From Candidatus Desulfarcum epimagneticum (lineage in GTDB: Bacteria > Desulfobacterota > Desulfobacteria > Desulfobacterales > CR-1), in contig CAACVI010000049.1 in NCBI GenBank assembly GCA_900659855.1, forward strand, positions 1 to 64,000: a stretch of DNA of 64,000 bases, given 5' to 3'. The notes beneath the pieces are model-generated. The model was not told the origin of the DNA. It was given only the letters and a program-made list of their open reading frames with translations, and ran no database searches. The translations under genes and the position numbers were made by a program. This document shows, piece by piece, positions 1 to 64,000 of the stretch. How positions within the stretch are numbered: position 1 is the first letter of the stretch; every line of letters begins with the position of its first letter.

Positions 1-92
1 TCCACCCCTGCCGGGAGCATCAGTTCTACTGCGGCGGCGGGGGAACCCTGGTGACCGGCCGCGACCGGGAGCGGAAAAACAGGAGACGTATC

Positions 93-314
93 ATGTCGGA
101 CGTAAATTACAATCAAGTCATATCCGAAATAAAGATATTAAATCTTTCAGATCAGCTTCGTCTTTTAGAAGAGATGGCGACATTGATTCGGAAAAAAACA
201 GGTAAAACAAAGCCCCGAAGCATTTTGGAGCTACAAGGAAAAGGCAAGAATATCTGGAAGGGACTGAATGTAAAAACATATATTGATGAGGAAAGATCAT
301 CGTGGAATGGATAG
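93..314 (+). CDS. antitoxin of a PIN-domain toxin-antitoxin pair
   Basis: A 73-residue protein placed directly before a PIN toxin gene and overlapping it by 13 bases, the usual layout of a VapBC-like antitoxin. The middle is helical and rich in Leu, Glu and Lys. The C-terminus (YIDEERSSWNG) resembles the toxin-binding tail of small antitoxins of the DUF2281/VapB kind. The start at 93 is chosen because AGGAG lies at 81-85; an upstream GTG at 51 in the same frame has no ribosome site. The frame stays open to the window edge, so what precedes it cannot be judged. Expected role: neutralise the toxin and repress the operon. Family assignment comes from context and tail pattern. Confidence 0.7.
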   Translation: MSDVNYNQVISEIKILNLSDQLRLLEEMATLIRKKTGKTKPRSILELQGKGKNIWKGLNVKTYIDEERSSWNG

Positions 315-751
315 ACGCATTGCAGGGAAAAACGGTGGGACTTGATACCGCGCCCCTGATTTATTTTATTGAAGAAAATCCTGCGCACATTAAAACGGTA
401 AAACTTTTCTTTGAAGAAATGGACAGGGGAAATTTTCTGGTTGTCACTTCAACCGTGACCTTACTTGAAGCGCTGGTGCATCCATTACGCAACAATAATT
501 GAGAACTGGCGACAGAATACCGGGACATCCTGCTTAACTCAAGGCTGATGATGTTGGAGGTTTCAAGCGCTATTGCGGAACAGGCGGCACAGCTCAGGTC
601 CGTCCATAATATCCGAACACCGGATGCCATCCAGATCAGCGCGGCATTAGACGCCGGGGCAACTCATTTTTTTACCAATGATATCCGATTGCCTGACATT
701 CCATCCATACAAATTCTTTCCATTCAATCTATTGCCTCGGGCTGGGGATAA
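302..751 (+). pseudogene. PIN-domain toxin (VapC-like), interrupted by an in-frame TGA
   Basis: Two open segments in one frame (302-502 and 503-751) are separated only by a TGA at 500-502. Together they give a 149-residue PIN ribonuclease, the normal family length. All four expected acidic positions can be seen: Asp in LDTAPLIYF and Glu in LLEAL before the stop, Asp in TPDAIQ and Asp in FFTND after it. Such toxins cleave RNA with a metal ion held by these residues. The first fragment carries only half of the active site, so the toxin should be inactive unless the stop is read through. A CGA to TGA change (Arg to stop) is the simplest cause. Confidence 0.8.
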
Positions 752-791
752 CGGAACTCAAGGTAAAAAAGGACAGGCCAATCATACTCTT

Positions 792-818
792 CCCCGGCGC
801 TATTTCCCTGCGCCGGGG
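792..818. repeat. 9-bp hairpin after the toxin gene
   Basis: CCCCGGCGC at 792-800 and GCGCCGGGG at 810-818 form a perfect 9-bp stem around a 9-base loop. It lies between the toxin remnant and the next gene. There is no T-run on either side, so it is not a classical intrinsic terminator, though it could stall transcription or protect an mRNA end. Confidence 0.5.
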
Positions 819-941
819 CCGTCACGGCATACATGCCGTCCGGCAGGTAGAGCCCCTTGCATTCATTTTCTTTTTGCGGTATGATGGGCGCCATCATTGT
901 CAGTCGAGCCTTCCCCACCCCATCCCCCACAGGAGACGGCC

Positions 942-1292
942 ATGCCGGGAAAAAGAATGGAAATCTCCCTGACCCTTAAAGACAAATGCGTCCAGACAAC
1001 GGGCGAAAAAACCTATGAGGCGCTCATGCGGGCGTATTTTGACAAAAAGACGCCGGGGCGTGAAAAACAGTCCATTGAAAATCGGCTGGCGGCTTTGTCG
1101 GTTTTTCTTGAAAAAGCGGATTTTCCCGGTCTTCGGGCCGCCTTTCCCGAGCTGGATCCGTCCCCGGGCTCCCCGGAAACCCTTTTAACCCTTCGGATCG
1201 GCGAGAACCCGGATCAAATCGAGCTGCGCTTCAACGGAAAAACCGCCCTGATGGGCGATTTTTTAAAAAACAGAGACCGGGAGGAAAAATGA
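942..1292 (+). CDS. unknown 116-residue protein coupled to the molybdate/sulfate permease
   Basis: I do not recognise the family. The protein is soluble, charged and has no signal peptide or membrane segment. The start at 942 follows AGGAG at 931-935; the longer frame beginning at 897 has no ribosome site and a Pro-rich artefactual leader. The stop overlaps the start of the permease gene (ATGA at 1289-1292), so the two are translationally coupled and probably work together. A regulatory or accessory role in anion uptake is an inference from this coupling only. Confidence 0.65.
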   Translation: MPGKRMEISLTLKDKCVQTTGEKTYEALMRAYFDKKTPGREKQSIENRLAALSVFLEKADFPGLRAAFPELDPSPGSPETLLTLRIGENPDQIELRFNGKTALMGDFLKNRDREEK

Positions 1293-2488
1293 CATCCCCT
1301 TTCCAATTCAACCGCATGGAGGCGGCGGGCTCCCTGGGCGATCTGGGAACCCTTCTGCCCATCGCCATGGGCATGATCATGATCAACGGACTGAGCCCGT
1401 CCGGGCTCTTTTTTTCCATCGGCGCGTTTTATATTCTCTCGGGCCTGTATTTCCGGACCCCGACGCCGGTCCAGCCCATGAAGGTCATCGGGGCCTACGC
1501 CGTGGCCATGTCCCTTTCCCCCTCCCAGATTTCGGGGGCCGGTCTTTTAATGGGCCTGCTTCTTCTGATCATCGGATTGTCCGGGGCCATCAAACTGGCG
1601 GGCCGTTATATTCCCCGGGCCACGGTGAGAGGGGTCCAGATGTCCACCGGGGTTCTGCTCACGGTCCAGGGGGTCAAATTCGTGCTGGGGACCTCCGGCC
1701 ACCAGGCCCTCCAGGGCGCGGCCGAGCCGTTTTTGCGCCTCCAGAGCCTGGGCCCCGTCCCCATCGGCGTGATCATCGGCCTTATCGGAACGCTCATCAT
1801 CCTGTTTCTTTTAGACAGCAAAAAACTTCCCGCCGCCCTTGTCGCCATCGTCTTCGGCCTTTCGGCGGGGCTGATCCTGGGAAAACCCGGGGGATTTGAG
1901 GGAATCCGGATCGGATTTCGCCTGCCCGACATCCTTCCCTTTGGTTTTCCGACCCAGGCGGACCTGTCATTCGCCCTGATCTTCCTGGTTCTGCCCCAGC
2001 TTCCCATGACCATGGGAAACGCCGTGATCGCCAACGCCGATCTGGCCCGGCGCTATTTCGGGGAAAAGGCCAAAAAAACCACCCATCCGGCCCTTTGCCT
2101 GAGCATGGGGCTGGCCAACCTCCTGTGCTTTTTCACAGGGGGCATGCCCCTTTGCCACGGGGCCGGGGGCCTGGCCGCCCATTACCGGTTCGGCGCCCGC
2201 GCCGCCGGCTCCAACCTCATCATCGGGGCCGTTTTCCTGTGCCTGGCGCTCTTTTTGGGCCCCCATGCCCTGGCCGTTTTGAAACTCATCCCCTTTTCCA
2301 TGCTGGGCGCGCTCCTGATATTCGCCGGGATCCAGCTGGGCCTGTCCATCCTGGATGTGAAGGAAAAAAAGGACCTGTTTGTGGTCCTGCTCATGGCGGG
2401 CGTCACCCTGGCCTCCAACCTCGCGGTGGGGTTCGGCGCCGGGATTGTGGCGGCGTATATGCTTCAATCCGGCAGGCTTAAGGTTTGA
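1289..2488 (+). CDS. putative molybdate/sulfate permease (MOT1-like)
   Basis: A 399-residue polytopic membrane protein with about ten hydrophobic segments. The first segment carries GSLGDLGTLLPIAMG and the third PVQPMKVIGAYA, motifs typical of the MOT1-type family related to SulP carriers but lacking the cytoplasmic STAS domain. The family imports molybdate or sulfate across the inner membrane. Both substrates would suit a sulfate-reducing anaerobe rich in molybdenum enzymes; the sequence alone cannot choose between them. It overlaps the preceding small gene by four bases and ends 16 bases before a convergent gene. Confidence 0.8.
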   Translation: MTSPFQFNRMEAAGSLGDLGTLLPIAMGMIMINGLSPSGLFFSIGAFYILSGLYFRTPTPVQPMKVIGAYAVAMSLSPSQISGAGLLMGLLLLIIGLSGAIKLAGRYIPRATVRGVQMSTGVLLTVQGVKFVLGTSGHQALQGAAEPFLRLQSLGPVPIGVIIGLIGTLIILFLLDSKKLPAALVAIVFGLSAGLILGKPGGFEGIRIGFRLPDILPFGFPTQADLSFALIFLVLPQLPMTMGNAVIANADLARRYFGEKAKKTTHPALCLSMGLANLLCFFTGGMPLCHGAGGLAAHYRFGARAAGSNLIIGAVFLCLALFLGPHALAVLKLIPFSMLGALLIFAGIQLGLSILDVKEKKDLFVVLLMAGVTLASNLAVGFGAGIVAAYMLQSGRLKV

Positions 2489-2504
2489 GACACTCGTCCA
2501 CTCT

Positions 2505-3137
2505 TCAGCCGCGCAAAACAACAACCCCCCAGACCCCGGCCGCCAGAAAATAGATCAAAAGCGTGGCCGGCAGGGAATCGGATTTAAGCTTCATGGCCGT
2601 GCCGGTGGACCTTTTTAAGACGGGAATGAAGCCGAATTTGACGGTAAAGGCGTTAAGCTCATCCATCAGGAGGTGAAGCATGCATCCGAAGAAAACGGTG
2701 AGGGCGCAGAGGCGGGCCATGTCTTTTCCCGAGTCTGAAAACAAAAGATACCCGACGCCGGCGCATAAAACCGCGAAGGGAACGCTGTGCATGACGCCCC
2801 TGTGAACGGTGAGTTTTTTGATCAGGGCGCATCCGACGTGGCGGATGGCCACGTAGGAGATGGAAAAATAGCACAGGACCAGCTCAGGGGAGGTCCCCCA
2901 GAGTCGGGCCGCGTGTGAAAAAAGGAGGCTGGGAATCAGGACCGAGATAAAATGGAACATGAAGGCCAGGGGCTTTCCCGTGTCGCTGTCCAGGTCGGGC
3001 AAAAGACCCGAGACCGCGCCCACAATGGCCACCGCCGCCGCCTGCGGCAGGGAAAGGGAGTGGGCGTAAAAACCGAGCGCCGAAAAACCGGCCCCGGCCG
3101 CCACCCCCCCGACCGCATGCGCCTTAAAGCCCGCCAT
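2505..3137 (-). CDS. YdjM-like membrane-bound metal-dependent hydrolase
   Basis: A 210-residue membrane protein with the metal-ligand pattern of the YdjM/LexA-binding hydrolase family: PDLDSDTGKP near residue 47, HRGVMHS near 118 and HLLMDELN near 160. At least four hydrophobic segments surround these motifs. Its start overlaps the glyS stop by one base (TGATG), so it is the last gene of the glyQ-glyS transcript. The physiological substrate of the family is not known, and nothing here ties it functionally to tRNA charging. Confidence 0.75.
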   Translation of the reverse strand: MAGFKAHAVGGVAAGAGFSALGFYAHSLSLPQAAAVAIVGAVSGLLPDLDSDTGKPLAFMFHFISVLIPSLLFSHAARLWGTSPELVLCYFSISYVAIRHVGCALIKKLTVHRGVMHSVPFAVLCAGVGYLLFSDSGKDMARLCALTVFFGCMLHLLMDELNAFTVKFGFIPVLKRSTGTAMKLKSDSLPATLLIYFLAAGVWGVVVLRG

Positions 3138-5227
3138 CAGGCGGAAAGTTTTGAAAAGTCCCCGAAAATATTAAACATGTCCCCGAGCTTCTTTAAAAGG
3201 GACAGCCGGTTGGCCCGGATTTCGGGGTTGGGGTCCATGACCATGACGCCGTCGAAATACGCGTCCACTTCCTTTCTTAAGGAGGCCGCGTCCAAAAGGG
3301 CCTCGCCATACCGGCCCCGGGCGGTTTTTTCCTGAATTTTTTCAGACGTTTTTTGAAACGCGTCCAGAAGCGCCCCCTCGCAGTCATCCTCAAACAGGCC
3401 CGGGTCCGGCCCATCCGCGCGGAAGGAGTCGGGGTCCGCTTTTTTGACGATGTTCACCACCCGCTTGAAGGCGACGGCCAAAGGCTCGAAATCCGGTTTT
3501 CGCTTAATGGCCTCCAGCGCCCCGGCCCGTTCCCAGACCCCGGGGATATGGTCGGTGGAAACGCCTGTGACCGCCTGGACCACATCCTTTGAAACCCCCT
3601 CGTCCTCCAGAAGATTTTCCATCCGGGTTTTGAAAAACCGTTCGATATCGGCGGCCGTCTGATCGATGTCCCCGCCCGTTAAATGGTCCGTGAAATGGCC
3701 CAGGCTTTCTTTGATGAGATCCGTCAAATCAAACGAAAATCCCCTTTCGCGCATCATGCGGACAATGCCGATTCCCTGGCGTCTGAGGGCGTAGGGGTCC
3801 CGGGCCCCGGTGGGGACAAATCCCACGCTGAAACATCCGCAGATGGAGTCGATTTTATCCGCCACGCTCAAAACCGCCCCGGCCTCGGATTCGGGAAGGG
3901 GGCCGCCGGAGCGCGTGGGCCGGTAGCGCTCCTCAATGGCCGTTGACACTTCCGGGGGCTCGTTTTCAACCTGGGTGAGCGCCCGGCCCATGACCCCCTG
4001 GAGCTTGGGAAACTCCACCACCACCTTGCTCACCAGGTCCGCGTTGCACAGAAAAGCGGCGCGCTCCGCATGCGCCTCGAAGTCCCGGTCCCCGGGCCTG
4101 ACCCGGCCGCATATAAACCGGCACAGTTTTTGAACCCGGAGGGTCTTTTCATGCATGGAGCCCAAATCCGCCTGGAACAGGACTTTTTTCAGCTTTTCCA
4201 CCCGCCGGGAGGAGGGCTCGGCCACATCATTCTCATAAAAAAACCGGGCGTCGGCCAGCCGGGCCCGCAGCACCCGCTCATGCCCCTTTGAAACCAGGTC
4301 CATGTCTTTGGCCGGGGTGTTGTTGACGGCGATGAAAAAAGGCATAAGGCCGCCTTTTTCATCCACCACGGCGAAATATTTCTGGTGCTCCCGCATGGCC
4401 GTGATCAGAACCTCCCGGGGCAGGGCCAGGAAATCGGCGTCAAAGGCGCCCGCCGACACCGCCGGATATTCCACGAGGTTGGCCACGATGTCCAGAAGCG
4501 CCGCGTCTTCCAGCGCCCGGCCGCCTTTCTCCCGGGCGGCCTCAGAGACTTTTTCCGCGATCTTTGCCTTTCGGACGGCCGGGTCCACGATGACAAAGGC
4601 CTCCTCCAGGCGTTTTTCATACTCTTCGGGAGAATCAATCTTGATTTTCCCGGGACTCATGAACGCATGTCCCCGGCAGATCCGGCCGCTTTTAATATTT
4701 TCCATGGAAAACGAAATGACCTGACGGCCGAAAAGCGCCAGAATGCTGTGGACGGGACGGGCGAAACGCATGGAAAAATCCCCCCATCTCATGGTCTTGG
4801 GAAACGGAATGGAGGAGATCGCCTGGGGCAAAATGTCCTTCAGGACCGCCTGGGCGGCCAGCCCCGGCTTTTTTTGAACCGCCATGATCCGCCGGCCCTT
4901 GGGGGTCTCCACCCGCTTGAGACGGCTCACCGGGACGCCGGCCCTTTCAGCGAATTTTTCCGCCGCGATGGTCGGGGCGTTGTTTTCATCAAAGGCCGCC
5001 TTTTCCGGGGGGCCTAAAATTTCCGTCACAACGGGCCGCTGTTTTTCCGAGACATCTTTGATCTCCACGCAAAGCCGCCTGGGGGTTCCAAAGGACCGGG
5101 CGGCTCCAAAATCGATCCCGGCGTTTTCCAGTTTTCCTTTCAGGCCCGACACAAGGGCGTCCAGAGCCGGCTGAATGTAGCCCGCCGGGATTTCTTCGGT
5201 TCCGATTTCAAGAAGCAGTGTTTTCAT
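3137..5227 (-). CDS. glyS: glycyl-tRNA synthetase beta subunit
   Basis: A 696-residue protein of the usual length for the bacterial GlyRS beta chain. It opens with the family hallmark LLLEIGTEEIPAGY, continues through the B3/4-like and HD-like central parts, and ends in a helical DALR-type anticodon-binding region around residues 580-690. With GlyQ it forms the alpha2beta2 enzyme that charges tRNA-Gly in the cytoplasm. It lies downstream of glyQ but 194 bases away, and the gap holds a large palindromic element that could separate expression of the two subunits. The start is the first ATG of the frame, just before the conserved motif. Confidence 0.97.
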   Translation of the reverse strand: MKTLLLEIGTEEIPAGYIQPALDALVSGLKGKLENAGIDFGAARSFGTPRRLCVEIKDVSEKQRPVVTEILGPPEKAAFDENNAPTIAAEKFAERAGVPVSRLKRVETPKGRRIMAVQKKPGLAAQAVLKDILPQAISSIPFPKTMRWGDFSMRFARPVHSILALFGRQVISFSMENIKSGRICRGHAFMSPGKIKIDSPEEYEKRLEEAFVIVDPAVRKAKIAEKVSEAAREKGGRALEDAALLDIVANLVEYPAVSAGAFDADFLALPREVLITAMREHQKYFAVVDEKGGLMPFFIAVNNTPAKDMDLVSKGHERVLRARLADARFFYENDVAEPSSRRVEKLKKVLFQADLGSMHEKTLRVQKLCRFICGRVRPGDRDFEAHAERAAFLCNADLVSKVVVEFPKLQGVMGRALTQVENEPPEVSTAIEERYRPTRSGGPLPESEAGAVLSVADKIDSICGCFSVGFVPTGARDPYALRRQGIGIVRMMRERGFSFDLTDLIKESLGHFTDHLTGGDIDQTAADIERFFKTRMENLLEDEGVSKDVVQAVTGVSTDHIPGVWERAGALEAIKRKPDFEPLAVAFKRVVNIVKKADPDSFRADGPDPGLFEDDCEGALLDAFQKTSEKIQEKTARGRYGEALLDAASLRKEVDAYFDGVMVMDPNPEIRANRLSLLKKLGDMFNIFGDFSKLSA

Positions 5228-5310
5228 TTTTATCCTGTGTGTGTTTCGGTTTTATCCGTGGTCTTTTTTTTCATCCCTTCTTTTGGTAAACTCACAAAAA
5301 ATGGATCAAC

Positions 5311-5432
5311 GGCATCGTAGAAATTCGATATACAAGGCGTAGCGGTTATTTTTAATTGAGGCAATACATGTAAGTATGCCTCAATTAAAAATAACCGCTG
5401 CAACACCGTAGATCGGATTTTCTACGATGTCG
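5311..5432. repeat. large palindromic intergenic element between glyQ and glyS
   Basis: A perfect 23-bp inverted repeat (5341-5363 with 5377-5399; core AGCGGTTATTTTTAATTGAG) surrounds a 13-base loop. Outside it, imperfect arms continue: CATCGTAGAAA on the left and TTTCTACGATG on the right. The right outer arm supplies the glyQ stop codon (TAG, complement of 5422-5424). A related half element lies at 10450-10504, and shorter relatives at about 20603 and 25371. In the glyQ-glyS transcript it would fold into a long hairpin in the spacer. Confidence 0.85.
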
Positions 5433-6300
5433 TCTTCTGGAGCAATGGGAACCCCATGGATTCCCTTTGCTCCAGATACGCCCGGGCGCACGCCCGGGCG
5501 ATGTTTCGAATCCGGGTGATGTAGCCGGTTCGCTCGGTGACGCTGATGGCCCCCCGGGCGTCCAGGAGATTGAAGGTGTGGGAGCATTTCAGGCAGTATT
5601 CATAGGCCGGAAGAACCATGGATTTTTCGGCGATTCTCATGGCCTCGGCCTCATAGGCGCTGAACATGCCCAGGAGCATGTCGGCGTCGGCCTCCTCAAA
5701 ATTGTAGCGGGACTGCTCCACCTCCTGCTGGTGGTGAACATCCCCGTAGGAAATCTCCGGGTTCCACCTCAAATCGTACACATTGTCAACGCCCTGGAGA
5801 TACATGGCGATTCGCTCCAGGCCATAGGTCAGCTCCACAGACACAGGACGCAGCTCCACGCTGCCGGCCAGCTGAAAATAGGTGAACTGGGTCACCTCCA
5901 TGCCGTCCAGCCAGACCTCCCATCCCAGGCCCGAGGCCCCGAGGGTGGGGGATTCCCAGTCGTCCTCCACAAAGCGGATGTCGTGCTCGAGCGGATTGAC
6001 CCCCAGCGCCTTTAAGCTTTTGAGATACTGCTCCTGAACATCCAGGGGGGAGGGTTTTAAAATAACCTGGAACTGGTAATAATGCTGGAGGCGGTTGGGG
6101 TTCTCCCCGTAGCGGCCGTCGGTGGGGCGGCGGGAGGGCTGGACATAGGCCACGTTCCACGGCTCCGGGCCCAGCGCCCTTAAGAGGGTGGCGGGATGAA
6201 AGGTCCCGGCCCCCACCTCCATGTCATAGGGCTGGGTCAGGACGCATCCCCTTTTGGACCAGAATTTCTGCAAAGACAGTATGATATCCTGAAAATACAT
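5422..6300 (-). CDS. glyQ: glycyl-tRNA synthetase alpha subunit
   Basis: A 292-residue protein of family length and very typical sequence: [12 protein letters not shown] at the N-terminus, [35 protein letters not shown] and [15 protein letters not shown] follow in order. These belong to the class II catalytic core that forms glycyl-adenylate. Charging of tRNA-Gly needs the GlyS partner encoded next. The last residues (about QKTTS) come from the repeat element at 5311-5432, so the C-terminus has been replaced or extended by repeat sequence. It follows the GHMP kinase gene by 59 bases. Confidence 0.97.
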
Positions 6301-6359
6301 GTGTGGTTATCCTTTTTGCGTCTGTTAAATGTGTGTGTTTTAAGTCAAAAAGCCTTCGC

Positions 6360-7430
6360 TCAGGCCAGGCCCAGGGAATCAATCCCCGCGTCCAGGACCC
6401 GGGAGCCGGGGCCCGCCGCCGCCAGGGGTTTCCATTTTTCTTTGAGCCGGGCGATGTCGGGGCCCTCTCCCATCGCCCACACGCATCCCCCGCCGCCGGC
6501 GCCGGTGAATTTGGCCCCGCATCCGGCGTCCGCGGCGGCCCGGACAAAGGCCCGGCCCATGTCGTCCAGGGCGTCGGGGGTCATCTCCAGTCTCAAGGCC
6601 GTCTCCCGGCTCATGGCCGAGGCGGCGGCGCGGATGTCGCCCTTTTCAACGGCGTCCGTGAAGGTTCGGGCGCAATGGGCGATCTTTTTCCAGACCGTCC
6701 GGTTTTCACCGGCCAGAAAGGCGGCGATCCACCGGCCGTTGATATCCTGGGACACATGGGGCCTTCCGCAGTAGGCGATGAGAATTTTTTTCTCAAAATC
6801 CGGAATATCCTCTTTTTTGAGCAGGGATTTTCTTTCAAAACACACCTCTCCCGGCCCCTTTTTCCACAGCCACGCGCTCACCCCTCCAAAGGCCGCCGCC
6901 AGATGGTCCTGGCGCCCGCAGGGAACCCCGGCCGCCCCCTGCTCAATGGCGTGGGCCGTCAGCGCCGCCCCGGTCCTGAACATGTCCCCCTGTTTTTGGG
7001 ACCCGGGCGCCCTGGCCTGTAAAAAGGCCCCGACCGCCGCCACCGCCGCCGCCGAAGACCCGCCCAGGGCGCTTCGGGGGGGAGAGGCCGAATCAATCTC
7101 CATGTGAACCCCGGGGCTTTGAGAATCCATGCCGTTAAAGTAAACGGCGATGGCGAACATCAGGCCCAGGGGATGGGAAAACGGCGCCTCGTCAAGGGGA
7201 AAATCCGCGCTTTCAAAGCCCCGGGAAGACACCTTGACCCTTCCCGGGTCGTGGGGAAGAAGCCTGACCCGGGTCCTTAAATCCAGGGCGATGTTAAAGG
7301 TGAGCGGCGCCGGTTTTCGTATGGACAGATAAAAGGCCGGGATGTCCAGGGTGCCGCCCATGTCCACCCGGCACGGCGCCGAGTTTTCCACCGGCCCCGA
7401 CTCCAGCGTCCGGGTGAAAATATCCGTCAT
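6360..7430 (-). CDS. GHMP-family sugar or metabolite kinase
   Basis: A 356-residue GHMP kinase. The glycine-serine ATP loop is visible as SALGGSSAAAVAAVG (about residues 120-134), and the C-terminal motif 3 as KFTGAGGGGCVWAM (about 313-326). The N-terminal CRVDMGGTLDIPAFY matches the substrate-side motif of the heptose-7-phosphate kinase or galactokinase-like branch. The protein phosphorylates a small hydroxyl substrate that cannot be fixed from sequence. Its start overlaps the recO stop by four bases (ATGA), and glyQ follows, so it sits in a housekeeping transcript. Confidence 0.8.
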   Translation of the reverse strand: MTDIFTRTLESGPVENSAPCRVDMGGTLDIPAFYLSIRKPAPLTFNIALDLRTRVRLLPHDPGRVKVSSRGFESADFPLDEAPFSHPLGLMFAIAVYFNGMDSQSPGVHMEIDSASPPRSALGGSSAAAVAAVGAFLQARAPGSQKQGDMFRTGAALTAHAIEQGAAGVPCGRQDHLAAAFGGVSAWLWKKGPGEVCFERKSLLKKEDIPDFEKKILIAYCGRPHVSQDINGRWIAAFLAGENRTVWKKIAHCARTFTDAVEKGDIRAAASAMSRETALRLEMTPDALDDMGRAFVRAAADAGCGAKFTGAGGGGCVWAMGEGPDIARLKEKWKPLAAAGPGSRVLDAGIDSLGLA

Positions 7431-8203
7431 GAGGCCTCTCTGATCCGCTTTAAAAAGCGAAGGCTTTTCAGCTCTTTTCCCAGGTGAAAGGGCGCGAACG
7501 CCTCCAGCATTCCCAGGGCCTCTTTAAGCATGGGGGGCGAAAAGCGGGCCCTTTGCGCCTGGCGCATGTCTTTCCCGGCGATCCACAGCAGCTGCTTGAC
7601 GGTCCCCTTTGACAGCCGCATATCCGCGGACAGGCCCGGGTCGCATTCCGGGCACGTCACGCCGCCTTTGGCCAGGCTGAAACCGATTTTTTTGTTTTTC
7701 ATGTCGTCCAGGGATTTTCCGCATGCCACGCACCGGTCCAGGACCGGGCTCAGTCCCGACTCCTCCATGAACTTCATCTGGAAAATCGCCGAAATCCCGT
7801 CCTCCGTTCCCCGGGGGCCGTTGATGGCCATAAGGGCGCTTTTCAAAAGATCATACACGGCCGCCTGTTGGACCCGCTCCTCCAGCCATTGATGAATCAG
7901 CTCGACCCAGTAGCCGGCGTAGGCCGTCTTTTTCACATCGGATCGAATACCGGGCAGCGGGTCCACAATGACCGCCTCGTTGAGGATGGAAAGGCCGCCC
8001 TTTTTCTTTGTGACGCACACAATTTTAAGAATGGAAAAAAGCTCCAGAACCCCGGCGAAGCGTTTCACGCTTTTTTTGGCCGACTTGGCCAGCGCCGACA
8101 TCTTTCCGTCCGACCGGGTCAGAAATGTGACAATGAGGTCATGGTCGCCATATTCCACGCTTCGGATCAGGATGGCGGGGGTGAAAAAATTCGACATGGT
8201 CAC
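7427..8203 (-). CDS. recO: DNA repair protein RecO
   Basis: RecO helps RecR load RecA on SSB-coated single-stranded DNA during recombinational repair. This 258-residue protein has the N-terminal OB-fold region (residues 5-80), the helical middle, and a zinc site seen as CVACGK near 157 and CPEC near 180. The frame begins with GTG at 8203, overlapping the mgtE stop by four bases; an ATG two codons later (8197) is an equally good start. No clear ribosome site precedes either, consistent with coupling to mgtE. Confidence 0.92.
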   Translation of the reverse strand: MTMSNFFTPAILIRSVEYGDHDLIVTFLTRSDGKMSALAKSAKKSVKRFAGVLELFSILKIVCVTKKKGGLSILNEAVIVDPLPGIRSDVKKTAYAGYWVELIHQWLEERVQQAAVYDLLKSALMAINGPRGTEDGISAIFQMKFMEESGLSPVLDRCVACGKSLDDMKNKKIGFSLAKGGVTCPECDPGLSADMRLSKGTVKQLLWIAGKDMRQAQRARFSPPMLKEALGMLEAFAPFHLGKELKSLRFLKRIREAS

Positions 8204-9552
8204 ATACCGATGAGGGCGGTGGCGATCATGAAGTAGAAAAAGACGCTGATGATATCCACCGCCGTGGTCACAAAGGGGCCGGTGGCCACAGCGGGATCAA
8301 TGTTGATCCGGGCAAAGGCCATGGGAACCAGGGACCCCACAAATCCCGCGATGGACATGGACGAAAGCACGCCCAGACCCACGGAAAGCGCCAGGGAGAA
8401 GGCGCTGTGCTGAAACTGGGCCACCAGGCCGATGATAAACCCGTACACCACCCCCAGAATCAGGCCGACGGACAGCTCCTTGAACACAACGGACCAGATG
8501 TCGGGTATGTTTAAGCGCCCGGTGGCCAGGCCCCTCACCACGATGGTGGAGGACTGGGTGCCGATGTTTCCCCCCATGCCCATGATCACCGGGATAAAGG
8601 CCGCCAGAAAAGTGAAGCGGGCCAGGCTCATCTCAAAAAAACTGATCACGTAAAAGGCCACGATCCCCCCGGCGCAGCTGGCGAACAGCCAGGGCAGACG
8701 GATTCTGGAGCTTCGCATGACGGACTGGGTCTCGATGAACCCCTCCCCGGCCCCGGCCATTTTCAGTATGTCTTCGGTGGCCTCTTTCCTGAAAATGTCG
8801 ATGACATCATCCACCGTGACGATGCCCACCAGGACGTGGGTCTCATCCACCACCGGCACGGCCAGGATGTCGTAGCGGGCCACAATTTTGGCCACCTCCT
8901 CCTGGTCCATGTCCGTTCTTACGGAAAAGACGTCGGTGGTCATGAAATCCTTGAGCAGGGCGTTGGGAGGGGTGACCACCAGCTGTCTGAGGGAGCTGAC
9001 GCCCGCCAGCTTGCCGTACTCATCCACCACGTAAAGATAAAAGGGCATCTCCACGTCCTGGTGCTCCGTTTGCAGGGATTCAATGGCCTCCTGAACAGTG
9101 GCGTCCTCCTTTAAGGCGATGAAGTCCGGCACCATGATGCCGCCGGCGGTCTGATCGCCATAGCTCAAAAGGCCCTCCACCTCCTCCGAGTCCTCTTTTT
9201 GCATCTTGGCCAGTATGGAGTCGGACATTTCCATGGGAAGACGGCCCAGGAGGTCGGCCACATCGTCGGTGGGCATGTTTTCAAATATTCTGGCCAGCTC
9301 GTCCGCGCCGATGCCGTCCGCAAGGCCCAGGAAATCGTCCTCGTTCAGCTCGCTGAGCAGGATGCCCTTTTGCTCAATGCTGGAGATCATCTCAAACAGC
9401 TTGCGCTGATCGGCGAGAGAAAGGGACCGGAACGCCACCGACAAATCCGCCGCGTGGGAGTGGTTGACGATTTTGCGCAGGTTGGAGACGGCGCCCCGCC
9501 GCAGCAGCCTTTTGACGCTTTCAACCAGTATTTTGTTGGGATCGTTTTGCAT
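8200..9552 (-). CDS. mgtE: MgtE magnesium transporter
   Basis: A 450-residue MgtE channel with the standard layout: a cytoplasmic helical N-domain (about residues 25-130), a pair of CBS domains (about 140-255, with VPDFIALKEDATVQEAIE and TTDVFSVRTDMDQEEVAK), a connecting helix, and five membrane segments (about 285-450). The pore motif region PVIMGMGGNIGTQSSTI is intact. It admits Mg2+ through the inner membrane; the N and CBS domains sense intracellular Mg2+ and close the pore. It lies between the RodZ-like gene and recO, overlapping recO. Confidence 0.95.
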   Translation of the reverse strand: MQNDPNKILVESVKRLLRRGAVSNLRKIVNHSHAADLSVAFRSLSLADQRKLFEMISSIEQKGILLSELNEDDFLGLADGIGADELARIFENMPTDDVADLLGRLPMEMSDSILAKMQKEDSEEVEGLLSYGDQTAGGIMVPDFIALKEDATVQEAIESLQTEHQDVEMPFYLYVVDEYGKLAGVSSLRQLVVTPPNALLKDFMTTDVFSVRTDMDQEEVAKIVARYDILAVPVVDETHVLVGIVTVDDVIDIFRKEATEDILKMAGAGEGFIETQSVMRSSRIRLPWLFASCAGGIVAFYVISFFEMSLARFTFLAAFIPVIMGMGGNIGTQSSTIVVRGLATGRLNIPDIWSVVFKELSVGLILGVVYGFIIGLVAQFQHSAFSLALSVGLGVLSSMSIAGFVGSLVPMAFARINIDPAVATGPFVTTAVDIISVFFYFMIATALIGM

Positions 9553-9586
9553 AAAGACTCGCGCTCCCCATGCCGGGGGGACATAT

Positions 9587-10384
9587 TCACGGCAGCTGTA
9601 TGTTCACCACCTGGCCGTCTCCCCCGACCACCTTCATGGGTTTGTCATTCAAAAACAGACGTATTCCCGCGGCGTTTCCCACCAGCAGGTTAAATCCCCG
9701 CTCGGCTTCCAGTGAGAGATTGTCACCGGGAAGCAGGGAATATTCAGTGGCGTGGTTGTTGTCCGCGATGACCTTGAGCCAGGTCTTTTTGACGGTGACA
9801 ATTTTAAGAAAAAGTTTTTTAGAAATCGCCGACCCGGCCCTTCGCTCCTGTGTTTCCAAATAGGACTTCCCCGGGCCCGGCGCCCGGGCTTTGCCTGCGG
9901 GAAAAGCCGGGTCTGTTTTGGGCGTCTTGGCCCCGGTCAAAACGGCCTGGGATTTTCCCGCCGCCGATCCATGGGAGCCTTCGCCGCTGGAAACATCTTT
10001 TTCAGGAAGAGAGATGACAAACAGGCAAACGGCCACCAGTATCGCGAAAGACGTCAGGGCCAGACCCAGGCGAAGCCAGAATTTGGGATTGGGGTCTTCA
10101 AGATTCAGATCAATTTTCACCTCTTCCTGAATATCCTCCCGGTTTGACGCGTAGCGCCGGACGGCCTCGTCGCCGTCAGCCCCCACCGCCTTGGCGTAGG
10201 CCCTTAAAAAACCCTTCACAAAGACTTCGGACGGAAGCCCGGAGTGGTCTTCTTTCTCAATCATATGAAGAGTTTCGATCCCGATTCGCGTTTCGGCTGA
10301 AATGTCCTCAAGATTCATCCTTTTTTCAAGCCGTATGCTCTGGAGATACCGGCCGAATGACAGCATGCTGTAATCTTTGCCCAT
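9587..10384 (-). CDS. RodZ-like protein (N-terminal HTH, membrane anchor, DUF4115)
   Basis: A 265-residue bitopic protein. Residues 7-75 form a Cro-type helix-turn-helix (LQSIRLEKRMNLEDIS, VFVKGFLRAYAKAVG), a single membrane helix lies near 107-127, and after a low-complexity linker the C-terminal part (about 185-265) fits the periplasmic DUF4115 domain of RodZ. RodZ links the MreB cytoskeleton to the elongation machinery and helps set rod shape. No mreB gene is in the window, so the role is by family. A second Met six residues in (10366) is an alternative start. Confidence 0.85.
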   Translation of the reverse strand: MGKDYSMLSFGRYLQSIRLEKRMNLEDISAETRIGIETLHMIEKEDHSGLPSEVFVKGFLRAYAKAVGADGDEAVRRYASNREDIQEEVKIDLNLEDPNPKFWLRLGLALTSFAILVAVCLFVISLPEKDVSSGEGSHGSAAGKSQAVLTGAKTPKTDPAFPAGKARAPGPGKSYLETQERRAGSAISKKLFLKIVTVKKTWLKVIADNNHATEYSLLPGDNLSLEAERGFNLLVGNAAGIRLFLNDKPMKVVGGDGQVVNIQLP

Positions 10385-10449
10385 GTGGTTTTGCCCTTTT
10401 CGCGTGTTTTAAATGATGATGATAAACCCGTAAAAAAGCTTGGGATGGC

Positions 10450-10504
10450 TAAATTAAAAATAAGCGCTGCAACGCCGCGGATCGGATTTTTTACGGCGCC
10501 GTCA
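10450..10504. repeat. half copy of the glyQ-glyS palindromic element
   Basis: This stretch matches the right half of the 5311-5432 element nearly base for base: AATTAAAAATAA, CGCTGCAAC, then ATCGGATTTTTTACGGCG. It ends inside the stop codon of the SurA-like gene (TGA, complement of 10502-10504). No matching left arm is present, so it is a solo half. The remaining bases up to the RodZ-like start hold nothing else recognisable. Confidence 0.75.
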
Positions 10505-11497
10505 AATGATGATTTTCACATAAGACCGGGCCCTCAGTCTCAAAAGCCATTCCCGGTAGCTTTTGTCCACCTTTTCACGGTACAGCTTGTCTTCGATCCA
10601 CCCCGAGGCCTCCTCAAGGGTCGTGTCGATGGGAAGCTCTACTTTTTCCACAAAAAACACCTGGAACCCCCGGGCGGTTTTGAGAATGGAGGTGAGTTCC
10701 CCGGCTTTGAGCCCTTCCACCGCCGCTTTGATCCGGGGGGAAAGCTCGTCGTGTTTGAACACATCGGCCTGTTCCCATTCCCGGTCTTCCCCGTAATAGG
10801 CGGCGGCCACATCCTCAAAAGATTCCCCGTCCAGAAGCCGGGCCTGGGCCGCTTCAATCTTTTTTAAAGCCTCGTCCTTTTCTTCGGCCAGAGCGCCGGG
10901 GGGGATCTTCTCCGCTATTTTTTTCAGATGGTATTTTTTGTCCCCGGCGAACTGATCCAGGTGGGAGTCGTAATAATCCCGGAGTTCCTGTTCGGCGACA
11001 ATGATCTTGGATCTCACCTCATAGTTCAAAAGCCGCTGCCGAAGAATCTCGTTCTTTTTGTTCTCCCGGTATCCCTCAATGGTGACGCCCTCGCTTTTAA
11101 GGGCCCGGATCAATTCCTCATCCGTCAAAAAATTTCGCTTCTTCACTTCTTCGACGGCCAGATCGATCTCGGTTTCAGAGACGGTGATCTTCTGTCTCTC
11201 GATTTCCTGGCGGGTCAAAAGCCCGTCGATCAGATCATTTAAAATGTCCTGACGCACATTGAACAGCATTTTCCGCTCTTTTTCAGAGTCATAGCCCATG
11301 TTCACGATCTTGTCGGAATAGGGCTTCATCTCCTGGTTAAGATCAAAAAGGGACACAATGTCATGGTTCACAATGGCCACGACCCGGTCGATGACCCTGG
11401 CGGCCGCCCGGGGGGGGGAAAACAACAGCCCACCGCACAAAAAAAACGTCACAATCCATATGGCGCGCCCTTTGGCCGCGCTGTTTTTCGTTTTCAT
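10502..11497 (-). CDS. SurA-like periplasmic chaperone / parvulin peptidyl-prolyl isomerase
   Basis: A 331-residue exported protein. A signal peptide covers about residues 1-33 (hydrophobic IWIVTFFLCGGLLF, then AAA). The SurA N-terminal chaperone domain follows (VIDRVVAIVNHDIVSLFDL to about 175). A parvulin-type domain lies around 180-290, with LLDGESFEDVAAAYYGE and the closing RGFQVFFVEKVE. SurA family members guide outer-membrane proteins through the periplasm. It is the second of two SurA-related genes in tandem downstream of mfd. The stop lies inside a repeat element. Confidence 0.88.
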   Translation of the reverse strand: MKTKNSAAKGRAIWIVTFFLCGGLLFSPPRAAARVIDRVVAIVNHDIVSLFDLNQEMKPYSDKIVNMGYDSEKERKMLFNVRQDILNDLIDGLLTRQEIERQKITVSETEIDLAVEEVKKRNFLTDEELIRALKSEGVTIEGYRENKKNEILRQRLLNYEVRSKIIVAEQELRDYYDSHLDQFAGDKKYHLKKIAEKIPPGALAEEKDEALKKIEAAQARLLDGESFEDVAAAYYGEDREWEQADVFKHDELSPRIKAAVEGLKAGELTSILKTARGFQVFFVEKVELPIDTTLEEASGWIEDKLYREKVDKSYREWLLRLRARSYVKIII

Positions 11498-11583
11498 ATC
11501 TCACCTAAACTTTTTTACGAGTTGACCATTTTTAGAAGTTTATCCATATATTGGATGTGGGCCCCGGCCTGACGCAATTCCCT

Positions 11584-12297
11584 TCAACGGCCCGCCTCAT
11601 CAAGCATGGCTTCCCACAATTCGCGGTTGATTTGAAGCGGGTATCGCTCCCGCAGGCCACTGATCCAGGGCCCGTAGGCCTCCTCAATTTTCTTTCTTCG
11701 AATCTGGAGAATAATCCTCCGGTTTATTTCCTCGGCGGACGCCCCGGCCTTCCCGTCGGAGGATCCGTCCGCCTGAATTTTTTCTTCGTTTTCCCGCCCC
11801 TGGTAATAGTCCGCGATGTCTTTGGGGCCGATGGCGATTTTTTCCCCCAGTTCGGCTTTCATAAGCCGTTCGATCAAAAGCCGGCGCCTGAGCTCTTTTT
11901 TCCAGGAATCGTATGAAACCGCGTTTTCCAGAAACAGGTCCTCAAAAACCTGGTCGGGATAGTCCTGTTTAATCTTTGCTATCTCATCCTCAAGCTCGGG
12001 GTCGGAAATATCAATCTCCAGCTGTCCGGCATGCTCCAGAAGGACGGCCTCCTCGATTTTCTGATTCAGGCGCCACATCATGGCGGTTTCAAAATCCCGG
12101 CGGTTTTCCTCTAATTTATAGTCGTAGGCCTCCATGGAGAGTTCAAAGGCCCGGTTGAAATCGTCCTTTGTGATGACCGTTTTCCCGGCCCGGATCAGGT
12201 CCTCATCGTCTCTACCCGCGTCCGGGACCCCGCAGGCGGCGACAAGGAACGCGAGGGCCGCGACCTGGACCCCCCATAAAAAAAACGCTTTTTTCAA
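11584..12297 (-). CDS. SurA-type lipoprotein chaperone without a recognisable isomerase domain
   Basis: A 237-residue lipoprotein. From the TTG at 12297 the N-terminus is a short signal peptide ending in lipobox LVAAC, lipid-carrying Cys about residue 22. GGAG five bases upstream favours this start over the ATG at 12336, which would overlap mfd. A SurA-like helical domain follows (DFNRAFELSMEAY, LNQKIEEAVLLEHA, LRRRLLIERLMKAEL). The C-terminus contains a KIEEAYGPWISGLRE helix like the end of SurA but no parvulin core. It probably acts as a membrane-tethered holdase together with the next gene. Confidence 0.75.
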   Translation of the reverse strand: MKKAFFLWGVQVAALAFLVAACGVPDAGRDDEDLIRAGKTVITKDDFNRAFELSMEAYDYKLEENRRDFETAMMWRLNQKIEEAVLLEHAGQLEIDISDPELEDEIAKIKQDYPDQVFEDLFLENAVSYDSWKKELRRRLLIERLMKAELGEKIAIGPKDIADYYQGRENEEKIQADGSSDGKAGASAEEINRRIILQIRRKKIEEAYGPWISGLRERYPLQINRELWEAMLDEAGR

Positions 12298-12322
12298 TTT
12301 AACTCCATTCTTTGATAAAAGT

Positions 12323-15300
12323 CTAAATGCTAACACGTCGGGCGATTTCTTTCAAGATGTTTTTGATGTCCATGACGCTTCCCCGAACCGGGCGCTTTTT
12401 AAGCCGCGCTTTTAAAAAATGTCCGGGGATGATCTCAAAAACGCCGAGCCCGGATTCGTCCATGTCCGCGACGCCCGGTATGTTTTCCTGGTGGGCCGAC
12501 GAAAAATAAAGGGAAAGAATATTTTTTTCCAGCTTGAGTTTTTTCACCCCGGCCCGGACGCACATGACCCTCAGCGCCATTTTCATCAAAAGGTTCTCCA
12601 CCTCTTCGGGCATGGCGCCGAAACGGTCGGTCAGCTCATTTTTGAACCCGGCCAGGTCTTTGAGCCGGGTCATCTCGGACATGCGCCGATACGCCCGGAG
12701 GCGCTGATCGATGTCCGGGATATACGATTCGGGAAGAAGGGCCGACAGGGGAACGCTCACCTCCGGGTCCAGGGGCTCGGCGGCGGCCTCCCCTTTAAGC
12801 TCGGACACGGCCTGCTCCATGAGTTTTAAAAACATGTCATAGCCCACCGCCGCGATATGGCCGGACTGATCCGCGCCCAGGATGCTTCCCCCTCCCCGGA
12901 TTCGCAGATCGCTCATGGCGATCTCAAATCCCGCCCCCAGCTCGCTGTGATCCATGAGGGCCTTCATGCGTTTTTTGGCGTCTTTGCTCAAAAGGCTTTC
13001 ATCAGGAACAAACAAAAACGCGTAGGCCTGCTCCCCGGAGCGCCCCACCCGGCCCCTGAGCTGATACATCTGGGCCAGCCCGAACCGGTCCGCCCGGTTA
13101 ATGAAGATGGTGTTGGCCGCCGGAATATCCAGGCCCGCCTCCACGATGGTGGTGCACACCAGCATGTCCAGCTTCCGGTTGAAAAAATCCATCATCACAT
13201 TTTCCAGTTTGTCGCTTCCCAGGCGGCTGTGGGCCACGCCCAGACGGACTTCGGGGACCAGCCTGGACAGATGATCGGCCATGTTCCAGATGGAGCTGAT
13301 GTTGTTGTGCAAAAAAAAGATCTGCCCTCCCCGGGCCAGCTCCTTTTGGATGGCGCCGGCGATGACCCGATCCTCCCATTCGCATATGTAGGTGATGATG
13401 GGGCGGCGAAGCTCGGGCGGGGTGGAGATGACGCTGATGTCCCGCATTCCGGTGAGGGAAAGGTGAAGGGTCCGGGGGATGGGCGTGGCCGTCAGCGTCA
13501 AAACATCCACCGCTTCCCTCAGGCTTTTGAGTTTTTCCTTGTGTTTGACCCCGAAACGCTGCTCCTCGTCCAGGATCAGAAGGCCCAGGCGCTTAAACGC
13601 CACGTCCCCGGACAGCAGGCGGTGGGTCCCGATGACAATGTCCACCGCGCCGTTTGTCACGCCTTCAATGATGTCTTTGCCTTTCCTTGCCCCGACAAAC
13701 CGGCTCAGGCATTCGATCCGGATGGGGAACTCCTTGAAACGCGCCTTGAATGTCTCAAAATGCTGATGCGCCAGGACCGTTGTGGGAACCATCAGGGCGA
13801 TCTGATGGCCGTTCCAGGCCGCCAGGAAAGCGGCCCTTAACGCCACCTCGGTTTTTCCGTACCCCACATCCCCGCACACCAGACGGTCCATGGGAAGGGG
13901 CCGGGCCATGTCGTGAAACACGTCCTCAATGGCGCGGCGCTGATCCGGGGTCTCCTCATATTCAAACCCCGCCTCAAAGCGCTCCATATCGCCGTCGGAG
14001 TCTTTAAAGGCGCGGCCCCTGGCCACTTTTCGCCGGGCGTAGAGTTTGAGAAGGTCCCCGGCTATTTTCCGGGCCGCCTTTTTGACTTTTTTCCTCACCC
14101 GGTCCCAGGACGGGCCTCCCAGCTTGTCCAGGGGCGGCTCGGCCCCCTCGGCGCCCATGTATCTCCGGGCCGCGCCGATGCGCTCAACCGGAAGATAAAG
14201 CCTGTCGTCGTCCCGGTAAACAATCAAAAGATAATCCCCGAAAACCCGCTCGACCTCCAGCTTGACCAGCCCCTGGTAACGCCCCACCCCGTGATCCGCG
14301 TGAACCACCAGGTCTCCTGTTTTCAAATCCCCGGTTTTGAGAAGCGCGGAGCCCGGGGACCTTTTCCGCCGTGTCTTTCGTTTCGCGCCCGATCCGAAGA
14401 TCTCGGCGTCGGTGATCACCGCCGCCTCCCCGGGCCACGCGAATCCGGCGGAGAGGTTTCCCGTCGCCGCCGCCACGCCCCCCCGGGCCTTCATGGCCTC
14501 CGGAAAACCGTCCGCCGGACGCAGCGGAACGCCGTATCCTTCCAGGAGGGAGCGCGCCGCCTCGGTCCGGCGCCCGGAGCCGGATGCCAGAACGATTTTA
14601 AGCCCGGTCTCCAGATGGCCGTTTATCCACTTGGCCAGGGGGGCGAAGGGGGTGTCCTTTGAGCGGGAAAATTTCAGGGCCTCTCCCAAAGCCGCGTTGT
14701 CCCGGACCGAAAAATCAAATTCCGGCGGCGCGTCGGCGTCCGGCATGGAGCCGGTCATGGAAAAGGACCGGACGGACAGGGGCCTTGAGGGGCTTAAAAT
14801 CCGCAAAGCCTCCTCCCATTCCAGGAACAGGTCCCCGGGCTCCGGCGCCGGGACCCGGCTTTCGACGGCCTCCAGACGCTCTTTTTTGATCCTTTCGCCC
14901 AGGCGCCGGGCCTGGTCCTCGATTTCCTCCCGGTCCATGAAAATCACCAGGGCGTCTTGGGGAATGTAGTCCAAAAAAATCCCGGGTTTTTCGTAAAGCA
15001 GGGGAAGAAAATTTTCAATACCCGGGAAAAACCCCTCTTTTTTGAATCGCTCGGCCATCCGGACCATCTTTTTGGCCGGAACGCCCGCAGACCTTCCCAA
15101 TTTTTTCATGCGGCGGACAAAACCGTCCCTGGAGCCCGGCTCAAACGCCACCTCCCGGGCGGGAAGAATCACCGCCTCATGGACGTCTTTTTTTTTCTTC
15201 TGGGTGGCGGCTGAAAAAAACCGCATGGACTCCACCATGTCCCCGAAAAACTCCATGCGCAGGGGATCGTCGTACAACGGGGAGTAGATGTCCACAATTC

Positions 15301-15826
15301 CCCCCCGGACGCTGAAATCCCCGGGATCCTCCACCATGGAGACATGGGAATACCCCCCCGCGACCAGCCTGGCCGAAAGGGCCTCCCGGTCCATCTCCTC
15401 TCCAGCCTCCGCCGGCTCGGCGAATCCGGAAAGGGCGTGTTTGGGAATGAGCTTTTTCAAAAGCCCCTCCACGGTGGTCACCACGACACCGTCCGCGCCC
15501 TCCATCATTTCGTAAAGAGTCCGGACCCGGCGCCCGGCCGTTTCGCTGTGAAACTCCACCCGCTTGTAGGGAGAAATGTTGTACGGGGGGAAAAACGCGA
15601 CCCGGCTTTTTAAAAAGAACTCCATGTCCTGGACCAGGGTTTCCGCGTCCGGGGCCGACGGGGCCACAATGACCAAAGGCCGGCCCAGCTCTTCGCGCAG
15701 CCTCGCCGCCAGATAGGCCCGGCCCGAGCCCTTCAGGCCGGCGCAGACGATCTCCGATTTCCGTCCGGCCACGATGTTTGAAAACGATTTTATTGAAATT
15801 TTTTCTTGATTTTGATTTATAAACAA
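12323..15826 (-). CDS. mfd: transcription-repair coupling factor
   Basis: Mfd removes RNA polymerase stalled at DNA damage and recruits UvrA. The 1167-residue product shows the UvrB-like N-terminal region (about 1-330), the polymerase-binding CarD/RID domain (TGDLVVHADHGVGRYQG, near residue 500), the translocase motor with Walker A LVCGDVGYGKTEVA near 645 and DEEQ in LLILDEEQRFG, the RGRVGRSGEQAYAF motif VI region, and the C-terminal TRCF domain. The open frame runs on through the tRNA-Thr gene to 16144, which is an artefact. The TTG at 15826 gives the family length and is preferred; a GTG further in is the alternative. Confidence 0.93.
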   Translation of the reverse strand: MFINQNQEKISIKSFSNIVAGRKSEIVCAGLKGSGRAYLAARLREELGRPLVIVAPSAPDAETLVQDMEFFLKSRVAFFPPYNISPYKRVEFHSETAGRRVRTLYEMMEGADGVVVTTVEGLLKKLIPKHALSGFAEPAEAGEEMDREALSARLVAGGYSHVSMVEDPGDFSVRGGIVDIYSPLYDDPLRMEFFGDMVESMRFFSAATQKKKKDVHEAVILPAREVAFEPGSRDGFVRRMKKLGRSAGVPAKKMVRMAERFKKEGFFPGIENFLPLLYEKPGIFLDYIPQDALVIFMDREEIEDQARRLGERIKKERLEAVESRVPAPEPGDLFLEWEEALRILSPSRPLSVRSFSMTGSMPDADAPPEFDFSVRDNAALGEALKFSRSKDTPFAPLAKWINGHLETGLKIVLASGSGRRTEAARSLLEGYGVPLRPADGFPEAMKARGGVAAATGNLSAGFAWPGEAAVITDAEIFGSGAKRKTRRKRSPGSALLKTGDLKTGDLVVHADHGVGRYQGLVKLEVERVFGDYLLIVYRDDDRLYLPVERIGAARRYMGAEGAEPPLDKLGGPSWDRVRKKVKKAARKIAGDLLKLYARRKVARGRAFKDSDGDMERFEAGFEYEETPDQRRAIEDVFHDMARPLPMDRLVCGDVGYGKTEVALRAAFLAAWNGHQIALMVPTTVLAHQHFETFKARFKEFPIRIECLSRFVGARKGKDIIEGVTNGAVDIVIGTHRLLSGDVAFKRLGLLILDEEQRFGVKHKEKLKSLREAVDVLTLTATPIPRTLHLSLTGMRDISVISTPPELRRPIITYICEWEDRVIAGAIQKELARGGQIFFLHNNISSIWNMADHLSRLVPEVRLGVAHSRLGSDKLENVMMDFFNRKLDMLVCTTIVEAGLDIPAANTIFINRADRFGLAQMYQLRGRVGRSGEQAYAFLFVPDESLLSKDAKKRMKALMDHSELGAGFEIAMSDLRIRGGGSILGADQSGHIAAVGYDMFLKLMEQAVSELKGEAAAEPLDPEVSVPLSALLPESYIPDIDQRLRAYRRMSEMTRLKDLAGFKNELTDRFGAMPEEVENLLMKMALRVMCVRAGVKKLKLEKNILSLYFSSAHQENIPGVADMDESGLGVFEIIPGHFLKARLKKRPVRGSVMDIKNILKEIARRVSI

Positions 15827-15840
15827 TTTATTTATATTCT
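15812..15840 (+). promoter_or_regulatory. candidate sigma70-type promoter of tRNA-Thr
   Basis: TTGATT at 15812-15817 and TATTCT at 15835-15840 are separated by 17 bases in an AT-rich stretch, 15 bases before the tRNA. An alternative -10 is TATATT at 15833-15838. The stretch overlaps the 5' end of mfd on the other strand. Confidence 0.4.
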
Positions 15841-15855
15841 TCGCGTATTTAAGTA

Positions 15856-15931
15856 GCCGGCGTAGCTCAACTGGCAGAGCGGCTGATTCGTAATCAGCAG
15901 GCAGGCGGTTCGAATCCGCCCGTCGGCTCCA
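15856..15931 (+). tRNA. tRNA-Thr (anticodon CGT)
   Basis: A full cloverleaf can be drawn. Acceptor arm GCCGGCG pairs with CGTCGGC with one G-T wobble. The D arm is GCTC/GAGC. The anticodon stem GCTGA/TCAGC holds loop TTCGTAA, giving anticodon CGT, which reads ACG (Thr). The T arm is GGCGG, TTCGAAT, CCGCC. CCA is encoded at 15929-15931. The opposite strand is read by a spurious N-terminal extension of mfd. Confidence 0.96.
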
Positions 15932-16025
15932 TTGAAAACCCAAACAGGTCAAAACAAAAGCGGGCCGGCGGCCCGTATGACTGTGTAATACATTATCCCC
16001 GGCATGACAAGGAAAAGCGTGACGC

Positions 16026-16190
16026 ATGACCCCACCGGACGAATGGAAAAACGAGCTGGATAAAATATCCAGGCGCGTGGATGAAATCATGAAAAAGGTC
16101 GAGACGGCGGCCGCTTTCGGGGAAGACGAACCGGACCCAGTCATCCGAATGGATGACCACGCGGCGAAAAACGACGCCTCCCGGATTTAA
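16026..16190 (+). CDS. small charged protein of unknown function upstream of ihfA
   Basis: A 54-residue frame that starts at ATG 16026 with AAGGA 11 bases before it and ends at TAA 16190, 32 bases before the ihfA start. The N-terminal half is a likely amphipathic helix (WKNELDKISRRVDEIMKKVE). The C-terminal half is acidic and probably disordered. There is no signal peptide. Position and composition suggest a real co-transcribed gene, but I recognise no family. Confidence 0.45.
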   Translation: MTPPDEWKNELDKISRRVDEIMKKVETAAAFGEDEPDPVIRMDDHAAKNDASRI

Positions 16191-16222
16191 GCCGGGCGGC
16201 CATGACCCACAGGAGGAGCTTT

Positions 16223-16507
16223 GTGGCGTTAACGAAAAATGACATTGTGGTAAAGGTTCACGAACTGGGTTTCACCAAGAAAAGATCGGTGGAAATCGTT
16301 GAGTCTCTCATTGAAATCATCAAACTCAAGCTTGAGCAGGGAGATGATGTTCTGATTTCGGGCTTCGGCAAGTTCTGCGTCAAGGAAAAAAAGAAACGCA
16401 GGGGCAGAAACCCCTCCACCGGAGAAGACCTGGACCTTCGCGCCAGGCGGGTGGTCACCTTTAAATGCTCTGGGAAATTACGGGAAAGGATCAATTCCTT
16501 GGAATGA
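16223..16507 (+). CDS. ihfA: integration host factor alpha-type DNA-binding protein (HU/IHF family)
   Basis: A 94-residue HU/IHF-family DNA-bending protein. It begins ALTKNDIVVKVHELGFTKKR, contains the beta-arm region GFGKFCVKEKKKRRGRNPSTGED with the Pro that intercalates DNA, and ends with RRVVTFKCSGKLRERIN. This pattern is closer to IhfA than to HU. The GTG at 16223 is preferred because AGGAGG lies at 16211-16216; the ATG at 16202 would read through that ribosome site. It bends DNA for promoter architecture and recombination. A strong terminator follows. Confidence 0.92.
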   Translation: MALTKNDIVVKVHELGFTKKRSVEIVESLIEIIKLKLEQGDDVLISGFGKFCVKEKKKRRGRNPSTGEDLDLRARRVVTFKCSGKLRERINSLE

Positions 16508-16612
16508 CGGCCTTGATCGAAAAAACCTCCGAACCCGGGGCCTGTTTTTTTCGCCTGTTTGTTTAAAGGGTCGCCTGTTTTTTCAAAACAGCGCCTTTTT
16601 TTTTAGCGGTCC

Positions 16613-16647
16613 ATAACCCCGCAAGCGTATTCGCGGGGTTATTTTTT
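16613..16647 (+). terminator. intrinsic terminator after ihfA
   Basis: ATAACCCCGC at 16613-16622 pairs perfectly with GCGGGGTTAT at 16633-16642 around a 10-base loop, followed by TTTTTT to 16647. About 15 bases upstream is a weaker second hairpin (CTGTTTT/AAAACAG) with a nine-T run, so ihfA may have tandem terminators. Confidence 0.85.
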
Positions 16648-16673
16648 GGCCGCTTTCGCCAAAAAAACACAGG

Positions 16674-16708
16674 GGCTCGCTCAAAAATCAGTTATTTTTG
16701 AGCGAGCC
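16674..16708. repeat. 15-bp palindrome in the fabH leader (dispersed element family 2)
   Basis: GGCTCGCTCAAAAAT at 16674-16688 pairs perfectly with ATTTTTGAGCGAGCC at 16694-16708, loop CAGTT. It lies 20 bases before the fabH ATG. The same left arm, with the loop in the opposite orientation, recurs at 25429-25457. As RNA it would form a strong hairpin just ahead of the fabH ribosome site (AAGG at 16717-16720). Confidence 0.85.
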
Positions 16709-16728
16709 TCCAACATAAGGACTTGCCC

Positions 16729-17724
16729 ATGCGCGCCATTGTGACAGGAATGGGATACTTCACCCCCAAGACCCGATTGTCCAACCATGACCTTGAACGC
16801 ATGGTGGACACCAGCGACGAGTGGATCACCGCCCGGACGGGAATCAAAGAGCGGCGAATACTGGAAAAAGGAAAAGGAACGTCTTATATGGCCGTCAGGG
16901 CGGCCCGGTCCCTTCTGGCCGGCCGGAACATCCCGGCCGATGAAATCGATATGATCATCGTGGCCACCGTCACCCCCGACATGCCGGTGCCCGCCACCGC
17001 GGCCTTTGTCCAGCGGGAGATCAAGGCCTCCAACTGCGGCGGATTCGATTTGAACGGCGGCTGCGCGGGCTTTGTCTGCGCCTTTTCCATCGCCTCCCAG
17101 TTCATCGAAACCGGGAAATACAAAAAAGTCATGGTCATCGGCGCGGACAAGATGAGCGGGATCATCGACTATGAGGACCGCAACACCTGCGTCATTTTCG
17201 GAGACGGCGCGGGCGCCGTTCTGCTGGAGCCCTCGGAGGAAGAGGACGAAGGGGTCCGGGATTTCATCCTGCGGCTGGACGGCTCAGGCGCGGATATGCT
17301 TCGCGTGGATGCCGGCGGCAGCCTTCACCCGGCCACGCGGGAGACTGTGGAAAAGAAAATGCACTATGTCTTCCAGGACGGCAAAGCCGTGTTCAAACAC
17401 GCCGTCAAGGGAATGGCGGATGTCTCGGGCCGCATCCTGGACGAAAACGATCTTTCCCCGGACGACATGGGGCTCCTGGTCCCCCACCAGGCCAATATAC
17501 GCATCATCGACGCGGTTTCCAAAAAACTGGATCTGCCGTCGGAAAAAGTGGCCGTCAACCTGGAGAAATACGGCAACACCACCGCCGCCACCATCCCCAT
17601 CGCCCTGGCCGAGGCCTATGAAGAGGGAAAAATCGAAAAAGGCGACTGGGTGGTGATCTCGGCTTTCGGAGCGGGCTTCACATGGGGAAGCGCCCTTTTT
17701 AAATGGGCCATGGACAAACCGTGA
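16729..17724 (+). CDS. fabH: 3-oxoacyl-ACP synthase III
   Basis: FabH starts fatty-acid synthesis by condensing an acyl-CoA, usually acetyl-CoA, with malonyl-ACP. The 331-residue product has the catalytic triad: Cys112 in GGCAGF, His253 in VPHQAN and Asn283 in KYGNTT. The N-terminal VTGMGYFTP and DEWITARTGIKERR are typical. The ATG at 16729 is chosen because AAGG lies eight bases upstream; a TTG two codons earlier is the alternative. The gene overlaps glnE. No other fab genes are near. Confidence 0.95.
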   Translation: MRAIVTGMGYFTPKTRLSNHDLERMVDTSDEWITARTGIKERRILEKGKGTSYMAVRAARSLLAGRNIPADEIDMIIVATVTPDMPVPATAAFVQREIKASNCGGFDLNGGCAGFVCAFSIASQFIETGKYKKVMVIGADKMSGIIDYEDRNTCVIFGDGAGAVLLEPSEEEDEGVRDFILRLDGSGADMLRVDAGGSLHPATRETVEKKMHYVFQDGKAVFKHAVKGMADVSGRILDENDLSPDDMGLLVPHQANIRIIDAVSKKLDLPSEKVAVNLEKYGNTTAATIPIALAEAYEEGKIEKGDWVVISAFGAGFTWGSALFKWAMDKP

Positions 17725-20576
17725 CCCCGGATTCCTCCAGTATCCCCGGGGACCCTGGGGGCCTTTTTCCCGGGGAAGCCGACGCCGATTTTCAAAAAGA
17801 GGCGGAAAAAGTCTCGTCCTTCAGCGACTTTGTGTCCGGATACATGGCCCGGAGCCCAAAGGCCTTTTCCCGTCTTGTAAAAAGCGGAGACCTCCACGCG
17901 CCTTACCCCCCCGGGGAATACGAAAAACGCCTGAGCGCCCTGCTCCCCGGGTCCCAGGACCCTCCCATCGCCTTTCCGGACCTTCAGCGGCTTTTACGAC
18001 AATTCAGAAACCGGGAAATGGTTCGAATCGCCTGGCGGGATCTGTCGGACCGGGCCGACCTGTTTGAGACCATGCGCGGTCTTTCCGACCTGGCCGACGC
18101 CTGCCTGGATTTGCCCCTGTCCCTTTTGACCCGGGACCTGTCCGCCAAATGGGGGACCCCGGTTTCCGCGGACAAAACGCCCCAGGGAATGGTGGTCCTG
18201 GGGATGGGAAAGCTCGGGGGCCGGGAGCTGAACTTTTCCTCGGACATCGACCTGATATTCGCCCACCCGGAGCCGGGCCGGACCTCGGGCGGAGAAAAAA
18301 CCATTGAAAACGAAGAGTTCTTCAACCGCCTGGCCACCCTTTTGACCCGGGCGCTGGGAGAGAAAACCCCGGACGGATTTGTGTTCAGGATCGATCTGAG
18401 ACTTCGTCCCCACGGGGAGAGCGGCCCGATGGTCATGAGCTTCGGGGCCATGGAGGATTATTACCAGCGCCACGGCCGGGAATGGGAGCGCTACGCCATG
18501 ATCAAGGCCCGGGTGGCGGCCGGGGATAAAATCGCGGGCCGTCGGCTCATGGACACGCTCAAACCCTTTGTTTTCCGGCGTTACCTTGACTTCGGCGCCT
18601 TTGAGTCCTTAAGGGACATGAAACACATGATCTCCCTGGATGTGAAACGCAAAAAAATGGCGGCCAACATCAAGCTGGGCCCCGGCGGCATACGGGAGGT
18701 GGAATTTTTCGGCCAGGTGTTTCAGCTGATCCGGGGAGGCATATCCCCGGACCTTCAGGACCGGAGCATCCTGAATGTGCTGAGCGTCCTTGAAAAAAAA
18801 GGCCTCATCCCCGCGAAAGTCAGGGAGGAGCTTCACCGGGCGTATGTGTTCCTGCGGATGACGGAAAACCGGCTCCAGGAATTTTCCGATTTAAAAGTCC
18901 ATGACCTTCCCCGGGACCCTTCGGGCCGAAAACGGCTGGCCGCTTCCCTGGGTTTTTCGGAGTGGGACGTTTTTGAATCAGCCCTGGGGGAAAAAATGGC
19001 CGACGTCCACCACCATTTCAGCCGGCTTTTGACCCCGGAAGATGAAAAAAAAGACACAGACCCGGGCCTGGACGCCTTGAAAAGCGTGTGGCGCCGCCCC
19101 GGGGACGATTCGGCGGCCGGGGCCGCTCTTAAGGCGGCGGGCTATCCCGACCCCGGGGCCGTGCTGGACCGGCTCAAAGGATTAAAGGGATCGGCGGCCA
19201 CCCGGTCCCTGGGATCGGGAGCGCGGAAACTTCTGGACCGGCTGGTCCCGGCCGCGCTCAAAGAAACATCCACGGCGCCCGACCCTTCGTCGGCCGCCGT
19301 GCGAATCCTGGATTTTATCCACGCCATTGAAAGACGGGCCTGTTACCTGTCGCTTCTTGTGGAAAATCCCTCCGCGCTCCGGCATCTCATCCGCCTCTTT
19401 TCGGCCGGCCCGTGGATTTTGTCCTTTGTGTCCAAAAACCCCGCGCTTCTGGACGAGCTTCTGGACCCCCGGACCCTTTACTCGCCCCCGGACCGGACCG
19501 GTCTGAAACAAAGGATGGACTCTGTGGCCGGCGCCCTGGACCCGGATGATCTGGAGCGCCAGATGGAGACCCTGGCCATTTTCAGGCAGGTGAACATGCT
19601 TCGGGTGGCGGCGGCCGACATCTCAGGGGCCATCCCCCTTATGAAGGTCAGCGATCATCTTTCCCACATCGCCGGGGCGATTTTGGAGCAGGCGCTGGCG
19701 CTTTGCCGCGACCGCCTTGAAAAAAAACACGGCCGGCCCTCCTGGTCAGACAAAAATCCCCGCCCGGACCGGGGATTCGCCGTGATCGCCTACGGCAAGC
19801 TCGGAGGCCTGGAGCTGGGATACGCCTCGGACATCGACCTGGTTTTCCTTCATTGCGCCGAGCCCGGGGAAACCGGCGGCCCGGACCGCCCCATGGACAA
19901 CGCCCAGTTCTTCGCCCGCCTGGGCCAGCGGATCATCACCATGCTCACCTCCCGCACAGCGGCGGGGAACATCTATGAGATCGACATGCGGCTGCGGCCC
20001 AGCGGCTCGGCCGGGGCCCTGGTGAGCCACATCGACGCCTTTCGGGAGTACCATTTAAACCGCGCCTGGACATGGGAAGCCCAGGCCATGGTCCGGGCCA
20101 GGGCCATCTGCGGCGATCCGGAGCTGATGGACCGGTTTTCAGAAATTCGCAAAGAGGCCCTTTGCCGGCCCCGGCGAACCGCCGATCTGCGCCGGGAGGT
20201 CGCTGACATGCGGGAACGGATGCGCCAAACCCGGATCAAGAAAAAAGACGGCCATTTCGACATCAAGCAGGGCGAAGGCGCCCTGGTGGACATCGAGTTC
20301 ATCGTCCAGTTTCTCACCCTTTTAAAGGCCCGTGAAAAACCCGGGCTTGCGGCCTTCACCGACAATGTGCGCCTCATCGGCGCCCTGATGGAGACCCGGG
20401 TCATCAGCCCGAACGCGGCCCATTCCCTGAGACACGCCTGCCTGGCCTTCCGCTCTCTCATTCACCGGCTCAACCTCCGGGAAGCGCCCGGCCTTTTGCC
20501 GGAAGAGCGTTTCCAGCCGATGCGCCAAAGGGTCCGCCGCGTGTGGAACGCCGTTTTCGGCCCCAGCGGCCCTTAA
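17703..20576 (+). CDS. glnE: glutamine synthetase adenylyltransferase/deadenylase
   Basis: A 957-residue protein with two nucleotidyltransferase units, as in GlnE: GMGKLGGRELNFSSDID near residue 164 (deadenylylating half) and AYGKLGGLELGYASDID near 693 (adenylylating half). Each is followed by a helical GlnD-like UTase domain. It adds or removes AMP on glutamine synthetase in response to PII state, controlling nitrogen assimilation. The frame begins at ATG 17703 inside fabH; a GTG at 17721 that overlaps the fabH stop (GTGA) is an equally likely start and would shorten it by six residues. Confidence 0.94.
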   Translation: MGHGQTVTPDSSSIPGDPGGLFPGEADADFQKEAEKVSSFSDFVSGYMARSPKAFSRLVKSGDLHAPYPPGEYEKRLSALLPGSQDPPIAFPDLQRLLRQFRNREMVRIAWRDLSDRADLFETMRGLSDLADACLDLPLSLLTRDLSAKWGTPVSADKTPQGMVVLGMGKLGGRELNFSSDIDLIFAHPEPGRTSGGEKTIENEEFFNRLATLLTRALGEKTPDGFVFRIDLRLRPHGESGPMVMSFGAMEDYYQRHGREWERYAMIKARVAAGDKIAGRRLMDTLKPFVFRRYLDFGAFESLRDMKHMISLDVKRKKMAANIKLGPGGIREVEFFGQVFQLIRGGISPDLQDRSILNVLSVLEKKGLIPAKVREELHRAYVFLRMTENRLQEFSDLKVHDLPRDPSGRKRLAASLGFSEWDVFESALGEKMADVHHHFSRLLTPEDEKKDTDPGLDALKSVWRRPGDDSAAGAALKAAGYPDPGAVLDRLKGLKGSAATRSLGSGARKLLDRLVPAALKETSTAPDPSSAAVRILDFIHAIERRACYLSLLVENPSALRHLIRLFSAGPWILSFVSKNPALLDELLDPRTLYSPPDRTGLKQRMDSVAGALDPDDLERQMETLAIFRQVNMLRVAAADISGAIPLMKVSDHLSHIAGAILEQALALCRDRLEKKHGRPSWSDKNPRPDRGFAVIAYGKLGGLELGYASDIDLVFLHCAEPGETGGPDRPMDNAQFFARLGQRIITMLTSRTAAGNIYEIDMRLRPSGSAGALVSHIDAFREYHLNRAWTWEAQAMVRARAICGDPELMDRFSEIRKEALCRPRRTADLRREVADMRERMRQTRIKKKDGHFDIKQGEGALVDIEFIVQFLTLLKAREKPGLAAFTDNVRLIGALMETRVISPNAAHSLRHACLAFRSLIHRLNLREAPGLLPEERFQPMRQRVRRVWNAVFGPSGP

Positions 20577-20602
20577 TGGCCCCTTCCGGACAGGGGACGA
20601 AC

Positions 20603-20625
20603 TTTGACGGCGTCGTAAAAAATCC
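20603..20625. repeat. short copy of dispersed repeat (GTCGTAAAAAATCC core)
   Basis: GACGGCGTCGTAAAAAATCC lies in the 112-base gap after glnE and matches, in the opposite orientation, the outer arm of the elements at 5311-5432 and 10450-10504. A related GGCGTCGTAAAAATCC lies at about 25373-25388. Confidence 0.65.
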
Positions 20626-20688
20626 GATATTTTTTTTCGCCGTTTTATGGTATATACACACGACAAAATCCATCATAAGGAGTCCAAT

Positions 20689-20853
20689 ATGAAAGATCTG
20701 CTGATTGTTGTGGCCATCATCGGCCTGTGGTATCTCATGCAGGCGGTGATCCTGCCGAAAATGGGCATTTCCACATGAGTGAGGGACGCCTGTCAGGTGA
20801 CAGACCCGAAGGAAAAAACGGAAAAGCCCCAAATCACAGACCGGAGCCAATGA
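20689..20853 (+). CDS. candidate 54-residue membrane-anchored selenoprotein (TGA at 20776 read as selenocysteine)
   Basis: A strong ribosome site (AAGGAG, 20678-20683) precedes ATG 20689. The frame encodes a short N-terminal membrane helix (about residues 3-22), then PKMGIST, a TGA at 20776-20778, and 24 more codons beginning VRDACQV, ending at TGA 20851-20853. That second stop overlaps the mpl ATG as ATGA, a normal coupling arrangement. Immediately after the first TGA lies a hairpin with apical loop AGGU at a distance matching known bacterial SECIS elements. The product would carry Sec30 and Cys35 (U-x4-C) on a membrane tether, suggesting a redox role. The alternative is a 29-residue peptide ending at 20778, with mpl starting at 20775. 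Function is unknown. Confidence 0.6.
20783..20807 (+). promoter_or_regulatory. SECIS-like hairpin after the in-frame TGA
   Basis: Inner stem CTGTC/GACAG (20790-20794 with 20799-20803) closes loop AGGT (20795-20798). Outer GGG/CCC pairs (20783-20785 with 20805-20807) extend it with an asymmetric internal loop. The apical loop begins 16 bases after the TGA. The Escherichia coli fdhF SECIS places its AGGUCU loop 17 bases after the UGA, so spacing and loop start are close to the known SelB-binding element. Confidence 0.55.
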
Positions 20854-22271
20854 CGGCCGGACGAAACCGGATTCCGGAAAACGTCCAAAAAATCCATCTC
20901 ATCGGAGCGTGCGGGACCGGCATGGGCGCGCTGGCCTGCATGCTCAAAGACCGGGGCCATGACGTCACGGGGTCGGATGAAAACGTCTATCCCCCCATGA
21001 GCGATTTTCTGGCCCGAAAAAACATTCCCGTGACCAACGCCTACTCCCCCCGGAATCTTTCCCCGGCCCCGGACCTCGTGGTGGTGGGCAACACGGTGAG
21101 AAAAGACAACCCCGAGGCCCGGGAACTCCGGCGTCTCGGGCTTTTTTTCTGCTCCATGCCCCAGGCCGTCTCCCACTTTATGGCCGCCGGGAAAACATCC
21201 ATCGTGGCGGCGGGCTCCCACGGAAAAACCACCACCTCGTCCCTCGCGGCGTGGATCCTCCATGAGGCCGGGCTGGACCCCTCCTTTATGATCGGGGGGA
21301 TCCTGGGCAATTTTGACTCCAACCACCGGGACGGCAAAGGCCCCCACATCGTCATCGAAGGCGACGAGTACGACACGGCCTTTTTCGACAAGGGCTCCAA
21401 ATTCCTTCACTACGCCCCGGACATCGCCATCCTCACATCCGTGGAGTTTGATCACGCAGACATTTTCACAGACCTGGACCATGTCATGGCCGCCTTTGAC
21501 GCCTTTATCTCCATCCTGCCGCCTGACGGAACCCTTCTGGCCTTTGACGGCGACGAAAACATCGCCCGCCTGCTCGCGGGACGGGACCGCCCCTCGGAGC
21601 TGTACGGCCTGAAACGGCGCTCCCCCTGGAGCCTGGGACGCTTTTCCCCGGGGCCGGGAAAATCCTCCTTTTCCGTTTTCCGGCATGGAGAGTTTTTCGG
21701 CGACTTCCGCATTCCCATGGTGGGCCGCCACAACATGTTAAACGCCCTGGCCGCCATCGCCGCGGCCCATCTTTTGGGCGTTCCCCGGCGAATTATCAAA
21801 AGCGCCCTGGCCGCGTTCAAGGGGGTCAAAAGGCGGCAGGAGATTCGCGGGGTCAAAAACGGCGTGACGGTGATAGATGATTTCGCCCACCACCCCACGG
21901 CGGTCCGGGAAACCGTGGACGGGGTGAAATCGGCCTATCCCGGCCGCCGCCTCATCGCGGTGTTCGAGCCCCGGACCCACTCCAGCAGGCGGAACGTGTT
22001 CCAAAGCCATTACCCCCTGTCCTTTGACCGCGCCGATGTCGTGTGCGTCCGAAAGCCCCCTTTCCTGGACACGCTGCCCGAAAAGATACGCTTTTCATCC
22101 CAAAAGCTGGTCTCGGATCTTCAAAAACGCCAAAAAGAGGCCTTTTATTTCTCCAACGCCGACGCCATCGTGGATTTTATCGCGGCCGGCGCCCGGCCCG
22201 GGGATATCGCGCTGGTCATGTCAAACGGCGGCTTTGAGCGCATTCATGAAAAACTGCTGGACCGCCTGTAA
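20850..22271 (+). CDS. mpl: UDP-N-acetylmuramate:L-alanyl-gamma-D-glutamyl-meso-diaminopimelate ligase
   Basis: Mpl recycles cell-wall tripeptide by joining it to UDP-MurNAc. The 473-residue protein has the Mur ligase order: Rossmann-like start KIHLIGACGTGMGALA, P-loop GSHGKTTTSSLAAW, the Mpl-specific EGDEYDTAFFDKGSKFLHY, VEFDHADIF, the central domain with VGRHNMLNALAA, and C-terminal DDFAHHPTAVRETV. Start 20850 places the Rossmann motif close to the N-terminus as in known Mpl, and overlaps the preceding small frame (ATGA). Starts at 20775 and 20727 would add unrelated residues. The pyrophosphate-wall genes murA-G are not in the window, as usual for mpl. Confidence 0.92.
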   Translation: MTAGRNRIPENVQKIHLIGACGTGMGALACMLKDRGHDVTGSDENVYPPMSDFLARKNIPVTNAYSPRNLSPAPDLVVVGNTVRKDNPEARELRRLGLFFCSMPQAVSHFMAAGKTSIVAAGSHGKTTTSSLAAWILHEAGLDPSFMIGGILGNFDSNHRDGKGPHIVIEGDEYDTAFFDKGSKFLHYAPDIAILTSVEFDHADIFTDLDHVMAAFDAFISILPPDGTLLAFDGDENIARLLAGRDRPSELYGLKRRSPWSLGRFSPGPGKSSFSVFRHGEFFGDFRIPMVGRHNMLNALAAIAAAHLLGVPRRIIKSALAAFKGVKRRQEIRGVKNGVTVIDDFAHHPTAVRETVDGVKSAYPGRRLIAVFEPRTHSSRRNVFQSHYPLSFDRADVVCVRKPPFLDTLPEKIRFSSQKLVSDLQKRQKEAFYFSNADAIVDFIAAGARPGDIALVMSNGGFERIHEKLLDRL

Positions 22272-22383
22272 GCCCGGGGGGCATCCCTGTCCCTTTGAAG
22301 GCATGGGGCGTGTCCGACCCCTGCCATGTCAAGATTTTTTCCTTATTTTTCCTTTTTTTTCCTAATTTATGCCACCATAGTCA

Positions 22384-22412
22384 TTGCCTGAGCCCGCCTA
22401 AAAAAATATAAA
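22384..22412 (+). promoter_or_regulatory. candidate sigma70-type promoter of the PAS histidine kinase
   Basis: TTGCCT at 22384-22389 and TATAAA at 22407-22412 are 17 bases apart, in a 196-base gap after mpl and about 55 bases before the kinase start. The gap upstream is T-rich (22326-22370) and could hold a weak terminator for mpl, but I see no clear stem. Confidence 0.45.
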
Positions 22413-22467
22413 GAGCCCATGAAGCGTTTTTTATTTCACACAAAGGCCTCACGGCCCCGGGGGAAAA

Positions 22468-23640
22468 ATGACACATGAAAAGAAAACCGGCCCGGATGAT
22501 GATTTTTCGTCATCCGGGGAGCTTTTCGCCGCCATTATGAATCACACCCGCCAGGCCATGTTCTGGCAGGACCCAAACCTGGCTCATTCGGGATGCAACC
22601 GGGAGTTCGCCCATGCCTCGGGAATTGAAAATCCCGGGGACATGATCGGCAAAACCCTCTTTGAGCTGCCGTTTGAAAAAAAGGACGCGGAATTTTTTCA
22701 CGCCTCCATCCAAAAAGCCCTTTCACGCCAAAGGCCCGTGTCTTTCTTTGAAAAAAAAATCTGTCTGAAGGGAAAAGAGCGGCCGTTGAATATCAAGTTC
22801 ATTCCCTTAAACGGCCCCGGGAAAAAGGAGTCCGCCGGGGTTCTGTGCGTCTGGCAGGACATGTCTGAAAAAAATGGGGAAGAGAAAAAAACCGCGGAAA
22901 TGAAAAAAAAGTTCCTTCAATCCTGCCGGCTCGCCGCGCTGGGGGAGATGACGGCGGGCATCGCCCATGAAATGAACCAGCCGCTGTCCATTATCAACGC
23001 GGCGGCCGGGGGGATTTCGGAGTATTTTTCCACAAAAGAAGACGGCGGCGTTATGAAAAAATCCTGCGACAAGATCCTTCGCCAGCTGGACCGCGTTTAT
23101 TCCATCACGGAGACGATCAACTCCTTTGCCCGGAAAAACGCCGACGCGCCGGGCGTCTCAAACCTCCGGGAGCCGCTGGGACTGGCCCTGTCATTCTTCA
23201 GGGAGCGATTCCGAATGCATGAAATCGCCGTGGAAATGGACCTGGAAAGGGGGATCCCGCCGGCCGGAGTGGACCCGCAGAAATTCGAGCGAATTGTCAT
23301 CAATCTTTTAAACAACGCTCTTTTCGCGATGAGGGAAAAAGCGAAAAAAGCGCCCGCGGGCTACCGGAAAAAAATATCCATCGCCCTTTCATGGGACCCC
23401 TTTGGGAAACGCGTGGTGTTTGAAGTCCGGGACAACGGCGTGGGAATGGGGGAAGAGACCCTTCAGCGGTGCATGACGCCTTTTTACACCACCAAAAAAA
23501 TGGAGGACGGCATGGGCATGGGACTTGCCATCGTCAATGACATCGCCTCGGAATTTGAAATAGAGGTCGAAATGGAAAGCGTCCAGGGTCAATGGACGGC
23601 GTGCCGGGTTTCAATCCCGGCGGCCGTCCAGAAGCCCTGA
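22468..23640 (+). CDS. PAS-domain sensor histidine kinase
   Basis: A 390-residue soluble kinase without membrane segments. A PAS domain spans about residues 15-130. The dimerisation/phosphoacceptor helix carries AHEMNQPLSII with His167. The ATPase domain shows the N box NLLNNALFAMRE near 277, G1 DNGVGMG near 325 and GMGMGLAI near 350. The H-box type and the LREPLGLALSFFRERF region resemble NtrB/DctB-like kinases and the second kinase in this window (57919). No response regulator is adjacent, so it is an orphan. The PAS ligand is unknown. Confidence 0.88.
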   Translation: MTHEKKTGPDDDFSSSGELFAAIMNHTRQAMFWQDPNLAHSGCNREFAHASGIENPGDMIGKTLFELPFEKKDAEFFHASIQKALSRQRPVSFFEKKICLKGKERPLNIKFIPLNGPGKKESAGVLCVWQDMSEKNGEEKKTAEMKKKFLQSCRLAALGEMTAGIAHEMNQPLSIINAAAGGISEYFSTKEDGGVMKKSCDKILRQLDRVYSITETINSFARKNADAPGVSNLREPLGLALSFFRERFRMHEIAVEMDLERGIPPAGVDPQKFERIVINLLNNALFAMREKAKKAPAGYRKKISIALSWDPFGKRVVFEVRDNGVGMGEETLQRCMTPFYTTKKMEDGMGMGLAIVNDIASEFEIEVEMESVQGQWTACRVSIPAAVQKP

Positions 23641-23652
23641 TGACGCGGCGCG

Positions 23653-25350
23653 TCAGTGAAGGTCGTACACCACGACGGCGCTGGAGCCTTTTTTAAACAG
23701 ACGGCTCCGCTTCATGACCACGGCCGCCACCACCTCCATCTTCCCGTCGTTGTCCAGATCGCCCACGGCAAAATCGCAGATGTACCCGGACAGCTTCTTC
23801 GTGGACCATATGGGCGAAAGCCCAAGTCCGTCCCATGAAAGAGACTCAAACTGTCCCCGGTTGTAGAAACGGTACTTGGTGAAAACCCGACCCGCCTTGG
23901 AGTCGTTTTTCACCGTGATCACCTCCTGGGAGCCGTTTCGGTCCATGTCGGTCAGAAGAATTCGCTGGGGCAGGTAAACCCGATTGGCGGACTCTGTTTT
24001 CCCCGAGTCGTCCAGGTGGCTTTCGCTTCCGCCGTAATGGTCCTCGCTTTTCCATTCCCTGGCTCCGGAGTCGTCAAACACCCGGATGTAATCGTCCTTG
24101 CCCATGACAATGGCCCGGACGCGGCCGTCGCCGGCGATGTCCCCCAGGGAGAGCCCGTACAGGAAGGCCGACTTGGGAGCGTTTATCCGGTCCAGAAGCG
24201 AGTAAGCGGCGCCGTCCCAGGCGGCCTCGAAAATTCCAGGCAGGAAAACCTCGCCGATCCCGGCTTTCTGGACCACGAGAATCTCTCCGCGCTCGGGATG
24301 GCGGATGATCCGGTAATAGCGGTTTTTCTCCCGGTGGATATTTTCAAAATCCTTTCCGTTCCACTCCAGAACAAAGGATTCAATGGATTTGGAGTCGGTC
24401 CTGACCCGGGTGATAAATATCTCGGCCCGGCCGTCTTTTTTAATATCGGCCACATCCACCGATATATACTTCTGATGCCTGGGGCCGTCGATCTCTTTGA
24501 CCTTTGAAAATGTCTCACCCTTGATCCGATAGATGTATATTTTCCTTCCGGAAATCATCACTGTCTCGACGTTCCCGTCTCCGTCCACATCTCCCGCGGC
24601 CATGCCCTTGAATTCGTCTTTGAAATTTTTGCTTTTCAAAAATTCAGCGATCTCTTTTTGGGGAAGAGAGACGGCGACGGGGGTGAGTCCGGTCTCCCGG
24701 GAGAGACTGTTTTCCTCCAGCTTCCGGGTTTTGGCGGCGTATTTTTCCTCGGGATGATCGTACGTGTCCTTTTCCGGGGCCGGGGCCTTTTCAACCGGCT
24801 CAACGGCCGGCCCGGACCCAGGCTCGGGCGGCGCGGCCGCCAGGGGCGACGGAACGCCGAACATCTTTTCCCTCACGTCCATGGCCAGCCGGTTGACGCC
24901 CTCGATCACCTCTCCCAGGGTGTCGCACTGTTTGTAAAACAAAACCGGAGATTTTTCGCCGGACACATCCACCGCCCTGGCGTCGATGCTTGACGCTTTT
25001 TCCAGATGGGTGACGCTGCCGTAGATCACGTAATCGGCGCCCAGATCTTTTCCGATCCGAACGACCTCTTCCTGGGTCATCCGGGACAGCAAAGCGCCGG
25101 CAAGGGCTTTGTCCACTTTCTCCCGGGAAACGACCAGGACCTTTTCCTCATTGAAAAAACGGGAAGACAGCATATCGACAATGCCGTTGACCAGGTATGA
25201 GATGTCTTCATTGGAATGAACCTGAAAGGGGAACACCGCCACATGGGCGGGGTCTGAAGGCGCGGCCTTCATGGGGCCCGGGGCCGCCATAAAAAGGGCG
25301 GCGGCCAGAAGACAGAAAATTTTCGCTTTGATATGAAACTTTTTTTTCAA
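23653..25350 (-). CDS. exported FG-GAP/VCBS-repeat protein with a TolB/FlgO-like N-domain
   Basis: A 565-residue secreted protein. The TTG at 25350 is chosen because AAGGAGG precedes it by five bases; it gives a signal peptide ending near APGPMKA. Residues about 30-160 (AHVAVFPFQVHSNEDISYLVNGIVDMLSSRF, LGADYVIYGSVTH) look like the nucleotide-free TolB-N/FlgO-type fold that assembles at the outer membrane. After a Pro-rich linker come FG-GAP-like beta-propeller repeats with calcium-type loops (DVDGDGNVE, DIKKDGRAE, DMDRNGSQE, DLDNDGKME). The partner is unknown. A surface-associated scaffold or binding role is inferred. It converges on the kinase gene with a 12-base gap. Confidence 0.75.
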   Translation of the reverse strand: MKKKFHIKAKIFCLLAAALFMAAPGPMKAAPSDPAHVAVFPFQVHSNEDISYLVNGIVDMLSSRFFNEEKVLVVSREKVDKALAGALLSRMTQEEVVRIGKDLGADYVIYGSVTHLEKASSIDARAVDVSGEKSPVLFYKQCDTLGEVIEGVNRLAMDVREKMFGVPSPLAAAPPEPGSGPAVEPVEKAPAPEKDTYDHPEEKYAAKTRKLEENSLSRETGLTPVAVSLPQKEIAEFLKSKNFKDEFKGMAAGDVDGDGNVETVMISGRKIYIYRIKGETFSKVKEIDGPRHQKYISVDVADIKKDGRAEIFITRVRTDSKSIESFVLEWNGKDFENIHREKNRYYRIIRHPERGEILVVQKAGIGEVFLPGIFEAAWDGAAYSLLDRINAPKSAFLYGLSLGDIAGDGRVRAIVMGKDDYIRVFDDSGAREWKSEDHYGGSESHLDDSGKTESANRVYLPQRILLTDMDRNGSQEVITVKNDSKAGRVFTKYRFYNRGQFESLSWDGLGLSPIWSTKKLSGYICDFAVGDLDNDGKMEVVAAVVMKRSRLFKKGSSAVVVYDLH

Positions 25351-25428
25351 AAAAACCTCCTTCGTTTTTTCACGGCGTCGTAAAAATCCAACATGAAACG
25401 CTCCGGCGTTTCTTAAACGAGTCATAAG

Positions 25429-25457
25429 GGCTCGCTCAAAAATAACTGATTTTTGAG
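25429..25457. repeat. second copy of the GGCTCGCTCAAAAAT palindrome
   Basis: GGCTCGCTCAAAAAT at 25429-25443 is identical to the left arm at 16674. The loop AACTG is the reverse complement of that copy's CAGTT, so this copy is inverted; its right arm is cut short (ATTTTTGAG, 25449-25457). It lies seven bases beyond the gatB stop, in the same gap as a GTCGTAAAAATCC repeat, and could act as a hairpin at the end of the gatB transcript. Confidence 0.75.
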
Positions 25458-25463
25458 AAAACC

Positions 25464-26897
25464 CTAAGACTCCTCCAACTTCTCCCGGATGGTCCGGCTC
25501 ACAAGTTTGGGGTCGGCCTTTCCCCGGGTTTCTTTCATGGCCTGCCCCACGAAAAATCCCAGCAGCTTTGTTTTTCCGTTTTTATACTCAGCCGCCTCTT
25601 TTTCAAAACGGGACAAAATGTCGTCCGCCAGATCCGAGATGGCCGAAGAATCGGTGACCTGCGCCAGTCCTTTTTCCCTGATGACCTCCCCGGGATCGGC
25701 GCCGGTTTCGGCCATTTCCTCCAAAACGGAACGGGCCGGGGCGGCCCCGACTTTTCCATCGGCCACAAAGCGGACCAGCGCGGCGAAGCTTTCCGGGGAC
25801 ACGGGCAGATCGGCGATGGTGTTTCCCCCGGCGTTCAAAAGGCCCAGGAGGGGTCCCATGATCCAGTTTTTCAACTGTTTCGGGTCGTTTAAGCTTTTCA
25901 GGCAGTCTTCAAAAAAATCCGCCAGCTCCTTTTCCGAAACCAGGCGCCGGGCGTCCTCGCGGGAAAACGAAAACGCCTCCTCAAACCGCCTCATCCTCGG
26001 GCCGGGAAGCTCGGGAACCTCTTTTTCGGAGGCGGCCAGCATATCCGGGTCAATGACCAGGGGAACCAGGTCCGGGTCCGGAAAATACCGGTAATCGTGG
26101 GCCTCTTCCTTTCCCCGCATGGACGCGGCCCGGTTTTTGGCGGCGTCCCAAAGCAATGTCTCCCGGACAATTTTTCCGCCTTCGGTCAAAATGCCCGCCT
26201 GACGGCGAATTTCGTACTGAAGGGCCTTTTCAATGTGTTTAAACGAATTGATATTTTTCAGCTCGGTCCGGGTCCCCAGGGTCTTTTCCCCTTTGGGGCG
26301 CAGGGATATATTGGCGTCGCAGCGAAAACTCCCCTCCTCCATATTTCCGTCGCAAATCCCCAGATGCCTCAAGATCATCCGAATCTCTCTTAAGTAAGCC
26401 CCGGCCTCCTCCGGCGAGCGGATGTCCGGCTCGCTGACGATTTCAATGAGCGGCACGCCCGTCCGGTTAAAATCCACCAGGCTCCGGTCACGACCGGGAT
26501 CGTGGGTGAGCTTTCCCGCGTCCTCTTCCATATGAATCCGGGTGACGCCCACTCGGCGGATTTTTCCCCCGGCCTCAATGTCAATATGGCCATGCTCGGC
26601 GATGGGAATCTCATACTGCGATATCTGGTATCCCTTGGGAAGGTCCGGGTAAAAATAATTCTTCCGGGCAAAACGGTTCTCCCGGTTGATCCGGCAGTCC
26701 ATGGCCAGCGCCATGCGAAGGGCGTAGTCCACCACTTTGCTGTTGAGGACCGGAAGGGACCCGGGCATGCCCAGACACACCGGGCAGGTATGGGAATTGG
26801 GAGGCGCGCCAAAGGCGGCGGAGCACCCGCAAAAAATTTTCGATTCTGTTTTCAGCTGGGCGTGAACCTCAAGCCCGATGACCGGTTCAAATTCCAT
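25464..26897 (-). CDS. gatB: aspartyl/glutamyl-tRNA amidotransferase subunit B
   Basis: GatB is the tRNA-binding and kinase subunit of GatCAB, which converts Glu-tRNA-Gln and Asp-tRNA-Asn to the amides. The 477-residue product starts [24 protein letters not shown], with zinc ligands in FCGC and HTCPVC, then [25 protein letters not shown], and the C-terminal YqeY-like tail ending [13 protein letters not shown]. The long open frame extends upstream to 27026 but the ATG at 26897 fits the family N-terminus. gatA and gatC are not in the window. Confidence 0.95.
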
Positions 26898-26997
26898 GAA
26901 AAAAGATTTCCAATACGACCTGATTGTTTCGAGGCCCCCGGGCCGCCTCGCGGGCCAAACCCCGGGGCTTTGGGGCCATTTTCCATCAAACCGCCGC

Positions 26998-27026
26998 ATT
27001 ATGGTATGACAAACGGAATTAGTCAA
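26998..27026 (-). promoter_or_regulatory. candidate gatB promoter
   Basis: On the minus strand TTGACT (27026-27021) and CATAAT (27003-26998) are separated by 17 bases, about 100 bases before the gatB ATG. It stands back to back with the queA promoter, whose -35 begins only seven bases beyond. Confidence 0.5.
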
Positions 27027-27033
27027 GCCAAAT

Positions 27034-27063
27034 TTGACAAAACAGGGGGCGTGGCGCTACAAA
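27034..27063 (+). promoter_or_regulatory. candidate queA promoter
   Basis: TTGACA at 27034-27039 and TACAAA at 27058-27063 with an 18-base spacer, about 40 bases before the TTG start of queA. Confidence 0.45.
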
Positions 27064-27103
27064 TATCCAACCGGTTTTTAAAACAAATAACACGGAGCCT
27101 TTT

Positions 27104-28168
27104 TTGCATTCCCTCAAAGACTATCACTATGACCTGCCCGAGGACCTCATCGCCTTGAAACCCGCGGCCCAAAGAGACCGCTCCAGGCTTTTGGCCGTGA
27201 GCCGGGCCCAAAAAACCTTCTCCCACCGGGAGTTTTACGAAATCCCGGACTTTCTGTCCCCGGGCGACGTTCTGGTCATCAACGACACCCGGGTGATCCG
27301 CGCGAGGCTTATGGGGAAAAAAGAGACCGGCGGAAAGGTGGAGGCCCTCATTGTCAATTACCCGGAAGCCGTCAGGACGGCTTTTCAAAGCGGCGATTTA
27401 ACCTTTCAATGCATGGTGAAAGCCTCCAAAAAACCGGGTGTCGGGACATGGATTTTTTTTGAAAACGGATTAAAGGCCCGGGTCGAAAAACATGGTGAGA
27501 ACGGCGTGTGCGACCTTGTGTTCCCGGGCGCGGCGGACCTTGAGACCATCGAGCGCGCCGGCCGCGTCCCCCTTCCCCCCTACATCGAAAGCAGGAGGGA
27601 AAAGGATGACGGCGTGGACCACCCGTCCGCCTACCAGACCATCTACGCCTCGAAAAAAGGCGCGGTGGCGGCTCCCACCGCCGGGCTCCATTTTTCAACC
27701 GACATCTTCAAGCGCCTTAACTCCCGGGGAGTGAAAATCGCGCCCGTCACCCTGCATGTGGGCCACGGGACTTTTCTGCCCGTCCGGGCGCGCGACATCC
27801 GAAAGCATCGGATGCATCCCGAATGGAGCCACATTCCGGACGCCTCGGCGGACGTCATCAACCACGCCAGGGAAAACGGGGGGCGGATCGTTTCAGTGGG
27901 CACCACCTGCGTCCGGACCCTGGAGCACGCGGCCGGCGCCGACGGCAAAATCAGGCCCGGGTCGGCAAAATGTGATCTTTTCATCTATCCCGGCCACCGC
28001 TTCAAGGCGGTGGACGCCCTTGTCACCAACTTCCATCTTCCCGAATCCACCCTGCTGATGCTGGTGTCGGCCTTCGCGGGCCGGGACCTCATACTCTCGG
28101 CGTATCAGGCGGCCATCGACGAAAGATACCGCTTTTACAGCTATGGCGACGCCATGTATATTGAGTGA
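27104..28168 (+). CDS. queA: S-adenosylmethionine:tRNA ribosyltransferase-isomerase
   Basis: QueA transfers the ribosyl part of SAM to preQ1 in tRNA, forming epoxyqueuosine. The 354-residue protein has the family landmarks YDLPEDLIALKPAAQRDRSRLL, VINDTRVIRARLMG, RVPLPPYI, TAGLHFS, LHVGHGTF and TNFHLPESTLLMLVSAFAG. The start is a TTG with GGAG six bases upstream; no ATG is near the conserved N-terminus. tgt, which inserts preQ1, lies 3.3 kb downstream on the same strand, so two queuosine steps are clustered loosely. Confidence 0.95.
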   Translation: MHSLKDYHYDLPEDLIALKPAAQRDRSRLLAVSRAQKTFSHREFYEIPDFLSPGDVLVINDTRVIRARLMGKKETGGKVEALIVNYPEAVRTAFQSGDLTFQCMVKASKKPGVGTWIFFENGLKARVEKHGENGVCDLVFPGAADLETIERAGRVPLPPYIESRREKDDGVDHPSAYQTIYASKKGAVAAPTAGLHFSTDIFKRLNSRGVKIAPVTLHVGHGTFLPVRARDIRKHRMHPEWSHIPDASADVINHARENGGRIVSVGTTCVRTLEHAAGADGKIRPGSAKCDLFIYPGHRFKAVDALVTNFHLPESTLLMLVSAFAGRDLILSAYQAAIDERYRFYSYGDAMYIE

Positions 28169-28289
28169 CAAAACCCGGGCGGCATGCGTTGACTTTCCGG
28201 GGCGTCTGTAATATGACTGGGACAGGCCCGGAAACCGGGTTTCGGGCCGCGACCCGACGTCTTCAATCATCATCGTGTCAGGGGGAAAA

Positions 28290-28943
28290 ATGAGAAAAAA
28301 AACCGTCGCGGCGCTCGTCTGCTTTTTGCTTCTGTCCATGGCCGGGGACTGCCTGGCGGGCGTCCTCAAAGTCTCGGACTTCGCGGGGGCGGGACTGGAG
28401 GGATGGGAAGAGAAAAAGTTTAAAAACTCAACCGCATACCGGTTGTCTCAGACAGACGGCGAGGGGGCCCTGCTGGCCGAAAGCCGGGACGGCGCCTCGG
28501 CGCTGATTCGAAAGATCCGCGTGGACATCCGAAAATTCCCTTTTTTAAACTGGGCCTGGAGGATTGAGACCCCCCTGGACATTGAGGATGAGACCATCAA
28601 GGCCGGGGATGATTACGCGCTGAGAATTTATGTCGTGGTCCACGGCGGAATATTCATATGGAAAACCCGCGCGGTGAACTATGTGTGGGCCGGCCGGGCC
28701 ATGAAAGGCGACATATGGGAAAACGCTTTTGTCGGAAAAAACTCCATGATGATGGCCCTGCGGGACCGGCGCGACCCGTCATCCGTCTGGCGCCGTGAGA
28801 AAAGAAATGTGTATGAGGATATGAAGCGGCTGTTCGGAGCCGATGTTCAGTTCATTGACGCGGTCGCGATCATGACGGACACGGACAATTCCCATGGACA
28901 CGCCCGGGCTTACTACGGCGACATCTTTTTTTCAGAAAAATAA
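28290..28943 (+). CDS. exported DUF3047-family protein
   Basis: A 217-residue protein with a clear signal peptide (RKKTVAALVCFLLLSMAGDCLA, cleavage before GVLKV). The mature part has the DUF3047 pattern: FLNWAWRIETPLD, KAGDDYALRIYVVV, RAVNYVWAGR, and the closing DAVAIMTDTDNSHGHARAYYGDIFF. It is probably a periplasmic beta-sandwich protein of unknown function. ATG 28290 follows GGGGG; the GTG at 28275 is less likely. Confidence 0.8.
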   Translation: MRKKTVAALVCFLLLSMAGDCLAGVLKVSDFAGAGLEGWEEKKFKNSTAYRLSQTDGEGALLAESRDGASALIRKIRVDIRKFPFLNWAWRIETPLDIEDETIKAGDDYALRIYVVVHGGIFIWKTRAVNYVWAGRAMKGDIWENAFVGKNSMMMALRDRRDPSSVWRREKRNVYEDMKRLFGADVQFIDAVAIMTDTDNSHGHARAYYGDIFFSEK

Positions 28944-28996
28944 AAAATAACGGATCACGACATCTTTCAACCCCTCATATCAGGAAGGAGCGATTC

Positions 28997-29968
28997 ATGA
29001 AGACACGCGTCACGGAGCTTTTGAACATCGAGCGGCCCATCATCCAGGGCGGGATGCATTATGTGGGGTTCGCCGAGCTGGCGGCGGCGGTCTCCAACGC
29101 CGGGGGCCTGGGAATCCTCACCGGCCTGACCCAGCCCACCCCAAAAGACCTGGCCGAGGAAATCGAGCGGTGCCGGGCCATGACCGACAAACCGTTCGGG
29201 GTGAACCTGACCTTTCTGCCGGCGGTGGTCTCGCCGGATTATCCCGGCTATATCCAGGCCATCATCGACAGCGGGGTCAAGATTGTGGAGACGGCCGGAC
29301 GAAATCCCAAAGACCATGTTCCCCGGCTCAAGGACGCGGGAGTGAAAATCATCCACAAATGCACGTCGGTCCGCCACGCCCTGACGGCGCAGAAAATAGG
29401 ATGCGACATCGTGTCCGTGGACGGGTTCGAGTGCGGCGGCCATCCGGGAGAGGACGACATCCCCAACATGATCCTGCTTCCCCGGGCGGCGGATGAGCTG
29501 GAAATTCCCTTTCTGGCCTCCGGCGGCATGGCGGACGGGCGAAGCCTGGCCGCGGCCCTGGCCCTGGGCGCCGACGGCGTCAACATGGGCACCCGGTTCA
29601 TCGCCACCCGGGAGGCTCCGGTTCATGACAATGTGAAACAGGCCATCCTGGCGGCCACCGAGCTGGACACCCGCCTGGTGATGCGGCCGCTTAGAAACAC
29701 CGAGCGCGTCCTGAACAACGAGGCGGTGGAGCGGCTGCTTGAAAAAGAAAAATCCTTAGGTGAGAAACTTTCCTTTGAGGACATCATCGAGGAGGTGGCC
29801 GGGGTTTATCCGGCGGTCATGATGAAAGGCGAGGTGGACGTCGGGGCGTGGTCATGCGGCATGGTCGCCGGCCTGATTCATGACATTCCCACCTGCGCCG
29901 AGCTGATGGACCGCGTCATGTCCGAGGCCGAATCCATTATCCGCCGACGCCTCATGGGGATGCTGTGA
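28997..29968 (+). CDS. nitronate monooxygenase-family flavoprotein
   Basis: A 323-residue TIM-barrel FMN enzyme: PIIQGGMHYVGFAELAAAVSNAGGLGILTG at the N-terminus, VDGFECGGHPGE for the phosphate-binding and catalytic region, FLASGGMADGRSLAAALALGADGVNMGTRFIAT for the second FMN-phosphate loop. The family oxidises nitronates, but many anaerobe members act as enoyl reductases or have unknown substrates. AAGGAG lies ten bases before the ATG. It stands alone between the DUF3047 gene and the repeat-controlled ATPase. Confidence 0.85.
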   Translation: MKTRVTELLNIERPIIQGGMHYVGFAELAAAVSNAGGLGILTGLTQPTPKDLAEEIERCRAMTDKPFGVNLTFLPAVVSPDYPGYIQAIIDSGVKIVETAGRNPKDHVPRLKDAGVKIIHKCTSVRHALTAQKIGCDIVSVDGFECGGHPGEDDIPNMILLPRAADELEIPFLASGGMADGRSLAAALALGADGVNMGTRFIATREAPVHDNVKQAILAATELDTRLVMRPLRNTERVLNNEAVERLLEKEKSLGEKLSFEDIIEEVAGVYPAVMMKGEVDVGAWSCGMVAGLIHDIPTCAELMDRVMSEAESIIRRRLMGML

Positions 29969-29986
29969 GCAGGCAAAAAAAAAAGC

Positions 29987-30082
29987 CTGACTTTTTGGAA
30001 GTGAACTTCCATTTGGTCTTGACTTTTTGGAAATAGACTTCCATTTAGTCTTGACTTTTTGGAAGTTCATGTTAATTTGGTC
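29987..30082. repeat. three tandem 32-bp repeats with internal palindromes, upstream of the ATPase
   Basis: Copies at 29987-30018, 30019-30050 and 30051-30082 have exactly the same period. Each starts YTGACTTTTTGGAA and ends near TTTRGTC. Copy 1 contains the 16-base palindrome TGGAAGTGAACTTCCA (29996-30011), copy 2 TGGAAATAGACTTCCA (30028-30043); copy 3 has lost the right half. The layout looks like an operator array. Copy 3 also forms the promoter (TTGACT 30051-30056, TAATTT 30073-30078). Confidence 0.85.
30051..30078 (+). promoter_or_regulatory. candidate promoter giving a leaderless ATPase mRNA
   Basis: TTGACT and TAATTT are 16 bases apart within repeat copy 3. The -10 ends only seven bases before ATG 30086, so transcription would begin at or next to the start codon. 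There is no ribosome site before the ATG, in line with leaderless translation. Confidence 0.5.
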
Positions 30083-30085
30083 AAT

Positions 30086-31303
30086 ATGAAAAAACGAATG
30101 TATTATCAGAACATATGGGCCGAATTCAACAGCGAAAAAAACATGGTGTTTATATCCGGCCCCCGCCAGACCGGAAAAACGACGCTTGCCAAAAGCATCG
30201 CCGCTCCGGAGCCATCCTCCCTCTACTTCAATTATGATATTCAGGCCAACAAAGCCAGGCTCCTGGAAAACCCGACATTTTTCGAGGAAGAAGTCGACAG
30301 AAAAAAGAATTCTCTTCCCCTCATCGTTCTGGATGAAATTCATAAACACCGCGACTGGAAAAACTACCTGAAAGGAATATACGACGGATATGCCGATGAA
30401 TTCCGTTTTCTTGTGACCGGGAGCGGTCGTTTGGATCTGTCTCGAAGAAAAGGGGACTCACTGGCGGGCCGATACCTGCATTTTCATCTTCATCCGTTTA
30501 CCCTGGGAGAAATGTTTGCCTCGGGCACGGGGCTGGAGGATGTCAGTCGAATTCTGGAAATTCCCGAAAGAATCCGAGACGCCGAGGAGGCATGGGAGAC
30601 CATGTTCCATATGAGCGGATTTCCGGAGCCTTTTCTCAAAGGGTCGAAAACCGCCTACCGAAGATGGGCGCGAACATATCACAGCCAGGTGATCCGGGAC
30701 GATATACGGGATGAATTCGCTGTCAGACAGATGGACGCCATGGAAACCCTGTACGCCATGCTTTCCCGCTGTGTCGGCAGTCCGTTTTCAGCGTCAAGCC
30801 TGGCGCGAACACTGGGGGTGTCTCACAAAACAGTGTCTTCATGGATTGATCTTTTTGAGCGTTTCTTTCTCGTCTTCAAAATTCGCCCCTTCAGCAGACG
30901 CCTGGCCAGAAGTCTTGTGAAAGAGCCGAAAATATATTTTTATGACTATTGCCGGACACAGGACGAGGGCCTTCGATTCGAAAACATGGTGGCCGTTGAA
31001 TTACATCGCGCCACGACCCTGTGGAAAGACTTCGGCCTGGGAGATTATGATCTGTGGCACATTCGGAACAAAGAAAAACAGGAGGTCGATTTTCTTGTCA
31101 CTGAAAACAAAGAACCCCGATTCATGGTGGAGACAAAGCTGACGGAAACAAGGACGAATCCCAATCTGATCAAGTTTCAAAACATCTTAAATGTCCCGGC
31201 CGTTCAGCTTGTCAACCGAAAAAACACGGCCAGAAAGATCAAAAACGGCTCCAACTCCATCCTTGTCGCCGGCGCCGCAAACTGGCTTTCCGCTCTGAAC
31301 TGA
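30086..31303 (+). CDS. AAA-family ATPase with DUF4143 C-terminal domain
   Basis: A 405-residue protein of the AAA_14/DUF4143 family. Walker A is GPRQTGKTTLAK near residue 24, Walker B LIVLDEIHK near 80, and a sensor region FLVTGSGRLDL near 112. A winged-helix-like segment follows (ASSLARTLGVSHKTVSSWIDLFERFFLV). The C-terminal EVDFLVTENKEPRFMVETKLT fits a PD-(D/E)XK nuclease-like fold. Function of the family is not settled; members occur as scattered mobile copies. Base composition looks lower in GC than neighbouring genes, suggesting transfer. A start at ATG 30098 is possible. Confidence 0.85.
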   Translation: MKKRMYYQNIWAEFNSEKNMVFISGPRQTGKTTLAKSIAAPEPSSLYFNYDIQANKARLLENPTFFEEEVDRKKNSLPLIVLDEIHKHRDWKNYLKGIYDGYADEFRFLVTGSGRLDLSRRKGDSLAGRYLHFHLHPFTLGEMFASGTGLEDVSRILEIPERIRDAEEAWETMFHMSGFPEPFLKGSKTAYRRWARTYHSQVIRDDIRDEFAVRQMDAMETLYAMLSRCVGSPFSASSLARTLGVSHKTVSSWIDLFERFFLVFKIRPFSRRLARSLVKEPKIYFYDYCRTQDEGLRFENMVAVELHRATTLWKDFGLGDYDLWHIRNKEKQEVDFLVTENKEPRFMVETKLTETRTNPNLIKFQNILNVPAVQLVNRKNTARKIKNGSNSILVAGAANWLSALN

Positions 31304-31368
31304 CAACGCTTCGTCCGCCTCAAGTCCGATTTTTCATTCAAAAAGAAAACCTTAAGGCCTGACAGTCG

Positions 31369-32579
<1,211 letters not shown>

Positions 32580-32628
32580 AGACCGCAAACTCAATAAACT
32601 CTATGAAACTCAAACAGGAGAAACAGAC

Positions 32629-32859
32629 ATGCAAGAAGCCATGAAACAAAAAGTGGAAAGCGTTCTGGATAAAATACGGCCCGTCTTACAGGCGGACCGG
32701 GGAGATGTGGAGCTGGTGGACATTGTGGACGGAACGGTCCGGGTGCGGCTCCAGGGGGCGTGCGCGGGATGCCCCATGTCCCAGATGACCCTGAAAAACG
32801 GCATCGAAAAAACCCTGCTCAAAGAAATCCCGGAACTTAAATCGGTTGAAAGCGTATAA
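32629..32859 (+). CDS. NifU-like C-terminal domain iron-sulfur scaffold protein
   Basis: A 76-residue stand-alone NifU (Nfu) domain: KVESVLDKIRPVLQADRGDVELVDIVDGTVRVRLQG with the cluster-binding Cys pair in ACAGCPMSQMTLKNGIE. Nfu proteins hold or deliver Fe-S clusters. The ATG at 32629 is chosen because AGGAG lies about 12 bases upstream; the frame opens at 32557 inside tgt. It sits between tgt and an aminotransferase, likely in one transcript with them. Confidence 0.88.
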   Translation: MQEAMKQKVESVLDKIRPVLQADRGDVELVDIVDGTVRVRLQGACAGCPMSQMTLKNGIEKTLLKEIPELKSVESV

Positions 32860-32877
32860 CTTTACGGAGAGGCTGTC

Positions 32878-34068
32878 ATGACCATCGCAAAACACGTGGA
32901 AAAAATCATTGAAAAATCATCCTGGATACGAAAGATGTTTGAGGACGGGGCCCGGCTGAAGGCCCTTCACGGCGCTGAGAATGTGTTTGATTTCAGCCTG
33001 GGAAATCCCAACATCAAACCGCCCCGGGAGTTTCGGGACGCCCTGAAAAATATGGTGGGATCCGATGAGATATCAGACGTTGAGATGTATCATGGATACA
33101 TGCCCAACACCGGGTACCCCCATGTCCGGGACGCCGTGGCCCAATACCTGACCGAGGAGCAGGGCGTGGCGGTTTCCGGCGAGGACGTCATCATGACCTG
33201 CGGGGCCTCGGGGGCCTTGAACGCCATCTTCAAAGCCATTCTCGACCCCGAGGACGAGGTCATCTCCCCGACTCCTTTTTTCGTGGAATACGGCTATTAT
33301 GTGGGCAACCACGGCGGGGTTCTCAAAACCGTCCCCACAAAGCCGGATTTTCACCTGGACCTGGACGAAATCGAAAAAGCCCTCACGGACAAAACCAAGG
33401 CGGTTTTGATCAACTCCCCCAACAATCCCTCGGGGCAGGTGTACCCGGAAGAGGACCTCAAAAAGCTGGGCCGTCTTCTGGCCGGGCGGGGAAAGGCGTC
33501 CGGAAAGACCATCTACCTGATTTCCGACGAGCCCTACCGGAAAATCGTCTATGACGGAAAAACGGTTCCGGGCATTTTCTCGTGCTATGATGAGACCATC
33601 ATGGCCACGTCCTACTCCAAGGACATCTCCATTCCCGGCGAGCGCATCGGGTTTCTGGCGGTGAGTCCAAAGGCGACCCACCGGAAGGCGCTTCTGGGGG
33701 GCATGGCCATCGCCAACCGGATTCTGGGTTTTGTCAACGCGCCCGCCCTGATGCAGCGGGTGGTGGGCGCCATCCAGGGCGCCGGCGTGGATATCTCCCA
33801 ATACGCGGCCAAAATGACGCTTTTAAGCGACGGCCTGGCCGACTGCGGCTATGAGTTCACCCGGCCGGCCGGCGCGTTTTACCTGTTTCCCAAATCCCCG
33901 ATTCCCGATGACGTGGAATTTGTGCGAAAACTCCAGGAGGAGCTGATTCTCACGGTGCCGGGCTCCGGGTTCGGGACCCCCGGTCATTTCCGGATCGCCT
34001 TTTGCGTGGACGACGATGTGATCACAAAGGCGCTGCCCGGGTTCAGGAGGGCGAAAGAATCCCTCTAA
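32878..34068 (+). CDS. class I/II pyridoxal-phosphate aminotransferase
   Basis: A 396-residue fold-type I aminotransferase. Visible are FDFSLGNPNIKPP, GYMPNTGYPHVRDAVAQYL, MTCGASGALNAIFKAIL, INSPNNPSGQVY, ISDEPYRKIVYDG and the PLP lysine in SYSKDISIPGERIGF (about Lys247). The substrate pair cannot be set from these motifs; aspartate-type activity is the common annotation. An 18-base gap separates it from the NifU-like gene, with GGAG at 32865-32868 as its ribosome site. Confidence 0.88.
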   Translation: MTIAKHVEKIIEKSSWIRKMFEDGARLKALHGAENVFDFSLGNPNIKPPREFRDALKNMVGSDEISDVEMYHGYMPNTGYPHVRDAVAQYLTEEQGVAVSGEDVIMTCGASGALNAIFKAILDPEDEVISPTPFFVEYGYYVGNHGGVLKTVPTKPDFHLDLDEIEKALTDKTKAVLINSPNNPSGQVYPEEDLKKLGRLLAGRGKASGKTIYLISDEPYRKIVYDGKTVPGIFSCYDETIMATSYSKDISIPGERIGFLAVSPKATHRKALLGGMAIANRILGFVNAPALMQRVVGAIQGAGVDISQYAAKMTLLSDGLADCGYEFTRPAGAFYLFPKSPIPDDVEFVRKLQEELILTVPGSGFGTPGHFRIAFCVDDDVITKALPGFRRAKESL

Positions 34069-34128
34069 GCGTTTTTTGACGACTTTATCATTTTCCATAA
34101 TCATCATCAAAAAGGAGCTTTTAAAACC

Positions 34129-37068
34129 ATGCCCGCCTGTGTGTTAAAAAATGCCCGCGGCTTTAAAAATCAAAGGATCAAAACCGCCGCCCTGTCGGCG
34201 CTGATCCTGGCATGCCTGTTTTTCACCGGCGTTTCCCGGGCCGCCCAGGAGGCCCGGGCGCCCCAGTGGCCCCATGAAACCAGCGATCTCGCGCCCGATC
34301 CCCAGTCGGTTTACGGGCGTCTGGAAAACGGTTTCCGTTATGTTTTAATGAAAAACCGGGAGCCCAGGGACCGGGTGAGCGTTCATCTCAACGTCCAGGC
34401 CGGGTCTTTGAACGAGACGGGCCCGGAAAGGGGGCTGGCGCATTTTCTGGAGCACATGCTTTTCAGGGGCTCCGACTATTTTAAACCCGGGGAGCTGATC
34501 AAATATTTCCAGTCCATCGGAATGAGCTTCGGCCCGGATGTCAACGCCCACACCGGATTTGAGAAAACCGTGTATGACATTATTCTGCCCGACGGGTCCC
34601 AAAAAACCATCGCCAAAGCCCTTCTGGCGGCCAAGGACTTCGCGGCGGGGGCCCTTTTGCTGGACAAAGAGATCGACCGGGAGCGCAAGGTGGTCATCGC
34701 CGAGAAGCGAACCCGGGACTCCGTGGAATACCGGACCCTGGTGTCCTCCCTGGAATTTGAGTTTCCCGACGCCCTCATTTCCAGGCGTCTTCCCATCGGA
34801 ACCGAAGAGATCATCTCAAAAGCCGGCCGAAAAGAACTGAAAGCCTTCTACGAGACCTGGTACCGGCCCGACAACATGATCCTGGTCATGGTCGGGGATT
34901 TCGACTCGGAAATGGCCGGGGCTTTGATCCAAAACGAGTTTTCGTCCTTAAAGGCCCCGGCGGCGCCCATCCGGCGGCCCGACATCGGGGACATCCGCCA
35001 CAAAGGAATCAAGACCTTTTATCACCACGAAAAGGAGGCCGGCTCCACCACCGTGAGCATTGAGACCGCCCGGAAGGCGCCGGCGGCCCCGGACTCGGCG
35101 GCGCTTCGGAAAGACATCTTTGCGGCGGATCTGGCCGACGCCATCATCCGAAACCGCCTGGAGGCCCTCAAGGGGGAGCCGGGAACGCCCTTCACCTCGG
35201 CTTTCATCGATTCCGGGACCTATCTCAAAACCATCCGGTACTCGGAAATATACGCGGAATGCGAGCCTGAAAAATGGAAAGAATCCCTGGCCCTCATCGA
35301 GCAGACCCTCAGGGGGGCTTTGACCCACGGTTTCGCGTCCCATGAGCTGGACCGGGTGAAAAAAGATTTCGGCGCCATGCTGGAGCTGGGGGTGAAAAAG
35401 GCCGCCACACGAAACAGCCAGGGGCTGGCCCGGCAGATCATCTTCGCTTTGAACAACAACCAGGTGTTCATGTCCCCGGCCCAGAAAAAAGAGATGTTCG
35501 CGCCGCTTCTGAAATCCCTGACCTTAAAGGACATCCATGACGCCTTCCGGGAAACCTGGGAGGCGGACCATCGACTGGTCCTGGTGATGGGAAACGCCCG
35601 CCTGGCCGAAGGCCAAATCCCGCCGGAGCGCCGGATACACGATGAGATGGAAAAAAGCATGGCCTCATTTGTGGAAAAACCCAAAAAACTCGAAAAGCCC
35701 CGTTTCCCGTATCTTCCGGAGCCCGGGACGGCGGGGAAAATCGTGTCCAAAAAATGGATCCCCGATCTTGAGATCTTCCAGGTGGATTTCGCCAACCATG
35801 TCCGTTTGAACATCAAAAAAACCGATTTTGACGCCAACTCGGTCCAGGTGAACCTGACCTTCGGCGACGGCAAACTGTCCCAGCCCGCCGGAAAACCAGG
35901 CATCGCGATTCTGGCCGGGGCCGTGGTCAATGAAAGCGGTCTGGGCGCCCTGGACAAGGACGGTCTGGAGCGGGCCCTGTCCGGGAAAAACGCGTCCGTT
36001 CATTTCTACGTGGCCGAGGACTTCTTCGGACTGAAAGGGGAGGCCCCTCCTGAAGAAATCCCCCTTTTGTTTCAGCTTCTTCACGCCCACATCGCGGACC
36101 CGGCTTTTCGAAAAAAAGCCCACCGGCTTTCCATGGAGCGCTTCAGGCAGGATTACCGGCGGCTTTCCGCCACCATTGACGGGGCCGTAAAACTTCACGG
36201 GGAGCGTTTCTTTGCCGGCGGAGATGAAAAATTCGGCATTCCGGACAGCTTTGATGCGTTCTCAAAACTCTCCATTGACGACGTCATGGCCTGGGTGGAA
36301 CCCGCTTTGAGACACGACCCCATTGAAATATCCGTGGCCGGAGACGCGGACGTGGACCAGGTCATCAAGGCGGTGTCCCGATACATCGGAAGCCTGCCGG
36401 ACCGGAAAGGGTCCGGGTTGAAAAAACACCCGGGGCTGCCGCGGTTCCCGGAGGGCCAAATCCGGAAAATCACGGTCCCCACCCGTCTGCCCAAAGGTCT
36501 TTTGACCGTGGCCTGGCCCACTGAAGACATCTGGAACATCAAACGGGCCCGGGCGTTTTCCGTGCTGGGGGCTATTTTCTCCGAAAGGCTTCGGGTGAGA
36601 ATCCGGGAGACCCTGGGCGCCTCTTATTCCCCGGCGGCCTTCAACCAGTCCAGCAAAGTGTACCCCGAATACGGGCTTTTAAAAACCCTGGTTCACGCCG
36701 ACCCCGAAAAAATCAAAGTCATCCAAAGGGAAGTGACGAAAATCGCCGGGGATCTTTCCACCAATGGGGTGAGCGCCGACGAGCTTCAGCGGGCGGTGGA
36801 GCCCATCCTGGTGAGGCTCAAGGAGCTGAGGCGGAAAAACGCCTACTGGCTGGATATCGTCATGACCGGGTCGAGTAAATATCCCCGGCAGCTGGACTGG
36901 AGCCGGAGCATCATTGAGGATTACCAGTCTTTTGAGACGGATTACATATCGTCCCTGGCCAAAAAATACCTGGACAACGCCAGGGCGGCGGTTTTGACCA
37001 TTATCAGCGATCCCGGCGCGGAAGAAAACGCCGGGGAAATCGCGCCGCCGGCCCCGGATATTCCATAA
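34129..37068 (+). CDS. exported M16-family zinc metallopeptidase
   Basis: A 979-residue pitrilysin/PqqL-type peptidase. A signal peptide lies at residues about 18-38 (TAALSALILACLFFTG, ending SRAA). The inverted zinc motif HFLEH is at about 105-109 and the third ligand Glu lies in REDRERKVVIAEKR-like helix near 185. Four homologous M16 domains can be expected; the second half (YLPEPGTAGKIVSKKWIPDLEIFQVDF onward) is the inactive repeat, with RIRETLGASYSP near 825. It degrades peptides in the periplasm. A terminator follows. Confidence 0.9.
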   Translation: MPACVLKNARGFKNQRIKTAALSALILACLFFTGVSRAAQEARAPQWPHETSDLAPDPQSVYGRLENGFRYVLMKNREPRDRVSVHLNVQAGSLNETGPERGLAHFLEHMLFRGSDYFKPGELIKYFQSIGMSFGPDVNAHTGFEKTVYDIILPDGSQKTIAKALLAAKDFAAGALLLDKEIDRERKVVIAEKRTRDSVEYRTLVSSLEFEFPDALISRRLPIGTEEIISKAGRKELKAFYETWYRPDNMILVMVGDFDSEMAGALIQNEFSSLKAPAAPIRRPDIGDIRHKGIKTFYHHEKEAGSTTVSIETARKAPAAPDSAALRKDIFAADLADAIIRNRLEALKGEPGTPFTSAFIDSGTYLKTIRYSEIYAECEPEKWKESLALIEQTLRGALTHGFASHELDRVKKDFGAMLELGVKKAATRNSQGLARQIIFALNNNQVFMSPAQKKEMFAPLLKSLTLKDIHDAFRETWEADHRLVLVMGNARLAEGQIPPERRIHDEMEKSMASFVEKPKKLEKPRFPYLPEPGTAGKIVSKKWIPDLEIFQVDFANHVRLNIKKTDFDANSVQVNLTFGDGKLSQPAGKPGIAILAGAVVNESGLGALDKDGLERALSGKNASVHFYVAEDFFGLKGEAPPEEIPLLFQLLHAHIADPAFRKKAHRLSMERFRQDYRRLSATIDGAVKLHGERFFAGGDEKFGIPDSFDAFSKLSIDDVMAWVEPALRHDPIEISVAGDADVDQVIKAVSRYIGSLPDRKGSGLKKHPGLPRFPEGQIRKITVPTRLPKGLLTVAWPTEDIWNIKRARAFSVLGAIFSERLRVRIRETLGASYSPAAFNQSSKVYPEYGLLKTLVHADPEKIKVIQREVTKIAGDLSTNGVSADELQRAVEPILVRLKELRRKNAYWLDIVMTGSSKYPRQLDWSRSIIEDYQSFETDYISSLAKKYLDNARAAVLTIISDPGAEENAGEIAPPAPDIP

Positions 37069-37085
37069 ACGCGGCATAAACGCAA

Positions 37086-37130
37086 AAAGACCCGGCGCGC
37101 CTTTGTCCACGCCGGGTCTTTTTTTTTTTT
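37086..37130. terminator. strong intrinsic terminator between the M16 peptidase and valS
   Basis: AAAGACCCGGCG (37086-37097) pairs with CGCCGGGTCTTT (37110-37121) around a 12-base loop, followed by T to 37130. An A-run precedes the left arm, so it should stop both convergent transcripts. Confidence 0.9.
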
Positions 37131-37160
37131 GTAAAAACCGGTTAAAAAAAAACCGGGGCG

Positions 37161-39833
37161 TCACGCCTGTTTTTGTATTTTCAAAAGACTTTCTTTAAGC
37201 CTGTCGCGCTTTTCGAGCAAAAACCCGCGCTGGGTCCGGACCTTTTCCACAATATCCGCCGGGGCCCTGGCCAGAAATTTCTCATTGTCGAGCTTTGCGG
37301 AATGAACGGCCATCTCCCGCTCCAGTTTTTTGATCTCTTTCTCCAGACGCGCGGCCTCCTTTGAAAAATCCACCGCCCCTTCCAGGAAAACGAACAAGGC
37401 CGCGCCCTTGATCTCGGCCGAAGCGCTTTTCGGGGGTTTTTCGACCTCTCCCTTTTTCACCTCCAGGGATTTGAGCCGGGCCAGATTCAGCGCCATGTCC
37501 CGGCGCTTTAAAAGGGTTTTTTCAAAAAACGAATCCCGGGCGCAAACCAGCGCCTTGAGGGGAACGCCCGGGGAAATGTTCATCTCTCCCCGGATGTTTC
37601 GAACCGCCGTGATCACGTCCATGACCGCGTCCATCTCCCGGCCGGCCTCGGTCAGCGCCCCGGGAATCGGGGAGGGGGGCTCGGGGAAACGCTCATGGAT
37701 CAAAAACCCCTTTGAGTCCGACATCTTGTCCCATATCTCCTCGGTCACAAAGGGCATGAAGGGATGGAGCATGGTCACAATGGCCTTCAGGGTCGAAAAC
37801 AAAACGGCCGTCGCTGTTTTTTTGGCGTCGGGGTCGTCTCCGTAAAGGGCCGGTTTCACGGCCTCCAGATGCCAGTCGCAGAACTCGTGCCACACAAACT
37901 GATACAGCGCCGACGCCGCGTCGTTGAACCGGAGCTGGTCCAGGGCCTCGGACACCCGCGCCGCGGTTTCGTAAAGCCTGAGCGTGATCCAGCGGTCGGT
38001 CAAAGACATCTTTTCCAAAAGGGCGTCCGTCTCCATTTCCGATTCGGCGCCGTCCCGGTCCATATTCATCAAAACAAACCGGGCCGCGTTCCAGAGCTTG
38101 TTGACAAAATGGCGGTATCCCTCCACCCGTTTCTCAGACATCTTGATGTCCCGGCCCTGGGCCGCGAAGGCCGCCAGGGTAAAGCGAAAGGCGTCGGTCC
38201 CGTGCCGCTCGATGACCGACAGGGGATCGATGACGTTGCCTTTGGACTTGCTCATCTTTTTGCCCTCTTCGTCCCGGACCAGCGCGTGGACATACACGTC
38301 CCTAAACGGGACATCCCCCATGAAGTGGATCCCCATCATCATCATGCGCGCCACCCAGAAAAACAGGATGTCAAACCCGGTCACCAGGACCGAGGTGGGA
38401 TAAAAGGTCTTTAAAAGAGGCGTCTCATGGGGCCATCCCATGGTGGAAAAGGGCCACAGCGCCGAGCTGAACCAGGTGTCGAGCACATCGGATTCCTGCT
38501 CAAGCGAGGCGCTTTCGCAACGGGGGCATGAGGACGGGGTCTCGGCCTCCACGATGGTCTCCCCGCATTCGCCGCACGTCCAGGCCGGAATGCGGTGTCC
38601 CCACCATATCTGCCGGGACACGCACCAGTCCCGGATGTTGTCCATCCAGTCGAAATAGGTTTTCTCCCATGTTTTGGGGATGATCCGGGTCCGGCCGTCC
38701 CGGACGGCCTGGGCCGCTTTTTCCGCCAGGGGCTTTGCCTTCACAAACCACTGCCGGGACAAATTGGGCTCCACAACGGTCCGGCACCGGTAGCACCGGC
38801 CCACGCTGTGGTCGTGCGGCTCCGTCTTTTTGAGCGCGCCGACGGCCTTAAGTTCCTCAAGCGCCGCCTTGCGGCATTCAAAACGGTCCATGCCCTCAAA
38901 CCGGCCGGCGCCGGCCATCATCTTTCCGTCGTCGTCAATGACCTTCAGCTCCTCAAGGCCGTGGCGTCTGCCGATCTCAAAATCATTGGGATCATGGGCC
39001 GGGGTGACTTTAAGCCCCCCGGTTCCAAAGGACATGTCCACGTATTCGTCCCGGATCACCGGTATGCGGCGGCCGGCCAGGGGCAAAATCACCTCTTCGG
39101 CGGGCAAATCCCTGTGGCGCTCGTCATCGGGATGGACCGCCACCGCCGTGTCCCCGAACATGGTCTCCGGCCGGGTGGTGGCCACCACAATGCCGCCGGG
39201 GCCGTCCGGGAACGGGTATTCAATGTGGTAAAGGGCCCCGTCGGTCTCCTCATGCTCCACTTCCAGGTCGGCCAGGGCCGTGCGGCACCGGGGGCACCAG
39301 TTGATGATGTAATTCCCCCGGTAGATAAGACCCTCGTGATAAAGCCGGGCGAACACCGTCCGGACCGCCTCGGAAAGGCCCTGGTCCATGGTGAAGCGCT
39401 CCCGCTCCCAGTCGCAGGAGGCGCCCATGTGTTTGAGCTGGTTCACGATGGCGCCGCCGAACTTCTCCCGCCACTCCCACACGGCCTCGATGAATTTCTC
39501 CCGGCCCAGCTCGTGGCGGTCGGTGTTTTTTTCCGCCAGACTTCTTTCCACCACATTCTGGGTGGCGATGCCGGCGTGGTCCGTGCCCGGCATCCACAGC
39601 ACATTGTCGCCCTTCAGCCGTCTGTGGCGGCACAGGATGTCCTGCATCGTGTTATTCAGCGCGTGGCCCATGTGCAAAACCCCGGTCACATTGGGGGGCG
39701 GGATCACAATGGAGTACGCGGGTTTTTCGCTGGTTTCATCCGCGGAAAACAGCCGGCTCTCCTCCCATTTTTCCCGCCAGCGTTTTTCCACATCATGGGG
39801 CTCATATCCTTTGTCAGGCAGATTGGAACTCAT
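37161..39833 (-). CDS. valS: valyl-tRNA synthetase
   Basis: A class Ia synthetase of 890 residues, normal for bacteria. HMGHALNNT at about 56-64 is the HIGH motif and KKMSKSKGNVIDP at about 521 the KMSKS loop. The editing domain (about 190-350) has VATTRPETMFGDTAVAV. A zinc-type CGECGE/CPRC cluster lies near 415-435. The C-terminal coiled-coil arm (EAARLEKEIKKLEREM) binds tRNA-Val. It is preceded by a small acidic protein gene 24 bases upstream and ends at the shared terminator. Confidence 0.97.
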   Translation of the reverse strand: MSSNLPDKGYEPHDVEKRWREKWEESRLFSADETSEKPAYSIVIPPPNVTGVLHMGHALNNTMQDILCRHRRLKGDNVLWMPGTDHAGIATQNVVERSLAEKNTDRHELGREKFIEAVWEWREKFGGAIVNQLKHMGASCDWERERFTMDQGLSEAVRTVFARLYHEGLIYRGNYIINWCPRCRTALADLEVEHEETDGALYHIEYPFPDGPGGIVVATTRPETMFGDTAVAVHPDDERHRDLPAEEVILPLAGRRIPVIRDEYVDMSFGTGGLKVTPAHDPNDFEIGRRHGLEELKVIDDDGKMMAGAGRFEGMDRFECRKAALEELKAVGALKKTEPHDHSVGRCYRCRTVVEPNLSRQWFVKAKPLAEKAAQAVRDGRTRIIPKTWEKTYFDWMDNIRDWCVSRQIWWGHRIPAWTCGECGETIVEAETPSSCPRCESASLEQESDVLDTWFSSALWPFSTMGWPHETPLLKTFYPTSVLVTGFDILFFWVARMMMMGIHFMGDVPFRDVYVHALVRDEEGKKMSKSKGNVIDPLSVIERHGTDAFRFTLAAFAAQGRDIKMSEKRVEGYRHFVNKLWNAARFVLMNMDRDGAESEMETDALLEKMSLTDRWITLRLYETAARVSEALDQLRFNDAASALYQFVWHEFCDWHLEAVKPALYGDDPDAKKTATAVLFSTLKAIVTMLHPFMPFVTEEIWDKMSDSKGFLIHERFPEPPSPIPGALTEAGREMDAVMDVITAVRNIRGEMNISPGVPLKALVCARDSFFEKTLLKRRDMALNLARLKSLEVKKGEVEKPPKSASAEIKGAALFVFLEGAVDFSKEAARLEKEIKKLEREMAVHSAKLDNEKFLARAPADIVEKVRTQRGFLLEKRDRLKESLLKIQKQA

Positions 39834-39857
39834 AGGGCGTCGCGCTCCTTGCTTGGT

Positions 39858-40229
39858 CTATTTTTCCTGTTCGCTCACAACGCTTTTCAGAAGCGCCGAT
39901 ATCCGTTCGATTTCTTTTTCCACTGTTTTTTCAACGGCTTGAACCAACATTCCCTCGATTTTCTCCTGGAATATGTTTCGGATCACCCGTTCCAGGGCCT
40001 GTTCCACCTGCTTTTCCGAAAGCGCGACATCCTCCCCGGTCTGAGCCTCCGGGTCCCCCGGCGGCGCGTCCAGATCCCGGGGCGCTTCTCTCAAAGGCTC
40101 CGGTTCTTCGGGAAACTCCCCGCCGTCGTCATCGTCAAACACCACATCCACCAGATCGATAATCTCCCCCGGCTCCCCGTCCAGGGATTTCTCCTCCAGG
40201 GGGCCGCCCGGTCCGCTTTTATCGTCCAT
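39858..40229 (-). CDS. small acidic protein of unknown function (PopZ-like layout)
   Basis: A 123-residue protein with a very acidic, Pro-rich first half (DLVDVVFDDDDGGEFPEEPEP) and a helical C-terminal half (EQALERVIRNIFQEKIEGMLVQAVEKTVEKEIERISALL). This order, disordered acid stretch then short amphipathic oligomerising helices, resembles the polar organiser PopZ, but I cannot show homology. It is the first gene of the valS transcript, with its own promoter. No membrane or signal sequence is present. Confidence 0.7.
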   Translation of the reverse strand: MDDKSGPGGPLEEKSLDGEPGEIIDLVDVVFDDDDGGEFPEEPEPLREAPRDLDAPPGDPEAQTGEDVALSEKQVEQALERVIRNIFQEKIEGMLVQAVEKTVEKEIERISALLKSVVSEQEK

Positions 40230-40289
40230 TTTCCCAGCCTTTTAATAAAAATCAATTATTTTGAATGGTTAATCAAGAAAGGCTCTGAA

Positions 40290-40317
40290 AGTATCACAGG
40301 GCGGCCCCAGGTGTCAA
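40290..40317 (-). promoter_or_regulatory. candidate promoter of the acidic protein-valS unit
   Basis: On the minus strand TTGACA (40317-40312) and GATACT (40295-40290) are 16 bases apart, about 60 bases before the start at 40229. The rest of the 273-base gap up to the phosphatase-like gene (40318-40502) is AT-rich and holds no gene I can see. Confidence 0.45.
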
Positions 40318-40502
40318 GATTTTTGGGTCCGGAAGGATTTTTCCAAATGCCTGGCCTGAAACCTTCAAAAATAACCTTGGCAATCGGGGCGCTTTGCAAT
40401 GTATTAATTTTTTTGTATTTTTTATATCCCCTGCAGGGTTAACCGTCTGGATAGAAAAAAGCTCACTTTTGTCAGCAATCCCTTTACTCTCAGTCATTGC
40501 CC

Positions 40503-41324
40503 TTACCAGCTCAGAATCTCTTTCAGCATGGCTTTGAGTTTTGTGACACAATAGTCCATTCCCTGGTATCGCTCCAGATCAGCAATGTCTGAAACCATCG
40601 CCAGAGGGAGCTTTGCGTCGTCCGGATGATCGCTGCCATGAATCGTGCCGTGTCCGGCGTGGTCGCTGGTGATGATGAGAAGGTATCCTTTTTTTGATGT
40701 GATCAGCTCAACCAGAGAAGACAGACTCTCATCAATGAAAAACAGCTCTTCCATGTACCCTTTGGACAGCCAGCCTTCTGTCGGCCCTGTTCTATCCAGT
40801 CCGCCGACATGAAGAAAACAGAATTTTTTTCGGCCCGGCTTTTTGAAAAAGGCCTCCGCGTTTTCAACTGAAAAATCCGGATCCAACTTGTGTTGGTCAA
40901 CCGCGTCTGAAAGCAAAAACCCAAGTTTTTCTTTTGAGTAAAAAAAACCAGTGGAAAAACGGCTGGATTTCGCATGGTCAAAAATGGTTTTATGGCGGAT
41001 CTGATTCCAGCCGGGTTTCCAGGAGTTGTCCTTTCGGCCGCCCTTTCCGGGACCAACGCCGGAGAACATGGCCGCATGGCTTAATAACGTCAGGGGAGGG
41101 GAAACGCTTTGCCCCTTCATGGTAAAAACGCCTTTCTTCATGACCGAATGAATGGTTTTTGATGTCTTTTCCCCCAGCGCGTCCGGATGAAGCGCGTCTA
41201 TGGAAACAATTAAAACGGTTTCAATTTCCCCAGCCGGCGCCGGGCATGGCGACAATGCCAGGATCAGAATGATTACAATGAAAATCCCTTTACGTTTTTT
41301 GCCATTCATGCCCACAGGACTCAA
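40503..41324 (-). CDS. exported alkaline phosphatase/sulfatase-superfamily protein
   Basis: A 273-residue exported protein. The TTG at 41324 has AAGGAG six bases upstream and gives a signal peptide (KRKGIFIVIILILALSPCPAPA). Metal and nucleophile motifs of the alkaline phosphatase superfamily are visible: VSIDALHPD, SPPLTLLSHAAMFSG (Thr nucleophile), HVGGLDRTGPTEGW, TSDHAGHGTIHGSDHPDD. The last resembles nucleotide pyrophosphatase/phosphodiesterase-like proteins. The substrate is unknown. GC is lower than in the flanks, and it stands at the edge of an accessory patch. Confidence 0.78.
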   Translation of the reverse strand: MSPVGMNGKKRKGIFIVIILILALSPCPAPAGEIETVLIVSIDALHPDALGEKTSKTIHSVMKKGVFTMKGQSVSPPLTLLSHAAMFSGVGPGKGGRKDNSWKPGWNQIRHKTIFDHAKSSRFSTGFFYSKEKLGFLLSDAVDQHKLDPDFSVENAEAFFKKPGRKKFCFLHVGGLDRTGPTEGWLSKGYMEELFFIDESLSSLVELITSKKGYLLIITSDHAGHGTIHGSDHPDDAKLPLAMVSDIADLERYQGMDYCVTKLKAMLKEILSW

Positions 41325-41717
41325 AAGATTCTCCTTCCACTGACAATACTCTGGATCGCTGTTCCGCAAAAACAGCGCATTGGTCCGGCGCGCAGGCGCC
41401 TTAAGCGCGCCCCAAACGGATAAAATCTGAGTTTAAAATATTGAAACCGGCCGCCATCTTCCAATCACATTTTGTTCAATTTCCGGAAGTTTTGCCGCCG
41501 CGTTAATGGATGTTTTGATTGTCATATCGACCCAATACCACTTTGATTCAGTGGAGTCAATTTTTTATCCGATCTCCTGGGAACAATCCCTGCGCTGAAG
41601 GAGAGGGCGGGAACAGGATTTGCCTTTTAGCCCCCCATGTGTTAAGTTTCTTATAGATTGAACGTGAAATTCTTTCCCCCTTTCCGTTGAATTTCGCCCG
41701 GAGGAGGAGCGTCTGAA
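41325..41717. other. non-coding gap between divergent genes at the edge of the accessory patch
   Basis: No gene is supported here. There is a GC hairpin (GGCGCGC 41387-41393 with GCGCGCC 41405-41411) and otherwise AT-richer sequence. GGAGGAGG at about 41700 is the ribosome site of the next gene. Confidence 0.6.
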
Positions 41718-42017
41718 ATGAAGACCATGACCACGGAAGCGCTTGTTTCAAAACTGCGTGAATTAAAGCCTCATATCCTTTATAAATTCAGGGCTGAGGA
41801 GATTCGGCTTTTCGGCTCCCGCGTTAAAGGAGAGCAAAACGATCAAAGCGATGTCGACATCCTTGTGGACTTTAAAAATGAGGCAGATCTTTTTGATCTG
41901 ACCGGTCTGGCCATCTTTCTGGAAGACACGTTGAAACAAAAGATAGATGTCGTTCCCAAAAGGGCTTTAAGAAAAGAAATGAAAGACTCCATTTCTAATG
42001 AGGCGATACTCATATGA
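41718..42017 (+). CDS. MNT-type minimal nucleotidyltransferase (antitoxin of MNT-HEPN pair)
   Basis: A 99-residue minimal nucleotidyltransferase. The signature FGSRVKGEQNDQSDVDILVDF has the GS and D-x-D needed for catalysis. The C-terminus (SISNEAILI) matches the usual end of MntA-like antitoxins. In MNT-HEPN modules it adds AMP to the HEPN RNase toxin and blocks it. Here its partner is only a fragment. A strong ribosome site (GGAGGAGG) precedes the ATG; a second ATG lies three codons in. Confidence 0.85.
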   Translation: MKTMTTEALVSKLRELKPHILYKFRAEEIRLFGSRVKGEQNDQSDVDILVDFKNEADLFDLTGLAIFLEDTLKQKIDVVPKRALRKEMKDSISNEAILI

Positions 42018-42189
42018 TGAAATTCGACAACGGCATCCCAATACTCCCTGGAGGGAAATGGCGGGAATGAGAGATAAGCTCATTCATTTTTATTTTGGCG
42101 TTGATTATCAGCTTGTCTGCCAAACGGTCAAAGATCGTTTGCCCCGAATTCAATCAGAAATCAAGGACATTTATGACGAACTCATCTGA
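41998..42189 (+). pseudogene. HEPN-domain (DUF86) toxin, N-terminally truncated
   Basis: The readable part is RQRHPNTPWREMAGMRDKLIHFYF and VDYQLVCQTVKDRLPRIQSEI, which is the C-terminal half of a DUF86 HEPN protein including the R-x4-H ribonuclease motif (RDKLIH). About 60 N-terminal residues are missing. The frame opens only inside the MNT gene (ATG 41998), and the normal start next to the MNT stop (ATGATG, 42014-42019) is out of frame with it. An internal deletion near 42020 explains both facts. A short product might still be made, but a folded HEPN dimer is unlikely. Confidence 0.75.
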
Positions 42190-42262
42190 CCGTTTGCCCC
42201 GCGCTCCCTTTTCAGCTCGCCCGCAGGTCCGCTATTAATCGTGATGAAAACTGGAGAGTTGT

Positions 42263-42565
42263 ATGAAACCTGGAAAGAACGATATCCCTGTAAAGATTAA
42301 AATATCGGGACGACGGCTCGAGGAACTGCAAAAACACACATGGCACATGTGTGAAGCTTTTGGGCTGGACAGGAAGGTTGAAAATTACAAGGGCGTGAGA
42401 CCCATTTCATTTTACAGTTGGGATTTAGACTGCATTCTTGATGTGCTGGATATCGTTTTGAACGATGACAAAGAATACCCTGATAAAAAGGATGAAGGAT
42501 TCATCAAGTTGCATGAATTATATCTGGAACTTAAAAAAGCAAGCAAAAAAATATATCGAGATTAA
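42263..42565 (+). CDS. hypothetical protein in the accessory patch
   Basis: A 100-residue charged protein that I do not recognise. It begins KPGKNDIPVKIKISGRRLEELQKHTWHMCEAFGLDRKVENY and is probably helical, with a Lys-rich end. There is no signal or membrane segment. A ribosome site (GGAGAG at 42251-42256) precedes the ATG. Codon use is AT-richer than in core genes. It lies between the MNT-HEPN remnant and cyuA. The 187 bases after it contain nothing I can identify. Confidence 0.6.
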   Translation: MKPGKNDIPVKIKISGRRLEELQKHTWHMCEAFGLDRKVENYKGVRPISFYSWDLDCILDVLDIVLNDDKEYPDKKDEGFIKLHELYLELKKASKKIYRD

Positions 42566-42752
42566 AGGGGGTTAGGAACGATTTCAAATGCTTTTTGAAA
42601 TGTCGTATGCGCTGACATGCCTCTGATTGCGTCCAGATTTTCAGGTTGGATTGAGGAACGAAACCCAACATTGCATGCGCTTGGCGATAAAGCGATATAG
42701 GAAAATAATATTCCCGGCGGCTTCAAAATAAAGAACCCGGAGGAACCCCGAC

Positions 42753-44033
42753 ATGGAACACACGGATAAACGCTATCAAGCCTGCCTGGATATTCTGCGA
42801 AAGGAGCTTGTTCCGGCCATGGGCTGCACGGAGCCGGTGGCCATCGCGTACGCGGCGGCGCGGGCAAGGGAAACCCTGGGCGCCCGCCCGGAGCGCGTCC
42901 TGGTGGAGGTCACTGACAATATTATAAAAAATGTCAAAAGCGTGGCGATCCCCAACACCGGGAACTTAAAAGGCATAGAGGCCGCGGCTGCGGCGGGGAT
43001 CGTGGCGGGGGACGCGGATCAGGGGCTTGAGACGCTCTCGTCTGTGGATGATCAGGGGCGAAAGCAGATAAGGGCCTTTCTTCAGGAAAAACAGATCAAC
43101 GTCCGAAAATTGAAAAGCCATTTGATATTTGATTTGCGCGTCACCGTTTTTTCCGGGGACTCAAAGGCCTGTGTTCGGATTTCTCATTTTCACACCCACA
43201 TCGCATTGATCGAAAAAAACGGAAAAATCATTTATCAAAACCAGGACTGCGGCGAAAACAACCCTTCCGGCGTGGCCGACCGTTTAATGATGAATGTGAA
43301 GGACATTCTTGATTTCGCCGGATCAGTCAAAATATCCGAGGTCGAGGATATCCTGCGGCGTCAGATTGAATGCAACACAAAAATCGCGGCGGAAGGGCTT
43401 AAGGGAGACTGGGGCGCCAATATCGGCTCCGTTCTCCTTGATACCTGGGGCGATGACATCAAGGTCCGGGCAAAAGCGCTGGCGGCCGCCGGGTCGGACG
43501 CCAGGATGGGCGGGTGCGAGCTTCCGGTCGTCATTGTTTCGGGAAGCGGCAACCAGGGCATCGCCGCTTCCGTTCCCGTCATCGAATATGCCGGGGAGCT
43601 GGGCGTTGAAAAAGAGACCCTGCTCAGGGCCCTGGTGGTGTCCAATCTTGTCGCCATACATCTGAAGACCTCCATTGGACGCCTGTCCGCATATTGCGGG
43701 GCGGTCAGCGCCGGGGCGGGCGCCGGCGCGGGAATCGCCTGGCTCCACGGCGGGGGTTTTGAGGAAGTGGCCCATACCCTGGTCAACGCCCTGGCCATCG
43801 TCTCCGGAATCATATGCGACGGCGCCAAACCGTCATGCGCCGCCAAGGTCGCCGCTTCCGTTGACGCCGGAATTTTAGGGTTCCACATGTATCAAAAAGG
43901 ACAGCAGTTTTACGGCGGGGACGGGATTGTGACAAAAGGCGTGGAAAACACAATCGCCAACGTCGGCCGGCTCGGCCGGGACGGGATGCGTGAAACGGAT
44001 AAAGAGATCATACGGATTATGCTGGGGGAGTGA
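42753..44033 (+). CDS. cyuA: L-cysteine desulfidase / serine dehydratase alpha-like (UPF0597) enzyme
   Basis: A 426-residue member of the CyuA/YhaM family, Fe-S enzymes that split cysteine to pyruvate, ammonia and sulfide. Family motifs: PAMGCTEPVAIAYAAA, NTGNLKGIEAAAAAG, SGSGNQGIAASVPV and the cluster cysteines in GCTEP, YCGAV and CDGAKPSCAAK. GGAGGA lies eight bases before the ATG. In a sulfate reducer it would serve cysteine breakdown or sulfide supply in the cytoplasm. No transporter or CyuR-like regulator is adjacent. GC is back near the core value. Confidence 0.9.
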   Translation: MEHTDKRYQACLDILRKELVPAMGCTEPVAIAYAAARARETLGARPERVLVEVTDNIIKNVKSVAIPNTGNLKGIEAAAAAGIVAGDADQGLETLSSVDDQGRKQIRAFLQEKQINVRKLKSHLIFDLRVTVFSGDSKACVRISHFHTHIALIEKNGKIIYQNQDCGENNPSGVADRLMMNVKDILDFAGSVKISEVEDILRRQIECNTKIAAEGLKGDWGANIGSVLLDTWGDDIKVRAKALAAAGSDARMGGCELPVVIVSGSGNQGIAASVPVIEYAGELGVEKETLLRALVVSNLVAIHLKTSIGRLSAYCGAVSAGAGAGAGIAWLHGGGFEEVAHTLVNALAIVSGIICDGAKPSCAAKVAASVDAGILGFHMYQKGQQFYGGDGIVTKGVENTIANVGRLGRDGMRETDKEIIRIMLGE

Positions 44034-44152
44034 TGGGGCGCTGGTTTTTTGCGCGCCGGCATCGTCATTGACTTCAAAAGGTTTTTTTAAGCACAGGCAA
44101 AAAAGGGGAACCGCGTTGCAGTGTTTTTTTACAATTTTATCAGAGTTTGTCA

Positions 44153-45001
44153 ATGGCTCATAACTGGTCGGAATCTGAGGTCGAGGCGGCTGTCGCGGAT
44201 TACTTCGACATGCTTTGCCTGGAACTTAAGGGGCGGAAGTATAACAAAACGCGGCATCGCCGCGCATTGATCGCGCGTCTGAATAACCGTTCCGAGGGTT
44301 CCGTGGAACTGAAACATCAGAACATCAGCGCCGTTTTGATCGAAATGGGCGTTCCCTATATTGATGGTTACAAGCCCCGGTCAAATTATCAGCGCGCGCT
44401 ATTGCCTGATGCGGTATCCGACTATTTGAAAAACCACCCGGAAGTTCAGGCGCTGTTTCAGGCTGATTCTGAAGCCGCTCCGGAAATCCCGACGGTCAGC
44501 GACTTTCTGACCGCGATGGAAGCCCCTCCATCCCGGGAAAAAAGAAGGAGTCCGGTTGTCGCGGAAACTCCGGCGATATACAACCCAATCGGAGTGAACT
44601 ACCTCGAACGGGAGGCGCGAAATCAATCGCTCGGAGATGCCGGTGAAAAGTTTGTAATGAATTTCGAGCGAGCCAGGCTCATTCGCGCAGGAAAGGAATC
44701 CCTCGCTGATCGTGTCGATCAAGTCTCCGTTACCGTCGGGCCGTCAGCGGGCTTCGACATCCGGTCGTTTGAAGAGAACGGCTCTGATCGATTCATTGAG
44801 GCAAAGACAACGAAATACGGAAAAAACACGCCATTTTTCGTCACGCCGAACGAACTCAGATTTTCGCGGGAGAATTCGTCGCGGTACTTCCTGTACCGCC
44901 TGTTCAAATTCCGCGCGGACCCGCGAATGTTCTCATTGCGCGGCCACTTGCGAGAAAAATGCGCGCTGGAAGCGTCACAGTTCATGGCGAGGCCGAAATA
45001 A
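44153..45001 (+). CDS. DUF3883-domain protein (putative nuclease-fold)
   Basis: A 282-residue soluble protein. The N-terminal half (WSESEVEAAVADYFDMLCLELKGRKYNKTRHRRALIARLNNRSEGSVELKHQNISAVLIEMGVPYIDGYKPR) resembles the specificity or accessory part found with restriction-like proteins. The C-terminal half (about 160-270) matches DUF3883: GDAGEKFVMNFE, GFDIRSFEENGSDRFIEAKTT, FFVTPNELRFSRENSSRYFLYRLFKF. The D-x-E-x-K pattern (GFDIR...IEAKTT) is a PD-(D/E)XK nuclease core. Such proteins occur in restriction or defence settings; no partner methylase is here. ATG 44153 is used; the TTG at 44147 is less likely. Confidence 0.75.
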   Translation: MAHNWSESEVEAAVADYFDMLCLELKGRKYNKTRHRRALIARLNNRSEGSVELKHQNISAVLIEMGVPYIDGYKPRSNYQRALLPDAVSDYLKNHPEVQALFQADSEAAPEIPTVSDFLTAMEAPPSREKRRSPVVAETPAIYNPIGVNYLEREARNQSLGDAGEKFVMNFERARLIRAGKESLADRVDQVSVTVGPSAGFDIRSFEENGSDRFIEAKTTKYGKNTPFFVTPNELRFSRENSSRYFLYRLFKFRADPRMFSLRGHLREKCALEASQFMARPK

Positions 45002-45010
45002 AGCCCGACA

Positions 45011-45430
45011 TCAGCTTGCGGCGGCGTAGTTGGGTTGCGCTTCGCTTAACCCAACCTGCGATTGGTTTTCGATTTGATGAATGAGCGCGTTTTTCGACCA
45101 GCCGAATTTTCGGGTCATGCGGATATAAAATTCCCGCTCCAGGGGATCCTTGCAACGGGCCATGACAACCAGATTCTTGGTCCAACTGATTTCTCCAACC
45201 ATCGGTTGGAGTTTTGAATTGTCATGATATTTAATATAAAACTGCCGCATATACCAAAGATTCTGGACGGAAAATCCCCGAACGCCGGGGAACTCCGCCT
45301 GAAGATCAGACGCGAGTTTCCGCACGACGGACTTTCCCCATCCTTCGACTTTTTGCCTCTCCGCAATCAACCGGCCAATGTCCCAATACAGCCCGATCAG
45401 CTCCTTGTTCAACGCCCTGAGCGCGGCGCT
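45011..45430 (-). pseudogene. DUF1016 (YhcG-type) nuclease, fragment of the N-terminal domain
   Basis: The translation AALRALNKELIGLYWDIGRLIAERQ, GWGKSVVRKLASDLQAEFPGVRGFS, DPLEREFYIRMTRKFGWSKNALIHQIENQ is unmistakably the DUF1016 N-terminal domain. The whole family is about 340 residues; only some 120 native residues remain. The frame begins directly after the ispF stop, in the same frame. The tail after IENQ is encoded by the palindromic repeat at 45025-45060. Both native ends are therefore lost. No catalytic C-terminal domain is present. Confidence 0.8.
45025..45060. repeat. palindromic intergenic repeat (GTTGGGTT...AACCCAAC)
   Basis: GTTGGGTT (45029-45036) and AACCCAAC (45048-45055) flank GCGCTTCGCTT, with further partial pairing outside (CGTAG / CCTGCG). 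From memory this type of repeat occurs widely in many genomes; that is unverified here. It lies where the DUF1016 fragment ends and 23 bases after the DUF3883 stop, so it may mark a rearrangement point or serve as a terminator hairpin. Confidence 0.7.
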
Positions 45431-45907
45431 TCAGTCCTTCTCTTCAAGCAGAACCGAGCACATGGCCCCGATCCCCTCTCCTTCCCCGATCATTCCAAGC
45501 CCTTCGGATGTGGTGGCCTTGATGTTAACACGGTCGGAAGAGATGCCCAGGGTTTGGGATAATTTTTCGCGCATTTGACTTTTGTGGGGGGAGATTCTGG
45601 GCGCCTGGGCAAAGACGGTGGCGTCGACATTGACGATGGAAAAGCCCTTTTTTCTGATCATGGCCGCCGTCCGCTCCAGAAGAATCAAGCTGGAGATGTC
45701 CTTGAACTCGGAAGACGCGTCCGGGAAATGGGCGCCGATGTCATCCATCCCGGCGGCGCCCAGAAGGGCGTCGCAAACGGAATGAACCAGGGCGTCGGCG
45801 TCGGAATGGCCCAAAAGCCCCTTTTCAAAGGGGATATTCACTCCCCCCAGGATCAGTTTCCGGCCCGGAACCAGCCGGTGCACATCATAACCTGTCCCCA
45901 CTCGCAT
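45431..45907 (-). CDS. ispF: 2-C-methyl-D-erythritol 2,4-cyclodiphosphate synthase
   Basis: IspF cyclises the CDP-methylerythritol phosphate intermediate in the MEP isoprenoid route. The 158-residue trimeric enzyme has RVGTGYDVHRL with the zinc residues Asp and His, GLLGHSDADALVHSVCDALLGA, FPDASSEFKDISSL and the closing GLGMIGEGEGIGAMCSVLL. ATG 45907 is preceded by GGAGG seven bases upstream; the longer frame to 45937 is not needed. ispD is not adjacent, unlike in many genomes. leuA lies upstream on the same strand, 112 bases away. Confidence 0.95.
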   Translation of the reverse strand: MRVGTGYDVHRLVPGRKLILGGVNIPFEKGLLGHSDADALVHSVCDALLGAAGMDDIGAHFPDASSEFKDISSLILLERTAAMIRKKGFSIVNVDATVFAQAPRISPHKSQMREKLSQTLGISSDRVNIKATTSEGLGMIGEGEGIGAMCSVLLEEKD

Positions 45908-46019
45908 TATTTTCCTCCAGCGCGTCAAATCGCTCAAAAAATTTTGTCGTTTTCTCTGTGTCCATCCCGGCGCCCGCCCGGGTGAATTTTTTTCCCCGCT
46001 GCCGGACAGCCCTCTCCGC

Positions 46020-47558
46020 TCAAGGCGACTGGGCCTTTTTGACCGGATGGGTTTTGAGGTATTCCAGGCGGTTTAAGCCGTTGATGTAGGCCTTTGCGGC
46101 GGCGGTGATGATGTCGGGGTCCGATCCCCGGCCCAGCGCCAGAAGGCCGTTTTCCTTCAGCCTCACCGTCACCACGCCCTGGGCGTCGGTCCCGCCGGTG
46201 ATGGCGCTGACCGTGAATCGCAAAAGCTCGGAGTCGGTTTTCGTCAGTTCGGAGATGGCGTTGAAGGTGGAGTCAATGGGTCCGTTTCCCCAGCCGGCCC
46301 CCCGGAACCGGCGGCCCCGGACCGTCATCTCCACCCCGGACATGGGCATCACCGAGGCGCCCGCGCTCACGTTCAGGTATTCCAGCCGGAAGGTGTCGGC
46401 CGTCCGCAAAACCCCATCGGCCACGATCATCTCGATGTCCTCGTCCATGACCTGCTTTTTTTTGTCCGCCAGCTCCTTGAAGCGCTTAAACACCCTGTTC
46501 AGCTCTTCTTCGGACAGCTCATGCCCCATATCGTTCAAACGGGTCAAAAGCGCCCGGCGGCCCGAATGTTTGCCCATGACCAGGCGGTTGGCCTCGATTC
46601 CGACGGACTCCGGATTCATGATCTGGTAAGTCATGGGGTCTTTGAGCATCCCGTCCTGGTGGATGCCGGCCTCGTGGGAAAAGGCGTTGGCCCCCACCAC
46701 GGCCTTGTTGGGCTGGACGATGATGCCGGCGATCATGCTCACCAGGCGGCTGGTGGGATAGATCAGGGACGCCTCGACCCGGGTTTGGACCGGGATATGG
46801 TCGCCCCGGGTCCGGATGGCCATGACCACCTCTTCCAAAGAGGCGTTTCCGGCCCGCTCGCCGATGCCGTTCACCGTGACCTCGGCCTGGCGGGCCCCGG
46901 CCTGAATGGCCGCCAGGGTGTTGGCCGTGGCCAGCCCCAGGTCGTTGTGGCAGTGGGCGCCCAGTATGGCCCGGCCGATATTCGGGACCCGGCGAAAGAC
47001 ATGTTTAAAAAGATCGCCAAACTCCACCGGGGTCGCGTATCCCACGGTGTCGGGCAGGTTCACCACCGAAGCCCCGGCCTCGATGGCCGCCTCAATGGCC
47101 CGGCATAAAAAATCCCGGTCGCTCCTGGAGGCGTCCTCGGCTGAAAACTGCACATTTTCGGCCAGGGACCGGGCGTATCTCACGCCTTCGACTATGGCCG
47201 AAAGAACCTGGTCCCGGCTCATTTTCAGCTTGCTCGCCATGTGGATGTCCGAGGTGGCGATGAAGGTGTGAACCCTGGGCTTTTCGGCGTGACGGACCGC
47301 CTCCCAGGCTTTGTCGATGTCGCTTTTTTTGATCCGGCAAAGCGCCGCCACCCGGGCTCTTTTCATTTTGCCGGCGATCCGGGACACCGCCTCGAAATCC
47401 CCGGGGGAGGCCGCCGGAAATCCCGCCTCCAAAACGTCCACCCCCAGCTTTTCGAGCTGGGCCGCGAGTCTGAGCTTTTCGCCCGTGTTCATGCTCACGC
47501 CGGGGGACTGCTCCCCGTCCCTGAGTGTGGTGTCGAAAATGTAAACGCGCTCGGGCAT
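46020..47558 (-). CDS. leuA: 2-isopropylmalate synthase
   Basis: LeuA condenses acetyl-CoA with 2-oxoisovalerate, the first step of leucine synthesis. The 512-residue product has the HMGL-like barrel ([33 protein letters not shown] with the H-x-H metal site, [16 protein letters not shown]) and the C-terminal regulatory LeuA dimer domain (about 385-500, with [12 protein letters not shown]) that binds leucine for feedback inhibition. AAAGGAGA precedes the ATG. The other leu genes are not in the window. A promoter is proposed at 47609. Confidence 0.95.
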
Positions 47559-47608
47559 CGGCGGTCTCCTTTCGTTGAAAAAAAATCGGGATGGTTTATT
47601 TTGATTGC

Positions 47609-47637
47609 ATTATAACCAAAACAGTTTTAAAATGAAA
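47609..47637 (-). promoter_or_regulatory. candidate leuA promoter
   Basis: On the minus strand TATAAT (47614-47609), extended by TGGT before it, lies about 45 bases upstream of the leuA ATG; a weak -35 (TTTCAT) stands 17 bases further. The AT-rich 164-base divergent gap to kdsD also suits a promoter for the other side, but I see no convincing match there. Confidence 0.4.
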
Positions 47638-47722
47638 CGTTAAAATAAAATTTCGCCGCCCGGGGCAAAACCCCATGCAAAATCAGCCCCGGCGAAGAAC
47701 GGAACGGAAAGGAACCAGACGC

Positions 47723-48700
47723 ATGATCATTGAAGAAGCAAAGGAGGTCCTTCAAATCGAGGCCGAAGGAATACTGAGCCTCGTGGACCGCATTGACGAC
47801 GACTTCGCCCGCATGGCGGAGCTGATTTATAAAGCCACCGGGCGGGTCATCGTGGCCGGCATCGGAAAATCGGGCATCGTGGGCCGAAAAATCGTGGCCA
47901 CTTTAAACAGCACCGGGACCCGGTCTTTTTTCCTTCATCCGGTGGAGGCCATGCACGGGGACCTGGGCATTGTCTGCCCCGACGATATCTTTCTGGCGCT
48001 GTCCAACAGCGGGGAGACGGAGGAGCTGAACATTCTGGTGCCCAGCATCAAAAAAATCGGGTGCGCGGTGATCGCCTTCACCGGAAAAACCGACTCCACC
48101 CTGGCCCAAAACAGCGATATCGTCATTGATGTGGGGGTGGCCAAAGAGGCGTGCCCCCTGGGCCTTGCGCCCACTTCCAGCACCACCGCCCTTCTGGCCA
48201 TGGGAGACGCCCTGGCCGTGGTTTTAATCAACAAAAAACATTTCAAAGCCGGCGATTTCAAACGGTTTCACCCCGGCGGGGCCCTGGGCCAGCGGCTGTG
48301 CCGAAAGGTCGGGGACCTCATGCCGGCCGGGGGGCTTTTTCCCAAAGTTTTCCAGGGCGCCCCCATGCGCGACGCCGTCCGGGAGACGGACCGCCTGGAG
48401 CTGGGGCTCACGGTGGTCGTCCAGAAAAACGGGTCGCTGGCCGGCCTTATCACCGACGGCGACATCCGCCGAATCCTTCTGCGCCATTCGGACTTCCTGG
48501 ACCGGCCGGTGGACGACTTCATGACGAAAAATCCCCGCTCGGTCCACCCCGACTCCCCGGTTTATGACGCCCTGAACATCATGGAGCGGCATCAGATCAC
48601 GGCCCTTCCCATCGTCGGCGACGGCGAAAAAGTGGAGGGAATCCTTCATCTGCACGAAATCCTGGGCAAAGGGGAATTCAAATTCAACGGACTTCAATAA
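47723..48700 (+). CDS. kdsD: arabinose-5-phosphate isomerase (KpsF/GutQ family)
   Basis: The enzyme converts ribulose-5-phosphate to arabinose-5-phosphate for Kdo synthesis. The 325-residue protein has a SIS domain (about 30-165: GRVIVAGIGKSGIVGRKIVATLNSTGTRSFFLHPVEAMHGDLG, LSNSGETEE, APTSSTTALLAMGDALA) followed by two CBS domains (about 195-325). ATG 47723 has AAGGAA nine bases upstream. It is followed by an aromatic-pathway fusion, a phosphofructokinase and, convergent, waaA, so Kdo supply and transfer genes lie close together. Confidence 0.92.
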   Translation: MIIEEAKEVLQIEAEGILSLVDRIDDDFARMAELIYKATGRVIVAGIGKSGIVGRKIVATLNSTGTRSFFLHPVEAMHGDLGIVCPDDIFLALSNSGETEELNILVPSIKKIGCAVIAFTGKTDSTLAQNSDIVIDVGVAKEACPLGLAPTSSTTALLAMGDALAVVLINKKHFKAGDFKRFHPGGALGQRLCRKVGDLMPAGGLFPKVFQGAPMRDAVRETDRLELGLTVVVQKNGSLAGLITDGDIRRILLRHSDFLDRPVDDFMTKNPRSVHPDSPVYDALNIMERHQITALPIVGDGEKVEGILHLHEILGKGEFKFNGLQ

Positions 48701-48710
48701 GCCGGGACCC

Positions 48711-49790
48711 ATGGCCGATTTAACCATCCATCCCCTTGAAAGCTGGGGCTTTCCCATCAAAGGCAAGCTGGTCATCGCCGGTCCGTGCAGCGCCGAGTCC
48801 GAAGAGCAGGTCATGGAAACGGCCCTGGCCCTGGCCGGGGGCCCGGTCCATCTTCTGCGGGCCGGGATATGGAAGCCGCGCACCCGCCCCGATTCCTTTG
48901 AGGGGGTGGGCGCCAAAGGGCTCAAATGGCTTAAAAAAGCCGGGAAGGCCGCCGGTCTTCCGGTGGTGGTGGAGGCGGCCTGCCCCGAGCATGTCCGCCA
49001 GTGTCTGGATCATGGAATCGACGCCATCTGGATCGGGGCCCGGACCACGGTGAACCCCTTCGCCGTCCAGGCCATCGCCGACTCCCTTGCGGGCGTGGAC
49101 ATCCCGGTCCTGGTGAAAAATCCGGTCAACCCCGATGTGGGGCTTTGGATCGGGGCGCTGGAGCGCCTGAGCCGGGCCGGGCTTTTGAAACTGGCGGCCA
49201 TCCACCGGGGATTTTCATCTTTTCAAAAAAACGAGTACCGAAACCGGCCCCACTGGGAGATGGTCATTGAGCTGCGCCGGAAAATTCCCCATCTCCCGGT
49301 TGTGTGCGATCCCAGCCACATCTGCGGAAACCGGACGCTTTTGTCCGAGGTCTCCCAGACCGCCATGGACCTGCTCATGGACGGGCTGATGATCGAGTGC
49401 CACATCGACCCGGACCGCGCTTTGAGCGACGCGGGCCAGCAGCTGCGGCCGGAAAGGCTTTGGGCGCTTTTAAACGCCCTTGAGATGAAAAAAGAATCGG
49501 CCGCCGACCCGGAATTTCACCTTCAGATCGATAAAATGCGCCGGAAAATCGACGACATCGACTTCCGCCTGATGAGGCTTTTAGGGGAAAGAATGGAGAT
49601 ATCCCGGATGATCGGCCGGGAAAAAAAGAAAAAGAAAATCTCCATCCTCCAGCCCAGCCGGTGGAGACACATCGTGAAAAACCGGACAGCGGCCGGGGAA
49701 AAAATGAATCTTTCCCGGGCATTCACCTTTGACCTGTTTCAAAAAATACACCGGGAATCCATCCGAAACCAGCGACTGGGTAAAAAATGA
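48711..49790 (+). CDS. bifunctional DAHP synthase / type II chorismate mutase
   Basis: A 359-residue fusion. Residues 1-265 are the Kdo8P/DAHP synthase-type barrel (KLVIAGPCSAESEEQVMETA, RAGIWKPRTRPDSFEGVG, WIGARTTVNPFAVQAIADSL, LKLAAIHRGFSSF, VVCDPSHICGNR). Residues about 275-350 are an AroQ-type chorismate mutase helix bundle (HLQIDKMRRKIDDIDFRLMRLLGERMEISRMIGREKKKK). This order is known from Bacteroidetes-type enzymes. It serves the entry and the phenylalanine/tyrosine branch of the shikimate route; fusion may allow feedback control through the mutase part. It overlaps the next start by four bases (ATGA). Confidence 0.9.
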   Translation: MADLTIHPLESWGFPIKGKLVIAGPCSAESEEQVMETALALAGGPVHLLRAGIWKPRTRPDSFEGVGAKGLKWLKKAGKAAGLPVVVEAACPEHVRQCLDHGIDAIWIGARTTVNPFAVQAIADSLAGVDIPVLVKNPVNPDVGLWIGALERLSRAGLLKLAAIHRGFSSFQKNEYRNRPHWEMVIELRRKIPHLPVVCDPSHICGNRTLLSEVSQTAMDLLMDGLMIECHIDPDRALSDAGQQLRPERLWALLNALEMKKESAADPEFHLQIDKMRRKIDDIDFRLMRLLGERMEISRMIGREKKKKKISILQPSRWRHIVKNRTAAGEKMNLSRAFTFDLFQKIHRESIRNQRLGKK

Positions 49791-51091
49791 ATCTCCATGA
49801 CACGGCCATCGCCCGCCTGGGCGAGCCCTCCATTCCGTCCCCCATCCGCCACGCCGGGCTTGTGAGCGACCGGGACCGGGTGGTCATTGAAACCGACCAC
49901 GCCCGGCTCTCGGCCCTGGCCGGGCAGGGCAAAGACCTGCCCTCCTTTGAAAAGGCGGGCCCCGGGAAAACCATCTACTTTGACCCCGGCAAGCTCAAAT
50001 GCGCCATCGTCACCTGCGGCGGCCTGTGCCCGGGGCTCAACGACATCATCCGCGCCATTGTGCTGGAGCTGTGGCATGGATACGGGGTGAGAAACATACT
50101 GGGCGCCCGGCACGGGCTTCAGGGGTTTGTCCCCGCATACGGGCACGACTTTGTGGAGCTGACCCCGGAATCGGTGGACGGCATCCAGAACCGGGGAGGC
50201 TCGGTCCTGGGCTCCTCCCGGGGGCCCCAGGACATGGATGAGATCGTGTCGGCCCTGGACCGGGCCAATATCGGCGCGCTTTTTATGATCGGCGGGGACG
50301 GGTCTTTGAAGGCGGCGGACAAAATCGCCGAAACACTGGCCCAAAGGGGGCTTAAAATCGCCGTGGTGGGGGTCCCCAAAACCATCGACAACGACATCTG
50401 CATGACATCGCGCTCCTTCGGGTTCGACACGGCGGTGGAGATCGCCACCCAGGCCGTCAAGGCGGCCCACAACGAGGCCACCGGGTATCCCGGCGGAATC
50501 GGGCTCATCAAACTCATGGGCCGGCATTCCGGTTTCATCGCCGCCACCGCCGCCATCGCCCAGCAGGATGTGAACTTTGTGCTGATCCCGGAGGTGGATT
50601 TCGACCTTGAGGGTCCCGGGGGCCTTCTGGACGCCCTGTCCCGCCGCCTGGAGCGCCGGGGCCACGCCGTGATCGTGGCGGCCGAGGGCGCGGGCCGGAA
50701 ATTTTTCGACCCGGCGCCCAAATCCTTCGACGCGTCGGGAAACGAGCGCCTCCAGGACATCGGGCTGTTTTTAAAAGAGGCCATCTCACGTCATTTCGCC
50801 GAAAAGAGCGCGGAGATCTCCATCAAATACATTGATCCCAGCTACATGATCCGAAGCCTTCCGGCAAACGCCAACGACAGCGCCTTTTGCGGCCTTCTGG
50901 GCCGGGACGCGGCGCACGCGGCCATGGCGGGGAAAACCCGGCTGATGATCGGGGCCTTAAACGATGAGTTCGCTCATATTCCCATCCGCATGGCCGTGGG
51001 AAAACGAAAACAGGTGGACCCCGCGGGAAAACTGTGGATCGGGGCGCTGGAGTCCACCGGGCAGGGGCAGCTTAAACGCGCCGGGGTCTGA
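49787..51091 (+). CDS. ATP-dependent 6-phosphofructokinase
   Basis: A 434-residue PFK of the longer plant/spirochaete-like group. Motifs: VTCGGLCPGLNDIIRAIV, GGDGSLKAADKIAE, VGVPKTIDNDICMTSRSFGFDTAVE, RHSGFIAATAAI and the closing KYIDPSYMIRSLPANANDSAFC. The residue after GGDG is Ser, not Asp; GGDG rather than GGDD points to ATP rather than pyrophosphate as donor. It phosphorylates fructose 6-phosphate in glycolysis. It is translationally coupled to the preceding fusion gene and converges on waaA with a 10-base gap. Confidence 0.9.
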   Translation: MNLHDTAIARLGEPSIPSPIRHAGLVSDRDRVVIETDHARLSALAGQGKDLPSFEKAGPGKTIYFDPGKLKCAIVTCGGLCPGLNDIIRAIVLELWHGYGVRNILGARHGLQGFVPAYGHDFVELTPESVDGIQNRGGSVLGSSRGPQDMDEIVSALDRANIGALFMIGGDGSLKAADKIAETLAQRGLKIAVVGVPKTIDNDICMTSRSFGFDTAVEIATQAVKAAHNEATGYPGGIGLIKLMGRHSGFIAATAAIAQQDVNFVLIPEVDFDLEGPGGLLDALSRRLERRGHAVIVAAEGAGRKFFDPAPKSFDASGNERLQDIGLFLKEAISRHFAEKSAEISIKYIDPSYMIRSLPANANDSAFCGLLGRDAAHAAMAGKTRLMIGALNDEFAHIPIRMAVGKRKQVDPAGKLWIGALESTGQGQLKRAGV

Positions 51092-51101
51092 ACAGACCTC
51101 T

Positions 51102-52475
51102 TTAAACGTCCAAAAGCCCCTGTATCGCCCGGGCGTGTCTGCCGGCCGAGCCGCGATTAAGGCCCGCCGCTTTTTTCGCCGCCCGCCCCACCTTTTCGGC
51201 CTCCCGGGGATGGGAAAAATAATAAACGGCCTTTCGGGCCAGATCGTCCCCGTCTTTCACCTGGACCCCGCCCCCGGTTTCCTCCAGCAGGTTTTTGGCG
51301 TCCATGAAATCCTCCATGGAGGGCCCGTAAAGCACGGGCTTTCCCCAGGCCGCCGGCTCCAGGATGTTCTGGCCGCCTTTGGGCGTCAGGCTTCCCCCGC
51401 AAAACACCAGGGTGGCGACGCTGTAAACCCCGAAAAGCTCCCCGATGGTGTCGCCGATCACCACCTGGGCGGTTTGGGAGCCCGGACGCCCGTCCAGCCG
51501 GGTCCGAAGCCGGCGGGAAAAGCCCCGCCGCGCCGCCGTCTCCATCCACTCCCCGGCCCGCTGGATATGCCGGGGAAACAGGATCAGAAGCGTGTCCGGG
51601 AAGAGACCCAATATCTTTTTATACGCGTCCAGGATCAGAGTCTCCTCAGGGCTTCGAACGCTGCCGGCCACAAAAACCGGCCGGCCCGGGGGGGCATTGT
51701 AGAGCCGCCGGGTCTTTTTTTCCAGATCCGGGTCCGCCCGGCCCGCCAGCGCGTCGTATTTGGCGTTTCCGTTGATTTGAAGCCGGTCTTCTTCGGCCCC
51801 CAGCTGTTTGATCCGGTCACAATCTCCCTGGCTGATCATGCTCAACACATCCACCTGGTCCAGGACGCGGCGGATCAGGGGGCGGATTTTTAAATAGCCG
51901 CCCACCGAGCGCTCTGAAATTCTTCCGTTAACAATGGCGGTCCGGATTCCCATGGCTTTGGCCGCGGTGAGAAAATTGGGCCATATTTCCGTCTCCAGGC
52001 ACACCAGGACGTCGGGGGCGACGGTTTTGAGCGCCCGTCTCACCGAGCGGGGAAAATCAAGCGGGGGGTAAATGAGCGCCGCGCCGGGCCCAAGCCTTTC
52101 CCGGGCGAACCCGTGGCCGTAAAAGGTGGACACGGACAAAACGACATCCACGTCGGGAATGATTTCTTCCAGGGACCGGATGATGGCCAAAGCCGAGCCC
52201 GCCTCTCCCACGGAGACCGCGTGAACCCATATCCGGGGGCGCGGGGACGCCTTGGGAAGCCGGGGGCGAAGGATTCCGTCAAGGACGCCCAGCCTCTGGG
52301 CCATGGCCGGGGAGGAGCGGAGCCAAAGCAGGGAATGGAGCCTTAAAAAGGGCCAGGACAAAAAAAAGGCCAGGGAGGTCAGGGCCCGGTATGCGGCGTA
52401 AGCCAGGTCACTGGGATTCAACGCTTTTAAATCTGTCGTTTTCGATTTTAAGAATATTGAGGCTTTTCCAGACAT
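51102..52475 (-). CDS. waaA: 3-deoxy-D-manno-octulosonic acid (Kdo) transferase
   Basis: WaaA adds Kdo to lipid A at the inner membrane. The 457-residue frame has an N-terminal membrane anchor (AYRALTSLAFFLSWPFLRLH), the acceptor-side WVHAVSVGEAGSALAIIRSLE with the catalytic Glu, CLETEIWPNFL, INGNAKYDAL, VAGSVRSPEETLIL, and the donor-site CGGSLTPKGGQNILEPAAWGKPVLYGP. The ATG at 52475 overlaps the upstream lipoprotein frame by 68 bases; a TTG at 52421 gives a more typical N-terminus and a 14-base overlap. The start is therefore uncertain. Confidence 0.93.
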   Translation of the reverse strand: MSGKASIFLKSKTTDLKALNPSDLAYAAYRALTSLAFFLSWPFLRLHSLLWLRSSPAMAQRLGVLDGILRPRLPKASPRPRIWVHAVSVGEAGSALAIIRSLEEIIPDVDVVLSVSTFYGHGFARERLGPGAALIYPPLDFPRSVRRALKTVAPDVLVCLETEIWPNFLTAAKAMGIRTAIVNGRISERSVGGYLKIRPLIRRVLDQVDVLSMISQGDCDRIKQLGAEEDRLQINGNAKYDALAGRADPDLEKKTRRLYNAPPGRPVFVAGSVRSPEETLILDAYKKILGLFPDTLLILFPRHIQRAGEWMETAARRGFSRRLRTRLDGRPGSQTAQVVIGDTIGELFGVYSVATLVFCGGSLTPKGGQNILEPAAWGKPVLYGPSMEDFMDAKNLLEETGGGVQVKDGDDLARKAVYYFSHPREAEKVGRAAKKAAGLNRGSAGRHARAIQGLLDV

Positions 52476-53109
52476 CCCCCGATGAATAAAAGGATGTGGG
52501 GCCGGTCACGCCGGGATAATTGCGCAGGTCTAAAATGGCGTCTTTCAGGTGCTCCCGGGACAACACATCCGGACGGGTGGCGAGTTTGAACAGAATCATG
52601 GCGGTGTCGTAGGACAGGGCCTCGATAAAGCCGGGCTCCTCGTCGAACGCGCCTTTGAAATCGGACACAAAGGCCCGGGTCTCTTCGGCCGGGCTGTCTT
52701 TAAAAAAACCGTCGGGAATAATGGCGTTTTGGGCGTACTCCCCGGCCATGTCGATCATCTCCTCGGAATGCCAGAGGTTGGTTCCGAAAAGATGCACATG
52801 GTCGACGTCGTAAAACGCCAGCTGGGGCAGTATCAGGCCCGCCTTTCCGGGGGAGTCGGGTATGAAAATGGCGTCGAAGTCAAGGACAATGTCAAACTCC
52901 TCCTCACCCTTTTCCTCTCCATCTTCTTCTCCGGCCCCTTCGCCGTTTTCAGCGCCGGTTTCAATCGGGGTTTCATCTGTGTCATCTGTTTGATACGGAT
53001 CGTCGCTCTTTTTTTCGGCCTCACCGCCGTTTTCCCCGTTTTCAAGGGGCCCGCCTTCGGGGAGGGGGGGGGGGCGAATAGTCCGGATCCAGATGCAGCC
53101 GCCAGGCAT
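52408..53109 (-). CDS. C-terminal part of a frameshifted LpoA-like lipoprotein
   Basis: This frame carries the second half of the periplasmic-binding fold begun at 54397: after an acidic low-complexity linker (about residues 20-70) comes DAIFIPDSPGKAGLILPQLAFYDVDHVHLFGTNLWHS and the closing lobe with EALSYDTAMILFKLA and GVTGPTSFYSSGDVWKSLNILKIE. It has no signal peptide or ribosome site of its own. It joins the upstream frame exactly if the C11 tract at 53064-53074 had ten bases. I take it as the same gene, not as an independent one. Confidence 0.75.
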   Translation of the reverse strand: MPGGCIWIRTIRPPPLPEGGPLENGENGGEAEKKSDDPYQTDDTDETPIETGAENGEGAGEEDGEEKGEEEFDIVLDFDAIFIPDSPGKAGLILPQLAFYDVDHVHLFGTNLWHSEEMIDMAGEYAQNAIIPDGFFKDSPAEETRAFVSDFKGAFDEEPGFIEALSYDTAMILFKLATRPDVLSREHLKDAILDLRNYPGVTGPTSFYSSGDVWKSLNILKIENDRFKSVESQ

Positions 53110-54397
53110 GGTAGTGGAGGGCCTCTTCCTCGGTCATCTCCGGGGCCCTCTCCAGCCGCTCGTAGTACAGCCGGGCCAGTTTTCCGATGGGTTCGGCGAA
53201 GTCCGTGTCGGCGGCGTCATAGGACTCCTGCCCCGCGATGGAGCCGCCATAGGCCATGACCTGATCCCGGAAAAGCTCCATGAAGGCGATGCCGTAATTT
53301 TCATTGGGATACAAAATAGCGAAGCGGCGGGCGTCCAGCTTCTTGAAAGAATGGGCCACCAGCGCCTCCACCTGCATCAGGGGCGTCAAAAAATTTCGAA
53401 ACACATAGTCCCCGATGTCCGCCACGCCGTCTTTCTGGGTCAGGGTGATAATGGGAACTTCCCTGGACTGGGACTCGGCCGCCGCCTGGAGAAGCGGCGT
53501 GATGGGGCCGACGATCCCCATGGCCCCCGCTTTGTCCAGCTCGGCCACGGACCGGACCGCGACGTCCGGGTCCGATTCCGTGTCTTTGATAATGATCTTG
53601 ACCCGGGGACGGTTTTCCCTCGCGCCCAAAGTCATCAGGGCCAGCTCGATTCCCTTGAGGGCTTTGCGGCCGTATATCTCGTAGGGACCGCTTAAGGGCA
53701 GAAGACAGCCGATGGCCCGGATCTCACCGTCCCGTCTCAGGCCGCGGCCCAGCCGTTTCATCAGGGCCCTGACCGCCGGGATGTTTTCATCCCCGGGGAA
53801 ATCCTCCAGAAATTCTCTTAAAAGCGCCATGCCTTTTTCCGCCTCGCCGGTGGCGGCGTAGGAGCTGGCCATGATCCGGGAGAGCCTGAATCTTTCTTCG
53901 GAGGACACGCCGCGCCTGAGAATGTCCTCGCCGGTCTCAATGACTTTTTGATATTCGGCGTCATTGTAGCGGGTTTCCACCAGGGATATCTCGTCGTTGA
54001 GGCTGAATTCCGCTTCCGGGTAAAGAAAGGCGAAACGATCCGGGGGGCCGGGGAGCGAAAAATCCGGGGGCTCATGCATTTTCCCGGCCTTCATCAGCGG
54101 GGGACTGGAAACCGGGCCGCCCCGGAAACCGGACAGGTATTTCTCATACTCGGTGCGGTCGTCCACATGGGCCTTGTCTTTAAACAGGCTTTGGGGCGGG
54201 ATTTGTTTAAAAAGGCCCTCGGGGGCCTTTTGTCTTTTCGGGCGGTAAACGTCCCGGACCAGGCGAACCTCGCCGGTCTCCGCGCCCGGCGGGGGGACGA
54301 TCGGCGCCTTTCCGGAGCATGAAAAACCGAAAAGGCACAAAAAGAGCGCCATCAGCGTCATGAAAAGGTCGCGGGATTTTGTCATCATCATGGCCAT
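53042..54397 (-). CDS. N-terminal part of an LpoA-like (Peripla_BP_6) lipoprotein
   Basis: A 451-residue lipoprotein portion. The signal ends at lipobox GFSC with Cys27. Residues about 110-215 form TPR-like helices (AEYQKVIETGEDILRRGVSSEERFRLSRIMASSYAATGEAEKGMALLREFLEDFP). From about 225 a type-I periplasmic-binding fold begins: IRAIGCLLPLSGPYEIYGRKALKGIELAL, IVGPITPLLQAAAESQSREVPIITLTQ. The order TPR then binding fold is that of LpoA, the outer-membrane activator of a penicillin-binding protein. It stops soon after a C11 tract; the rest of the domain lies in the next frame (52408-53109). As read, the product lacks the second lobe. Confidence 0.8.
   Translation of the reverse strand: MAMMMTKSRDLFMTLMALFLCLFGFSCSGKAPIVPPPGAETGEVRLVRDVYRPKRQKAPEGLFKQIPPQSLFKDKAHVDDRTEYEKYLSGFRGGPVSSPPLMKAGKMHEPPDFSLPGPPDRFAFLYPEAEFSLNDEISLVETRYNDAEYQKVIETGEDILRRGVSSEERFRLSRIMASSYAATGEAEKGMALLREFLEDFPGDENIPAVRALMKRLGRGLRRDGEIRAIGCLLPLSGPYEIYGRKALKGIELALMTLGARENRPRVKIIIKDTESDPDVAVRSVAELDKAGAMGIVGPITPLLQAAAESQSREVPIITLTQKDGVADIGDYVFRNFLTPLMQVEALVAHSFKKLDARRFAILYPNENYGIAFMELFRDQVMAYGGSIAGQESYDAADTDFAEPIGKLARLYYERLERAPEMTEEEALHYHAWRLHLDPDYSPPPPPRRRAP
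53064..53074 (-). repeat. C11 homopolymer at the frameshift point of the LpoA-like gene
   Basis: Eleven C on the minus strand code for a Pro run in both frames. With 11 the frame ends ten codons later (PPPPPRRRAP and stop). With 10 it continues as PPPLPEGGPLENG into the downstream frame. Tracts of this length slip readily during replication and are also prone to sequencing error. Confidence 0.85.
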
Positions 54398-54531
54398 GTC
54401 AATCCGGCCTCCTGAAATGTTGCTAAACTGTTTTTTTCTATAACTCTACACATCATGGCGCTTTTGTCAATCACTAATCGCCCGCCCCGTCTCCGAAGGA
54501 ACGGCGTTTAAAGCGGGATTTGTTTTTTCCC

Positions 54532-54561
54532 TTGACAAAAAACGGATTTTCTTTCTATTTT
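54532..54561 (+). promoter_or_regulatory. candidate promoter of the class II aldolase
   Basis: Consensus TTGACA at 54532-54537 and TATTTT at 54556-54561 (18-base spacer), about 30 bases before the ribosome site AAGGAGA at 54583. The 200-base divergent gap upstream contains no other feature I can support. Confidence 0.6.
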
Positions 54562-54597
54562 AGACTTTTATTTTCACTTTGCAAGGAGAGCCCAGCC

Positions 54598-55872
54598 ATG
54601 TCCCGAGACTTTGAAAAATCCCTTGAAATCGGGCGGCCGCCCAATATCAAACGCCTGTTTCCCCATTCAAAGGCGCTGATCGTCAGCGGAAAACACATTG
54701 ACCGCGCCATGCTCAAAAAAGGAAAAGCCATCGCCATGGCGGCCAACGCCCGGAACAGCCTGATCATCCGGGGGGTTCTGGCCGCGGCCCAGCGGGCCGA
54801 CGCCTGCGTGATTCTTGAGATCGCCCGCTCCGAAGGCGGGGCCGACGCCTACTGCGCCGTGAACTTCTGGAACATCGCCCGGATCGCCGACGCCCTGTGC
54901 AACGAAATGGGCGTCACCATTCCGGTGGCCATCCACGCCGATCATTACGGAATCAAAAAAAAAGAGGACGTGGCGCCGGCGAAAACGGAAATCCCCTCCC
55001 TGTTCGACGCGGGCGTCACCTCCATCGCCATCGACGCCTCCCACATGCCGGACCATGAAAATCTCTTCGCCAACATCGAGCTGAGACAGGCGGTTCCGGA
55101 ATGGGCCGGGCTTGAGACGGAAATCGGCGAAATCAAAGGCGCCCAGGGGCTTTCAACGGCGGATGAGGCCCTGTTCCTGGCCCGGGGACTCAACGCGGCC
55201 GGCATTTTTCCGGACTGGATCGCGCTCAACAACGGCACCACCCACGGCATCCAGGCCGGCGACTCCGGCATCCAGACGGATCTCACGGCCGAGATTCACC
55301 AGGCCCTGTCCCCCTATCGCGTCTCCGGAGCCCAGCACGGCACATCGGGCAACAGCTCCGCCCGCCTTAAGGAGATTCGGGACCTCACCCGCACCACCAA
55401 GGCCAACGTGGCCACGGCCCTTCAGATGATTTCCTGGGGCCTTGAGGTGAACGAATACGGAAACGCCATCCTGGACGATGAGGGGCGTTTCATCAAAACT
55501 CCCGGCCGGGGGGTCGAAGACGGCATGTGGCGCCAAATGACGGCCCACGCCGATTCCCTGGGGCTTTCGGGGGGCGGCTATAAAAAGCTCAACCTTCCCT
55601 TTGAGAACAGACTCCTGGGCCGGCCGAAGCGAATCCGGGACCGGATGGCGGCGGACGTTGAGGAATTCGCCTTCCATATGATCGCCGACACCCTGGGCTC
55701 CGGCTCCACCGCCCCCATTGTCATGGAGGAGATACTGGCGGCCGGGTCCCATGATCCCGGCCCCAAGGCCGAACGAATCGAGCGACCGGAAGACTGGACC
55801 CGGGAAAAAGCCGTTGAAAAGGCCTCCCGGATTGAATCGGACAAGGGCCCCGAGGGAGACTTCGACGATTAA
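54598..55872 (+). CDS. class II fructose-bisphosphate aldolase-family protein
   Basis: A 424-residue member of the zinc-dependent aldolase family. Zinc and substrate motifs are visible though divergent: [42 protein letters not shown] and [11 protein letters not shown]. The family cleaves fructose 1,6-bisphosphate to two triose phosphates in glycolysis and gluconeogenesis. It is longer than the usual 280-360 residues, with an extended C-terminus ([21 protein letters not shown] onward). The ATG follows AAGGAGA; the open frame to 54520 crosses the promoter. Tagatose-type specificity cannot be excluded. Confidence 0.85.
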
Positions 55873-56378
55873 TGGAAAAAAAATCTTTCTGCCGGTTCTG
55901 CGGCGGTCCCCTGACCCGAAAAATGGTGGAGGGCCGCCCGCGCCTTTTCTGCGAATCATGCGCCCGGCCCATCTATGAAAACCCCATTCCCGCCACATGC
56001 GTGGTGGCGGTGGACAAAAGCGGCCGCATCCTTCTGGTCAAACGAAGCGAGCCCCCCAAGGTCGGCTTCTGGTGCCTGCCCGGGGGATTCATGGAGCTGG
56101 GGGAAACCCCCGAGGGCGCCGCTTTGAGGGAATTTGAGGAAGAGACGGGCCTGTCGGGAAAAATAGAGATCCTGCTCGGGGTCTCCACCAACCCCAGCGA
56201 TCAGTATCACACCGTCCTGATGATGGGATACCTGGTGAAAAAGTATTCGGGAATCTTAACGCCCGGGGACGACGCCTCAGACGCGGCGTTTTTTTCCCGG
56301 GACCGGATGCCTGAAATCGCCTTTTCCAGCCACCGGCGCTTTATCAGAATTTACCAGGCCGCTTATTCGGATCGCTGA
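55872..56378 (+). CDS. NUDIX hydrolase with N-terminal zinc ribbon
   Basis: A 168-residue protein. The zinc ribbon CRFCGGPL...CESC occupies residues 7-34. The Nudix box [24 protein letters not shown] lies at about 75-98 with all catalytic Glu residues. The combination resembles NAD+ pyrophosphatase NudC-like or ADP-ribose pyrophosphatases. It hydrolyses a nucleoside diphosphate linked to another group. The ATG shares its A with the aldolase stop (TAATG), so the genes are coupled. Confidence 0.88.
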
Positions 56379-56450
56379 CGGACCTGTCAAAAAAGCCCGT
56401 CCCCTTCATCTTCATCCCCGGCCCCGGGTCTTTTGCCTGAGCATGAGTGA

Positions 56451-56478
56451 TTGACTTTTGGCGCATCGTCCATATAGT
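56451..56478 (+). promoter_or_regulatory. candidate promoter of the unknown gene at 56549
   Basis: TTGACT at 56451-56456 and TATAGT at 56473-56478 are 16 bases apart, about 70 bases before the next start. Confidence 0.5.
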
Positions 56479-56548
56479 TTACATATGAACGCAGCCCCGG
56501 GCCGCTTGCGGGCGGCCATTTTAAAAACCGGTTAAAAAAACATTTTTC

Positions 56549-57091
56549 ATGCCCGAAGACAAACAAAGCCAGACCGAAAAAATCCACGACGCCATTCAGA
56601 AGGCGGCCGGCGAACTGTTCGACTTTGCTGTGGACCGGCAGGATGTCAAGTGGCTCATGGAGCGCCTCCACCCGGAGGCCGACATCAACCGGACCACGGT
56701 GGAATACGAGCTTCAGGCCCTTAAAATCGTCACAGTGGGGTGGAGCGTGGCCTACTGCCTTGAGACAAGCCCTTTGAAACAGCCCCTTTCGGAAAGCTAC
56801 TGGCTCCGGGTCCGGGACTTTTCAAACGGAATATCCGAGGCCGCGAAATACATGGCCGGGACGGACATTGATTATTTCGACATCCTCAAAACCCGTCTGG
56901 ACATGTATGTCCAGACGCTGTCTGAAAGCGGGGAGAAAGAGGAGCCCGCCTCCGTCATCGGGCCGGAATTCGCCCGAATATGCGGAAACGAACAGGACCT
57001 GTTCACCTTCATGACCGGCTCCAAAATGTTCATGTCGTCTTCCGGAAGGGTGAGGGAATACCTGGAGAAAACGGATTTTCAACCGGTTTAA
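56549..57091 (+). CDS. conserved-looking protein of unknown function
   Basis: A 180-residue soluble, mostly helical protein that I do not recognise. Features: NRTTVEYELQALKIVTVGWSVAYCLE, SESYWLRVRDFSNGISEAAKYMAGTDIDYFDILKTRLDMYVQTL. No signal peptide, membrane helix or known catalytic motif is visible. It has its own promoter and stands 62 bases before a zinc-ribbon gene, likely in one transcript. No strong ribosome site is seen before the ATG. Confidence 0.65.
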   Translation: MPEDKQSQTEKIHDAIQKAAGELFDFAVDRQDVKWLMERLHPEADINRTTVEYELQALKIVTVGWSVAYCLETSPLKQPLSESYWLRVRDFSNGISEAAKYMAGTDIDYFDILKTRLDMYVQTLSESGEKEEPASVIGPEFARICGNEQDLFTFMTGSKMFMSSSGRVREYLEKTDFQPV

Positions 57092-57153
57092 ACCCGAAAA
57101 CGAGATAAAAAGACGGCGACGAAGTCTTTTTTGAAGAAAGGGAGACCCATCCC

Positions 57154-57831
57154 ATGGCTTTTGAAACCAAAGAAGAAGTTCTGGAAAAAATCATGTCCGG
57201 GGCCAAGCCCTCGTGCCCCCACTGCAAAACCGAGATGAGCATTTGGGAAGTTCCGCCGGTTCCGGTTGGAGACGGATCCGGATGGGGGACGCCCTATCTG
57301 TTTGTGTGTTTTAACGACGACTGCTCCCTGTACCTGAGCGGATGGGAGGACATCAAAGAAAAATACGCCCACAACGCCTCATACCGGTGCATCTGCTATC
57401 CCGGCACGGAGCAGTATGAATGCATGCCGGTTTTCAGCCCCATGGGAGCCACGGGCCAGATCATCGATGAGCAGGTCCAGATGCAGGAGGAAATGCTCAA
57501 AGAATCCATTAAGAGAGGCTTTTCCATACTGGCCGACTGCTACGCTTCCAAGGACTCCCCGGGCGCGCTTCGAATCCTTCTGGACCCGACAGAGCCCATG
57601 CGGGTCCGGGTGAAGGCCGCCGAAATGATCGGGGATATCGGGGACCTGGAAGCCGTTGAGCCCATTCGGAATTTAAAGCTGGGCAACGAGATACTGGAAA
57701 AAGAGACGGAGGGCGCCGTGAAAAAAATCCACGAGCGCCATTTCACCCGGGAATGCCCCTTCTGCGCGGAGATCGTGAAAAAAAGAGCCAAAATCTGCAA
57801 ACACTGCGACAAAGAAATCGCCGGAGAATAG
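57154..57831 (+). CDS. zinc-ribbon protein with a HEAT-like middle
   Basis: A 225-residue soluble protein. An N-terminal zinc site CPHCKTEM with CFNDDC (residues 21-58), then KYAHNASYRCICYPG, a helical segment with a HEAT-like unit (ALRILLDPTEPMRVRVKAAEMIGDIGDLEAVEPIRNL, about 140-175), and a C-terminal double-Cys ribbon CPFCAEIVKKRAKICKHCDKEI. It could scaffold or bind nucleic acid or protein; function is unknown. A GGGAGA ribosome site lies before the ATG. Tandem repeats follow the stop. Confidence 0.7.
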   Translation: MAFETKEEVLEKIMSGAKPSCPHCKTEMSIWEVPPVPVGDGSGWGTPYLFVCFNDDCSLYLSGWEDIKEKYAHNASYRCICYPGTEQYECMPVFSPMGATGQIIDEQVQMQEEMLKESIKRGFSILADCYASKDSPGALRILLDPTEPMRVRVKAAEMIGDIGDLEAVEPIRNLKLGNEILEKETEGAVKKIHERHFTRECPFCAEIVKKRAKICKHCDKEIAGE

Positions 57832-57850
57832 CGCCGCTTTTCACCCCCCC

Positions 57851-57901
57851 GGGGCTTTTTTAGATCGGGGGCTTTTTTGAATCAGGGGCTTTTTTGGATC
57901 G
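57851..57901. repeat. three tandem 17-bp repeats
   Basis: Copies at 57851-57867, 57868-57884 and 57885-57901 have exactly the same period, each GGGGCTTTTTT plus six variable bases ending ATCG or ATCA. They fill most of the 87-base gap before a sensor kinase. Preceded by CCCCCCC, the first copy could form a short terminator (C4/G4 then T6), so the array may be a multiplied terminator T-tract or an operator. Confidence 0.8.
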
Positions 57902-57918
57902 GAGACCATTTTTTTTAA

Positions 57919-59733
57919 ATGTCCGGAAATTTAAGTTTGGGAATCAAAACAGCGTGCATCTTCGCCGCCACGTGGATGTCCGCCTACGGCCTCATCATCG
58001 CGGCCCAGGGCCACGTGTTCGACATTTTTAAAAAAGACGCCGCCGGCTATGAGGAGATCATTGATGAGATACAGGGAAGCTTTCACAGCGCCAAGGACCG
58101 GGCGCGTCTGTTTTTCATGGATGGGTCCCCGGGGGACAAAGAAAAAGCCTTTCAATCCATTGGGGAATGCCTTGAAAAAATCAACCGGCTGACCCATGCG
58201 CAAAAAAACGACGGCGAGATCGCCCAAAAGCTCGGGGCCGTCAAAACCGACGTGTCGGCCTGGCTTTCGCATTTTGGCGCCTACACCCGGCGGGCCTTTG
58301 AAAAGGCCGGGCTGGAGTCGGATATCAAACAGCGGCTGGCCGGGATCAAAGCCCGCCTGAGAGACATTCCCTTTGAGAGCAACCGAAACGCCCTGGAGCG
58401 GGCGACGGACGCGGCGCTGAAGGTTTTTCTTTCCCGGAAAGCCGGCGAGGTCCGCTGGGAAGAGTCGAAAAAAGAAATGGACCTCTCCCAGGCGGCCTTC
58501 GCCTCCTGGGCCCGGTACGCCCGCCGGACCTCCCTTCAGGAACGGGCCCGGCAGGACCTGGCCCGTTTCCAGGCGTTTCGCGAAGGCGTCTCCGACTTCC
58601 ATTTAAAAACCCTGGAGCAGGAAAAAAACAGGGCCGACATGGAGGAGAGAGAAAAAAAAATCTCCCGCGCCTTTCTGGAAATCGTCAAGCTGGACCAGCT
58701 GGAGAAATTTTTGGAATCGGCCAACGCGATTCTTTTGAAATACATGGCCGCGTTTTTTGTCCTGGGCATGGCGTTTTTCATGTTCGCCGCCCGAAAGTGG
58801 CTGACGGCGCCCATCCGCCGCCTGGAAAAAAGCGCCCGCCAACTGGCGGCCGGAAACCTGGATTCGGAAATCGACACCCGGCGCGGGGATGAGCTGGGAA
58901 GCCTGGCCAAAAGCATGGACGCCATGCGCGTCCGAATCCGAAATCACGTCCGGGACATGGAGTCCAAAAATGAAAAAATGCGGCGGCTCACGGAAAAAAT
59001 CCACTTCAGCCGCCTCAACGCCATGGAGGACATGGGGGCGGGCGTGTCCCATGAGATCAACCAGCCGCTGACCATTATCAAACTCAGAACCGAGCGTCTT
59101 CTCCACGATCTGTCCCGGGACTGTTTTGTTGAAGAAAAGGAGTATGAGGCGTTTCACCGCGCCATGGAAAAAAATATCTTCCAGGTCTCCCGGGTGGACG
59201 AGGTGATTAAAAAAATGAGTCTCCTGACCCGGGACGATCCAGACCCCCGCGGCGCCTTTGACGCCCGAAAGCCTCTGGAATGGGCGCTGTCGCTTTTCCG
59301 GGAGCGGTTGAAAAGAAACGGAATCGTCCTTGAAACAGACATCAAAGACGGTCTGCCCCCTGTGGCCGCGACCCCCAGGGCCTTGCGGATTGTCTGCCTG
59401 AGCCTGATCAGCAACGCCCGTTTCGCCGTGAACGAAAAGGCGAAAGCCGTCCCCGGCCACCGAAAAAAAATAACAGCCCGGCTTTACCGGGACGAAAACC
59501 GGCGTCGGCCGGCCCTGGAGATCGCGGACAACGGCGTCGGAATGAGCCGGGAGGCCCGGGACCGATGCCTGGAGCCTTTTTTCACCACCCGGGAAGTCAA
59601 TGAGGGCATGGGAATGGGCCTTTTCATCGCGTACCGCGTCGCAAAGGAATCCGGAATGAAAATCGAGATCGAAAGCGAGGCGAACAGGGGGTCCGTTTTT
59701 CGAATCTTAATGCCCGCCGCAAAAGGAGCTTGA
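57919..59733 (+). CDS. membrane sensor histidine kinase with HAMP domain
   Basis: A 604-residue kinase with one membrane helix near residues 9-30, a long helical sensor region outside (about 35-270), a second membrane helix near 275-293 (YMAAFFVLGMAFFMFAA), then HAMP (about 294-345). The phosphoacceptor is His378 in VSHEINQPLTIIKLRTE. ATPase motifs are SNARFAV, DNGVGMS and GMGMGLFIAYRVA. It signals to the response regulator encoded three bases downstream. The signal is unknown. The kinase core resembles the orphan kinase at 22468. No clear ribosome site precedes the ATG. Confidence 0.9.
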   Translation: MSGNLSLGIKTACIFAATWMSAYGLIIAAQGHVFDIFKKDAAGYEEIIDEIQGSFHSAKDRARLFFMDGSPGDKEKAFQSIGECLEKINRLTHAQKNDGEIAQKLGAVKTDVSAWLSHFGAYTRRAFEKAGLESDIKQRLAGIKARLRDIPFESNRNALERATDAALKVFLSRKAGEVRWEESKKEMDLSQAAFASWARYARRTSLQERARQDLARFQAFREGVSDFHLKTLEQEKNRADMEEREKKISRAFLEIVKLDQLEKFLESANAILLKYMAAFFVLGMAFFMFAARKWLTAPIRRLEKSARQLAAGNLDSEIDTRRGDELGSLAKSMDAMRVRIRNHVRDMESKNEKMRRLTEKIHFSRLNAMEDMGAGVSHEINQPLTIIKLRTERLLHDLSRDCFVEEKEYEAFHRAMEKNIFQVSRVDEVIKKMSLLTRDDPDPRGAFDARKPLEWALSLFRERLKRNGIVLETDIKDGLPPVAATPRALRIVCLSLISNARFAVNEKAKAVPGHRKKITARLYRDENRRRPALEIADNGVGMSREARDRCLEPFFTTREVNEGMGMGLFIAYRVAKESGMKIEIESEANRGSVFRILMPAAKGA

Positions 59734-59736
59734 TAA

Positions 59737-60540
59737 ATGAAGGGAAATGTTCTTCTGGTGGATGATGAGATTGAGCTGATCGAAGAGCTGAAGTGGCAGC
59801 TCGCCGGCAGGGCCTATCATGTGAGCCTGGCGGAATCCGGCCAGAAAGGGCTGGACATCCTTAAAAAAGAGCCCATTGAGGTCATGATTGTGGATATCCG
59901 CATGCCGGGAATGAATGGCATTGAGGTCATCGAACTCTCAAGGGAAATCGCCCCGGACCTTCAATGCATCGTGGCCACGGGCTACGCCGACATCGAGACC
60001 GCGGCGGCGGCCATGCGCCTGGGCGCGGTGAATTTTTTATGCAAGCCCCGGGACGTGACGGTGAATGTCCTGGACGCGGCCATTCAGGAGGCCATGAGCA
60101 AACTGGCGCTGATCCTGGAAGTGAGGGAAAAGGAAAAACGCATTGAGGCGGCCAACCGGAAACTCAAGCTGCTCAACTCCCAGCTTGAAGACGACAACCA
60201 GGACCTCAGCCGCAGGATGGCGGACCTGGAGCTTCGCCAGCTTCTGGCCATCGTCATGGACCACAGCCTCCAGTACTACCGTTTGACCACCGGAAAAACC
60301 AAAGTGGACCTTGCCGAAGAAAGCGGCGTGTGGGCGCTGACCCAGGACATCAACGGCCTGATTCCCAAAACCATGAACAAATACCTCAAAATCGACTCCA
60401 TACCCAAAAAACGACCCAACATCCGGGCCGTGACCCGGACCGGCCGCTTTGTCCTGTCCGCCCGGCCCCTGACCCAGTATCCGGATGAAAAAAAGAAACT
60501 GGAGAGCCTCCTGGAGCAGCTGGAGGATTTCACACACTGA
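59737..60540 (+). CDS. response regulator with an unassigned C-terminal output domain
   Basis: A 267-residue regulator. The receiver domain covers about 1-120, with acidic pair DD at 9-10, phosphoacceptor Asp53 in MIVDIRMPG, Thr in VATGYAD and Lys in CKPRD. A coiled coil follows (about 125-170: VREKEKRIEAANRKLKLLNSQLEDDNQDLSRRMADLE). Residues about 172-267 form a distinct domain (LLAIVMDHSLQYYRLTTGKTKVDLAEESGVWALTQD, KTMNKYLKIDSIPKKRPNIRAVTRTGRFVL) that is not an obvious HTH, GGDEF, HD-GYP or phosphatase. AGGAG lies nine bases before the ATG. Confidence 0.85.
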   Translation: MKGNVLLVDDEIELIEELKWQLAGRAYHVSLAESGQKGLDILKKEPIEVMIVDIRMPGMNGIEVIELSREIAPDLQCIVATGYADIETAAAAMRLGAVNFLCKPRDVTVNVLDAAIQEAMSKLALILEVREKEKRIEAANRKLKLLNSQLEDDNQDLSRRMADLELRQLLAIVMDHSLQYYRLTTGKTKVDLAEESGVWALTQDINGLIPKTMNKYLKIDSIPKKRPNIRAVTRTGRFVLSARPLTQYPDEKKKLESLLEQLEDFTH

Positions 60541-60588
60541 CTCAGTCCGGGCGCCTGATTCAAAAAACGCGGGGAAAGACCATCGCTC

Positions 60589-62586
60589 ATGGAAAACCAA
60601 GGGCCGTCGAATTTTAAAATTCAATACGAAAAAGAGCTGAATCCCTCCCAGCTTGAAGCCGTTTTTTTCTCAAACGGCCCCCTTCTGGTCATCGCCGGGG
60701 CGGGAAGCGGCAAGACGCGAACCATCATCTACCGGGTGGCGCGGCTGGTGGAGGACGGGATTTCCCCGGCCTCCATCCTGCTTTTGACCTTCACCAAAAA
60801 AGCCGCCGCCCAGATGCTGGGCCGGGCCTCTTCCCTTCTGGACCGCCGCTGCGCCGATGTGGCGGGGGGAACCTTCCACTCCTTCGCCAACGCCATGCTG
60901 CGTCGATACGGCCCCGAGATCGGCCTGCCGCGGGATTTCACCATCATGGACCGGGGAGACAGCGAAAGCCTCATCGGCATGATCAAAAAGGAAATGGAAA
61001 GTCCCCTCGACGGCGGGCGTTTCCCGGCCAACCGGACCCTGATGAGCCTGTTCTCCCGGGCGGTCAACAAAAGCGCCCCCCTGGAAGAGACCCTGCTGGG
61101 TGAATACCCCCATTTTAAAAAATTTTTAGAGCCCATCGCCGCCATGCGCGGGAAATACGACGCGTACAAGGCCGAACACGCCTGTGTCGATTATGACGAT
61201 CTCCTGGCCCTTTTCCTTCGTCTTCTTAAGGAAAGCCCCGGCGTCCGGGACAGAATATCGGACCGGCTCGCGAACATCATGGTGGATGAGTACCAGGACA
61301 CCAATCCCATGCAGGCGGAGATCGTGTCTCTTCTGGCCGGAGAGCGCCGAAACATCATGGCGGTGGGGGATGACTCCCAGAGCATATACGGATTCAGGGG
61401 CGCCGACATTCGAAACATGCTGAGATTTCCCGAGACGTTCCCGGGAACCCGAATCATCCGGCTGGAGGAAAACTACCGCAGCGGTCCGGCCATCCTGGAT
61501 TTGACCAACACGGTCATTGACCAGGCGTCTGAAAAATTTTCCAAAACCCTGTTCACGCAAAAAACCGGGGGCATGAAACCGGTCCTGGCGGCCATGAAAG
61601 ACGAGCGGGACCAGTCCCGTTACGTGGTGAGGCAAATCCGGCGGCTGCTTGACAAAGGCGTCCGGCCCGGAAGCGTCGCCATTCTTTTCCGGGCCGGGTT
61701 TCATTCCTACGATCTTGAAATCGAACTGACGAAAAACCGCCTGTCCTTTGTCAAGTCCGGGGGGTTTAAATTTGTGGAGGCCTCCCACATCAAAGACCTG
61801 ATCTCCCACCTTCGGGTTCTGGCCAACCCCCTGGACCGCATCAGCTGGCACCGGGCGCTCCTTCTTCTGGACCGCGTCGGTCTTAAAACCGCCCAGAAAA
61901 TTTATGACGCCCTGGAAAAAAACGGAGACGGTCTGGCGGGGCTGGACGCCATCTCCCTTTCGGCGGCGGCCTCCCCGGGTTTTGAGGCGCTCAAAGCCAT
62001 GCTGCTGTCGGTCACGGAGAGCCCCGGCGCCTCTGTGTCCCGGATGGGAGAAATCGTTTTGGGCTACTATATGCCCCTTCTTAAGAAAAAATACGACGAT
62101 TACCCCAAACGGGCAAGGGACCTGGAGCACATGATGGGGATCATGGAGAGATACGACAGCCTGCCGGACTTTTTAAACGACATGGCGCTTGAGCCGCCCA
62201 ATTCCAGCTCCCTAAACGGCGCCCTTTCCGAAGACGGGGAAGACAACGACGTCCTGACCCTGTCCACCATCCATTCGGCCAAGGGCCTGGAGTGGAGCCA
62301 TGTGTTTGTCATATGGGCGCTGGACGGCCGGTTTCCCTCCATGCGGGCCATTGAGGACGATGAAAACCTTGAGGAGGAGCTGCGGCTGATGTACGTGGCG
62401 GCCACCCGGGCCAAAAAGAACCTGTTTATCACCTATCCCATGCGGCATTACGACCGGGGGTCCGGCTTTGTGCTGGACCGGCCCACCCGGTTTCTGGAAA
62501 ACGTGCCCGATGATATCCTGGAGCGCCGCTTTCCGCCGGGCATGGACCCGTTTTTCCGGGAGCGGGACTGGGAATGGGAGGATTAA
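60589..62586 (+). CDS. UvrD/Rep-family ATP-dependent DNA helicase
   Basis: A 665-residue superfamily 1A 3'-5' helicase. Motifs in order: Q motif LNPSQLEAV, Walker A GAGSGKTRTI near 39, Ia TFTKKAAAQM, II VDEYQDTNPMQ near 234, III GDDSQSIYGFRGAD, IV LEENYRSGPAILD, V TIHSAKGLEWSHVFV near 558, VI VAATRAKKNLF. It is shorter than UvrD by about 60 residues and lacks the C-terminal RNA polymerase-binding tail of PcrA. It unwinds DNA in repair or replication restart. It converges on the AMMECR1 gene with a 10-base gap. Confidence 0.92.
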   Translation: MENQGPSNFKIQYEKELNPSQLEAVFFSNGPLLVIAGAGSGKTRTIIYRVARLVEDGISPASILLLTFTKKAAAQMLGRASSLLDRRCADVAGGTFHSFANAMLRRYGPEIGLPRDFTIMDRGDSESLIGMIKKEMESPLDGGRFPANRTLMSLFSRAVNKSAPLEETLLGEYPHFKKFLEPIAAMRGKYDAYKAEHACVDYDDLLALFLRLLKESPGVRDRISDRLANIMVDEYQDTNPMQAEIVSLLAGERRNIMAVGDDSQSIYGFRGADIRNMLRFPETFPGTRIIRLEENYRSGPAILDLTNTVIDQASEKFSKTLFTQKTGGMKPVLAAMKDERDQSRYVVRQIRRLLDKGVRPGSVAILFRAGFHSYDLEIELTKNRLSFVKSGGFKFVEASHIKDLISHLRVLANPLDRISWHRALLLLDRVGLKTAQKIYDALEKNGDGLAGLDAISLSAAASPGFEALKAMLLSVTESPGASVSRMGEIVLGYYMPLLKKKYDDYPKRARDLEHMMGIMERYDSLPDFLNDMALEPPNSSSLNGALSEDGEDNDVLTLSTIHSAKGLEWSHVFVIWALDGRFPSMRAIEDDENLEEELRLMYVAATRAKKNLFITYPMRHYDRGSGFVLDRPTRFLENVPDDILERRFPPGMDPFFRERDWEWED

Positions 62587-62596
62587 AGAAGCGCCG

Positions 62597-63166
62597 TCAT
62601 TCCGAAAAATGCTCGGCCTCATACACCTGGACCTGGATTTCGGGGTCCTTCCAGCAGGAGGGGCCCAGGCCGGCTTTTTGGCAAAGGGCGTCCAGGAATG
62701 GCTCTTTTTCAGCGATCTCTTCCCAGACCTGGGGAAGAAAGGTGGCGCGTCCGCCGCCCCGGGACAGGATCACCCCGTGAACGCCCGGCTCTATCTGCGA
62801 CAAAAGGTCGCGCCAGTCCGTGAACGCCAGGTTCCGGGGCAAGGTGAGCGCGCTGATTTCAATGGAGACGTCGTCCCATTCCCCGGGGGAGAGCTTTTTG
62901 AAGCGATAATCCTTGAAGGCGGCGTTAAGCGCGTTTTCCTCGACTCCCCGGGCCAGGGGGTCCATCGGCTCGATGGTCCCCACGCAGCCCCTGAGTCGGC
63001 CCTGTTGACGCAAGGTGACAAAACAGCCCCGGTTTTGGGCCAGGTCCCGGGACAGGGTCCGGGGTCTTTTCACGGCCTGGGTTTTGCCCAGCGCCTTGCC
63101 GATGGCCGAGCGGGCCAGCGTCAGAAGGGCGCTTCGGTCTTTGTCGCCAAGTTTTTTTTCAATCAT
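62597..63166 (-). CDS. amrA: AMMECR1-domain protein (AmmeMemoRadiSam system protein A)
   Basis: A 189-residue AMMECR1 protein. Characteristic are GCFVTLRQQGRLRGCVGTIEPMDPLARGVEENALNAAFKDYRF and the C-terminal HGVILSRGGGRATFLPQVWEEI. In bacteria it belongs to a set with a MEMO protein and a radical SAM enzyme (AmmeMemoRadiSam), with unknown chemistry; those partners are not in the window. Its ATG overlaps the stop of the PpiD-like gene by one base (TGATG), so it is translated from that transcript. Confidence 0.88.
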   Translation of the reverse strand: MIEKKLGDKDRSALLTLARSAIGKALGKTQAVKRPRTLSRDLAQNRGCFVTLRQQGRLRGCVGTIEPMDPLARGVEENALNAAFKDYRFKKLSPGEWDDVSIEISALTLPRNLAFTDWRDLLSQIEPGVHGVILSRGGGRATFLPQVWEEIAEKEPFLDALCQKAGLGPSCWKDPEIQVQVYEAEHFSE

Positions 63167-64000
63167 CAGTCCAGATACTTTTCGTTTCGCGATATCTCGC
63201 TTCTCATCTTCACATCATCCAGCCATGACGAGAACAGCCGCAACTGTTTGTCCTGAAGCGCCGCTTTTTTAAACGCCTCTTTCCCGGCTTCAAACTCATC
63301 CGGGTCAGGGGCCCGGGTCTCCTTTAGGCGGATGGCGACATACCCCTTTGGGGTTTTGAAAACCCGGTCCGGGAGGGGGGTTTCTTCCGAAAGCCCGAAG
63401 GCCGCCCCAAGAATCTCTCCATTCCGTCCGATCCCGGGGATTTCGTCCCGGCGGCCGAAAAAGCCCGTGGTCCGGGCCCCGGCCTCTTTTTTCCCGTCCT
63501 TGAGGGCCGCCAGACGCGCCTCGGCTTCCTTTTGGGCCGCCTCATCCCGCTTTTTCTTTTCCAGATCGGCCTTGACTTTTTTTTCAACGTCGGCCAGATC
63601 CGGTATCCGGGACGGCTTTCTTTCCCGGGCCTGGATGAGATAGCAGCCGTCCCCGGCGTCGAGGGGCTCGCCCACCTCATCCGCGGACAGGGCGAACGCC
63701 GCCGAGATAAACCGGCCGGGTTTGGCGATTCCTTTGATGACGGTGGACTGCCGGGTGAAAAAACCGGTGGCGGAGACCTTCATGTCCGCGTCCCGGGCGA
63801 TTTTCCCCAGATCGTCCAGGTCAAAGGCGTCCTGGTACGCCTCCTCGGCCCGGTCGCAGGCCAGGTCCCGCGCCTTTTCCTCCACCAGTCTTTTCCGGAT
63901 CCCCTTTTTCTCCCGGTCATAAGACGCCCCCTCCTCTTTTTTCATGGAGTCAAACACGTCCCGTATCTCGTCCTCGTCCACGGCCGCGTCCCGCTCAAAG
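63166..64000 (-). CDS. PpiD/SurA-type peptidyl-prolyl isomerase chaperone, C-terminal part (cut by window edge)
   Basis: The frame is open to the window end; at least 278 residues are read, starting before FERDAAVDEDEIRDVFDS. It contains chaperone-like helices (REKKGIRKRLVEEKARDLACDRAEEAYQDAF) and a parvulin-type region (GFFGRRDEIPGIGRNGEILGAAFGLSEETPLPDRVFKTPKGYVAIRLKETRAPDPDEFE) as in PpiD. PpiD is anchored in the inner membrane with its domains in the periplasm; the anchor would lie beyond the window. A GTG at 63981 is an internal codon, not a start. Confidence 0.8.
   Translation of the reverse strand, partial: FERDAAVDEDEIRDVFDSMKKEEGASYDREKKGIRKRLVEEKARDLACDRAEEAYQDAFDLDDLGKIARDADMKVSATGFFTRQSTVIKGIAKPGRFISAAFALSADEVGEPLDAGDGCYLIQARERKPSRIPDLADVEKKVKADLEKKKRDEAAQKEAEARLAALKDGKKEAGARTTGFFGRRDEIPGIGRNGEILGAAFGLSEETPLPDRVFKTPKGYVAIRLKETRAPDPDEFEAGKEAFKKAALQDKQLRLFSSWLDDVKMRSEISRNEKYLD

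Follow-up and report, generated by a model that had tools for sequence, protein, structure and literature searches.

The short open reading frame at 20689–20853 (+) of the window, by which we mean the whole 64,000-nucleotide stretch of DNA analysed here, raises a simple question: does translation end at the TGA in its thirtieth codon, or is this TGA (20776–20778, +) read as selenocysteine (Sec)? The original prediction favoured Sec and treated the frame as a candidate selenocysteine microprotein, and the features it had pointed to were all in place. The microgene comprises 54 codons from an ATG to a TGA stop, and a ribosome-binding site, AAGGAG (20677–20682, +), lies 6 nt ahead of the ATG at 20689. 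Codons 2–24 (20692–20760, +) encode a hydrophobic stretch predicted to form a transmembrane helix, 24 sense codons separate the TGA of codon 30 from the terminal TGA at 20851–20853, and this terminal stop overlaps the ATG of mpl (20850–22271, +; TIGR01081, 411.8 bits against a cut-off of 388.7) as ATGA. With TGA read as Sec, the conceptual translation is MKDLLIVVAIIGLWYLMQAVILPKMGIST-U-VRDACQVTDPKEKTEKPQITDRSQ, in which Cys35 (20791–20793, +) is the presumed partner of Sec30 in a U-x4-C motif. The upstream neighbour is glnE (17703–20576, +; NF008292, 1069 bits). Two sigma-70-like promoter matches (9/12) that overlap each other lie between glnE and the microgene, at 20604–20633; shuffles average 0.3.

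A first scan with exact 8-residue peptides, using one genome per species, gave nine confirmed relatives; in all nine, TGA occupies the corresponding position and [M/L]-x-x-[A/S]-C comes after it. The titles of their records name Desulfobacteraceae, Deltaproteobacteria, Thermodesulfobacteriota, Geobacter and similar groups, or are unplaced. A ten-row profile matched 304 of 389 class-set genomes at E ≤ 0.01 (168 of 201 among the good-quality ones) and 175 of 395 phylum-set genomes at E ≤ 0.1, and a 68-row profile matched 170 of the 395 at E ≤ 0.01. The internal TGA was present at every place among the matches listed in the class-set and phylum-set profile searches. Single-protein queries gave no match in plasmids and no confirmed relative in viral contigs. 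When the Sec column was scored, TGA was found in 210 of 210 loci, representing 160 distinct proteins, and never Cys, TAA or TAG; the scoring read every stop through, so that TAA and TAG forms were detectable. The 210 loci include places that were retrieved twice, and the 160 distinct proteins, one of which (L188) is a 17-residue fragment, are the better number; two low-scoring loci were left out of the 210. Rejected as family members before this count were L186, an unrelated 297-residue frame without the TGA, and L187, which has the TGA but matches too weakly (E 0.005).

The plainest alternative is that the TGA is an ordinary stop, that only a 29-residue microprotein is made and that mpl begins at the ATG at 20775, a start that the original prediction had itself raised as counter-evidence. 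This ATG exists and is in frame with mpl. However, the match to TIGR01081 begins at residue 14 when the protein is counted from 20850 and at residue 39 when it is counted from 20775, so that the later ATG fits the mpl start better (412 bits). The terminal stops of the 160 distinct genes were mixed (TAA 67, TGA 58 and TAG 35; four of the 58 terminal TGAs are the second in-frame TGA of the double-TGA forms described below). As the Sec column is invariantly TGA while the terminal stops vary, the reading of codon 30 as an ordinary stop is rejected. The residues on both sides of the TGA are conserved as well, namely L at −8 (93%), P at −7 (99%), G at −4 (99%), T at −1 (91%), Sec itself (100%) and C at +5 (84%), giving the motif LPKxGxxT-Sec-x4-Cys. 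Upstream of the TGA, 2216 synonymous against 677 non-synonymous single changes were counted over 273 pairs, indicating clear coding selection; in codons +1 to +11, non-synonymous changes outnumber synonymous ones (391 against 276). A probability of 3e-71 from this analysis was disregarded, as it presumes that the sequences are independent. The U-x4-C continuation was present where the next gene was an ECF sigma factor, FmdB, thioredoxin or other, which indicates that conservation past the TGA is not borrowed from mpl. A conservation that stops at the TGA, with that of mpl beginning at 20775, had been named as the pattern that would speak against Sec, and this was not what we found. Considering also the selected hairpins described below, we regard the ordinary-stop reading as extremely improbable, and the open reading frame at 20689–20853 almost certainly encodes a real Sec protein of a conserved family, a judgement made from comparative sequence data.

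If the TGA is decoded as Sec, the genome should be able to do so, and the original prediction had asked for the machinery. The genome of the window (3.26 Mb, 99.7% complete) carries selA (572.6 bits), selB (373.3 bits), selC, the gene of tRNA-Sec (76.1 bits), and selD (368.1 bits). The selD gene has one in-frame TGA inside (L198, G000:C12:51993-52922), and SelD of this genome is therefore predicted to be a selenoprotein itself. In the phylum set, selB was detected in 353 of 395 genomes at a cut-off of E ≤ 1e-60, and the family occurred in 162 of the 353 selB-positive genomes against 8 of the 42 selB-negative ones (Fisher p 8e-4). In the remaining 191 selB-positive genomes no member was found at E ≤ 0.01, the family being absent or too diverged there. 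A looser re-search of nine selB-negative carriers from the first search revealed selB split over two contigs in one genome (G553) and over the cut-off in none, and in seven of the eight selB-negative carriers obtained with the 68-row profile no SelB fragment was distinguishable from other translation GTPases. The selB-negative carriers are draft genomes with selB-positive relatives in the same family, and we read their status as possible assembly loss.

Decoding of UGA as Sec also calls for a SECIS element, and the hairpin announced in the original prediction folds as claimed. It consists of CTGTC-AGGT-GACAG (20790–20803, +) with the loop at 20795–20798, 16 nt downstream of the TGA, and outer pairs are predicted between GGG (20783–20785) and CCC (20805–20807) on the same strand. 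The bSECIS criteria, as given in PMC13188914, are a loop of 3–9 nt with G in the first two loop positions, a stem of 4–16 bp, a distance of 16–37 nt from the UGA and an MFE ≤ −7.5. All four were satisfied in the window (spacing 16, loop AGGT, 5-bp stem, −8.9 kcal/mol). Taken alone, the hairpin of the window was unremarkable against dinucleotide shuffles (z 0.02, −0.14 and −0.63 for three stretches), a result that would suit an ordinary stop; folding of the single sequence was accordingly set aside as stand-alone evidence.

The family as a whole gave a different answer. All four bSECIS criteria were satisfied in 101 of the 160 members against 17.1 expected from synonymous re-encoding, and without the energy limit in 143 against 29.9 expected. 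Among the 59 hairpins failing at least one strict criterion, 42 failed only the energy limit. As the family was gathered by protein profile, this enrichment was not selected for. The 42 nt past the TGA had a mean folding z of −1.52 relative to synonymous re-encodings (107 members, 44 of them in the best 5%), and the 42 nt ahead of it a mean of −0.39 (14 of 107 in the best 5%). Two main hairpin shapes were recognised, one with the loop AGGT from 16 nt past the TGA and one with loops such as GGA from about 23 nt. In the AGGT type (56 distinct sequences), the third base of the Cys codon is always paired (31 T-A, 19 C-G and 6 T-G). Five of its eight pair positions beat nearly all shuffles (0, 0, 0, 2 and 1 of 500 reached the observed value); the other three did not, one side being invariant or the pairing not above chance, and two inner positions were paired in only 48 and 42 of the 56 sequences. 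In the second type, 28 loci gave 27 distinct sequences, and pairing was seen in 199 of 216 cells, where shuffles reached at most 129; this count is inflated, because the 28 loci were hand-picked from 46 without the AGGT type and the hairpin position was chosen per sequence; the resampling test, which applied one rule to all 160 real and control sequences, is the fairer measure. The RNA folding and covariation analysis proposed at the outset thus gave a family hairpin beyond what synonymous re-encoding explains, with covariation at part of the stem positions.

A replacement of Sec by Cys was looked for at the same column. Cys-containing homologues were found neither in the 210 scored loci nor among the matches listed in the profile searches within the phylum; as the search profiles bear Cys at the Sec column, a high score would be expected for any Cys form. 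In 20 weaker-scoring genomes examined for Cys forms, the family members all keep the TGA. The survey of related genomes that had been suggested as a check therefore returned numerous homologues with TGA and conserved downstream residues, and no Cys form. With the TGA kept, the downstream residues conserved, the hairpin selected and the Sec machinery present, the candidate selenocysteine microprotein of the original prediction held up, on firmer grounds than it had claimed.

One lineage may have gone further. Four loci of one genus, g289 (L174, L175, L177 and L180), have a second conserved in-frame TGA in the tail, within ..PTUDG[PQ][ST]C.., making a double-Sec microprotein possible there. A hairpin with the loop GGTC follows the first TGA in two of the four (L175 and L177), and a hairpin with the loop GGG or GGA follows the second TGA in three (L175, L177 and L180). 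The remaining predicted folds of these loci differ.

What kind of protein this would be can be read in part from its shape. In the AlphaFold2 model, the microprotein is a single helix of residues 2–24 followed by an unstructured tail (mean pLDDT 72; 92 and 88 in the first two ten-residue blocks). Across the family, the stretch from eight residues ahead of Sec to the end is basic, with a mean of 6.6 K/R against 3.8 D/E; the five residues at the N-terminus carry almost no net charge. According to the positive-inside rule, basic segments face the cytoplasm. The basic C-terminal tail would therefore give an N-out/C-in arrangement with Sec and Cys at the inner face of the membrane, and the product is likely a microprotein that crosses the membrane once and has its Sec/Cys pair on the cytoplasmic side, insertion and topology being deduced from the model and the charge pattern. 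Purine-rich sites, judged by eye, precede most of the homologue starts displayed. Counted over the 160 distinct proteins, the first Cys past Sec lies at +5 in 134, at +6 in 8 and farther away in 9, and is lacking in 9. The last group comprises four double-TGA forms truncated at their second TGA, one fragment and four true cases (L168, L170, L172 and L173). With these four lacking Cys and nine others having it past +6, not every member has the Se-S pair.

In a search for a constant operon partner, we clustered the 806 neighbours within three genes of the 160 loci. No universal partner gene was found in the 160 loci, and the neighbours change with lineage. The claimed coupling to mpl stood only in part: the ATGA overlap is real in the window, but mpl is a neighbour in this genome alone, and neither mpl nor glnE had a BLAST match in the 88 other large loci. 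The candidacy of mpl as part of the system was dropped on that account. The same result bears on the idea that the frame is a selenium-responsive leader, in which termination at the UGA or read-through would set the output of the gene that follows through translational coupling (in the window, mpl by way of ATGA). The read-through stop does overlap the mpl ATG in the window, and the end of the Sec frame overlaps other downstream genes in some loci; however, mpl follows in 0 of the 88 other loci, the next gene is on the other strand or farther off in many, and P, G, T, U and C of the peptide are themselves conserved, all of which makes such a leader very unlikely.

Some neighbours do recur. A thioredoxin-like cluster was found near 20 of the 160 loci; 11 of these come from one genus, and in ten of the 11 the gene is on the opposite strand. 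Same-strand thioredoxin genes within 400 nt occur in seven loci (L054, L096, L102, L115, L117, L130 and L176), the thioredoxins of L102 and L176 being confirmed as TIGR01068 and the other five assigned by clustering and sequence. In nine loci (L025, L097, L115, L117, L121, L129, L133, L147 and L183), the microgene has an FmdB zinc-ribbon gene directly beside it on its own strand, and in L115 and L117 the order is microgene, FmdB, thioredoxin; FmdB and the microgene may be functionally linked. In the 88 larger loci, thioredoxin accounted for 5 of 232 genes within 500 nt against 2 of 569 farther away (p 0.024) and FmdB for 6 of 232 against 1 of 569 (p 0.003), both p-values being post hoc and uncorrected, with families chosen because they had been seen there and queries taken from those loci. 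Most loci have neither neighbour. Representatives of these two clusters, and of the sigma, zf-HC2, ATPase and activase clusters mentioned below, were confirmed by Pfam or NCBIfam.

The thioredoxin and FmdB genes, recurrent in a minority of loci, favour a thioredoxin-linked relay. In such a scheme, UGA codon 30 would be decoded as selenocysteine under the direction of the hairpin 16 nt downstream, helix 2–24 would anchor the microprotein, and LPKxGxxT-Sec-x4-Cys would lie at the cytoplasmic membrane face. The Sec-Cys pair might cycle through a selenenyl-sulfide and be re-reduced by cytoplasmic thioredoxin, and the microprotein could thereby reduce, or relay electrons to, a membrane partner or substrate. 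For the relay as a function, we see the case as evenly poised. Taken as a whole, a SelB/SECIS-dependent membrane microselenoprotein with a thioredoxin-linked Sec-Cys redox pair is the best explanation and a reasonably probable one. The membrane-tethered redox protein with U-x4-C of the original prediction fares likewise: the helix is predicted and Cys is at +5 in most members, and the redox role, still a matter of interpretation, is somewhat better supported by the Se/S pair and the thioredoxin and FmdB neighbours.

Alternatively, the membrane-tethered selenol/thiol pair could serve as a soft-metal ligand, binding Cu, Hg, Cd or As, or else selenide/sulfide species, for delivery to transporters. 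A heavy-metal P-type ATPase cluster lies within two genes in 7 of the 160 loci (in L230 with HMA and E1-E2 ATPase domains), the nine FmdB zinc-ribbon neighbours would suit this role too, and a preference of such a ligand for Se over S could explain why the Cys form was not found. However, the ATPase link is restricted to few loci, the U-x4-C spacing is no classical CxxC metal site, and the thioredoxin genes that seven loci carry on the same strand speak for redox, so that we consider metal handling unlikely.

We give about the same low weight to a role as regulatory or structural subunit. The microprotein would then bind and tune a respiratory complex or one of the envelope, and its Sec would sense redox or selenium status. 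The single helix and unstructured tail of the model resemble those of small regulatory membrane proteins, and the widely varying gene neighbours are compatible with this role. An ECF sigma factor gene directly follows the microgene in 16 of the 160 loci, with a zf-HC2 anti-sigma-like gene next in 13, and in L019, L021, L139, L140 and L214 the sigma gene starts inside the tail of the Sec frame with an overlap of 14–41 nt. However, the loci with the sigma-factor arrangement all belong to the order of the window, and a common partner gene was not found. The thioredoxin-linked Sec-Cys pair stays the preferred reading. Other neighbours included a response-regulator cluster near 20 loci, a corrinoid-activase cluster near 18, mostly of one genus (RACo-type activase confirmed in L143), and clusters that we take to be MobB-like GTPases (near 8 of the 160 loci) and glutamyl-tRNA synthetases (near 5). 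Conserved neighbour strips confined to one family were also present.

Is the family already known under another name? NCBIfam 20.0 and Pfam-A contained no convincing model for 68 members at E ≤ 0.01; in each library two families were matched, each by one member, with best E values of 0.0045 and 0.0071. Among characterised proteins, small single-pass bacterial membrane proteins such as E. coli CydX, a small respiratory subunit, are of the same size class and likewise have one helix and a stand-alone microgene. We know of no small single-pass regulatory membrane protein of this kind that carries selenocysteine. The UxxC/CxxU thiol-redox selenoproteins (PMC13188914, Table 1) resemble the family in SelB/SECIS decoding of UGA, a Cys that usually lies near the Sec, a presumed redox role and occurrence in Desulfobacterota, whereas the microprotein has 54 residues, one membrane helix and U-x4-C, and no Cys homologue was found. 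Neither a thioredoxin-like fold (AlphaFold2 model; Pfam and NCBIfam searches) nor a UxxC/CxxU motif is present in it. FmdB-family zinc ribbon selenoproteins (TIGR02605) appear in the part of the GOS survey available to us (PMC2398784); they are small like the microprotein, and FmdB genes adjoin it in nine loci, but FmdB is a zinc ribbon without its helix, and the CxxC motifs of the FmdB neighbours displayed contain Cys. Small unassigned selenoproteins of Desulfobacterota, as far as the available portions of the sources describe them, include the dual-CXXC OS_HP3 type (NF041197) and DF, DG and DW (NF049942, NF049953; deep-Sep, PMC12013277), the latter three reported with Cys homologues, unlike the present family. 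The OS_HP3 and DF/DG/DW models matched 0 of 68 family members at E ≤ 0.01. No counterpart by name or motif was found in Table 1 of PMC13188914 (2026; 119 families or subfamilies), which gives neither lengths nor membrane helices, and none in the accessible parts of PMC9312934 or, as a cluster, of the 2007 stop-codon survey (PMC1914089). The literature searched contained no description of the family; an earlier mention elsewhere, preprints included, is possible.

The discovery of selenoproteins has in large part relied on Cys/Sec pairs. In the sections of these papers available to us, deep-Sep discards candidates unless a Sec homologue is known or two or more Cys homologues exist (PMC12013277), the 2005 read-through method required open reading frames of 80–90 residues (PMC1242214), PMC2398784 uses a Cys/Sec-pair method, and Cys homologues are described as the usual case for selenoprotein families (PMC13188914). 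The family was likely overlooked because several discovery methods demand Cys homologues or longer open reading frames. According to the same part of PMC13188914, SECIS-first searching (bSECISearch) by itself needs no Cys homologues, so this route could have found it. We think it fairly probable that this is the first described obligate-Sec microprotein family: a single-helix selenoprotein of the membrane, found throughout the phylum Desulfobacterota, lacking any Cys counterpart, carrying two Sec in one lineage and performing a membrane-surface chemistry beyond that of sulfur. If true, there would be a hidden set of selenoproteins invisible to Cys-pair and length filters, and a family in which Sec is never exchanged for Cys in the homologues examined across the phylum would offer a direct test case for selenium-only chemistry. 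As the family is widespread in the sets searched and yet has no NCBIfam or Pfam model, sulfate and metal reducers may have a part of their membrane biology that has so far escaped notice, which suggests that short open reading frames with an internal TGA merit a systematic re-scan.

A last observation concerns copy number. On one contig (G596:C109:8701-8999), two matches adjoin each other (L185 and L188), the second being the short fragment with the TGA, which suggests a tandem or decayed second copy of the microgene.
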